The notes under the pieces were generated by a model that worked only from the letters and a program-made list of their open reading frames with translations, ran no database searches and had not been told where the DNA came from. This document shows positions 1-38,078 of a DNA stretch of 38,078 bases, one piece after another. The DNA is from Micavibrio sp. (GTDB lineage Bacteria; Pseudomonadota; Alphaproteobacteria; Micavibrionales; Micavibrionaceae). Location of the stretch: NCBI GenBank assembly GCA_012960155.1, contig DUBU01000039.1, forward strand, positions 195,573 to 233,650, in the 5' to 3' direction. Each line of letters starts with the position of its first letter. The first letter of the stretch is position 1. A program made the translations under genes and the position numbers.

Positions 1-1992
1 ATCGCCTTTCAAACTCTGACGGAATATATGAAGAATAAGGGCCCTCAGGATATTACAGCAAAACAGTTGCGCGAGCACGTAGCTTCTCTTAAGCCTAAAA
101 AAGAAGTCAAAAAGCCTGAACCCAAAAAGACAGCAGCGCGCACCACATCAAATGTTGCCGTAAACCGTACAGAAGAACGTAACATCACAACAATTGAACA
201 CACGGCTTTTGATCGTTTGCTTACAGTTCTAAGCGAGCGCAATCGTGCATCTATTCTAAATATTTTTGAAGAAGATGCCCGCATAGGCCTAAGTGTAGAA
301 ATGCTTGAAGATACCAGAGGTAACACGAAGGGGCTTAAAGCCAAGGTTCCTGTATTGCCAAACGGTGCTAGTGGTGATGGACGACTAGAACTAGTGCGCT
401 CTGTTTTGAAACGCGCCTGTAATGACCTTGCTAAAGGCCAGCGTGGACTGACAAAGGCTCAAATGAAGGGCTACATTGATGCTGAAATTTCCGATCGCCA
501 AGAAGCTGAAGCCACACAAGCCAGCTTGATTAAACGTGGGCGCGAAGCACTAAGCTTTAAAGTTAATGTCCCTATCAAGGCGTTAAATGGTAAATCCGTA
601 CAAGATTTTGCTGAATACATGGTTGGTAAAAACCGCCGCAACGCTTTTGTAGCATTTGGCGAAAATCCTGATATTAACTTTGAGATCCGCATCGTCGGTG
701 AAAAAGAGACACCGTGCCATTTCGAGATTATATTTGATAAGCGTAATGGCGAAATTGATATGAACGATATCACCCTCGCCCAGTTCCTGCTCGCAAAACT
801 ACGTATGCAGCATGACAATGGTCGCAACATCAACAAAGACTTTGTCCGTGAATTCCTTGAAGTTACGTTCGATGAATTGAAAATGCAGTACACGGACAAA
901 AAACCAGGTGACAAAATATCCCTTATTTTTGCATCTATGGCCGCACAGGAAAGATTGTCACTTTCTTATAAAAAGCCCGAGGGGAAAAAAGATGACGATG
1001 TTGAAGCTGATGATGAAGTAACAGTTGAAAGCAAACCTGAAACAGGTAAGTCCCTGACTAGCACACTTAACATTGCCAGCGCGGTACACGCTTCAAGCGG
1101 CAACTTCAAACCTGCTGTCCACTTTGAACTTGCTCCATGGAAGGAAGATGAAAATGGCCTGTATATTGAAGAAAACGATGCCATGGGCGTTCCGCAGAAA
1201 CGCTACCCGACAGCAAACCAGATGAAATACATCGAAGCACTGCGCAGCGGTGATGTGCGTACAATCCTGCTACATGGTGAAACAGGTTCAGGTAAAACAT
1301 ACTGGGCAACACGTGTAGGTTTGGAGATGCTGCAGCAAGGTGTTTACAAACAGTTCCTATATGAACGTGCCACAGCAGTGGTTGGTACGCGTCAGTACAA
1401 CCCGTACCGCAAAGGCGGTGATACAGGTATTTTCTCGGCCGTACTGGAAGATGAAATTGCAAAGCACTTAGGCATGGGTAACGTTGATAAAGGCTATGAA
1501 TTGTTTCACAATCTTAGCAATGTAGGAATGATCAAACGTTACGAACAAATGTATCGCCGTGGTGATAACCTTGATGGCGCATTCTTGCTTGCTGACGAAG
1601 TTCAGCAAAAAGACGACGAAGAAGTATTCCACTTAACAACACGCCCTAAAGATACTGCGAAAGTTGTTATGGTTGGTGACCATAAACGTCAGAACGACCT
1701 TGGTGAGTTGTCTGGTTTTGCCCGAGCATTCAATATGTTCAGTAACCCGGAGGTTACAAAAGAAGCCATTAAGCGCCTACGCAAAATGGGTGTTGAGATT
1801 GAATCTAAGGCTGTGACAACTATTCGTTTCGGCATTGAAGATATCCGCCGCTCACCATATACAGCCTATGTAACAATGGTAAACGACGTATATGACGAGA
1901 TGTTTGGCGCCTCACAAAAGCCTGAAGGCAAAGACCATGTTGTAAAGCAAGGTCACCCGGCAGACCGCTATACAAATCCACCAAAAGTATAA
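1..1992 (+). CDS. Divergent PhoH-like P-loop ATPase with a long unrecognised N-terminal region, 5' partial
   Basis: The frame is open from base 1, and the first ATG (base 28) has only a weak upstream ribosome site, so the gene probably starts outside the window; counted from that ATG it has 654 residues. The last ~270 residues look like a PhoH-type ATPase: Walker A GETGSGKT at about 417-424, a Walker B-like GAFLLADE at 517-524, and GDHKRQ near 550 where PhoH has GDPSQID. The conserved PhoH segment around LTRPAVEAGE is replaced by an unrelated RATAVVGTRQYNPYRKGGD stretch, so this is not a plain PhoH copy. Residues 1-360 are charged and helical and match no domain I recognise; I see no PIN domain as in PhoH2. 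It lies directly upstream of phoH on the same strand. Nucleotide binding is well supported, but substrate and role are unknown. Confidence 0.75.
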   Translation: MAFQTLTEYMKNKGPQDITAKQLREHVASLKPKKEVKKPEPKKTAARTTSNVAVNRTEERNITTIEHTAFDRLLTVLSERNRASILNIFEEDARIGLSVEMLEDTRGNTKGLKAKVPVLPNGASGDGRLELVRSVLKRACNDLAKGQRGLTKAQMKGYIDAEISDRQEAEATQASLIKRGREALSFKVNVPIKALNGKSVQDFAEYMVGKNRRNAFVAFGENPDINFEIRIVGEKETPCHFEIIFDKRNGEIDMNDITLAQFLLAKLRMQHDNGRNINKDFVREFLEVTFDELKMQYTDKKPGDKISLIFASMAAQERLSLSYKKPEGKKDDDVEADDEVTVESKPETGKSLTSTLNIASAVHASSGNFKPAVHFELAPWKEDENGLYIEENDAMGVPQKRYPTANQMKYIEALRSGDVRTILLHGETGSGKTYWATRVGLEMLQQGVYKQFLYERATAVVGTRQYNPYRKGGDTGIFSAVLEDEIAKHLGMGNVDKGYELFHNLSNVGMIKRYEQMYRRGDNLDGAFLLADEVQQKDDEEVFHLTTRPKDTAKVVMVGDHKRQNDLGELSGFARAFNMFSNPEVTKEAIKRLRKMGVEIESKAVTTIRFGIEDIRRSPYTAYVTMVNDVYDEMFGASQKPEGKDHVVKQGHPADRYTNPPKV

Positions 1993-2016
1993 ATGAAAAA
2001 TTTCGGTAAAAATTGC

Positions 2017-2046
2017 TTGAAACCCCAAAATTTGAGATAATATAAG
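2017..2046 (+). promoter_or_regulatory. Candidate sigma-70 promoter for phoH
   Basis: TTGAAA at 2017-2022 and TATAAG at 2041-2046 are separated by 18 bases, in the short gap after the preceding gene. A shifted reading, TTGCTT at 2013 with GATAAT at 2036 and a 17-base spacer, is also possible. Transcription would begin near 2053, just ahead of the AAAGGGG ribosome site at 2057-2063, which agrees with a phoH start near 2071. Motif match only. Confidence 0.4.
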
Positions 2047-2070
2047 TATCTGAAACAAAGGGGTTTTAAG

Positions 2071-3078
2071 ATAAGTAGCAAACCTGAACATCGCACTATA
2101 GTTTTTGAGGACAATCGCCTTGTCCCAAGCCTTTACGGCGAACAAAATCAAAATCTTCGTAAAATTGAAGAGGCACTGGACGTAGAGATCAGTAGCCGTG
2201 GTAATGAATTGCTTATTTCCGGACAGGAAAATGCAAAACACCAGGCTGCGCAAATTCTTGAGGCTTTGTGGCATAAATTACAGCAAGGCCAAGAGGTGGA
2301 CGCCCAGACCGTCGATTCAGCCATTCGTTTTTTACAGAATAGGAACACAGACACCTTGCACCCAGATGAGAATGGTGGCCTGCATAATTTCACCGAAACG
2401 CAGGTACAGATCAAAACCAAGAAAAAGAAAATCCAGCCGCGCTCCCCACTTCAAGCAGGATATATAAAGGCTATGCACGATAATAATCTCGTGTTTGGTA
2501 TCGGGCCTGCAGGTACAGGTAAAACATATCTTGCCGTAGCTATGGCCGTTCAAATGCTGGAAGAAGGCCGTATTGAGCGTATCCTTCTAACGCGCCCTGC
2601 TGTGGAAGCCGGTGAAAGACTTGGCTTCTTGCCTGGTGAAATGAAGGAAAAAATGGACCCTTATATGCGCCCACTTTATGACGCTCTTCATGACACTATG
2701 GCCGTCGAAAAAGTGCAGAAAATGATGGCAACAGAAGAGATCGAGATTGCTCCCCTCGCTTTTATGCGCGGCCGAACACTCAGTAATTCATTCATCATTC
2801 TGGACGAAGCGCAAAACACGACAGAGCAGCAAATGCTCATGTTCCTGACCCGTATGGGCGAACGCTCACACATGGTAGTTACAGGCGACCCTAGCCAGAT
2901 TGACTTGCCATCCAATGTAAACTCGGGCCTCGTTCAGGCCGAGCGTATTTTGCGTAATGAATCAGAGATGTCTTTCATACACTTCACGTCTAAGGATGTT
3001 GTACGCCATAGGCTGGTTACTAAAATTATCAATGCCTATGACAGGCACAAAGCGCACAAGGCTACGCCCGAAGAGTAA
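2071..3078 (+). CDS. phoH: PhoH family ATPase (PhoL/YbeZ type), non-standard start codon
   Basis: A cytoplasmic P-loop ATPase of the PhoH/YbeZ family, which works with YbeY in rRNA and RNA metabolism. Residues HRTIVFEDNRLVPSLYG near the N-terminus are the family's N-terminal domain. The core has Walker A GPAGTGKT (about 145-152), LLTRPAVEAGERLGFLPGE, LAFMRGRTL, Walker B IILDEAQNTT and GDPSQIDLP. Between the in-frame stop at 2038-2040 and the conserved N-terminus there is no ATG, GTG or TTG; the first is a TTG at 2209, which would remove about 46 residues including conserved ones. I place the start at ATA 2071-2073 because AAAGGGG (2057-2063) lies seven bases upstream; CTG at 2050 is the alternative. 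With this start the protein has 335 residues, normal for the family. The stop is 3 bases before ybeY, so the two are co-transcribed. Confidence 0.9.
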   Translation: MSSKPEHRTIVFEDNRLVPSLYGEQNQNLRKIEEALDVEISSRGNELLISGQENAKHQAAQILEALWHKLQQGQEVDAQTVDSAIRFLQNRNTDTLHPDENGGLHNFTETQVQIKTKKKKIQPRSPLQAGYIKAMHDNNLVFGIGPAGTGKTYLAVAMAVQMLEEGRIERILLTRPAVEAGERLGFLPGEMKEKMDPYMRPLYDALHDTMAVEKVQKMMATEEIEIAPLAFMRGRTLSNSFIILDEAQNTTEQQMLMFLTRMGERSHMVVTGDPSQIDLPSNVNSGLVQAERILRNESEMSFIHFTSKDVVRHRLVTKIINAYDRHKAHKATPEE

Positions 3079-3081
3079 CCC

Positions 3082-3585
3082 ATGGATATCGACATTACGA
3101 TTAAAGATGAACGCTGGCAAAGCTGCGGTTTCGATGTGAATACCGCACTTAATCTTGTCGCAGGCCATATATACAATATAATTGAAATTCCTGAATATGC
3201 CACAGAGATGAGCGTAGTGCTTTGTGACGACGCATTCATACAACGGCTAAATAAAGAATACAGAGGCAAGGATAAGGCTACCAACGTGTTATCATTTCCT
3301 CAGCTTGCTGATGGCGTTATGGACCCCTCTTCGCCTGACATGGCCATGGAGAGTAGCTTAGGTGATATAATTGTCAGCTATGACACCATAGCCTATGAAG
3401 CAGAAGATCAGGAAAAGACATTAGAAGATCACTTCAAACATATGTGCGTGCACGGTATGCTGCACTTGCTAGGTTATGATCATATTGATAATGATGAGGC
3501 TGAAGAAATGGAAAGCCTTGAGGTGGAAATTTTATCCTTGATGGGTATTAAAAATCCCTATTCAGAAACAGAAATTATGGCATAA
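3082..3585 (+). CDS. ybeY: Endoribonuclease YbeY (16S rRNA 3' end maturation)
   Basis: A single-strand endoribonuclease of the UPF0054 family that takes part in 16S rRNA 3'-end maturation and ribosome quality control. The zinc-binding H-x3-H-x5-H signature is complete: His124, His128 and His134 in the stretch HGMLHLLGYDH. The upstream RGKDKATNVLSFP segment is also typical. The 167 residues are close to the usual length. It begins three bases after the phoH stop and precedes corC, the phoH-ybeY-corC-lnt order common in Proteobacteria. No anomaly is visible. Confidence 0.95.
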   Translation: MDIDITIKDERWQSCGFDVNTALNLVAGHIYNIIEIPEYATEMSVVLCDDAFIQRLNKEYRGKDKATNVLSFPQLADGVMDPSSPDMAMESSLGDIIVSYDTIAYEAEDQEKTLEDHFKHMCVHGMLHLLGYDHIDNDEAEEMESLEVEILSLMGIKNPYSETEIMA

Positions 3586-3607
3586 TGGAAAACAGGAAAT
3601 GTACAGA

Positions 3608-4573
3608 ATGAACGATACAAGACACGAAACTGACGAGCCTCCAAGTACGGCCGCCCCCGTTGCATTAAGAGAAAATGCAAACGGTGGCAAAAACGGAAAC
3701 AGCCATAACGGCAAAGCGGCCGATAACGGCGGCCTATTCAAAATTTTTAAGACCATGTTTAAAAGTAAAAACGACACTTCGCTGCGCGAAGCTATTGAAG
3801 AATATATCGAAGAGCAGGATTCACAATCCGATATTAACGAGAGTGTTGAATCCATCCATGAAAAGCATCTGCTTTCAAATATTCTGCGCTTACGCGATCT
3901 GAAAGTCGTAGATGTTATGATCCCGCGCGCTGATATTATTGCGATCGACATTAACACTACCAAAAAAGACCTGCTGACGATGCTGTCCGAAAAACAACAC
4001 AGCCGTCTGCCTGTTTACCGCGACTCGCTGGATGATGTTGTTGGCACCATCCACATCAAAGATATCCTGCAGTGCCTTGCAGAAGGCCGTAAGTTCAATA
4101 TCGCTGAAATGGTTCGTGATGTTCCTATTGTTTCACCTTCTATGGCTGTACTTGACCTGATCCTGATGATGCGTCAAATGCGCAAACATATGGCTCTAGT
4201 TGTCGACGAATTTGGCGGTATTGATGGTTTGATTGCTATTGGCGACGTTATAGAAGAAATCGTCGGTGAAATTGACGATGAGTACGACGAAGAAAACGAG
4301 CCTGAAATTGTTGAATGCAAAGACGGTTCAATCCTGATCGACGCACGCTATGATATTGAAGACTTCGAAGAAAAATACGGAGAGCTTCTGACGGAAGAAG
4401 AGCGCGAAGATGTCGACACATTAGGCGGACTTGTTTCTTCTATTGCAGGGCGTGTGCCCGTACGGGGCGAGATCATCTCTCACGAAGACTCAGGAACAGT
4501 TTTTGAGATTATGGACGCCGATCCAAGACGTGTAAATCGCCTGCGTATCAAAAATATTCCCTTGTCAGACTAA
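3608..4573 (+). CDS. corC: HlyC/CorC family CBS-domain protein
   Basis: A soluble protein of the HlyC/CorC family, historically linked to magnesium and cobalt efflux; the exact function is not settled. A Ser/Asn-rich, probably disordered N-terminus (to about residue 60) is followed by a CBS pair starting at VVDVMIPRADIIAID and containing SRLPVYRD and DDVVGTIHIKDIL, then MALVVDEFGGIDGLIAIGDVIEEIVGEI and a C-terminal CorC_HlyC domain (EEREDVDTLGGLV, GRVPVRGE). The membrane DUF21 domain of larger relatives is absent, so the protein is likely cytosolic. The start at ATG 3608 is chosen because AGGAA (3594-3598) is nine bases upstream; an earlier ATG at 3599 abuts that site with no spacer. It lies between ybeY and lnt as usual. 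Confidence 0.9.
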   Translation: MNDTRHETDEPPSTAAPVALRENANGGKNGNSHNGKAADNGGLFKIFKTMFKSKNDTSLREAIEEYIEEQDSQSDINESVESIHEKHLLSNILRLRDLKVVDVMIPRADIIAIDINTTKKDLLTMLSEKQHSRLPVYRDSLDDVVGTIHIKDILQCLAEGRKFNIAEMVRDVPIVSPSMAVLDLILMMRQMRKHMALVVDEFGGIDGLIAIGDVIEEIVGEIDDEYDEENEPEIVECKDGSILIDARYDIEDFEEKYGELLTEEEREDVDTLGGLVSSIAGRVPVRGEIISHEDSGTVFEIMDADPRRVNRLRIKNIPLSD

Positions 4574-4597
4574 GCTGTCGGCGCTAAAGCCTTAGCC

Positions 4598-6136
4598 ATG
4601 AGTATTTACAAATTCAAGCACCCTGCTTTGTGCTTTATTGCCGGCTGGTTATCTTTATTAGCTATGCCCCCTTGGGGGCTATGGCCTGCAATGTTCATAG
4701 GCCTTAGCGGCTTCTACCTGCTTCTGAATAAAGCTGAAACTAAAAAGCAAGCCTTTGCATATGGCTGGTTATTCGCTATGGGATATTTTTTGCCAGGGCT
4801 GGCTTGGATTGGAAACGCGCTTCTGGTGGAGGGGAATGATTTCAAATGGGTTTGGCCACTGGCGATACTTGGATTACCCATTCTCTTATCACTCTTTTAT
4901 GGGCTGTCATCTGTCATATATTTTATATTACACGGCGAACGGCTAAAATGGCTGCTTTTTGTTGCAATACTATCCTTAACGGAATGGACACGCGGCCACA
5001 TATTAACAGGGTTCCCGTGGAATCTTTTTGGCTACGCTTGGACTGATATAAACACAATCATGCAGACGGCCTCGATTGGAGGCATATACTTTTTATCATG
5101 TCTTACGATTATATGGGCGGCCTTCCCTGGGTTATTATTTGATAGAAGCACACCAAAAAAAATAAAGTTTTCAGTTTCTTTATTGATCATATTTACTGTC
5201 GTCTCCTGCCTAACATACGGTTTTATACGACTTCAAAAGCACGCCACAATATTTGATGATCAAATATATGTGAGGATCGTACAGCCAAATATCTCGCAAG
5301 CAGACAAGTGGGACCCGAATAAGCTTTCAGAAAATTTGCGCACATTGATCTCACTGTCAGCTGATAAGAACAATAAGTCTCCGGTAACTATTATCGTTTG
5401 GCCTGAAACCGCCATTAGTAGCAGTGCGCTAAAAGCAGAATCTGTACAAAACGCTTTAAAAGAAACGCTGGCTTCATATGAATACGATGTATTTTTAACA
5501 GCAGGCATGCTGAATAGTTATCCTGAAGAGCAACAATACTTTAACAGTATGGTCACATTGGACCGCACTTTAAGAGAAATCTCGCGCTTTGATAAAACGC
5601 ATTTAGTACCGTTTGGGGAGTACATTCCTTTTAAAGACTTAATTCCTTTTAAGCCTTTCGCTTTTTATAGTGGCTTTACTGCTGGCGAAGGGTCAAAGCC
5701 AACACAAATAACAGAGACGTTTTACTACAATCCCCTCATCTGCTACGAAATTCTGTTTCCGTCGGAGATGATAACGGCCACAAATTTGACAAAATCTTCG
5801 GCGATAATAAATGCTACTAATGATGCTTGGTATGGTGATAGTAGCGGGCCCAGACAGCATTTTGCAATGGCGCAGTATCGTGCGATTGAAAGAGGGCTAC
5901 CGGTTATAAGAGTTGCCAACACAGGCATATCAGGTGTGATTGACCCTCTTGGTCGTGTAATAAATCAAATACCGCTAATGCAGCAAAGTGCAGTTACGGC
6001 CCCTCTTCCACATTCTTTGACAGAAAGAACCATATACGACAGGTATAAGGAACTACCTTATTTTCTGGTCGTTTTAATGCTTCTGGCAGTACTTTTTAAA
6101 GATCCGGAAACGGTGGTAAATCGTAGAAAGATATAA
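4598..6136 (+). CDS. lnt: Apolipoprotein N-acyltransferase
   Basis: An inner-membrane enzyme that adds the third acyl chain to the N-terminal cysteine of lipoproteins, the last step of lipoprotein maturation in diderms. The first ~200 residues hold several hydrophobic membrane segments; the rest is the nitrilase-like periplasmic domain. The catalytic triad is visible: Glu270 in VWPETAIS, Lys333 in FDKTHLVPFGEY and Cys382 in PLICYEILFP, followed by NATNDAWYGDSSGPRQHFAMAQ. At 512 residues it has full length. Base composition is more AT-rich than the translation genes downstream. It follows corC by 24 bases and probably belongs to the same transcript. Confidence 0.97.
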   Translation: MSIYKFKHPALCFIAGWLSLLAMPPWGLWPAMFIGLSGFYLLLNKAETKKQAFAYGWLFAMGYFLPGLAWIGNALLVEGNDFKWVWPLAILGLPILLSLFYGLSSVIYFILHGERLKWLLFVAILSLTEWTRGHILTGFPWNLFGYAWTDINTIMQTASIGGIYFLSCLTIIWAAFPGLLFDRSTPKKIKFSVSLLIIFTVVSCLTYGFIRLQKHATIFDDQIYVRIVQPNISQADKWDPNKLSENLRTLISLSADKNNKSPVTIIVWPETAISSSALKAESVQNALKETLASYEYDVFLTAGMLNSYPEEQQYFNSMVTLDRTLREISRFDKTHLVPFGEYIPFKDLIPFKPFAFYSGFTAGEGSKPTQITETFYYNPLICYEILFPSEMITATNLTKSSAIINATNDAWYGDSSGPRQHFAMAQYRAIERGLPVIRVANTGISGVIDPLGRVINQIPLMQQSAVTAPLPHSLTERTIYDRYKELPYFLVVLMLLAVLFKDPETVVNRRKI

Positions 6137-6226
6137 AGTAAAGTCGTTCTTATACTTTCGGTTAGTTGCCAAAGGGCAAAAAAAGAATGCATAAGTAATG
6201 TTAGATTAAATAAACTGGATTAACTA

Positions 6227-6242
6227 TGCGCAGATTTGCGCA
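6227..6242 (+). promoter_or_regulatory. Paired TGCGCA palindromes, candidate operator ahead of the XRE gene
   Basis: TGCGCA at 6227-6232 and again at 6237-6242 are separated by GATT. Each half is itself a palindrome and the whole is an inverted repeat. It lies 20 bases upstream of the chosen ATG of the HTH gene, where an autoregulator could bind; alternatively it forms a small hairpin in the leader. The operator role is inferred from position and symmetry only. Confidence 0.3.
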
Positions 6243-6262
6243 CTCAAGGGTCGAGTAAATAT

Positions 6263-6694
6263 ATGACTGTAAAAGATAATGGGCCACATCCTGTAGATGT
6301 TTATGTAGGATCGCGGCTTAAAAAAAGAAGAAGCCTGATGGGAATAAGTCAGGAAAAGCTTGCTGACGCTGTAGGACTTACATTTCAACAAGTACAAAAA
6401 TATGAACGCGGCGCCAACAGAGTTAGCGCGAGCCGTCTTTATCAATTCTCTCAAATTTTAGAAGTACCTGTAAGTTTTTTCTATGAGGGGTTCAACGATT
6501 CTAGCGCAGCACCTGCTTTCGGTCTTTCGGATAATGATCAAGAAGGATTCGACGCAGAGGTTGACGAAGATATCTTTGAAAAGAAAGAGACTATAAAGCT
6601 TCTCAGGGAATATTATTCAATCCCGGATCCGAAACTTCGTGCAGATTTTTTCAAAATGATTAAAAGCATGGCAGATAGTCTCAAAAAATCTTAA
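6263..6694 (+). CDS. XRE-family HTH transcriptional regulator
   Basis: A small cytoplasmic DNA-binding protein (143 residues). Residues ~10-75 form a cro/C1-type helix-turn-helix: VGSRLKKRRSLMGISQEKLADAVGLTF, then QQVQKYERGANRVSASRLYQFSQILEVPVSFFYEGF. The acidic C-terminus ends in an amphipathic helix, as in the alphaproteobacterial regulators commonly found between lnt and metK. The ATG at 6263 is preferred to the TTG at 6236 because the HTH starts shortly after it and GAG/AAGGG sequence lies upstream. Its position suggests control of metK or methionine/SAM metabolism, but that is inference; no ligand domain is seen. Confidence 0.85.
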   Translation: MTVKDNGPHPVDVYVGSRLKKRRSLMGISQEKLADAVGLTFQQVQKYERGANRVSASRLYQFSQILEVPVSFFYEGFNDSSAAPAFGLSDNDQEGFDAEVDEDIFEKKETIKLLREYYSIPDPKLRADFFKMIKSMADSLKKS

Positions 6695-6790
6695 AACGCT
6701 AATATCATTAAAGCTTGAACGATCTACCCTATATGCTAGCCTGTTAGCCAGCATTCGCACTTCAACGCCTTAAAGACAGGTTTAGACACA

Positions 6791-8023
6791 ATGACATTAG
6801 CAACATCAGAAAAACAACCTATGACAAATGCAGCCAATGAGACCAGCAGAAAAGCAGAACTGAAGGAATACATCTTCACTAGCGAATCTGTTTCTGAGGG
6901 GCACCCCGATAAAATTTGTGATCAGGTTTCTGACGCTATTCTTGACCACTTCATGACGCTGGATAGCAACTGCCGCACTGCCGTTGAGTGCGTTACTACT
7001 ACAAATTACCTAGGTATTTTTGGTGAAGTGCGTGGGCCAGACAGTATTACAAAAGATGATGTCGAGGCGATTGCCAGACAGAAAATCAAAGATATTGGTT
7101 ACGAGCAAGACGATTTTCACTGGGATAAAATTAATGTAGACGTCAAAATTCATAAACAATCCGCAGATATTGCGATGGGCGTAGATGCTGGCGAGAATAA
7201 AGACGAAGGCGCCGGCGACCAAGGCATTATGTTTGGTTATGCGTGCCGTGAAACAGATGCTTTGATGCCTGCAGCAATCCATTTTTCTCATGAAATTCTA
7301 AGATCCTTAGCGGAAGCACGTCATTCAGGAGCCTTGCCTAAAATACAACCCGATTCAAAGTCGCAAATCTCTCTGGAATACAGAAATGGCATGCCTGTGC
7401 GTGCCACGTCTATTGTACTATCTACACAGCATAGCGAGGGCGTTTCGCAGCAAGAAGTACGTGATATGGTTATGCCTCATATTACAGATGTCCTTCCTGA
7501 AGGCTGGATGTGTCCGGAAGATGAACTATACATCAACCCAACTGGTCGCTTTGTAATTGGTGGCCCAGTGGGTGATGCTGGGCTTACAGGTCGTAAGATT
7601 ATCGTTGATACATATGGCGGTGCCTGTCCTCACGGTGGTGGCGCATTCTCTGGTAAGGATCCAACAAAAGTTGACCGCTCGGCAGCATACGCAGCACGCT
7701 ATGTAGCTAAGAACATTGTTGCCGCTGGTTATGCGGAACGCTGTACAATTCAGCTCTCTTACGCTATTGGCGTCAGCAAACCTCTATCAGTTTATGTGAA
7801 CACACATGGAACGGGCACTGTCCCTGAAATGGTTCTAGTAAAAGCAGTACAGAATGCAATCGATCTTAGCCCACGCGGCATTATCGAGCACCTACAGCTG
7901 CGCCGCCCGATATATGCCCGCACAGCAAGCTATGGCCACTTCGGCCGTCAAGCCGAAGCCGATGGCGGCTTTAGCTGGGAAAAACTAGACCTCGTAGATA
8001 AGTTGCACAAAATCATTGGCTAA
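6791..8023 (+). CDS. metK: S-adenosylmethionine synthetase
   Basis: Makes S-adenosylmethionine from methionine and ATP in the cytoplasm. Family signatures: [22 protein letters not shown] near residue 31, [12 protein letters not shown], and the phosphate-binding [19 protein letters not shown]; the C-terminus [13 protein letters not shown] is complete. At 410 residues it is slightly longer than the E. coli enzyme because of an N-terminal extension; an alternative ATG lies ten codons in. The leader (6695-6790) holds only a loose CCTGT/ACAGG pairing, and I recognise no SAM riboswitch. The stop overlaps the likely TTG start of trmB, so SAM synthesis and a SAM-using methyltransferase are translationally coupled. 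Confidence 0.97.
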
Positions 8024-8714
8024 CGATAAAGAAAAAAGAGTTTATGGACGCCGTACAGGCCGCCCTCTTAATCAAGGGCGGCTTGAGGTTATGGACACTG
8101 TTTTTCCTGAAATAGAAATCACCAAAGATCTTCTGACTGAAGAAGGTAATCGCAGTGCCGCCGACATCATTGGTAAATTAACAAAGCAGACATGGCTGGA
8201 AATCGGCTTTGGCAATGGAGAACATCTATCAGGCCTAATGCGACGTCACCCTGATTGGGGCTTTATGGGCGCCGAACCATTTATCAATGGAATGTCCGCG
8301 TTTTTAAAAGATATAGAAAACGATCCACACGACAAAATACGCGTTCTAATGGATGACGCCATGATGATTGCTAACTCTCTTGCTGAAGATACTTTGGATG
8401 GTATTTACGTTCTAAATCCTGACCCGTGGCATAAGAAACGGCACCATAAGCGCCGTATAATAAATCAGGAAAACCTGGAATGCTTTGCACGCATTCTAAA
8501 GCCAGGGGCAGATCTAATAATGTCTACGGATGTCCCTGACCTTGCTGAGTGGATGTTTACGCACGCTATGGTGCACAAGTCATTCGAATGGACAGGCAGC
8601 ACGAAGGAAGATTGGGACAAAAAGCCTGAGGATTGGATCACAACGCGCTATGAAGAAAAGAAGGCAAAAGGCGCTGATAAAATGGTTTATATGCTGTTTA
8701 AGTGCAAAAAATAA
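8016..8714 (+). CDS. trmB: tRNA (guanine-N7-)-methyltransferase
   Basis: A SAM-dependent methyltransferase that makes m7G46 in the variable loop of many tRNAs. The SAM-binding motif is [14 protein letters not shown] and the family hallmark [15 protein letters not shown] is complete; the C-terminus [20 protein letters not shown] is typical. The TTG start at 8016 overlaps the metK stop by eight bases. I prefer it to the ATG at residue 26 because the preceding residues ([13 protein letters not shown]) resemble the conserved alphaproteobacterial N-terminus. It has 232 residues, normal length. Confidence 0.93.
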
Positions 8715-8715
8715 C

Positions 8716-8744
8716 TTGCCAAACAAGGCTGTAATCCTTATAAA
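8716..8744 (+). promoter_or_regulatory. Strong candidate promoter for the rimP-nusA-infB operon
   Basis: TTGCCA at 8716-8721 and TATAAA at 8739-8744 are separated by exactly 17 bases, starting just after the trmB stop. Transcription would begin near 8751, about 20 bases before the terminator-like hairpin at 8770 and about 80 bases before the rimP start. Motif match; no experimental support is available. Confidence 0.6.
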
Positions 8745-8769
8745 ACTATAAAAACCCGGAATTGATAAG

Positions 8770-8798
8770 GGTGGGCCGCAAGAAAGCCCGCCTTTTTT
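8770..8798 (+). terminator. Intrinsic terminator or attenuator hairpin before rimP
   Basis: GGTGGGC (8770-8776) pairs with GCCCGCC (8786-8792) over seven base pairs including one T-G wobble, with a nine-base loop, and is followed by six T (8793-8798). It can end the metK-trmB transcript. Because the promoter at 8716 lies upstream of it, it would also act on transcripts entering rimP-nusA-infB. Confidence 0.75.
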
Positions 8799-8834
8799 AA
8801 TGCCTTTTTTATGGAGCAAAACGGACTAGCTAAT

Positions 8835-9311
8835 ATGAGCAGTGCCATCGAAGTTAAAGTTACAGAGATTATCACCCCTGTCGCAGAAGACATGGGCTTC
8901 CGCATAGTGGAAGTAACATTAAAAGGCGGCATATTGCAGATTCTAGCAGAGAACCCCGAGACGAAAAATCTGGGCGTTGATGACTGTGCCAAGCTAAGCC
9001 GTGAAGTATCTGCATTACTGGATGTCGAAGATCCGATTAAAGGAGCCTACCGCTTAGAAGTAAGCTCTCCAGGTATTGACCGACCGCTTAAATCCGCAGA
9101 TGACTTTGAGGCCTACCAAGGATTTGAAGCAAAAGTAGAAATCTTACCGCCACATGACGGACAAAAAAGATTTCGCGGCTTCATTGAAAGAATTGAAGAC
9201 GACTCTGTTGTTCTTAAAACCGATACGGGCGATGTTCACATTCCCCTATCCACTATCGCTAAGGCCAAATTGGTCTTAACCGACGATCTGATTAAGAAAA
9301 CAGCAAGTTAA
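8835..9311 (+). CDS. rimP: Ribosome maturation factor RimP
   Basis: Needed for assembly of the 30S subunit. Segments typical of the family: VTEIITPVAEDMGFRIVEV, DDCAKLSREVSALLDVEDPI, YRLEVSSPGIDRPL, then a C-terminal SH3-like domain (FRGFIERIEDDSVVLKT, IPLSTIAKAKLV). I choose ATG 8835 (158 residues), with GGA nine bases upstream; an ATG at 8811 would add eight residues but abuts the terminator T-run and lacks a ribosome site. It is the first gene of the rimP-nusA-infB operon, 35 bases before nusA. Confidence 0.93.
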   Translation: MSSAIEVKVTEIITPVAEDMGFRIVEVTLKGGILQILAENPETKNLGVDDCAKLSREVSALLDVEDPIKGAYRLEVSSPGIDRPLKSADDFEAYQGFEAKVEILPPHDGQKRFRGFIERIEDDSVVLKTDTGDVHIPLSTIAKAKLVLTDDLIKKTAS

Positions 9312-9346
9312 GTTTAACTGTTAATGTAAAACCGCAAGAGGAAAAA

Positions 9347-10885
9347 ATGAACGAGATTTTACAAGTTGCAGACGCAGTTGCCAGAGAGAAGAATATCAAT
9401 CGCGAAATCGTGATTGAAGCTCTGGAAGAAGCCATTCAAAAGGCTGGTCGCTCCAAATATGGACATGACCACGACATCCGCGCGCACATTGACCGCAAAA
9501 ACGGCAATATTGACCTGAAACGCTACCGCGAAGTCGTTGAAGAAATTGAAGACGAAGCGAAGCAGCTGACTTTGGATGAAGCGAAGCGCTACAAGAAAGA
9601 TGTTGCTGTAGGTGAATTCCTCATTGACGATCTCCCTCCTCTGGATTTCGGGCGCATCGCCGCTATGACAGCTAAGCAGGTTATCGTACAAAAAGTACGT
9701 GAAGCAGAGCGTGAAAAGCAGTTTGACGAATTTAAAGATCGTGTTGGTGAAATGATCAGCGGCGTAATCAAGCGTGTTGAATACGGTAACGCGACAATCG
9801 ATATCGGCGGCCGTGCGGAAGCCATGTTGCGCCGTGACGAGTGCCTGCCTCGCGAACACCTGAAAAACGGTGACCGTGTGCGCGCATATATCTATGACGT
9901 CCGCCAAGAAGTTCGTGGCCCACAAATTTTCTTGTCGCGTACACGCCCTGAATTCATGGAAAAATTGTTTACACAAGAAGTTCCTGAAATATATGACGGA
10001 GTAATCGAGATTAAAGGCGTTGCCCGTGACCCGGGTTCACGTGCGAAAATCACAGTACAAAGCCGTGACGGTTCTATCGACCCTGTCGGCGCCTGTGTTG
10101 GTATGCGCGGTAGCCGTGTTCAAGCGGTTGTGAACGAGCTACAAGGCGAGAAAATCGACATTATTCCTTACACTGAAGATATCGCAAGCTTCACTGTTAG
10201 CGCTTTAGCTCCTGCCGAAGTAGCTAAAGTAGTGCTGGATGAAGTCAATAAGCGCATGGAAGTTGTCGTTCCTGATGAGCAGCTGAGCTTGGCGATTGGC
10301 CGTCGCGGTCAGAACGTTCGTCTGGCATCTATGTTGACAGGCTGGGATATCGACATCCTGACTGAAGAAGAAGAATCAAACCGTCGTGCGGAAGAATTCA
10401 CAAAACGCTCTACTCTGTTCATTGCAGCGCTGGACGTTGACGAAGTGATCGCACACTTGTTGGTTGCTGAAGGCTTTACAAGCATCGAAGAAATTGCCGA
10501 AACACCGATCGATGAACTAAACCAGATCGAAGGTTTCGAAGAAGAAATTTCTACCGAGCTACAAAACCGTGCCAATGTTTGGCTGGAAGGAAAGCTGGAA
10601 GAGCTGAAAGCAAAGCAGAAAGAATTGTCCATTAAAGACGATCTGGTTGAATTTGAAGGCCTTACACCCGATATGATTATTAAACTGGGTGAAAACGAAA
10701 TCAAATCTCTGGATGACTTTGCTGATTTGGCCACTGATGAGCTGGTAGAAATTCTCGGCGAAGATTCAATGACAAACAGCGACTCCGAGAAGCTTATTAT
10801 GGGCGCTCGTGAGAAGTTGGGCTGGTTTGCCGAAGAAGAAACAACAACAGAAGAACCTGCTGAGGCTTTGGCCAGCAATGGTTAG
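9347..10885 (+). CDS. nusA: Transcription termination/antitermination protein NusA
   Basis: Binds RNA polymerase and modulates pausing, termination and antitermination. Order of domains: N-terminal polymerase-binding domain (residues 1 to ~130), S1 domain (~135-200, GVIKRVEYGNATIDIGGRAEAML), two KH domains (~230-345, with GMRGSRVQAVVNEL and AIGRRGQNVRLASMLTGW), and an acidic C-terminal pair of helix-hairpin-helix repeats (~360-490) as in alpha- and gammaproteobacteria. It has 512 residues. GAGG sits just before the ATG. In many bacteria NusA acts on its own operon leader, which is relevant to the hairpin at 8770. Confidence 0.97.
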   Translation: MNEILQVADAVAREKNINREIVIEALEEAIQKAGRSKYGHDHDIRAHIDRKNGNIDLKRYREVVEEIEDEAKQLTLDEAKRYKKDVAVGEFLIDDLPPLDFGRIAAMTAKQVIVQKVREAEREKQFDEFKDRVGEMISGVIKRVEYGNATIDIGGRAEAMLRRDECLPREHLKNGDRVRAYIYDVRQEVRGPQIFLSRTRPEFMEKLFTQEVPEIYDGVIEIKGVARDPGSRAKITVQSRDGSIDPVGACVGMRGSRVQAVVNELQGEKIDIIPYTEDIASFTVSALAPAEVAKVVLDEVNKRMEVVVPDEQLSLAIGRRGQNVRLASMLTGWDIDILTEEEESNRRAEEFTKRSTLFIAALDVDEVIAHLLVAEGFTSIEEIAETPIDELNQIEGFEEEISTELQNRANVWLEGKLEELKAKQKELSIKDDLVEFEGLTPDMIIKLGENEIKSLDDFADLATDELVEILGEDSMTNSDSEKLIMGAREKLGWFAEEETTTEEPAEALASNG

Positions 10886-10902
10886 CCGCATTAATTAGAA
10901 CG

Positions 10903-10929
10903 GTCGTGCCTCTTTATTTGTCGCACGAC
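10903..10929 (+). other. Hairpin in the nusA-infB gap
   Basis: GTCGTGC (10903-10909) and GCACGAC (10923-10929) form a perfect seven-base-pair stem with a 13-base loop rich in T. No T-run follows, so it is not a standard terminator; it may be an RNA processing or stability element. It occupies the 82-base gap where other alphaproteobacteria usually carry ylxR. Confidence 0.45.
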
Positions 10930-10967
10930 TCTGGAAATAAAAGACAGAAACGTGTAAAAGGATTGCC

Positions 10968-13484
10968 ATGAGCGAGACTAAAGACAAACAACAAGACGAC
11001 ACTTCAAAAAAAACCAAGACACTAAGTCTTGGTGGTACCCTGAGCCTTAAAGGCGGTGCTAAGCCTACAGCAGGCGGCTCCACAAGAGGCTCGGGTGTAG
11101 CGGTGGAAGTTCGTCGTAAGCGCACAGCACCTACACAAGCCCCTACTCAGGATCAGCAAAGCGGAGAATCAGATGATCTACGCCAACTGACAGCAGAAGA
11201 GCGCGAAGCCCGTATTGAAGCTTTGAAAAAAGCGGAAGAATACGCCAAGCAGAAAAAAGAGCAGCGTGCTCAGGATGCTAAAGAGCGGGAAGAATACGAA
11301 GCTAAAAAGACTGAACAAGAAGAAAAAGAAGATGCCGCTGAGAAAGCCCGCCAAGCAGAGCTTGAAGAGCTGAAGCGCATTGAAGATGAAGAGAAGCAGA
11401 AAGCCGAAGCAAACCGTAAGCAAGCGGAAGCACAAGCTGCGACAAAGCAACCCAATCCAAACAAATTCACAAAAGATGTCGCTCGTGCAGATGCGGAAGA
11501 AGAAGAAAGCTACCGTGCGCGCATGAAGCGCCAGGCAGAGCGTCGTCCTTCTCGTAACACAGGACCTGACAAACGTCGTGGCGGTAAGCTAACTGTTACA
11601 CAGGTACTGAACGAGGATTACGAAAAGGAACGCGGACCATCATTGGCTGCGCAGCGTCGCGCTCGCGAAAAAGCACGTATGGCAGCACAAAGCGGTGATC
11701 AAGAGCACAAGAAAGTGTCACGTGACGTGGTTGTTCCTGAAACTATTACAGTCCAAGAGCTGGCCAAACGTATGGGCGAGCAAAGCGGTGATGTTATCAA
11801 GTCACTGATGAAAATGGGCGTAATGGCGACAATCAATGAAAACATTGATGCTGATACAGCTGAGCTGGTCATCGACGAATTTGGCCACAAAATCAAACGT
11901 GTAACTGATGCTGACGTCGAAATGGATCTAGAAGGTCCGGAAGATGCACCGGAAGATATGGAAGCACGTCCGCCAGTCGTTACAATTATGGGTCACGTCG
12001 ATCACGGTAAAACGTCCCTACTCGACGTCTTACGCGCAACAAACGTTGTAGACGGCGAAGCTGGCGGAATTACGCAGCATATTGGTGCGTACCAAATTAC
12101 ACGCCCTAATGGTCAGAAAATCACTTTCCTTGATACACCTGGTCACGCGGCCTTTACTGAAATGCGTGCACGCGGTGCAAACGTAACAGATATTGTGGTT
12201 CTGGTTGTGGCAGCTAATGACAGCATAATGCCACAAACAATCGAAGCTATTTCACACGCAAAAGCAGCTGGTGTTCCAATCATCGTAGCAATCAACAAAG
12301 TTGATTTGCCCGACGCGGACCCACAAAAAGTCAAAACCGACCTATTGCAACACGAAGTGCTTGTCGAAGGTATGGGTGGTGACACACAGGTTGTTGAAGT
12401 ATCAGCAAAGAAAAAAATCAATCTGGACGGCCTAGAAGAAGCCATTCTGCTGCAAGCTGAACTACTTGAGCTGAAAGCTAATCCGAAACGTGCCGGTGTC
12501 GGTACTGTGGTTGAAGCCAAAATGGAACAAGGCCGTGGTAGTGTTGCTACAGTTCTTATTCAACGCGGTACACTGAAAATTGGTGATATCTTTGTTGTTG
12601 GCGCACAATGGGGCCGTGTACGCGCTCTGATCAATGACCAAGGCAAACAGATCAAAGAAGCGATCCCTGGCCTGCCAGTAGAAATTCTCGGTCTGAACGG
12701 CACACCAGAATCTGGTGACCATCTTGTTGTTGTCGGCGATGAAGCTAAAGCTCGTGACGTTGCGGAATACCGTGCTCGTAAACAGCGCGAGAAACTCAAC
12801 GTTAAATCTGCTGACACGACATTCGAAGAAATGCTGGCTCATAGAGAGCAAGAGAGCAAACAGCACCTTGAGCTTGTTATCAAAGGTGACGTTCATGGTT
12901 CTGTAGAAGCAATCATCGGTTCTCTGAACAAGATTAAAGACGAAAACGAAGATGTGAACATCCGTATCCTGCACTCCGGTGTCGGCGGTATCACAGAATC
13001 AGACGTCAGCCTAGCACATGCTACAGGCGGTACAATTATCGGCTTTAACGTTCGTGCAAACGCACAGGCACGCCAGCTGGCTGAAAAAGAAGGCGTAGAT
13101 ATTCGTTACTACAACATCATTTATGATGTCATTGACGATGCGAAGAAAATCCTTAGCGGTCTTCTTGCTCCATCTGTTCGCGAAGAATATCTGGGTCAGG
13201 CAGAAATCCGTCAGGTCTTCAAGATCACAAAAGTCGGCAAGGTTGCTGGTTGTATGGTTACACTTGGCATGGTTAAGCGTGGCGCCAAAGTCCGCTTGCT
13301 ACGTGATGATGTGGTTATCCATGACAACGGCACGCTGAAAACACTCAAACGTCACCAGGACGAAGTCAAAGAAGTTAAAGAGGGCATGGAATGTGGTATG
13401 GCCTTCGAAAACTACGAAGACATCAAAGAAGGCGACATTATCGAGTGTTTCGAGGTTGTCGAAGAAGAACGTAGCGTCGAGTAA
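10968..13484 (+). CDS. infB: Translation initiation factor IF-2
   Basis: The GTPase that brings initiator tRNA to the 30S subunit and promotes subunit joining. Residues 1-250 are a long, charged, Lys/Glu/Ala-rich linker starting with [16 protein letters not shown], typical of alphaproteobacterial IF-2. The GTPase domain has G1 GHVDHGKT at 342-349, G3 DTPGHAAF and G4 NKVD, followed by domains II-IV ([69 protein letters not shown]). It has 838 residues, full length. AAAGGA lies upstream of the ATG. rbfA begins eight bases after its stop. Confidence 0.97.
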
Positions 13485-13492
13485 GGTTCATT

Positions 13493-13882
13493 ATGCAACG
13501 TAGCAAAGGCCCATCACAGAGACAGCTCCGTGTAGGCGAGCAAATTCGGCATATGATTGTTGAAACGCTTCAGCGCGGGCATTTTCAGGATGAAGTTCTT
13601 ATGGATCACGCCAGTAGCGTGACAGTATCAGAGGTACGTATCAGCCCTGATCTAAAAAATGCGACCGCTTACGTTATTACATTGGGCGGCAAGGACATGG
13701 ACATTGTCTTGCCTGCCCTTAACGAGGCCGCCTACTACTTTCAAAAAGAGATCAATCATAGCTCTAACCTGAAATTCACACCGCGTATCAATTTCAGATA
13801 TGACGACAGCTTTGACGAAGCACAGCGCATCGAACAGCTGCTTGATAAAATTCAGGACGACGTCCAAAAAGACGAAGACTAA
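13493..13882 (+). CDS. rbfA: Ribosome-binding factor A
   Basis: A small KH-fold factor that binds the 30S subunit during late 16S rRNA maturation and in the cold. Features: N-terminal QRQLRVGEQIRHMIVETL, then VTVSEVRISPDLKNATAYVITLGG, INHSSNLKFTPRINFRYDDSFDEAQRIEQLLDKI. It has 129 residues, normal length. It lies eight bases after infB and nine bases before truB, in the standard infB-rbfA-truB order and clearly in the same transcript. Confidence 0.95.
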   Translation: MQRSKGPSQRQLRVGEQIRHMIVETLQRGHFQDEVLMDHASSVTVSEVRISPDLKNATAYVITLGGKDMDIVLPALNEAAYYFQKEINHSSNLKFTPRINFRYDDSFDEAQRIEQLLDKIQDDVQKDED

Positions 13883-13891
13883 TTCCCCCTT

Positions 13892-14839
13892 ATGGCTAGA
13901 CGTAAAAAAGGCAATATCGTCAACGGATGGATCAATCTGGATAAACCCTATGACTTTGGGTCAACAGACGCTGTCAATCGGGTTAGACGCTTGCTTAACG
14001 CGCAGAAAGCCGGCCACGGCGGTACACTTGATCCGTTAGCTACAGGTATTTTACCAATTGCCTTAGGCGAAGCCACAAAGATGATCCCGTATTGTCAGGA
14101 TCAACTCAAAACATATGATTTTCGGGTAAACTGGGGCGAAGCCCGTGATACTGATGATGCCGAGGGTGATGTGATTGCCACTTCAGATGCCCGCCCTACC
14201 AAAGACGCTATCGAAGCCATATTAAATAACTACATAGGCGATATCATTCAAACACCACCAAAGTTTTCTGCCATAAAGATTAATGGACAGCGTGCTTATG
14301 ATTTGGCACGAGAAGGCAAGGACGTTGATATAAAACCTCGTGAAGTCTATGTCGAAACGCTAGAATTAAAGACCGCTGAGGTCGATTACGCTGATTTTAC
14401 GTGTAGATGTGGCAAAGGCACCTATATTCGCTCTCTCGGACGAGATATAGCCGAAGAATTAGGAGCCTGCGGTTACATATCAGAGCTACGGCGTACATCG
14501 GTGGGTCCGATGACCACAGACAACGCGATTTCTCTTGCAAAACTGGAGGAAATCCTTGATAGTGCGACCCCTGAGGACATCATGGGTGATGTTCTGCTTC
14601 CTGTCGAGACCGTACTGGACGACATCTCGGTACTGGCCATTAGCGAACAGGAGGCTGTGAGGTTGAAAAACGGGCAAAGGCTCAGTTTCGTTTCACGGCA
14701 TGATGTTGACAGACTTCATCAAGCCGGATTTGATCTGGATCATAGCTCAATCGCCCTCGCCGTTTATAACGACAAAGCCATTGCAATGGTAACAGTTGAC
14801 GGCGCGGATATTTCTCCCTCACGTGTTTTTAACCTCTAA
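13892..14839 (+). CDS. truB: tRNA pseudouridine-55 synthase
   Basis: Converts U55 of the tRNA T-loop to pseudouridine. The N-terminal NGWINLDKPYDFGSTDAVNRVRR matches the family, and the catalytic aspartate is Asp47 in GGTLDPLATGILP. Further motifs: TYDFRVNWGEARDTDDAEGD, QTPPKFSAIKINGQRAYDLAREG, CGKGTYIRSLGRDIAEELGACGYISELRRT. The C-terminus is a PUA-like extension, and 315 residues is normal. It lies between rbfA and rpsO. Confidence 0.96.
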   Translation: MARRKKGNIVNGWINLDKPYDFGSTDAVNRVRRLLNAQKAGHGGTLDPLATGILPIALGEATKMIPYCQDQLKTYDFRVNWGEARDTDDAEGDVIATSDARPTKDAIEAILNNYIGDIIQTPPKFSAIKINGQRAYDLAREGKDVDIKPREVYVETLELKTAEVDYADFTCRCGKGTYIRSLGRDIAEELGACGYISELRRTSVGPMTTDNAISLAKLEEILDSATPEDIMGDVLLPVETVLDDISVLAISEQEAVRLKNGQRLSFVSRHDVDRLHQAGFDLDHSSIALAVYNDKAIAMVTVDGADISPSRVFNL

Positions 14840-14855
14840 TTAGAAGGAGAAAACG

Positions 14856-15125
14856 ATGTCGATTACAGCTGAACGTAAGCAAGAGCTTATTGGCGAATAC
14901 GAAACTAAAAAAGGCGACACTGGTTCACCTGAAGTTCAAGTTGCTATCCTGACAGAGCGTATCAACAACCTGTCAAGCCACATGCAAATCAACAAAAAAG
15001 ACGTGCACAGCCGTCGTGGTCTTTTGGCCATGGTTGCAAAACGTCGTAAACTTCTGGACTACCTGAAGTCAAAAGACGAAGGTCGTTACCAAGACCTGAT
15101 TAAGCGTCTGAACATTCGTCGCTAA
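14856..15125 (+). CDS. rpsO: 30S ribosomal protein S15
   Basis: A primary 16S rRNA-binding protein of the 30S platform. The 89-residue sequence is canonical: [29 protein letters not shown], then [27 protein letters not shown] and [13 protein letters not shown] strong AAGGAG lies just upstream of the ATG. It follows truB closely and is directly followed by a strong terminator, so it ends the operon; pnp, its usual next neighbour in Proteobacteria, is not here. Confidence 0.98.
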
Positions 15126-15154
15126 TTCCGGCTTTACGGCCAAAGGGACAATAC

Positions 15155-15185
15155 AAAAGAGGCACCAAACGGCGCCTCTTTTTTT
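15155..15185 (+). terminator. Terminator after rpsO, probably bidirectional
   Basis: AAAAGAGGC (15155-15163) pairs perfectly with GCCTCTTTT (15174-15182), with a ten-base loop and a T-run to 15185. Read on the other strand it is also followed by TTTT, so it can serve the convergent gene that ends at 15208. Confidence 0.9.
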
Positions 15186-15207
15186 ATGTTTTTCTAGATT
15201 AGAATTA

Positions 15208-16116
15208 TTATGGCTTAGGCAAAAACGCACCGCGTGCACCAGCCGCCCATGTCTTAAGCGCCTGCGGCACAGCATCGCCATCAATAATTGCATCCTCAAC
15301 ACCTTGCAACACAGACTTAAATGCTTTCGCAAAAGGTGAAATTGTAGAAAGCTGTGAAAACTCAGGCACCTTACCTGTATCAGCCGACGCCTGCGCAAAC
15401 TCTTTTATAAGGTCCAAGCCCGCATTCATTACATCCGCGATATCAGATGGCTTCACATGCGCATTAAACGCATCAGTGAGCTTCTGCGCGCCATCAGCAG
15501 AGAAATGTGCAGCCAGATCCATACCAACATCGTAAAGCTGCTCAGGCGTCATTGAGTTCAGAATTTCAACCGTGTCTGCTGCAAGCTTTTCTTCAGAAGC
15601 ATTTGCAATATATGCACGCTGCTTACGCACCAGTTCAGGAATTTCACTCTCATCACTGATGTCATAGACAGTCATCCAGAATTCACGCATTTTATTTGGC
15701 AGCGCGTCGTAGAACATCTTTTGCATTTCAATATGCTCATCTTCAGACAATAGATTGACCTGCTGCTTTTGCTGCTTAACCTGCTCCATTACTTTGTCAG
15801 TCGTATATTGAGCCTGAACAAGCGAAATAATCGGCAGAACATTTTCTTTAGGTGACTGACGTAACATGAAGGCTGCCATTGGCAATTCTGTATTTATGAA
15901 GTCAACGGCACTCGAATGACCTTCTTCGGCGATGTCGGCCAAAATTTGACGGCCGCCCATTTTCTCAAAAGACTCGATTTCAGATAAAATCATCGGTGCA
16001 AACGTAGTAATCAGCTCACCCAGCTGCGCAACAGAAATGTTGCCTCCCTCAAGCTGCTGCATAAGATCCTGTTTTTTGGCATTGGCTAAAAGTGCTTTAA
16101 GAATATCATCTGACAT
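15208..16116 (-). CDS. Uncharacterised helical protein (302 residues)
   Basis: I do not recognise this protein. It has no signal peptide or membrane segment and looks almost entirely alpha-helical and acidic, rich in Ala, Gln, Glu and Met, with amphipathic stretches such as VMEQVKQQKQQVNLLSEDEHIEMQKMFYDAL and ADVMNAGLDLIKEFAQA. Most likely it is a soluble cytoplasmic protein. GGGAGA seven bases before the ATG is a good ribosome site, and a good promoter lies at 16166-16194, so it is a real expressed gene. It follows an Hsp70-like gene on the same strand, but the internal promoter means it can be expressed alone. A functional link to the chaperone-like neighbour is only a guess. Confidence 0.8.
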   Translation of the reverse strand: MSDDILKALLANAKKQDLMQQLEGGNISVAQLGELITTFAPMILSEIESFEKMGGRQILADIAEEGHSSAVDFINTELPMAAFMLRQSPKENVLPIISLVQAQYTTDKVMEQVKQQKQQVNLLSEDEHIEMQKMFYDALPNKMREFWMTVYDISDESEIPELVRKQRAYIANASEEKLAADTVEILNSMTPEQLYDVGMDLAAHFSADGAQKLTDAFNAHVKPSDIADVMNAGLDLIKEFAQASADTGKVPEFSQLSTISPFAKAFKSVLQGVEDAIIDGDAVPQALKTWAAGARGAFLPKP

Positions 16117-16165
16117 TACTTATCTCCCTATTCATATTTGTTATATTTCTAATTTACGCCATAAG

Positions 16166-16194
16166 TTTATAGCATTATGGGAGGCCTTTGTTAA
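16166..16194 (-). promoter_or_regulatory. Candidate sigma-70 promoter for the 302-residue protein gene
   Basis: On the minus strand, TTAACA (plus 16189-16194) and TATAAA (plus 16166-16171) are separated by exactly 17 bases; each hexamer differs from consensus at one position. Transcription would start near 16159, about 43 bases upstream of the ATG. The -10 overlaps an inverted repeat CCATAA/TTATGG (16159-16180), which could bind a regulator. Confidence 0.6.
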
Positions 16195-16204
16195 GGGCTA
16201 TAGG

Positions 16205-17470
16205 CTAGAGATAAACAGAGGATGCGTGATAGCCAAGACCTAGCCCCACACTGCCAAACTTATCAAGTTCGGAAAACTCTGCATTAGGAAAACGTTTGGC
16301 AATAAGTTGGTTTACGGCAGGAATTTCTGTAGAACCACCTGTCATAATAATAAGATCAATATCTCGAGCTTTTACTTGAGCATTTGTAAGGCATGCATCA
16401 ATTGCGCCTGATATACGTCCTAACTCAGCACTGATTGAACGTTCAAACTCAGTCCTGTAGGTCTCAACGTCAATGCGTGGAGACTCCACCTTACATATAT
16501 GCGCATCATGATCTGTAAGAGCTATTTTAGCCCCCTCCACAGCTTGCAAGTAAGCATGGCCCAATTGATGCTCCTGGACCATAAGAAGCCTCTGCAGCCT
16601 CTCTGGCGACAAAGACAACGTTATTAGTTGTTTGGTCTCTGAAATGGCCTTTTGTGTCTGTGCCAAATGTACCCACGGCCAACTAGAAAGCTGGCCATAA
16701 ACAGACATAGGCATGTCCATTATTTTATCCGCATCAAATGTATCACGAACCTGGCTGCCTAAACCGAGAGGCGGCATAAACGAGTTCATACTAAGACGCT
16801 CATCAAAATGCGTCCCGCCTACTCTGACACCGGAGGTAGAGAGAATATCACTGCTACGGTCAGAATTAACAGTTACATCAGGGCGAAGCTTGATAACTGT
16901 AAAGTCAGATGTGCCGCCACCCAAATCAACTACGAGCGAGAGCATTTCCTTACTGAGGCGTTTTTCATGCGAAAAGGCCGCAGCAATAGGTTCGTACTGA
17001 AACTGTACAGATTTAAAGCCGACAGATTTTGCAATGCTCTCAAGTGCATTCTGTGCTTGCAAGTCAGCCGCTGCATCCTCTTCATAGAAATATACAGGAC
17101 GCCCCATAATCACATGGTCAACGGTTTGGCCAGCGGCAATTTCACAGCGACTTTTAATATGCTGAAGAAACGTACCGATAATATCAACAAACTCTAAAGA
17201 GCGTTTGCCAATGCGGGTCTTCTCATTAATAAGAGAACTGCCGAGCACCATTTTCAGGCTGCGCATTAGGCGCCCATCTTCTCCATCAATGTAAGTAGCA
17301 ATTGCTGCGCGTCCAAATTCAACAGACTGATTCTCGGCAAAAAAGATTGCACTCGGAATTGTATCTTTGCCCTCCTCCAGATCTACCAGCGCCACATGAC
17401 CGTCGCGTGCTAGCGCACACGTGGAGTTGGAAGTACCGAAATCTATGCCGCATGCCAAATTAACGGACAT
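16205..17470 (-). CDS. Short Hsp70-like (YegD-type) ATPase
   Basis: An actin-fold ATPase with the Hsp70 nucleotide-binding domain: phosphate 1 motif GIDFGTSNSTCAL at the N-terminus, VIMGRPVYF, FQYEPIAAAFSHEK, phosphate 2 VVDLGGGTSDFTVIK, and the adenosine motif IIMTGGSTEIPAVNQLI near the C-terminus. At 421 residues it has only the ATPase domain and no substrate-binding domain or C-terminal lid, so it is YegD-like rather than DnaK. No membrane segment. I start at ATG 17470 (MSVNLACGIDFG) because the fold begins at once and CAGG lies eight bases upstream; an ATG at 17485 would add five residues. tRNA-Val lies upstream on the same strand. Client and partner are unknown. Confidence 0.85.
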   Translation of the reverse strand: MSVNLACGIDFGTSNSTCALARDGHVALVDLEEGKDTIPSAIFFAENQSVEFGRAAIATYIDGEDGRLMRSLKMVLGSSLINEKTRIGKRSLEFVDIIGTFLQHIKSRCEIAAGQTVDHVIMGRPVYFYEEDAAADLQAQNALESIAKSVGFKSVQFQYEPIAAAFSHEKRLSKEMLSLVVDLGGGTSDFTVIKLRPDVTVNSDRSSDILSTSGVRVGGTHFDERLSMNSFMPPLGLGSQVRDTFDADKIMDMPMSVYGQLSSWPWVHLAQTQKAISETKQLITLSLSPERLQRLLMVQEHQLGHAYLQAVEGAKIALTDHDAHICKVESPRIDVETYRTEFERSISAELGRISGAIDACLTNAQVKARDIDLIIMTGGSTEIPAVNQLIAKRFPNAEFSELDKFGSVGLGLGYHASSVYL

Positions 17471-17503
17471 TGTAACAACCTGCATATCTTAGGAATTAGA
17501 GAC

Positions 17504-17530
17504 AAAAAAAGAGCGCGTAAAACGTGCTCT
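17504..17530 (-). terminator. Terminator downstream of tRNA-Val
   Basis: Read on the minus strand, AGAGCACG and CGCGCTCT (plus 17510-17530) form a stem of seven pairs with one mismatch and a five-base loop, followed by seven T (plus 17504-17510). It lies 28 bases downstream of the tRNA 3' end. Confidence 0.75.
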
Positions 17531-17557
17531 GATAATATACCTTGAAAGCTATTTAAA

Positions 17558-17633
17558 TGGTGGGCGGTGACGGGCTCGAACCGCCGACCCTCTCGGTGTA
17601 AACGAGATGCTCTCCCAACTGAGCTAACCGCCC
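17558..17633 (-). tRNA. tRNA-Val (anticodon TAC)
   Basis: A complete 76-base cloverleaf with encoded CCA: acceptor stem GGGCGGT/ACCGCCC, D-arm GCTCAGTTGGGAGAGC, anticodon stem TCTCG/CGAGA around loop TTTACAC (anticodon TAC), T-arm GGCGG TTCGAAC CCGTC, A73. Valine reading is unambiguous. It lies upstream of the Hsp70-like gene and has its own promoter and terminator. In many alphaproteobacteria a tRNA-Val follows hup; here a small gene lies between them. Confidence 0.97.
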
Positions 17634-17650
17634 CTACAAGGTAGGCTGTA

Positions 17651-17679
17651 TATAAACCAAAAAACGAAACGCATTACAA
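17651..17679 (-). promoter_or_regulatory. Candidate promoter for tRNA-Val
   Basis: On the minus strand, TTGTAA (plus 17674-17679) and TTTATA (plus 17651-17656) have a 17-base spacer. Transcription would start about ten bases before the tRNA 5' end, a normal distance for a tRNA gene. Confidence 0.45.
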
Positions 17680-17718
17680 GCAAAAAACTTGCACTAAGCA
17701 TAAAAAATAACATAGATT

Positions 17719-18030
17719 ATGACAATGAAAGCTATAACAAAAATAAATTTAAGCGCGTTAGCCTGCGGAGCGTTTCTGGGAAGTCTGCTTTTTGTTGATA
17801 ATGAGCCCACTCAAGCTACAAAAAATAACGCAGACACAAACTTTGTTTCGGCCTTACCGGAACGAACGAAGGAACAATGTGACATACCAATTTTTCAGAA
17901 TCGAAGAACTACCCAAGGGTATCTGAGATGCATTATTTCAGAACAACCGCTTAGCCCCGAAGAAGCAAGAAATCTCCCTTCCTTCACTGGCGAGGCACGC
18001 CCAGCTGATCCGTTCGCATTTAGAATCTAG
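17719..18030 (+). CDS. Small exported protein of unknown function
   Basis: I do not recognise this 103-residue protein. A basic N-terminus (MTMKAITKIN) and a hydrophobic core (LSALACGAFLGSLLFV) look like a signal peptide with possible cleavage near QAT. The mature part is short and polar and has two cysteines (EQCDIPIF and YLRCIIS) that could form a disulfide in the periplasm. No clear ribosome site precedes the ATG at 17719; ATG 17725 is an equal alternative. It is the only plus-strand gene between rpsO and glnA. It could be a spurious frame, but the signal-peptide architecture argues for a real gene. Confidence 0.6.
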   Translation: MTMKAITKINLSALACGAFLGSLLFVDNEPTQATKNNADTNFVSALPERTKEQCDIPIFQNRRTTQGYLRCIISEQPLSPEEARNLPSFTGEARPADPFAFRI

Positions 18031-18032
18031 AT

Positions 18033-18069
18033 AAAAAAATTTCGGCCCTGCTAATCTGCAAGGCCGAAA
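18033..18069 (-). terminator. Terminator of hup
   Basis: TTTCGGCC (18040-18047) and GGCCGAAA (18062-18069) form a perfect eight-base-pair stem with a 14-base loop. On the minus strand it is followed by seven T (plus 18033-18039), 28 bases after the hup stop. Confidence 0.85.
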
Positions 18070-18096
18070 CTATGAATTCTGTGTTACAAGAACTAA

Positions 18097-18372
18097 TTAC
18101 TTGTTAACAGCTTCCTTCAGTTCTTTACCAGCTTTGAATTTAGGCTGTTTAGAAGCAGGAATGTTGATCTTTTCGCCTGTGCGTGGGTTGCGGCCTGTTG
18201 TAGCTGCACGCTTAGCAACTGTGAATGTACCGAAACCAACCAGACGTACTTCGCCGCCTTTTTTAAGTGTCATTTTGATGCTGTCGAAAATTGCTTCAAC
18301 TGCAGCTTGTGCTTTAGTTTTTGGCAGGTCAGCTTTTTTAGCAACTTCAGTTACGAGTTCTTGCTTGTTCAT
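18097..18372 (-). CDS. hup: DNA-binding protein HU
   Basis: A nucleoid-associated protein that bends DNA non-specifically. The 91 residues give the full HU fold: MNKQELVTEVAKKADLPKTKAQAAVEAIFDSI, then GGEVRLVGFGTFTVAKRAATTGRNPRTGEKINIPASKQPKFKAGKELKEAVN, including the GRNPRTG arm tip with the proline that intercalates in DNA. The start at ATG 18372 has AAGGGG upstream; a longer frame to 18402 adds non-homologous residues. It follows lon, a common alphaproteobacterial order. CGTAA/TTACG (18421-18435) upstream is a possible operator or hairpin. Confidence 0.97.
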   Translation of the reverse strand: MNKQELVTEVAKKADLPKTKAQAAVEAIFDSIKMTLKKGGEVRLVGFGTFTVAKRAATTGRNPRTGEKINIPASKQPKFKAGKELKEAVNK

Positions 18373-18420
18373 GGGAAATACCCCTTCTGTATAAGTTAAC
18401 AATTAAGTTATTACCGCCTC

Positions 18421-18435
18421 CGTAAAACCATTACG
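18421..18435. repeat. Short inverted repeat upstream of hup
   Basis: CGTAA at 18421-18425 and TTACG at 18431-18435 are separated by five bases, about 50 bases upstream of the hup start in the 151-base lon-hup gap. It could be an operator; the role is unknown. A second imperfect repeat, ATCAT/ATGAT, lies nearer the lon stop. Confidence 0.3.
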
Positions 18436-18523
18436 AAAACAGGCCTATTATGCATAAGTAACCTCTAATTGAATGTCACCAACGCTTTAGACGAATCATT
18501 TATACGATGATTTGCAAGAAGAC

Positions 18524-20944
18524 TCAATGCCGAATCACGTCAGAACCCTTGTTTTCTGCTGTTTTTGAGGCAATTTGCTCAATTTTTTCCTCATTTTCAG
18601 CCAAAAGTGGGTCAGGAAGCTTGATCAAAGCATGAGCAAGGACCTCCTCGATCGTGTTAACAACAACGATTTCCAACCCTTTTGAGACTTTATCAGGAAT
18701 CTCAGGCAGGTCTTTTTCGTTATCTTTCGGGATCAAAACTTTCTTAATGCCACCACGATGAGCAGCTAACAACTTCTCTTTAAGGCCACCAATAGCCGTA
18801 ACATAACCACGCAGGTTGATCTCGCCTGTCATAGCAACGTCGCGACGAACTTCTATTCCCGTCAAAGCTGAAATAATGGCTGTTGTCATCGCAGCACCCG
18901 CAGACGGACCGTCTTTAGGTGTCGCACCTTCAGGTACGTGCACGTGAATACTGGTTTTCTCAAGAAGCTCCTGAGTAATACCAAACTGCTTAGCACGTGA
19001 CTTTGTCAGCATTTCAGCAACAGTCACAGATTCCTTCATAACTTCTTTGATGTTACCAGTTGTCGTTACCTTGCCTTCTTTACCCGGCATAGTCACCGCT
19101 TCGATAGACAGCAAGTCACCGCCAAACTCAGTGTAAGCAAGACCGTTAACAATACCGATACGATCTTTGTCTTCTACTTCACCATAACGGAACTTACGGA
19201 TACCGGCATATTTCTCAATGTTACGCAGTGTAATGTTGACGCGCTTTTTGCCTTTCATAAGGATCTCTTTAATAACCTTACGACATAGATTAGCAATCTC
19301 ACGCTCTAGATTACGAACACCGGCTTCACGAGTATAGTAACGGATAACATGACGAATAGCGTTGTCATTAATCGTAAACTCACCATCTTTAAGACCTGCA
19401 GCCTCCATTTGCTTGGCAAGCAAGTGACGTCTGACAATCTCAAGCTTTTCGTCCTCTGTATAACCAGACAGACGAATGATCTCCATACGATCCAACAAAG
19501 GACGTGGTAACGTCGACGTCGTGTTAGCCGTACAAACGAACATTACATCGGACAGATCGTAATCAAGCTCCATATAGTGATCGTTAAATGTCTCGTTCTG
19601 TTCAGGGTCAAGAACCTCAAGCAAAGCAGAACTCGGATCGCCACGCCAGTCAGTACCAATCTTATCAACTTCGTCTAATAAGAATAGTGGATTGCTAGAA
19701 CCGGCTTTCTTCATACCCTGAATAACTTTACCGGGCATAGCGCCGATATAAGTACGGCGGTGACCACGAATCTCGCTTTCATCACGTACACCACCAAGAG
19801 ACATACGAACAAAGTTACGATTCGTAGACTTCGCGATAGACTGTCCCAGTGACGTCTTACCAACACCTGGTGGACCAACAAGGCACAAAATAGGCCCTTT
19901 GACCTTCTTCATACGGTTCTGTACAGCCAAATACTCAAGAATACGCTCTTTAACTTTCTCGAGACCGAAATGGTCTTTATCAAGAACCTTCTGCGCTTCC
20001 TTGATATCTTTCTTAACTTTAGTCGGATTCTCCCAAGGAACCGTCAGGATCCAATCTAGGTAGTTTCTGACCACAGTGGCCTCAGCAGACATCGAGCTCA
20101 TCTGTCGGAGCTTCTTGAGCTCCGTACCGGCCTTGTCTTTTGCTTCCTTGGAAAGCTTAGTCTCTTCGATCTTCTTGGCAATTTCTTCCAGCTCATCAAA
20201 GCCTTCATTGCCATCACCAAGCTCTTTCTGAATAGCCTTCATTTGCTCATTCAGATAGTACTCGCGCTGAGTCTTCTCCATTTGACGCTTTACACGGTTA
20301 CGAACGCGCTTCTCAACTTGCAGAACGCCAATTTCGCCTTCCATGTGTTCGAAAATCTTTTCCAAACGGTCAGTCGTATTGGCAAGAGAAAGCAACTCCT
20401 GCTTCTCATCAATCTTCAAGCTCAAATGCGCAGCAATCGTATCTGCAAGCTTTGTAGGCTCTTCAATCTGGTTAACTGACGCAATAACCTCAGGAGGTAT
20501 CTTTTTATTCAGCTTAACGTATTGCTCAAACTCTGTCGCCGCTGTGCGCGCCAAAGCCTCTAATTCATCATCAGACTTAGATTCATCCTCTAGAACTGTA
20601 TAAGAGGCTTCAATGAAGGTTTCCTCTTCAAAGAATTCAGTGGCCTGAACACGCTCACCGCCTTCAACAAGAACCTTAACTGTACCATCCGGCAACTTAA
20701 GAAGCTGTAAGATCGTACCAATAGTACCCACATCAAACAGATCCTTTGGCCCCGGATCATCTTCTGAAGGCGTGCGCTGCGTAATAAGGAGAATCTCCTT
20801 ACCTTCCTGCATGACGTGCTCCAACGCTTTAACGGACTTTTCACGTCCGACAAACAAAGGCACAATCATATGCGGGAAAACCACAATATCGCGCAACGGC
20901 AATACAGCGAGTGTTTTTTTCTTGGAAGAAGACAGTCCGATCAT
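18524..20944 (-). CDS. lon: ATP-dependent protease Lon
   Basis: A cytoplasmic AAA+ serine protease that degrades misfolded and regulatory proteins. N-terminal LON domain ([21 protein letters not shown]) and coiled-coil region to ~residue 330, then the AAA+ module with Walker [10 protein letters not shown] and Walker [14 protein letters not shown], and the protease domain with catalytic Ser681 in [14 protein letters not shown] and the partner lysine in [14 protein letters not shown]. It has 806 residues, full length, and ends in a charged tail. A possible heat-shock promoter lies at 21147-21174. The gene usually found between clpP and lon, clpX, is not present. Confidence 0.98.
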
Positions 20945-21146
20945 AAATCCAGCTTTCTTTTATTTATTTTCCACCCGGGAAAGGGTTCTCTAGGAAGGCA
21001 GGACACGCTTTTTAAACGACAGCCCAAACAATACACAAAAAGCCCTAAAGACAGTTTAATATATCCCGGTTAAGAGGACGTTTCATTTACCTAAAAATGT
21101 AACTATATCTTCAGGCTACAAATCGTCCCCTCGCCCCATAAACATG

Positions 21147-21174
21147 ACATGGAAATGATTAAGAAAAAATCAAG
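21147..21174 (-). promoter_or_regulatory. Candidate RpoH (heat-shock) promoter for lon
   Basis: On the minus strand CTTG (plus 21171-21174) is followed after 18 bases by CCATGT (plus 21147-21152), close to the alphaproteobacterial heat-shock pattern of CTTG, 17-18 bases, then a CYTATNT-like -10. It starts just after the clpP stop and would give a leader of about 200 bases. The -10 has one departure from the usual pattern, so the call is tentative. Confidence 0.35.
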
Positions 21175-21188
21175 GCTACGCCCGATTT

Positions 21189-21836
21189 TTACTTTTTATC
21201 GTCTTTTTTGTCTTCAGTCTGGCCACGACGGTTAACAACTTCATCGATCAGGCCGAAGTTCTTAGCTTCCTCTGAAGACATAAAGTTGTCACGATCCATT
21301 GCTTTTTCGATAGCTGTAAGCTTCTGGCCTGTGTGGTGAACGTAGATATCGTTCAGTTTCGCACGCAGACGCAGGATTTCTTTAGCTTGGATTTCGATAT
21401 CTGAAGCCTGACCTTGAGCACCGCCATGAGGCTGGTGAATCATAATACGTGAATGTGGCAACGCAAAACGTTTGCCCGCAGCACCTGCTGTCAGCAACAG
21501 TGAGCCCATAGACGCAGCCTGACCGATACACACAGTAGAAACCTGAGGCTTTATATACTGCATTGTATCATACATCGCTAAACCAGACGTAACTACGCCA
21601 CCTGGCGAGTTAATGTAGAAAGAGATATCTTTCTTCGGGTTTTCAGACTCAAGAAACAGAAGCTGTGCACAAATCAGGCTGGAAACCTGGTCGTTTACTT
21701 CGCCTGTTAGGAAGATAATGCGCTCTTTCAGCAAACGCGAATAGATATCAAAAGCACGCTCACCGCGGTTTGTTTGCTCAATCACGGTAGGTACAAGATA
21801 GCTGTAAAAATCGTTAATAGGATCGCGTTCGTTCAT
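21189..21836 (-). CDS. clpP: ATP-dependent Clp protease proteolytic subunit
   Basis: The barrel-forming serine peptidase of the Clp system, which needs an AAA+ partner (ClpX or ClpA) to unfold substrates. The catalytic triad is visible: Ser109 in [11 protein letters not shown], His134 in MIHQPHGG and Asp183 in DRDN, offset by 12 from the mature E. coli numbering. It has 215 residues including a short propeptide and a Lys/Asp-rich tail. GAGGG precedes the ATG. It lies between tig and lon; no Clp ATPase is adjacent. Confidence 0.97.
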
Positions 21837-21868
21837 TTTTCCCTCTTACAAAAACATAGAATTTCGAA

Positions 21869-21884
21869 GTATGTGACTACATAC
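21869..21884. repeat. Inverted repeat in the tig-clpP gap
   Basis: GTATGT (21869-21874) and ACATAC (21879-21884) form a six-base-pair palindrome with a four-base centre, between the large hairpin at 21886 and the clpP start. It could be an operator for clpP or a second hairpin of the leader. The role is unknown. Confidence 0.35.
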
Positions 21885-21885
21885 A

Positions 21886-21916
21886 AACAAAGCGTATCCC
21901 GTGGATACGCTTTGTT
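21886..21916 (-). terminator. Strong hairpin between tig and clpP, probable terminator
   Basis: A perfect 14-base-pair stem (21886-21899 with 21903-21916) closed by a three-base loop, 27 bases after the tig stop. The tract on the minus strand after it is T-rich but interrupted (TTTGTTTGT), so termination may be partial and the hairpin may instead set the tig-to-clpP expression ratio or stabilise the mRNA 3' end. Confidence 0.6.
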
Positions 21917-21943
21917 CAAGAGACTTTAACAAAATTTATGCGA

Positions 21944-23392
21944 TTATTTCTTAGCTGTTTCTTTTTTAGCAGCCGTTTTCTTCGCAGGAGCCTTTTTCTC
22001 GGCATCGCCCTTGTCTTCAGTTTTAGCTGTAGACTTCTTAGCGCCGCCCTTGGCTTTCTTTTTGCTTGAATAGGATTCTTCTTCCTCATCAGCAGTCAGC
22101 TCGTCCAGAGAAACTTCTTTCTCTTTTACGTCTGCTAGCTCGAGAATGTAATCAACAACCTTGTCTTCAAATACTGGTGCGCGCAACGCGTCCAGAGCTT
22201 GTCTATTGCTCTTGTAGTATTCAAACACCTGTGCTTCCTGACCAGGGTATTTCTGTGCTTCAGAAATAACTGCACGCTGCAGTTCGTGATCAGTAACCTG
22301 AATATTATTGCTACGACCGATTTCGGACAGGATCATGCCTAAACGTACGCGACGCTCAGAAATTGCCAACAGCTCTTCTTCTTCGTCTTTTTCAAACTTC
22401 AGTTCGCCATCAACAACTTTTTCTGGCTGCTCAATAGAAATTTGCTGCTTGATATTACCAAACTCAAGATCCAGCATACCCTGAGGTACTGAAAAATCAT
22501 GCGCATCATCAATTTGATCCAACAATTCGCGCTTCAAACGGAGACGGCTCACTTGATCGTATTCAGCTTGGATTTGCTCTTCAACGGCACTACGTAGTGC
22601 TTTAACGTCTTCCAAGCCCAACTTCTTCGCAAATTCATCATCAATCTTAGCTTCAGTTGGCTCAAGAACAGCGTGCACTTCAACATCAAAAATCGCGTCA
22701 CGGCCAGCAAGCTCTTCAGAGTGGTATTCTTTAGGGAAAGAAACCTTAACTTCAACTTTGCCGCCTTTTTTAGCGCCAATCAATTGCTCCTCGAAACCTG
22801 GGATAAATTGGTTGCTGCCCAGCTCAAGGTTATGACCATGAGCGTGCATACCCGGATGCTCTTTATTGTCATCAGCTGTGCGGCCGTGGAAGTCAATACG
22901 AACTACGTCGCCATTTTTCGCTGCACGATCAACCTCTTGTGTGTCGCGGTTACCAGATGCGATACGCTCGAGCGCTTCATCAACTGATTTCTTATCTGCT
23001 TTAGTTACAGGCTTCTCAAGCTTGAGCTTTTTTAGATCCATAACTTCAAATTCAGGAAGAACTTCAACATTCATGTGGTAAACAAGGTCTTTACCTTCGT
23101 CGAATTCTTTAACTTCAATTTTTGGTTGAAGAGCTGGGCGCAAGCCTTTTTCATTCAATGCTTTTTGTGTCGAGTCGTTAACCGCAGATTCCAGAACTTC
23201 ACCGAGAACAGCTTTACCGTAGCGCTGCTTCAGAAGATCCATTGGGACTTTACCCGGACGGAAACCAGGAAGCTTGATTGTTTTGCCGTATTCGGCAAGT
23301 TTGGCATCAACGTGCTTGTCGATGTCTTTTGCTTCAACTGTAATTTCCAGTTCGTAGTTAAGACCTTCGCTTTTAACTTCTTTAACCTGCAT
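21944..23392 (-). CDS. tig: Trigger factor (ribosome-associated chaperone and PPIase)
   Basis: Binds at the ribosome exit tunnel and shields nascent chains. The ribosome-binding signature is GFRPGKVPMDLLKQRYG near residue 50. The FKBP-like domain (~150-250) starts around KNGDVVRIDFHGR and has FIPGFEEQLIGAKKGG; the C-terminal helical arms follow. The last ~40 residues are a low-complexity Lys/Ala/Thr/Glu tail resembling histone H1, an unusual ending that could bind nucleic acid or ribosomes. The start is ATG 23392 with AAAGG nine bases upstream; a TTG at 23401 adds three residues. It has 482 residues. tRNA-Leu ends 23 bases upstream, so the two may share a transcript. Confidence 0.96.
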   Translation of the reverse strand: MQVKEVKSEGLNYELEITVEAKDIDKHVDAKLAEYGKTIKLPGFRPGKVPMDLLKQRYGKAVLGEVLESAVNDSTQKALNEKGLRPALQPKIEVKEFDEGKDLVYHMNVEVLPEFEVMDLKKLKLEKPVTKADKKSVDEALERIASGNRDTQEVDRAAKNGDVVRIDFHGRTADDNKEHPGMHAHGHNLELGSNQFIPGFEEQLIGAKKGGKVEVKVSFPKEYHSEELAGRDAIFDVEVHAVLEPTEAKIDDEFAKKLGLEDVKALRSAVEEQIQAEYDQVSRLRLKRELLDQIDDAHDFSVPQGMLDLEFGNIKQQISIEQPEKVVDGELKFEKDEEEELLAISERRVRLGMILSEIGRSNNIQVTDHELQRAVISEAQKYPGQEAQVFEYYKSNRQALDALRAPVFEDKVVDYILELADVKEKEVSLDELTADEEEESYSSKKKAKGGAKKSTAKTEDKGDAEKKAPAKKTAAKKETAKK

Positions 23393-23415
23393 ATTTTCCA
23401 ACCTTTGAATTTAAA

Positions 23416-23500
23416 TGGTGCGGATGAAGGGACTTGAACCCCCACGCCTCGCGGCACTAGAACCTAAATCTAGCGTGTCTACCAATTTCACCACATCCGC
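23416..23500 (-). tRNA. tRNA-Leu (anticodon TAG)
   Basis: An 85-base class II tRNA with a long variable arm and encoded CCA. Acceptor GCGGATG/CATCCGC, anticodon stem CTAGA/TCTAG around TTTAGGT giving anticodon TAG, variable arm TGCCGCGAGGCGT, T-arm GGGGG TTCAAGT CCCTT, A73. The TAG anticodon reads the CTN leucine box. It lies just upstream of tig on the same strand. Confidence 0.97.
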
Positions 23501-23552
23501 ATGTGCCTTTTGGCAATTCAGCGCTACTAAAAAACAGAAATTGCAGTAAATA

Positions 23553-25076
23553 TCAAGAGAAATTCCGCAGAATGTCAGGAATTTCTTCTATAAGGTCAGG
23601 AGCAACCAATCCCGCGCCTTTCCGAAGGCCCGCTTCACCGTGCATCCAGGCCGCAGCACAAGTGGCTTCAAAGGGCGGCATACCTTGAGCAAGCAGCCCG
23701 CCAATCATACCTGCTAAAACGTCCCCTGCCCCCGCCGTACCAAGCCAAGCTGTTGCATGAGTATGAAAGACTGGCTTGCGACCCGTACGGGCAATAATAG
23801 TATCTGCCCCCTTAAGCAATATAGTGGCCGCAGTCATTTCGGCCGCAAGCATAACTTTCTCATGCTTCAAACCTTCGACATTTGGAAATAGGCGCGCGAA
23901 CTCGCCTTCGTGAGGGGTAATTACACAGCTCTCGTGCATAGCGTTAAGCAAGACTTCAGGTTCATCGGCAAAGCAGGACAATGCGTCAGCATCCAATATA
24001 ATTGGTTTATTAAAAGACAGACTATCAAGCACAGCTTTCTGCAATGAGTCTTTATTATCTAGTCCCGCTCCCGGCCCAATTAAAATTGCTGTGTTCTTCT
24101 CACTATGACAATGCGACGCAAAATCAGCATAATCACCCGTCAAAGATTCAACCATGATATGTGCCGCACCTTCTTTCTGGTAAACTTGCTGCGCCGACTG
24201 TGGGCACACAATAGTCGCAAGCCCCGCACCCATGCGCATTGACGCTTCGGAAGACATTCTAATAGCGCCTGTCATACGCTCGCCACCCAAAATAATAATG
24301 TGGCCGCGCTTGTATTTGTGAGAAGCACTAGTAATCTTGGGAAGATCTTCTCGCCAGAAAGCAGGCTGGTTATCATATCCAACGCACCCTGTCTCTTTAG
24401 TAACAGAGTCTTCTATCCCTATATCGTGGGTAGTAATATGCCCGCAGAACTCCATTGATGGCATCAAGAGATGTGCTAGTTTTTTGCGAAAGAACGTTAC
24501 TGTTCGCTTGGCTTGCAAGCACCGCTCATCCATTTCCCCCGTATCCCCACAAACACCACTAGGAACATCAATGGCAACGACAGGGAACTTGCCATTTTTA
24601 ACAATAGAGAAGATATCAGTTACAGACTTATCAAGCGCGCCTCTAAAGCCGCTCCCAAACAACGCATCAACGATAACTACATTGTTCTCGCTTTCTGGAA
24701 GCGATTTAAAAGATAAAAGTTTGCCACCCCAAGATTTTAAAGCCTGTTTAGCATCACCCTTATATTTACGGGCTGGCGCTAGCCCCATAACTTGAACATT
24801 ATGTCCTAAGTCTTGCAAGAACATAGCCGCCACAAAACCATCACCGCCATTATTACCAGGCCCCGCCAGCACAATAACATCATGATCGTCATAATGTTCA
24901 TGAACTACGTTCGCGACGGCTTGTCCTGCTGACAGCATCAAGGGGTACGATTCTCCTAATGCTTCGGCAGCGATGGCGTCAGCGGCGGACATCTGCGCGC
25001 AGTTTAAAACAGCACACACAGTGCGCTTATCTAACTCTTCATCCTGACTGGAATTATTTTGAAAACCCAAAAGCAT
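23553..25076 (-). CDS. nnrDE: Bifunctional NAD(P)HX epimerase / ADP-dependent NAD(P)HX dehydratase
   Basis: Repairs hydrated NADH and NADPH. The N-terminal YjeF_N domain (~residues 25-220) has VIVLAGPGNNGGDGFVAA and PVVAIDVPSGVCGDTGE. The C-terminal ribokinase-like domain (~240-507) has HKYKRGHIIILGG, AILIGPGAGLD, PIILDADALSCF, CVITPHEGEFARLFP and GTAGAGDVLAGMIGGLLAQG. The fusion is the normal bacterial arrangement. The frame extends upstream into a tRNA, so I start at ATG 25076 (507 residues); no clear ribosome site precedes it, and the gene may be translated from a transcript shared with that tRNA. glnA, a frequent neighbour in alphaproteobacteria, lies beyond the tRNA on the other strand. 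Confidence 0.95.
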   Translation of the reverse strand: MLLGFQNNSSQDEELDKRTVCAVLNCAQMSAADAIAAEALGESYPLMLSAGQAVANVVHEHYDDHDVIVLAGPGNNGGDGFVAAMFLQDLGHNVQVMGLAPARKYKGDAKQALKSWGGKLLSFKSLPESENNVVIVDALFGSGFRGALDKSVTDIFSIVKNGKFPVVAIDVPSGVCGDTGEMDERCLQAKRTVTFFRKKLAHLLMPSMEFCGHITTHDIGIEDSVTKETGCVGYDNQPAFWREDLPKITSASHKYKRGHIIILGGERMTGAIRMSSEASMRMGAGLATIVCPQSAQQVYQKEGAAHIMVESLTGDYADFASHCHSEKNTAILIGPGAGLDNKDSLQKAVLDSLSFNKPIILDADALSCFADEPEVLLNAMHESCVITPHEGEFARLFPNVEGLKHEKVMLAAEMTAATILLKGADTIIARTGRKPVFHTHATAWLGTAGAGDVLAGMIGGLLAQGMPPFEATCAAAWMHGEAGLRKGAGLVAPDLIEEIPDILRNFS

Positions 25077-25121
25077 ATTATGCTTATAACGCGTATTAGA
25101 CGCATATGAAAGTGTGGAAAG

Positions 25122-25197
25122 TGGGGCGGCTGACGGGGATTGAACCCGCGACAACTCGGATCCCAACCGAGTGCTCTACCACTGAGCTACAGCCGCC
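25122..25197 (-). tRNA. tRNA with proline anticodon GGG on a tRNA-His-like body
   Basis: The 76 bases fold well: encoded G-1 (25197), acceptor GCGGCTG/CAGCCGC, TA at 8-9, D-arm GCTCAGTGGTAGAGC, anticodon stem CTCGG/CCGAG around loop TTGGGAT, variable loop TTGTC, T-arm GCGGG TTCAATC CCCGT, C73 and encoded CCA. The anticodon reads as GGG, so an automatic caller would name it tRNA-Pro. The rest is tRNA-His: G-1 facing C73, GTTGTCG in the variable region, A37 and TT before the anticodon, all as in E. coli tRNA-His. Bacterial tRNA-Pro normally has C1-G72, A73 and G37, none of which is present. A single base change (GTG to GGG) would explain it. Existence of the tRNA is certain; which amino acid it carries is not. 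Confidence 0.9.
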
Positions 25198-25283
25198 ATA
25201 ATGGCCTCTTGAAAACCGTGGAATGAATTACTAACCTCATATGGTACTAAAGGTCAAGATTTTCTAAGTGAAAAATCTGTAAG

Positions 25284-25356
25284 AAATGCATAAAACCAGT
25301 CTTTAAACCTTTACCCAAGCTATTTTTAATGTTATCACAATCTACAAAATGCATAA
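25284..25356 (+). repeat. Two direct copies of AAATGCATAA upstream of glnA
   Basis: AAATGCATAA occurs at 25284-25293 and 25347-25356, 63 bases apart (six helical turns), each with the palindrome ATGCAT. Both lie in the 217-base region between the tRNA and glnA, which must hold the glnA promoter. They could be paired regulator sites or chance in AT-rich DNA. I see no clear sigma-54 -24/-12 element in this region. Confidence 0.3.
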
Positions 25357-25414
25357 CAGTAATGCGTTTTTTACATAGGTGCATCGCAATAAACTAAAAC
25401 GGAAAGAGGACAAG

Positions 25415-26853
25415 ATGTCTGCCAAGCCAAATACGCTTAGCTATACAAGCAAGAACACCAATGACTTTCTGAAAGCATTGGAAGAAAATGAAGTACAATA
25501 TGTAGATTTCAACTTCACTGACATGCGCGGCAAATGGCAGCATACAGCTCAGCACGTTGACTCTATTGACGGCTCAATGATTGATGACGGCATTTACTTT
25601 GACGGATCATCTATCGCAGGTTGGAAATCAATCAATGAATCAGACATGATCCTGAAGGCTGATGTTGGTAAGTGGTGTATGGATCCATTCGCAGCACAAC
25701 CAACAATGAAAGTATTCTGTGACGTTCTTGAGCCTTCAACTGGCGAGAACTACAACCGTGACCCACGCTCAATTGCAAAAGCAGCTGAAGACTACCTGAA
25801 AAAACTGGGTATTGCTGACACAGTATATTGCGGCCCAGAAGCAGAGTTCTTCGTATTTGACGATGTTCGTATTCACAACACAATGAAACAGGTTTTAAAA
25901 TTGATAGTTCAGAAGGTCCATACAATACAGGCCGCGATTACGAAATGGGTAACATGGGTCACCGTCCACGCGTCAAAGGCGGTTACTTCCCTGAAGCTCC
26001 GGTTGACAGCCTGTCAAACGTACGCGCGGAGATGACAACTGTATTACGTCACATGGGCGTTGAAGTTGAAAAACACCACCACGAAGTGGCTCCTAGCCAA
26101 TGTGAACTTGGCATCAAATTCTCTTCAATGACCGATAGTGCTGACAACATTCAGCTCTACAAATACGTTGTTCATAATGTTGCACACGCATACGGCAAAA
26201 CAGCGACATTTATGCCTAAGCCGATCTTCGGTGATAACGGCTCCGGTATGCACTGCCATATGTCTCTGTTTAAAGGCGGCAAGCCAAACTTTGCTGGTGA
26301 CGAATATGCCGGCCTTTCCGAACAGTGCCTGTACTACATCGGCGGTATCATCAAGCACGCACGTACCTTGAATGCATTCACTAACCCGTCAACAAACAGC
26401 TACAAGCGCTTGGTGCCAGGTTACGAAGCCCCTGTTCTACTGGCTTACTCACAGCGTAACCGTTCAGCATCTTGCCGTATTCCATTCGCACCGAATGAAA
26501 AAGGCAAGCGCGTTGAAATCCGTTTCCCTGATCCGACAGCAAACAGCTACCTTGCATTCTCAGCAATGCTGATGGCTGGTCTAGACGGTATCCAGAATAA
26601 GATCCACCCAGGCGAAGCTATGGACATGAACCTTTACGATCTGCCTGAAGAACAGTTGAGAGATATCCCGACAGTTTGTGGCTCACTCCGTGAATCAATG
26701 GAAGCTTTGCAGCAAGACTACGAATTCCTGACAAAGGGCGACGTATTCACTGAAGATATGCTGGAAAGCTACATCGAGCTTAAAATGGAAGAGATCGACG
26801 TATACGAAACAACGCCTCACCCAATCGAGTACTACTTGTACTACTCATCATAA
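25415..26853 (+). CDS. glnA: Glutamine synthetase type I, reading frame interrupted at 25894-25900
   Basis: Makes glutamine from glutamate, ammonia and ATP. The first frame runs from ATG 25415 (AGAGGA upstream) through [30 protein letters not shown] and [22 protein letters not shown], then leaves homology and stops at 26035. The second frame continues from [24 protein letters not shown] through [69 protein letters not shown] and the adenylylation-site region [10 protein letters not shown], to a normal C-terminus. The switch falls on T_TTA_AAA (25894-25900): a -1 slip there, or one extra T in the T4 run, gives a full protein of about 479 residues with no further defect. It is either programmed frameshifting, a fresh null mutation or a sequence error. 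The downstream part shows no decay. Confidence 0.92.
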
Positions 26854-26873
26854 GGTTGAGACGAGATAAAAAG

Positions 26874-26899
26874 AAAAGCCGCTACTTAGCGGCTTTTTT
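26874..26899 (+). terminator. Terminator between glnA and the convergent exported-protein gene
   Basis: AAAAGCCGCT (26874-26883) and AGCGGCTTTT (26888-26897) form a perfect ten-base-pair stem with a four-base loop and T-run to 26899. Being A-rich on the left, it also works for the convergent gene ending at 26920. Confidence 0.92.
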
Positions 26900-26919
26900 A
26901 ATGCGTATTTATCTGGCGC

Positions 26920-28206
26920 TTAATTACCGAATGTGCCTACATCCTTTGTCCGCTTACGTTTATTCCTGTTGTCTTTATCATCTCTTTCAACAGGCTCAAC
27001 AGGTGGCGGCTCATCTCCCACAGTTACGCCACTATGCGGATCAAACGGACCTATACTTTCCAGGATTGTTTTAAAGGCTTCAGCGTTACGAGCCCAAGAA
27101 TAGTATTCCATGTTCCTGCTCGGAGAAATAAGCGTAATAATATAGTAGTATCGCGGCTCTTTAAGAATGCCGATCCAGTATTCATGATCCTGAACTGCGC
27201 CCTGCACGTGCTCTGCTTTGTATACCTCGACCTTATTAAACAAAATATGATCACCAAACGTATACTCCTCACGAGTCTCAATCAGGTCAGTCGGTTTAAG
27301 CTTCAAGAAATCCAAACCCTCCTGAACATATTCAAGCTCTTTGCCTAAATTTGTATCTAGACGCGTAGAAAACACGTTGATACCAATCTCACCTTCCAGG
27401 GTCTTGTCATCCAGTGTATGGATAAGTTTAGCCTCCATACCATCGATAGAATAGATATTCGGTGCCACTAGCTTCCATGAAGAAGGATAAATAAACTCGA
27501 GAATATCTAGGAACGCGTAGCGCTTAGTAGCAACAATCTTTACGCGCTCAGGATTGGTCAGAGTAAAAGACTCAATTGCATATTGCTGATACGGACGCTC
27601 ATATTTCCAATAAGCATCAGGGCAGAAATATGTGGCGACAATAATACGGCGACCTGTAATCTCTGCAATAGTACGCACAACGTAAGGCGTATCTTTAAGG
27701 AATACCACATACTCGGCCTCAACCTTATTCCGATCATAGGACTTTACGCCCTGCAAAGAGTAGCCCTGACGCAAAAGCAGTTCAACCAGCCAGTTTTCAG
27801 CAGTAACCTCGAACTGCAAATCTTCCGCATAGACTTCAAAACGACTTGTTCCAAGAATACGTTGCGGGCCATGATATTCGGCAACCTTACCAAGAATGCG
27901 GCGCTTCAGCTGCGCCTGCTCACTACCTTTGTTACGGTAAGCAAAACGGTCACTATACTTTACCCATTCTTTGGGCAGACGCACTGTATAAGCCAAGTGC
28001 TTATCGCCCTGAGGCTCTTCACTATAAAGGTCACTATTTTCAATGAACTTTGGCTCTTCAAGTTCGCCACTGTAATCGGCAAGATCATTCATCTGGAGTT
28101 TGAGAATGTCCTCACCCATTGCTGATGCTTGCTTAACATACGCAAACGAAACTACGGCGAACAAAGCCATCGTTAAAACGGATAGATAAAAATATCTTTT
28201 AGTCAT
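26920..28206 (-). CDS. Exported protein of unknown function (428 residues)
   Basis: I do not recognise the family. MTKRYFYLSVLTMALFAVVSFAYVKQASA is a good signal peptide with an AxA-like cleavage site near residue 29 and no lipobox cysteine, so the protein is probably periplasmic. Two regions look alike in layout: LAYTVRLPKEWVKYSDRF (~73-90) and FLDILEFIYPSSWKLVAPN (~240), each followed by beta-rich sequence and a phrase about PYQQYAIESFTL or NAEAFKTILESIGPF. This recalls tandem PsbP/Mog1-like domains, but that is a weak inference. The C-terminus is a Pro- then Lys/Arg/Asp-rich tail. AGGGGA lies six bases before the ATG. It follows the thioesterase gene by nine bases, so they form an operon. 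Confidence 0.8.
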   Translation of the reverse strand: MTKRYFYLSVLTMALFAVVSFAYVKQASAMGEDILKLQMNDLADYSGELEEPKFIENSDLYSEEPQGDKHLAYTVRLPKEWVKYSDRFAYRNKGSEQAQLKRRILGKVAEYHGPQRILGTSRFEVYAEDLQFEVTAENWLVELLLRQGYSLQGVKSYDRNKVEAEYVVFLKDTPYVVRTIAEITGRRIIVATYFCPDAYWKYERPYQQYAIESFTLTNPERVKIVATKRYAFLDILEFIYPSSWKLVAPNIYSIDGMEAKLIHTLDDKTLEGEIGINVFSTRLDTNLGKELEYVQEGLDFLKLKPTDLIETREEYTFGDHILFNKVEVYKAEHVQGAVQDHEYWIGILKEPRYYYIITLISPSRNMEYYSWARNAEAFKTILESIGPFDPHSGVTVGDEPPPVEPVERDDKDNRNKRKRTKDVGTFGN

Positions 28207-28215
28207 CTAGATCCC

Positions 28216-29109
28216 CTATGACGGAGAAGGCTTGGAACCCCTGCCTTGATCCGCAATTTGACGTGGCTTACGATCCTTATCAATCGCCACGTAAGTGAAC
28301 ACACCTTCTGTTACTTTTTCATATCTTTTTAAATCTTCTCTTAACGCCCAGCTTTCTATTTTAATTGTAACCGACGTATTCCCTGTACGAATGATCTCTG
28401 TATAAAAGCTGACTTCATCAAGTTCGGACACTGGTTTGTGAAAAGTCATAGCCTCAATCGCTACTGGCGCACAGCTGCCCTTAACTTCTTTACGGGCTCG
28501 CATCAAACCTGCGTTATCCATTTGCTCTAGCACCCAGCCACCAAAAATATCGCCGTTATAATTTTTATTTTTAGGAAACGGGATGGTGCGCAATGATAAT
28601 TCCTGACCTTTCTTTAACTTCGGCTCTTTATTTGATACGAAGTTAGGATCATTATCCTCCGCTGCACGCGCCTTTTTACGGCTTTTAGGAACAACTGTAT
28701 TCGAATCAATCGGTTTAGGCTTGCCATTATCATCTATATGAACAAAGCTAAACGTACCTTCAGTTACTTTATTCTTCTTACCACCAGTGCGGCACTCGGC
28801 ATACGCCTCAACCTTGATGGCAACAGACGTGGTGCCTTGCTTGACAATCTCTGTAAAGATTTCGACATCATCACCGATAAACACGGGCTTTTTAAATGAC
28901 ATAGCCTCAATGCCAACAGTAACAGCGCGCCCACCAACAAACTTATAGGCGCGATTGCCGGCCGTAACATCCATTTGCGACAAAAGCCAACCTGCACTAA
29001 TAAAACGATCTGCAATCGTGTCTGCAGGCATAGGTATAACTTTGCCGGAAAGTTCTCTTTTTCCAGCTTTATTGAATAACTTACTCACTTTTTTCCCCGA
29101 TTTGCCCAT
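28216..29109 (-). CDS. Acyl-CoA thioesterase with two hotdog domains
   Basis: A cytoplasmic acyl-CoA thioester hydrolase of the YciA/ACOT group. Two hotdog domains of ~120 residues are joined by a basic linker (SRKKARAAEDND, ~142-153). The second domain has the complete YciA-type signature: RTIPFPKNKNYNGDIFGGWVLEQMDNAG, then APVAIEAMTFHKPV and GNTSVTIKIESWA. The first has the same frame (PADTIADRFISAGWLLSQMD, VTVGIEAMSFKKPV, GTTSVAIKVEAYA), but the NGDIFGGW active-site segment is replaced by ADRFISAGW, so it may be catalytically weak or structural. Bacterial YciA is a single-domain protein, so this is a tandem fusion. It starts at ATG 29109, divergent from parE, and leads the operon with the exported protein. 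Confidence 0.85.
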   Translation of the reverse strand: MGKSGKKVSKLFNKAGKRELSGKVIPMPADTIADRFISAGWLLSQMDVTAGNRAYKFVGGRAVTVGIEAMSFKKPVFIGDDVEIFTEIVKQGTTSVAIKVEAYAECRTGGKKNKVTEGTFSFVHIDDNGKPKPIDSNTVVPKSRKKARAAEDNDPNFVSNKEPKLKKGQELSLRTIPFPKNKNYNGDIFGGWVLEQMDNAGLMRARKEVKGSCAPVAIEAMTFHKPVSELDEVSFYTEIIRTGNTSVTIKIESWALREDLKRYEKVTEGVFTYVAIDKDRKPRQIADQGRGSKPSPS

Positions 29110-29194
29110 GTCACACTAACTTTTGGCTATGAAAACAGCCCCGAATTCGCTATCACAATAGACTATACAGCCTATTGCGGAGAAATGAAACGGG

Positions 29195-31234
29195 ATGTCT
29201 GACTTGTTCGAGAACAACACAGCCAAAAAAGAACCTAACACTTACGGTGCTTCTGATATTGAAGTTCTAGAGGGCCTCGAACCCGTTCGTAAGCGCCCCG
29301 GTATGTATATCGGCGGCACCGATGAGCGCGCCCTACACCACTTGGTCAGCGAAATTCTCGACAACTCTATGGATGAAGCTGTGGCAGGCTACGCCGACCG
29401 CATTGAAGTCGAACTTCATGAGGATCATTCCATTACCATCCGTGATAACGGTCGTGGTATTCCTGTAGACGAACATCCAAAATTTCCGGGCAAGTCCGCA
29501 CTAGAAGTCATTCTATGTACACTTCACTCCGGTGGTAAATTTGCCGGCAAAGCATACGAAACATCGGGTGGCCTGCATGGTGTTGGTATCTCTGTTGTTA
29601 ATGCGCTGTCTGAAGAAATGTGGGTTGAAGTTGCGCGCGACAAACAGCTCTTTAAACAGAGCTTCTCTAAAGGTCACGTAACAAGCAAGCTTGAAAACCT
29701 AGGTGCCGTTAGCAACCGTCGTGGCACTACCGTTTGGTTCCGCCCGGATCCTGAAATCTTTAGCGCCAAAGCAAAGCTAAAGCCATCGTGGTTATTCCAG
29801 ATGATCCGCTCAAAGGCATACCTATTCCGCGGCGTAGAAATTCGTTGGAAATGCCACGAAAATTGTCTGAAAGCCGACAGCAAAATCCCTACAGAAGAAA
29901 GCTTTAAATTTCCAAATGGCTTACTAGACTTTCTTCAAGCAACGCTTAAAGACAAGACACTGGTTACACCGTCCATATTTCATGGACAGGCCGAATTCCC
30001 TGAAGGTGCAGGCCGTATGGAATTTGCCATTGCATGGCCGCAATTTATGGATGGTTTCGTACATTCGTATTGTAACACAGTGCCTACTCCTCAAGGCGGC
30101 ACACATGAACAAGGTCTAAGAACAGCCCTCGCCCGTGGTCTACGTAATTATGGTGAAATGGTTGGCGTCAAAAAGGCCAGCATGATAACCGCAGATGATG
30201 TTGTCGGCGGCGCTGGCATTCTAGTCTCCGTGTTTATTAGAGAACCTCAGTTCCAAGGCCAGACTAAGGATAAGTTAGCAAACGCAGAAGTTACACGTTT
30301 GGTCGATCAAGCTGTTAAAGATTATTTTGACCATTGGCTATCAAGTGATCCGGCCTCTAGTCAACGCCTCCTAGACTTTGTAATCAATAAGGCAGAAGAA
30401 CGCACAAGACGCCGCGAAGAAAAAGCAACTGCGCGCAAAAGCGCAACACGCAGACTACGCTTACCAGGTAAACTTGCCGACTGCTCTCGCTCTGCGGCGG
30501 AAGGTACCGAACTATTCATTGTAGAGGGTGACTCAGCTGGCGGTTCGGCTAAACAAGCACGGCATCGTGAAACACAAGCTATCCTGCCACTACGGGGTAA
30601 AATCCTAAACGTAGTCAGTGCGACCAACGATAAGATTCGTGCAAACCAAGAAATACAAGACATGATATTGGCCTTGGGTTGTGGCGCAGGAAAAGATTTT
30701 AAATTAGAAAATCTTCGCTACGAAAAAATCATCATCATGACCGATGCTGATGTTGATGGCGCCCATATTGCCGCTTTGCTTGTAACTTTCTTTTACACGC
30801 AAATGCGTCCTCTGATTGAGCAAGGGCATTTGTTCCTCGCACAGCCACCGCTTTATCGTCTAGTTAGCGGTAACATGAGCGAATATGCCCGTGACGACCG
30901 CCACAAAGACGAACTCATGGACACAGTCTTCAAGAGAAAATCTAAGGTAGATGTTAGCCGCTTTAAGGGCTTGGGCGAAATGCCTGCCAAACAGCTAAAA
31001 GAAACAACAATGAATCCTGAAACGCGTACGCTTGTTCGCGTATCACTTTCTGTGGCCATGGAAGTATTAGGCATTACAGCTGAAAACATGGAAGACCTTG
31101 AAGATATTCCAGACAATACAGAAAGCTTGAACGAAGTTGATGATTTGGTTCAAAGGCTTATGGGTAAAAACGCCGATGCCCGCTTCCAGTTTATCCAAGA
31201 GAACGCGGAATTTGTCAAAGACATCGACGTGTAA
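29195..31234 (+). CDS. parE: DNA topoisomerase IV subunit B
   Basis: The ATPase subunit of topoisomerase IV, which decatenates daughter chromosomes. N-terminal GHKL ATPase: EGLEPVRKRPGMYIGGTD, EILDNSMDEAVAGYAD, IRDNGRGIPVDEHPK, TSGGLHGVGISVVNALS. Transducer domain, then the TOPRIM domain: FIVEGDSAGGSAKQARHRETQAILPLRGKILNV and IIIMTDADVDGAHIAALL. The C-terminus contains SRFKGLGEMPAKQLKETTMNPETR. At 679 residues without the GyrB insertion, ParE is preferred to GyrB. The ATG at 29195 has GGAG 12 bases upstream. A five-codon frame (29185-29202, ATG to TGA) overlaps the start. Confidence 0.93.
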   Translation: MSDLFENNTAKKEPNTYGASDIEVLEGLEPVRKRPGMYIGGTDERALHHLVSEILDNSMDEAVAGYADRIEVELHEDHSITIRDNGRGIPVDEHPKFPGKSALEVILCTLHSGGKFAGKAYETSGGLHGVGISVVNALSEEMWVEVARDKQLFKQSFSKGHVTSKLENLGAVSNRRGTTVWFRPDPEIFSAKAKLKPSWLFQMIRSKAYLFRGVEIRWKCHENCLKADSKIPTEESFKFPNGLLDFLQATLKDKTLVTPSIFHGQAEFPEGAGRMEFAIAWPQFMDGFVHSYCNTVPTPQGGTHEQGLRTALARGLRNYGEMVGVKKASMITADDVVGGAGILVSVFIREPQFQGQTKDKLANAEVTRLVDQAVKDYFDHWLSSDPASSQRLLDFVINKAEERTRRREEKATARKSATRRLRLPGKLADCSRSAAEGTELFIVEGDSAGGSAKQARHRETQAILPLRGKILNVVSATNDKIRANQEIQDMILALGCGAGKDFKLENLRYEKIIIMTDADVDGAHIAALLVTFFYTQMRPLIEQGHLFLAQPPLYRLVSGNMSEYARDDRHKDELMDTVFKRKSKVDVSRFKGLGEMPAKQLKETTMNPETRTLVRVSLSVAMEVLGITAENMEDLEDIPDNTESLNEVDDLVQRLMGKNADARFQFIQENAEFVKDIDV

Positions 31235-31271
31235 AATAGATGTAAAATCGTATTACAGTTTACGTAATAAT

Positions 31272-31300
31272 TTGACGCATTATACGGATTAGGATATATT
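31272..31300 (+). promoter_or_regulatory. Sigma-70 promoter of the 137-residue exported protein gene
   Basis: TTGACG (31272-31277) and TATATT (31295-31300) with a 17-base spacer, each hexamer one base from consensus. It is among the best promoter matches in the window. Transcription would begin near 31307, 35 bases before the ATG. An inverted repeat TATTAC/GTAATA (31251-31269) lies just upstream. Confidence 0.7.
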
Positions 31301-31341
31301 CTTCTCCGAAACGGACAAACGCATAATAGAAGGTGATAAAA

Positions 31342-31755
31342 ATGTTTCGTAAACAATCTACAGCTTTAGCACTAGCAGGCGCTCTTACAGCCCTGACACC
31401 AACATTCGCACAGGCTTCAGACCGTGATACATGTAATGCAATCGCAAATGCACGTGGCATCCACCAATACGATACTAGCCGCGGTATTATGGGTTACCAA
31501 GAGGGCCAAGGCACAGGCTGCGAATACAAAGCCATTGGCGGCCAATTCCGCGTAACAGGTGTATACAACCTACAAAATGAAGGTCAGAGCCGTCGCTTCT
31601 ACAACAATTGGAGCCGTGCAGAACAACAACAACAGCGCGAACAATCACGCGACCCACTAGGCTTGCGCGAAACTAATCAGGGCATTAACGATGTACGTCG
31701 TACAGTGAATGGCGTTACAGGCTTAATACGTAGCCTGGATAGACTGACTCGCTAA
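31342..31755 (+). CDS. Small exported protein of unknown function (137 residues)
   Basis: I do not recognise the family. MFRKQSTALALAGALTALTPTFAQASD is a clear signal peptide with AQA cleavage. The mature protein is polar, with two cysteines (RDTCNAIAN and GTGCEYKAI) that probably pair, a Gly/Tyr-rich middle, then a Gln/Arg-rich stretch (RAEQQQQREQSRD) and a helix ending in IRSLDRLTR. Most likely periplasmic or surface-attached. ATG 31342 is chosen over GTG 31333 because AAGG lies nine bases before it and the signal peptide starts there. It has its own strong promoter and terminator, so it is a single-gene unit that may be highly expressed. Confidence 0.75.
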   Translation: MFRKQSTALALAGALTALTPTFAQASDRDTCNAIANARGIHQYDTSRGIMGYQEGQGTGCEYKAIGGQFRVTGVYNLQNEGQSRRFYNNWSRAEQQQQREQSRDPLGLRETNQGINDVRRTVNGVTGLIRSLDRLTR

Positions 31756-31762
31756 TTTTATT

Positions 31763-31791
31763 TTGAAATAAGCAGAAGACTTCGATAAAGT
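31763..31791 (+). promoter_or_regulatory. Candidate promoter giving a leaderless mRNA for the gene at 31801
   Basis: TTGAAA (31763-31768) and TAAAGT (31786-31791) are 17 bases apart. The expected start of transcription, 31798-31801, falls on or next to the ATG at 31801. Such a transcript lacks the left arm of the terminator hairpin at 31791-31797 and so escapes it. The -10 is imperfect (four of six). Confidence 0.4.
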
Positions 31792-31817
31792 GCCTGCCTT
31801 ATGAGCAGGCATTTTTT
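31791..31817 (+). terminator. Terminator whose loop holds the next gene's start codon
   Basis: TGCCTGC (31791-31797) pairs perfectly with GCAGGCA (31805-31811) around a seven-base loop, CTTATGA, followed by six T. It ends the transcript of the exported-protein gene at 31342-31755. The ATG of the next gene (31801-31803) lies inside the loop. Confidence 0.85.
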
Positions 31818-32946
31818 ATTTAAACTTGGTATTCCCTTAATCCTACTGTTAGTCGTTGCTACAGGTACATATGCATATGTCCTGAACGGGGCCAAAAGTA
31901 ATGCGTTGCATACGCTAGGCGCTTTAGGATTTACAAATCCAAATATTGGCGAAACCAAATATCAAAAAGGTCACGCCTTTCATCTAAATACTCAGATAGA
32001 TGATCAAAATCTTAGTACACTGGAGCTAATCAGTAATCCCCTGCCCCTTGTTGCTAATATTATGGGTAGCCACACTAATGATTATCTGATCGCAGGCTTG
32101 CAAGTAACAGGCAGACTAGATCGCAAATCCGGCTTAGACGTAACATCATGGATGCCCAGCAAAGTAAGCGCCTCAAAACTGCCGCCTATGATCATGAAGA
32201 AAACAAACATAGATCTTATGACACCCATCGGCGGCTTAAGTTTTGATCTCAACGCGCAAATTTCTGCACCTAACCAAGACGGCCTAAAAGATGTAGTCAT
32301 CAACCTGAACACAAAACAGTATGAACTAAAATTTAATACTGTATGGGAAGGCACTATTAGTAAATCAGGCGACTGGCAATATGACATAACAGTCAATGAC
32401 GCAGGGTTCAATTTAGACAAAGCACAAGCAAGCCGCTTATCAGGTTGGTTTACCCTTCAAAAAGCTGGAACAATATTCCCTGAAACATCAGGGCAGCTAA
32501 ATTTTGGTATGCTGACAATTACACCGATCATCCTACACAATGTAGATATGACCTTTGAAGGTACATACGGTGACATGCAGACCATAATAAAAGCCAATGT
32601 TGCCGGCTTTGAAAACATGACACTAGCCATCGACACCAAACAAACAGAATCTGGCCGTACTATTAGTGCGTCTATCGAAACTAATGATAAAGACGACCTG
32701 TTAAAAGTCATGGCACAACTGCGTGATGTAAAGCTATGGCAAAGCGATCAAGCTAACCTATCATCTCTTATGTTGACTGAAGGAAACTTAAAAAGCCTCT
32801 ACAGCTCACTAAAAGATAAAAACGCCGATACTTATACTCTCCAAGTGAACGGTACTGCCCTATCATTGGCGGGCAAAATTATAGGCAATAAGGACAACAG
32901 CCAGAGCTTTGTAATTAGTCTGGATCCAGCACAAAGAAATCTATAA
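31801..32946 (+). CDS. Membrane-anchored protein of unknown function (381 residues)
   Basis: I do not recognise the family. A short basic N-terminus (MSRHFLFK) is followed by a single hydrophobic segment, LGIPLILLLVVATGTYAYVL, which looks like a signal anchor; the rest is beta-rich and polar with alternating hydrophobic residues (INLNTKQYELKFNTVWEGTI, MTFEGTYGDMQTIIKANV). This layout is like AsmA or DUF945-type periplasmic proteins tethered to the inner membrane, but I see no diagnostic motif. There is no ribosome site before the ATG; the codon sits in a terminator loop. No other in-frame start keeps the anchor, so I accept it. The stop abuts that of the convergent permease gene with no gap. 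Confidence 0.75.
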   Translation: MSRHFLFKLGIPLILLLVVATGTYAYVLNGAKSNALHTLGALGFTNPNIGETKYQKGHAFHLNTQIDDQNLSTLELISNPLPLVANIMGSHTNDYLIAGLQVTGRLDRKSGLDVTSWMPSKVSASKLPPMIMKKTNIDLMTPIGGLSFDLNAQISAPNQDGLKDVVINLNTKQYELKFNTVWEGTISKSGDWQYDITVNDAGFNLDKAQASRLSGWFTLQKAGTIFPETSGQLNFGMLTITPIILHNVDMTFEGTYGDMQTIIKANVAGFENMTLAIDTKQTESGRTISASIETNDKDDLLKVMAQLRDVKLWQSDQANLSSLMLTEGNLKSLYSSLKDKNADTYTLQVNGTALSLAGKIIGNKDNSQSFVISLDPAQRNL

Positions 32947-32959
32947 TCAGAGATTATAG
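32941..32959. repeat. Inverted repeat spanning two abutting stop codons
   Basis: CTATAATC (32941-32948) and GATTATAG (32952-32959) form a perfect eight-base-pair stem with a three-base loop. It includes the TAA of the plus-strand gene (32944-32946) and the TGA of the minus-strand gene (32947-32949). It may help end both transcripts, though it is AT-rich and lacks a T-run. Confidence 0.45.
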
Positions 32960-34851
32960 TAATACTTAGCGAGCACTATATAAACACCCCATATCAATAG
33001 CACGAGCGGTACACCTGCCTTAAGGAAGTCCTTAAACCTATAGTGACCAGGCCCCATAACCAGCAAATTTGTCTTGTAACCAATTGGTGATGCAAACGAG
33101 CAGTTAGCGGCAAAAACAACCGTCACCGCGAAGATCATAGGATCGACGCCCATATTAGAAGCAAGACTTAAACCAATAGGCGTAAACAGGATCGCACACG
33201 CGTTGTTACTAAGAATATTGGTACAAATAGCCACGACAATAAACAGCAGCGAAGCCATAATTAGAGGCGTGTCAGCAAAAGGCACATCAAGCAATGATTC
33301 AGCAATAAAACGCGCACCTTGTGTCACCTGAAGAGCTTGGCCAAGCGCAAGCATGGAACCAATCAGCAAGAAAATCTTACGATCAACAGCACGTGTAGCT
33401 TGTCTAACATTCAGACAGCCTGTAGCGATAAGCAAAACAGCACCAGTAAGCGCAGCAACAGGAATAGAGAGAACTCCCAAAGCCGCACAGCCAATCGTAG
33501 CAATCATAATACCACCGGCAATAGGCGCTTTCTTACGTAGAGGCAGGTCCTTCTTAGATCCGGACAAGACGATAAGATCTTGGCTATCCTGCATAGCGTC
33601 AATAGATCCGCGCGAACCGGCAATCAACAGCACGTCACCAGCTTCAAGACGAATGCGCCCTAAACGGCGACGCACGACACGGGCACGGCGCTGAATGCCC
33701 AGTACAATAGTTCCGAACTGGCGGTGGAAACCAACTTGATCAAGAGACATGTCAATCATACGCGATGCTGGCGTAATCATAACTTCGGCTAGAACGCGGC
33801 TCTCAGCTACAGTCTCTTCCAAATCAGCGGGCGCAGTATTTTCTTCACCATCCTCGTTTAGTTGCTCCTGCTTTTCCTTCTTAAGAACAAGCGCCTTCTC
33901 TTCCTCTTCAGAAAGCAAAAAGCCAGGATAGTCAGAAAGCAGAGCTGTCAAAGAATCGCGTGTTGCCGCTACGATAAGGATATCCCCTGGCTCAATCGTA
34001 TAACCTTCAAAAGGCGGTAAAATAAGGTGACCAGAACGTTGGATCAATCGGATTTTAATATTAGGAAGCGAAGCAAAACTGCCCCCTTCGCACTCCATAC
34101 CAACAAGGTTGTCCTCATCTGAAACATCAATCTCGGCAATAAACTCCCGATCATCACCAACAAGCTGCTTTGCCAGAGAAGAGCGGTCAGGCAACAAACG
34201 CGGCAAAAACAACACAACATATATAAAGCCAACACCGGCCATAATTGCGCCCGGCACAAAGAATTGGAAGAAAGTGAGCGGTCTGTATCCAAGCTCCACC
34301 ATAGCCGAAGAGACAAGCATGTTAGTAGACGAACCGACCAATGTCGTCATACCGCCAAGAATGGCAGCAAAACTAAGCGGAATCATAATACGGCTTTCAG
34401 ATAGCTTCGCTTCTTTAGCCAAGGCCTGCAGAACAGGAATAGCGAGAACCACCAGGGGCGTATTGTTCATAAACCCACTAAGTGCCATAACGAGGAAGAT
34501 AATACATATAATGGATATCCACGCGAGTGTCTTATGCGGGGTCATAAATATACGCGTAATGGGTCTCAGGGCGTCCGTTTGAACAATAGCCTGCCCCATA
34601 ACGAGCAGCGCCAAAACAGCAACAAGGGCTGGATTAGCAAAGCCCGAAAGCAATGGCATCGCATCAAGCTGATTCTTACCATTGGCATCTATAATCGGGA
34701 ATAGCTGACCAAACAGCAAAAGTGCCGTTAGCAGCAATACACTAGTAACTTCAATAGGAAGCTTTTCTCTGACAAATGAATACGCAGACCATGCCGTAAG
34801 ACCCAGCACAAACCACATGTGGAAGTCAGTAGATTCAAGAAACTCGATCAA
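32947..34851 (-). CDS. SLC13/DASS-family permease with two RCK_C (TrkA-C) domains
   Basis: An inner-membrane anion transporter, probably Na+- or H+-coupled. It has an N-terminal group of membrane segments, a large cytoplasmic insert (~220-430) with two TrkA-C-type domains (ending GYTIEPGDILIVAATRDSL and GRIRLEAGDVLLIAGSRGSI) joined by an acidic linker, and a C-terminal membrane group. Both halves carry SLC13 signatures: VGSSTNMLVSSAMVELG and SNNACAILFTPIGLSLA with SPIGYKTNLLVMGPG. Relatives carry sulfate, dicarboxylates or other anions; the substrate cannot be read from the sequence. It starts with TTG at 34851, overlapping the lptD TGA by four bases with GGGG upstream, so translation is coupled. 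It has 634 residues. Confidence 0.9.
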   Translation of the reverse strand: MIEFLESTDFHMWFVLGLTAWSAYSFVREKLPIEVTSVLLLTALLLFGQLFPIIDANGKNQLDAMPLLSGFANPALVAVLALLVMGQAIVQTDALRPITRIFMTPHKTLAWISIICIIFLVMALSGFMNNTPLVVLAIPVLQALAKEAKLSESRIMIPLSFAAILGGMTTLVGSSTNMLVSSAMVELGYRPLTFFQFFVPGAIMAGVGFIYVVLFLPRLLPDRSSLAKQLVGDDREFIAEIDVSDEDNLVGMECEGGSFASLPNIKIRLIQRSGHLILPPFEGYTIEPGDILIVAATRDSLTALLSDYPGFLLSEEEEKALVLKKEKQEQLNEDGEENTAPADLEETVAESRVLAEVMITPASRMIDMSLDQVGFHRQFGTIVLGIQRRARVVRRRLGRIRLEAGDVLLIAGSRGSIDAMQDSQDLIVLSGSKKDLPLRKKAPIAGGIMIATIGCAALGVLSIPVAALTGAVLLIATGCLNVRQATRAVDRKIFLLIGSMLALGQALQVTQGARFIAESLLDVPFADTPLIMASLLFIVVAICTNILSNNACAILFTPIGLSLASNMGVDPMIFAVTVVFAANCSFASPIGYKTNLLVMGPGHYRFKDFLKAGVPLVLLIWGVYIVLAKYYYNL

Positions 34852-37286
34852 TTAGTAGCACCCCATCCATTTGCTCCGCCGGTCTGAAATTCCCCTAGAC
34901 CTTTGAGCCCAATTCTAAACATAACATCTGTACCACTATCCCCTGATACATCAGAAGTTATACTTCTATTCGCTGTGACAGAAAAATTCAAACAGCAACC
35001 GTAATAATCTAGGCCAATAGACGCCTCACGCAAGCCCGGATCCTCACCAAGATCCTGCAGAATATGGCCGCGTGTCCGCCATTCATCCGTAAGATACAAA
35101 GATGCCCCTAAACGCGCCTGTTCGCGACTTTCATCAATGTCAGTCCCTTCCAGAGATTTAGCAAATAAGTAGCGTCCGGATAGTGACAAGCGACCAAAGT
35201 CGGCAAATCCATCAAATTCATGGCGCTGCGAAGTTAAATCACGGCTATCTAACTGAAAACGATAGTTAGCCACATAACGACCTAAATACCCCGCAGAGAC
35301 CTGCCCGACGACGTCAGATTCTTGATTATCAAGACCTGACCCTTGAGGAAACGGGTTATCTTCTTCGTGGAAACGGTAGCTCTGACCAATGAATACATCG
35401 CCATGGCTACCTTCATGTCCATATACACCAGTACGGACACCATAGGTTACACGGCTACGATCTTCTACACGGTCACGACCAGGGAAACGGTTAGCCTCGA
35501 ATAAATTACTCGCATCAAGCTGAACGTCTTGACTGTCTTCATTAGGAATATTGCTGCCGGTATCATTGATATTTGGTGCCACAGTAAGAGCCGCAACGGG
35601 TTCAACAACAGCCTGAGCACGAGACATATCCTTTACAAACGGCATCTTCGTCACAAGATGGGCCTGCGGCAAAATGCGCGTGTCTGTACCATCATTGCTA
35701 CGGCCACTACCTGCTAACGCCACATCACGGTCATTGACGAAGTAAGAGTCCCCGCGCACACTAAGATCCAAAGTATTCACAAGACCAAAGTTAGTCGTAT
35801 GACGCCCCTGCCAACCGATGTTAGTGCTTAGACGCGTAACATCCTGACCGTCTTCACGCTGCAGTCCGAGCGCAGCCATCTCGGCTTCCCAACGACCGCC
35901 AAGCAAATCATTAGGCTTACCAAGCCAGCGTGTCTCGATTTCGGGTAACACATTAGGCTGATCCAGCTTCTCTTCTGATACACGCGTATCTTGGAATGCT
36001 AGTAAACGCCCCACCCCGTAGTTACGTCCAGAGAAACGCTCTAAATAAATTTCGTTTTCCAAAACATCATCAAGGCCGTCATCAAGATCATACTCACGCA
36101 GATACTGATCATCTGTTGCCATAGCAAGATTGACGCCTGAACGCCATTTCTCATTAATATCCCAACGTCCCTCAGCAGTTAAATGGCCGCGAAACTCTTC
36201 ATCAGTAATAACTTCAACGCCATCAATTTCATCATTACGGTTTGCATAGGTTGCACTACCATTAATCTGGAATTCGGCCTTTGCAAAACGCTGGCGGTAT
36301 TCAGCCAAAGCAACAGGAACTTCTCTAGAGGTGAGCATCATACCCACAGTCGCATCTATATCAGGTGCAACATCAATGTAGTAATTCTGTGTAACCACAA
36401 AGCCCAAGTTACTGTCATAACCCACACCGGGTGTTAAAAATCCGCTTTTACGATCAACGCGTTTATAAGCGTGCGCCAATATAGGCGTATAGGCAACAGG
36501 CACACCCCATAACTCAAAACGGGCATTCTTATAGCTAACTTTATTGGCTTCCTCATCCACAGTCAGCTCGTCTGCCTTAATCTGCCACGTCGGAGACCCC
36601 TCGTCCTCACCACAATCACAAGGCGTATAGGACGCGTCCCGTAAAGTTAGCAATGTATCACTCTTACGCTCACCGCTAGTCGCCTTTAAGCGGCCACCAT
36701 CTGCCATATAGCTCTGAATGCCAGTAACAAACCCTTGGCTCATCTGGTCAGTCAAGTCAAACTCATCCGCAAAATAGACGTCACCTGTCGTGTCAGTCAA
36801 AACAACATTACCGCGCGCCACAACTGTATCTGTAGCCTGATTATATGAAACCATATCAGCTCTAAGGATACGACCCGCCTGAATAAGCTCAACATTGCCT
36901 CGGGCTTCTACAGTTTGTGTTTCCTGGTTATACGTTAGATTGTCAGCTTCAAAATCAACAGGAGCGTTATTGACCTCTTCACTGCTGCGATATGGCGCCG
37001 TCATCTCTGGCGTAATTTCTTGACGGTAGACTTCAGCGGCGGCCGCACTTGGTTCACTCCTTGTCAGCAATGGCCGTGGCTCAGCGTAATCATAGGTACT
37101 AACGGCATATTCCTGAGCAACTAAACCTGAATCATTCTGCGGGGCAACAAAATCAGGATCCACATAAACACTATCGTCTTCACTGCTATAACCCGTAAGC
37201 ATTTGCCCATACGCAATACCGCTCATGCCTGATAATAAGCACGCCACCATGAAAGCTTTAGCAAAAGTCTTTTTTCTTAAAAACAT
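34848..37286 (-). CDS. lptD: LPS-assembly protein LptD
   Basis: The outer-membrane beta-barrel that, with LptE, inserts lipopolysaccharide into the outer leaflet. A signal peptide (cleavage near AYG, residue 27) is followed by an Ala/Glu-rich spacer, then the periplasmic LptA-like domain (~110-235: VDFEADNLTYNQETQTVEARGNVEL), and a barrel to the C-terminus. The structural cysteines are present: PCDC at about 223-225 and an adjacent pair (YYGCCLNF) at about 764-765, as in disulfide-bonded LptD. The segment DRKSGFLTPGVGYDSNLGFVVTQNYYIDVAPDIDAT is family-typical. It has 812 residues and ends overlapping the permease start. surA and pdxA, common downstream neighbours, are absent. It implies an organism that makes LPS. 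Confidence 0.95.
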   Translation of the reverse strand: MFLRKKTFAKAFMVACLLSGMSGIAYGQMLTGYSSEDDSVYVDPDFVAPQNDSGLVAQEYAVSTYDYAEPRPLLTRSEPSAAAAEVYRQEITPEMTAPYRSSEEVNNAPVDFEADNLTYNQETQTVEARGNVELIQAGRILRADMVSYNQATDTVVARGNVVLTDTTGDVYFADEFDLTDQMSQGFVTGIQSYMADGGRLKATSGERKSDTLLTLRDASYTPCDCGEDEGSPTWQIKADELTVDEEANKVSYKNARFELWGVPVAYTPILAHAYKRVDRKSGFLTPGVGYDSNLGFVVTQNYYIDVAPDIDATVGMMLTSREVPVALAEYRQRFAKAEFQINGSATYANRNDEIDGVEVITDEEFRGHLTAEGRWDINEKWRSGVNLAMATDDQYLREYDLDDGLDDVLENEIYLERFSGRNYGVGRLLAFQDTRVSEEKLDQPNVLPEIETRWLGKPNDLLGGRWEAEMAALGLQREDGQDVTRLSTNIGWQGRHTTNFGLVNTLDLSVRGDSYFVNDRDVALAGSGRSNDGTDTRILPQAHLVTKMPFVKDMSRAQAVVEPVAALTVAPNINDTGSNIPNEDSQDVQLDASNLFEANRFPGRDRVEDRSRVTYGVRTGVYGHEGSHGDVFIGQSYRFHEEDNPFPQGSGLDNQESDVVGQVSAGYLGRYVANYRFQLDSRDLTSQRHEFDGFADFGRLSLSGRYLFAKSLEGTDIDESREQARLGASLYLTDEWRTRGHILQDLGEDPGLREASIGLDYYGCCLNFSVTANRSITSDVSGDSGTDVMFRIGLKGLGEFQTGGANGWGATN

Positions 37287-37333
37287 CAGGTTTGTAGCCA
37301 GAAACAGCTACCTTTGAATGTGAACCAGCGTAA

Positions 37334-37362
37334 ATTTTGGAGGGAGAGACCTATAGAGTCAA
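37334..37362 (-). promoter_or_regulatory. Candidate promoter for lptD
   Basis: On the minus strand TTGACT (plus 37357-37362) and CAAAAT (plus 37334-37339) are 17 bases apart, giving a start about 40 bases before the lptD ATG. Just upstream is the palindrome GCGCT-AG-AGCGC (37363-37374), which overlaps the usual activator position. Motif match only. Confidence 0.4.
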
Positions 37363-37388
37363 GCGCTAGAGCGCCTAAACTCCCAGTT

Positions 37389-38078
37389 TTACTTGAAAAA
37401 AGCGGGTAATTCGTCACCGAAGCCTTTTACATCAGGCCCTAAATCATCATCACGACGATGACTGCGATCCTTACGGTTTTGTGACGGCTTCTTAGGAGAC
37501 TGATTATCTTGCCGTGGTTTATCTTTAGACTTAGCCTTAGAAATATTCTCTACATTACTGTTTTTACTAGGCTTAACATCTTCTACAGGAATAGCTTTCC
37601 CGATAAGCTTTTCAATAGCCCCAACAAACTTGATATCGTCTTTATTGCCTTTAGCAGCAATCATAAACGCACGACCTTTTTGACCTGCGCGCCCTGTTCG
37701 GCCAATACGGTGAACATAGTCATCAGCATTCATTGGAACATCAAAGTTAAAAACATGTGACAAACCTGCCACGTCAAGACCGCGTGCTGCAACATCAGAA
37801 CAAATCAGCAACTGGATTTTATCAGCTTTAAAATCGTCTAGAACTTCATAGCGTTTAGCTTGATGCATATCGCCATGCAGACCTGCTACAGAAAACCCCT
37901 TATCTTTAAGAAACTTGGCAAGACCATCAATGTCACGCTTGCGGTTACAGAAAACAAAAGCATTCTTAACCTCTTCCTTGTCAAGCAATGCCAGCAAAGC
38001 ATCACGCTTCTTACGGCCATCAACCCAAAGCAAGCCCTGCGTAACTGTTTCGGCAGGAGACGCAGGCGGAGCAACAGA
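37389..38078 (-). CDS. DEAD-box ATP-dependent RNA helicase, C-terminal part (5' end outside window)
   Basis: The frame is open to the right edge of the window, so the N-terminal half with motifs Q, I and DEAD is missing only because the window ends. What is seen is the second RecA-like domain: KNAFVFCNRKRDIDGLAKFL, VAGLHGDMHQAKRYEVLDDFK, IQLLICSDVAARGLDVAGLSHVFNFDVPMNADDYVHRIGRTGRAGQKGRAF, holding motifs IV, V and VI complete. A Lys/Arg/Asp/Ser-rich tail of ~70 residues follows, common in RhlE-like helicases acting on ribosome assembly or mRNA. The PPAS stretch upstream of residue 1 of the visible part is also RhlE-like. The subfamily cannot be fixed without the missing half. Confidence 0.92.
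   Translation of the reverse strand, partial: SVAPPASPAETVTQGLLWVDGRKKRDALLALLDKEEVKNAFVFCNRKRDIDGLAKFLKDKGFSVAGLHGDMHQAKRYEVLDDFKADKIQLLICSDVAARGLDVAGLSHVFNFDVPMNADDYVHRIGRTGRAGQKGRAFMIAAKGNKDDIKFVGAIEKLIGKAIPVEDVKPSKNSNVENISKAKSKDKPRQDNQSPKKPSQNRKDRSHRRDDDLGPDVKGFGDELPAFFK

Follow-up and report, generated by a model that had tools for sequence, protein, structure and literature searches.

Is a tRNA gene whose body belongs to one amino acid and whose anticodon belongs to another a sign of unusual decoding, or of a fault in the sequence? The question is raised by a gene of Micavibrio sp. in a stretch of 38,078 nucleotides of contig DUBU01000039.1 (the window, by which we mean the whole stretch analysed). 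The initial annotation described it as a tRNA-His body carrying the proline anticodon GGG and considered that, if charged with histidine, it would insert histidine at CCC and CCU, with a single-base error as one of the fallbacks.

Anatomy and isotype of the tRNA gene

The tRNA that ARAGORN calls here, with GGG as its anticodon, spans 25122-25196 (-), and the encoded G-1, base 25197, lies just outside it (Table 1). The stems are all paired, the fold has a minimum free energy of -35.4 kcal/mol (z = -3.03; two of 200 shuffles folded equally well), and outside the anticodon there is no sign of decay; this is no chance tRNA-like match. G-1, C73, the encoded CCA, U33 and A37 were all found as annotated, together with a G1-C72 pair. 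The gene thus has the G-1:C73 pair and the CCA end of a canonical bacterial tRNA-His, and tRNA-His is also its closest body, with 89–97% identity to the tRNA-His of all 29 relatives compared and 60–65% to five tRNA-Pro, whereas its anticodon in the assembly is GGG and not GTG. A small, home-made HMM of the 29 relatives' tRNA-His, from which the window's gene was left out, scored it at 82.0 bits, or 78.5 once the anticodon was masked, and an equally small, home-made model of five tRNA-Pro, the genome's own two among them, at 21.3 bits (15.3 masked). The genome's two own tRNA-Pro scored the opposite way, Pro above His, though they form part of the Pro model's training set. The isotype comparison that the initial annotation had called for therefore did not, with these small models, place proline above histidine and, apart from the anticodon, the body reads in its sequence as that of a histidine tRNA.

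Table 1. Features at and around the tRNA gene, in window coordinates
Feature	Coordinates	Strand	Evidence or remark
Resident tRNA-His gene, anticodon GGG in the assembly	25122..25197	-	G-1, C73 and CCA encoded; ARAGORN and fold
Anticodon triplet	25162..25164	-	Its middle base, position 35, corresponds to C at 25163 of the plus strand (giving GGG)
Gene downstream of tRNA-His	23553..25076	-	Relatives' ORFs of 501 and 523 aa align from 25076 on
tRNA-Leu(TAG)	23416..23500	-	ARAGORN; downstream neighbour of tRNA-His, kept in G002 and G015
tRNA-Val(TAC)	17558..17633	-	ARAGORN; further neighbour, kept in G002 and G015
Presumed glnA, split in two overlapping ORFs	25379..26853	+	ORFs 25379-26035 and 25945-26853

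What such a molecule would accept, were it real, can be judged from the identity elements. According to one review, G-1 (with C73) dominates histidine identity in Escherichia coli, the anticodon contributes to it, and the G-1:C73 pair gives histidine acceptance to a tRNA-Ala minihelix (PMC9976931). The same source gives G72, G35, A37, G36 and A73 as proline determinants, A73 being strictly conserved in bacterial tRNA-Pro, and names G37 as an additional determinant in one isoacceptor (PMC9976931). The initial annotation had held that ProRS expects C1-G72, A73 and G37: the first two are indeed absent (G1-C72 and C73 stand in their place), while the expectation of G37 holds as an addition for the one isoacceptor and fails in so far as A37 is itself among the strong determinants. 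If the base is real, the tRNA could be charged with histidine, less well than normal because the anticodon is also part of histidine identity in E. coli, and hardly with proline, because G72 and A73 are lacking. We therefore give almost no credence to the idea that a spare tRNA-His has become, or is becoming, a ProRS-charged tRNA-Pro by an anticodon shift. It could draw on G35, G36 and A37, all of which are present and count among the ProRS determinants (PMC9976931), and it has against it C72 and C73, the scores of the two models, and the ordinary tRNA-Pro(GGG) (L024) and tRNA-Pro(TGG) (L012) already in the genome, the former of which the initial annotation had asked for.

A resident locus, the search for further copies and a broken neighbour

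The position of the gene shows what it is. On the minus strand, tRNA-His is followed by the gene starting at 25076, tRNA-Leu(TAG), further genes that we take to be tig, clpP and lon, and tRNA-Val(TAC). The His–Leu(TAG)–Val(TAC) order recurs, with orthologous genes, at the canonical tRNA-His of a genome of the same genus (G002, C44) and of one of the same family (G015, C8), and in the G001 and G003 stretches tRNA-His adjoins the same glnA-type gene. Because it sits at this conserved locus, the window's tRNA is the resident gene and no added paralogue. The gene next to it, nnrD/nnrE-like as we presume, probably starts at about 25076, judging from the alignment with its relatives, and not at a TTG at 25166 within the tRNA.

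In the relatives this locus carries GTG. A BLAST search with the window's tRNA over 58 genomes, its own included, matched in 56, and in all 29 relatives' tRNA-His loci that were typed (30 loci were given, one of them the window's own) the anticodon is GTG. A pattern for a His body with GTG was searched for in 94 genomes of the order and matched 85, with one copy in 84 of them and two in G057; the genus's three other members are all among the 85, and the window's genome has no match. The corresponding GGG pattern was found in one of 142 genomes of the order, which is the window's own, so the search for the same tRNA in related genomes that had been suggested returned only the gene that prompted it.

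Nor does the assembly hold another tRNA-His. The Rfam tRNA model gave 32 tRNA genes in the genome, among which (30 loci and two further stretches typed) none has a GTG anticodon; BLAST with the window's tRNA against its own genome (E <= 0.001) matched itself and one tRNA-Val but no second His body, and neither a generic T-arm/CCA pattern nor the GTG pattern found a tRNA-His elsewhere in the assembly. The initial annotation had foreseen that such an outcome would point to a sequence error. As evidence it is weak, however, because every tRNA-Thr and tRNA-Gln is missing from the 32 genes as well; no initiator-like tRNA-Met is present in the assembly either, judged by reading the sequences, and a Thr pattern allowing up to two mismatches matched three non-Thr tRNAs only. 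In the genus mate G002, the same search gave four genes for tRNA-Thr, one for tRNA-Gln and an initiator-like tRNA-Met. (In G015, the stretch C9:68871-69045 has an exact tRNA-Thr(TGT)-like match and, some 100 bases ahead of it, a degenerate tRNA-Thr-like one.) The assembly is given as 99.62% complete despite these absences, and the missing essential genes presumably lie in its gaps.

This opens the way to the main rival of a sequence error, namely that the base is real, that a normal tRNA-His(GTG) gene lies in a gap, and that the resident copy is a fresh mutant duplicate, probably inert or poorly charged. The loss from the assembly of essential tRNA genes that G002 possesses speaks for it, as do the two tRNA-His of G057 in the same order. 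The single copy in 84 of the 85 genomes with the GTG pattern speaks against it and, since the mutated copy holds the resident locus, the hidden GTG gene would have to be the extra one. We consider this explanation unlikely, and it leaves one further observation, on the gene next door, unexplained.

That gene, which by its sequence we take to be the glutamine synthetase gene glnA, is broken. Aligned with four relatives, it shows a frameshift near 25890 (net -4 bases), at a distance of some 730 bases from the anticodon; aside from it the gene looks normal. The orthologue is open in G001, G002, G003 and G015, with frames of 476–502 aa, and the frameshifted gene is the only match in the window's genome to the protein of the 3' ORF, while G001 has one remote homologue besides its orthologue. 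Within the region compared, no other orthologous gene of the window is split, except for an antisense reading of glnA; in this check the relatives' ORFs were set against the window and 36 of 94 matched, the first 18 kb being without a relative for comparison because the upstream stretch of G015 (L295) gave no match. The genes for tRNA-His and glutamine synthetase are ones that a cell can hardly spare, the latter being generally held essential. Two lesions in adjacent genes of this kind make a poor stretch of sequence likelier than biology. A mixture of strains or a chimeric contig, in which a minority variant, damaged or pseudogenised, supplied the tRNA–glnA stretch, would also bring two lesions close together and leave the other compared genes unsplit. 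The stretch, however, has the normal gene order and is enclosed in a contig longer than 335 kb, and the rest of both genes is normal, so that we give this origin only a slim chance.

The codons in use bear on what the cell decodes. They were counted in the window's proteins against two to four relatives, in the genes that align, from about 18.5 to 35 kb. At 55 positions where the relatives have histidine throughout, the window has CAC at 31, CAT at 22 and another codon at two; since CAC or CAT is thus still used at 53 of 55 conserved histidine positions, a GUG tRNA should, under standard codon–anticodon pairing, exist in the cell. At 137 positions where the relatives have proline throughout it has CCT at 58, CCC at 7, CCA at 35, CCG at 28 and other codons at 9. 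The 65 of 137 conserved proline positions with CCC or CCT reject a reassignment of these codons to histidine, in agreement with the initial annotation, whose two examples (CCC at 6905-6907 and CCT at 14928-14930) read as stated. C-to-U editing of anticodons is known for other tRNAs, and as a rescue it was rejected here as well, because position 35 is G, not C, and editing cannot restore GUG.

What remains of a functional reading is a mistranslating tRNA: the base is true, a GTG gene lies in a gap, and the resident gene is a reader of CCC and CCU which HisRS charges through G-1:C73, placing some histidine at proline codons. Its attractions are that G-1 is the major histidine determinant, that the body is intact, and that the ordinary tRNA-Pro(GGG) would still read the proline codons. 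Against it, the state is confined to one genome of the 142 searched in the order and to one base at a resident locus with a broken gene beside it, heavy insertion of histidine would strike conserved prolines widely, and the hidden GTG gene would be needed in addition. The genome has one hisS match over the cut-off and no second, the search having covered hisS alone among the synthetase genes. The suggestion that histidine is inserted at proline codons thus found no positive support, and we hold it to be very improbable.

Occurrence in other genomes and in viruses

Beyond the order, a strict pattern for a His body with GGG, limited to forms with A37, found no match in a collection of 84,980 species, and because of this a looser pattern was used, which returned three records. 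Since both patterns demand that CCA be encoded and that the spacing be fixed, other forms of tRNA-His escape them; genomes very near that of the window are possibly absent from the collection, and the GTG control for the patterns is the set of genomes of the order, not the collection itself. Two of the three records, one in a Rickettsiaceae MAG (L064:1442-1518, -) and one in an Opitutaceae MAG (L065:4281-4357, -), have G-1, C73 and GGG. The first is a His body with one changed D-stem base and 91% identity to the tRNA of its closest relative; the second differs from the tRNA-His(GTG) of its closest relative at the anticodon base only. In neither genome is there a further exact match to the GTG-or-GGG His pattern, although weaker, untyped BLAST matches at 76–77% identity occur, two in the genome of L064 and one in that of L065. 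Among the relatives of L064, 19 of the 22 other matched genomes were read and gave 14 His-bodied tRNAs, all with GTG, and five other tRNAs; among those of L065, 19 of the 23 others were read and all have GTG; L277, which is among them, lacks G-1 and C73. By BLAST, L064 shows little similarity to two relatives' loci beyond the tRNA, and L065 matches L297 in part.

The third record, from a Myxococcales MAG (L066), was dropped, since ARAGORN calls no tRNA there and only the 3' half is tRNA-Pro-like. This half (4087-4131, -) lies some 3 kb from a tRNA-Pro call at 7240-7317 (-), and the pair might be an attachment-site duplication made by a mobile element.

A phage-borne kind of tRNA was considered and rejected, as no His-body/GGG tRNA was found in viral contigs against at least 120 stretches of the His-body/GTG form. 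A pattern with position 35 set to A or C gave one viral match, L116:585-660 (-), which has the anticodon GCG and a His-like 3' half but a 5' half unlike His bodies. The genomes were searched for G at position 35 only, and for this reason no preference for T-to-G changes can be claimed.

The state is therefore rare and scattered. That it occurs in three genomes makes biology possible in principle; if it were true, the Rickettsiaceae and Opitutaceae cases would stand for independent origins of a tRNA that mistranslates proline codons as histidine. We would rather count two unrelated MAGs that each carry GGG in isolation towards an error.

Origin of the anticodon base and comparison with known systems

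We propose that a sequence or assembly error in an ordinary tRNA-His gene best explains the anticodon, with a probability of roughly 0.8. The resident gene would carry one wrong deposited base at position 35, from a base call or from the consensus, and in the living cell it most likely reads GTG and decodes CAC and CAU as histidine. That the base is wrong we infer, as most likely, from the evidence as a whole, including GTG in all 29 typed relatives and the frameshift nearby; what had been offered as a fallback thus becomes the preferred reading.

A random read error seldom survives into a consensus, which is a point against an error. The site itself makes an error to G plausible, because the relatives have a T at position 35, flanked by a G on either side and lying in a hairpin loop. 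Illumina substitutions fall mostly at T on the GAII and HiSeq, with G favoured as the wrong base on the HiSeq, and the paper reporting this also cites older work in which errors followed a G or lay close to inverted repeats (PMC4787001). An early Genome Analyzer study is mentioned elsewhere as reporting 'a strong preference for T-to-G substitutions' (PMC8002175). The same literature also holds the opposite direction, one study having found GGG to GGT the most frequent error (cited in PMC4787001), and the commonest motif in these accounts, a preceding 3-mer ending in GG, differs from the TTG that precedes position 35.

More generally, a single wrong base in an assembly can make the body of a tRNA and its anticodon disagree, and cheap tests are at hand for any such gene: whether it holds the resident locus, whether other copies exist, which codons are in use, whether lesions lie nearby, and what state the relatives have.

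Set beside known systems, the gene is closest to the canonical tRNA-His(GTG) of its order (G002 and G015), which it resembles in G-1, C73, CCA and locus and from which it differs at position 35, with GGG in place of GTG. In the part of the literature that was covered, we found no described case of a natural tRNA with a His body and a Pro anticodon, or of an isotype mismatch of this kind in bacteria. The tRNA-ProX of various Streptomyces and Kitasatospora species likewise combine the body of one identity with the anticodon of another, being tRNA-Pro in body but bearing the anticodon of Ala, Asn or Thr, and they often adjoin a ProRSx-type gene, according to a commentary (PMC10365949). Compared with these, a His body with a Pro anticodon runs in the reverse direction, and it is here the only tRNA-His found in its assembly, in a single genome of the order; were it real, it would be a natural tRNA for histidine at proline codons, a direction absent from the examples in that commentary. 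The yeast tRNA-Ser engineered to carry a proline anticodon is likewise described as a foreign body that reads proline codons, but unlike the gene of the window it is a laboratory system, with a serine body and in a eukaryote (PMC6827378, PMC9258585).
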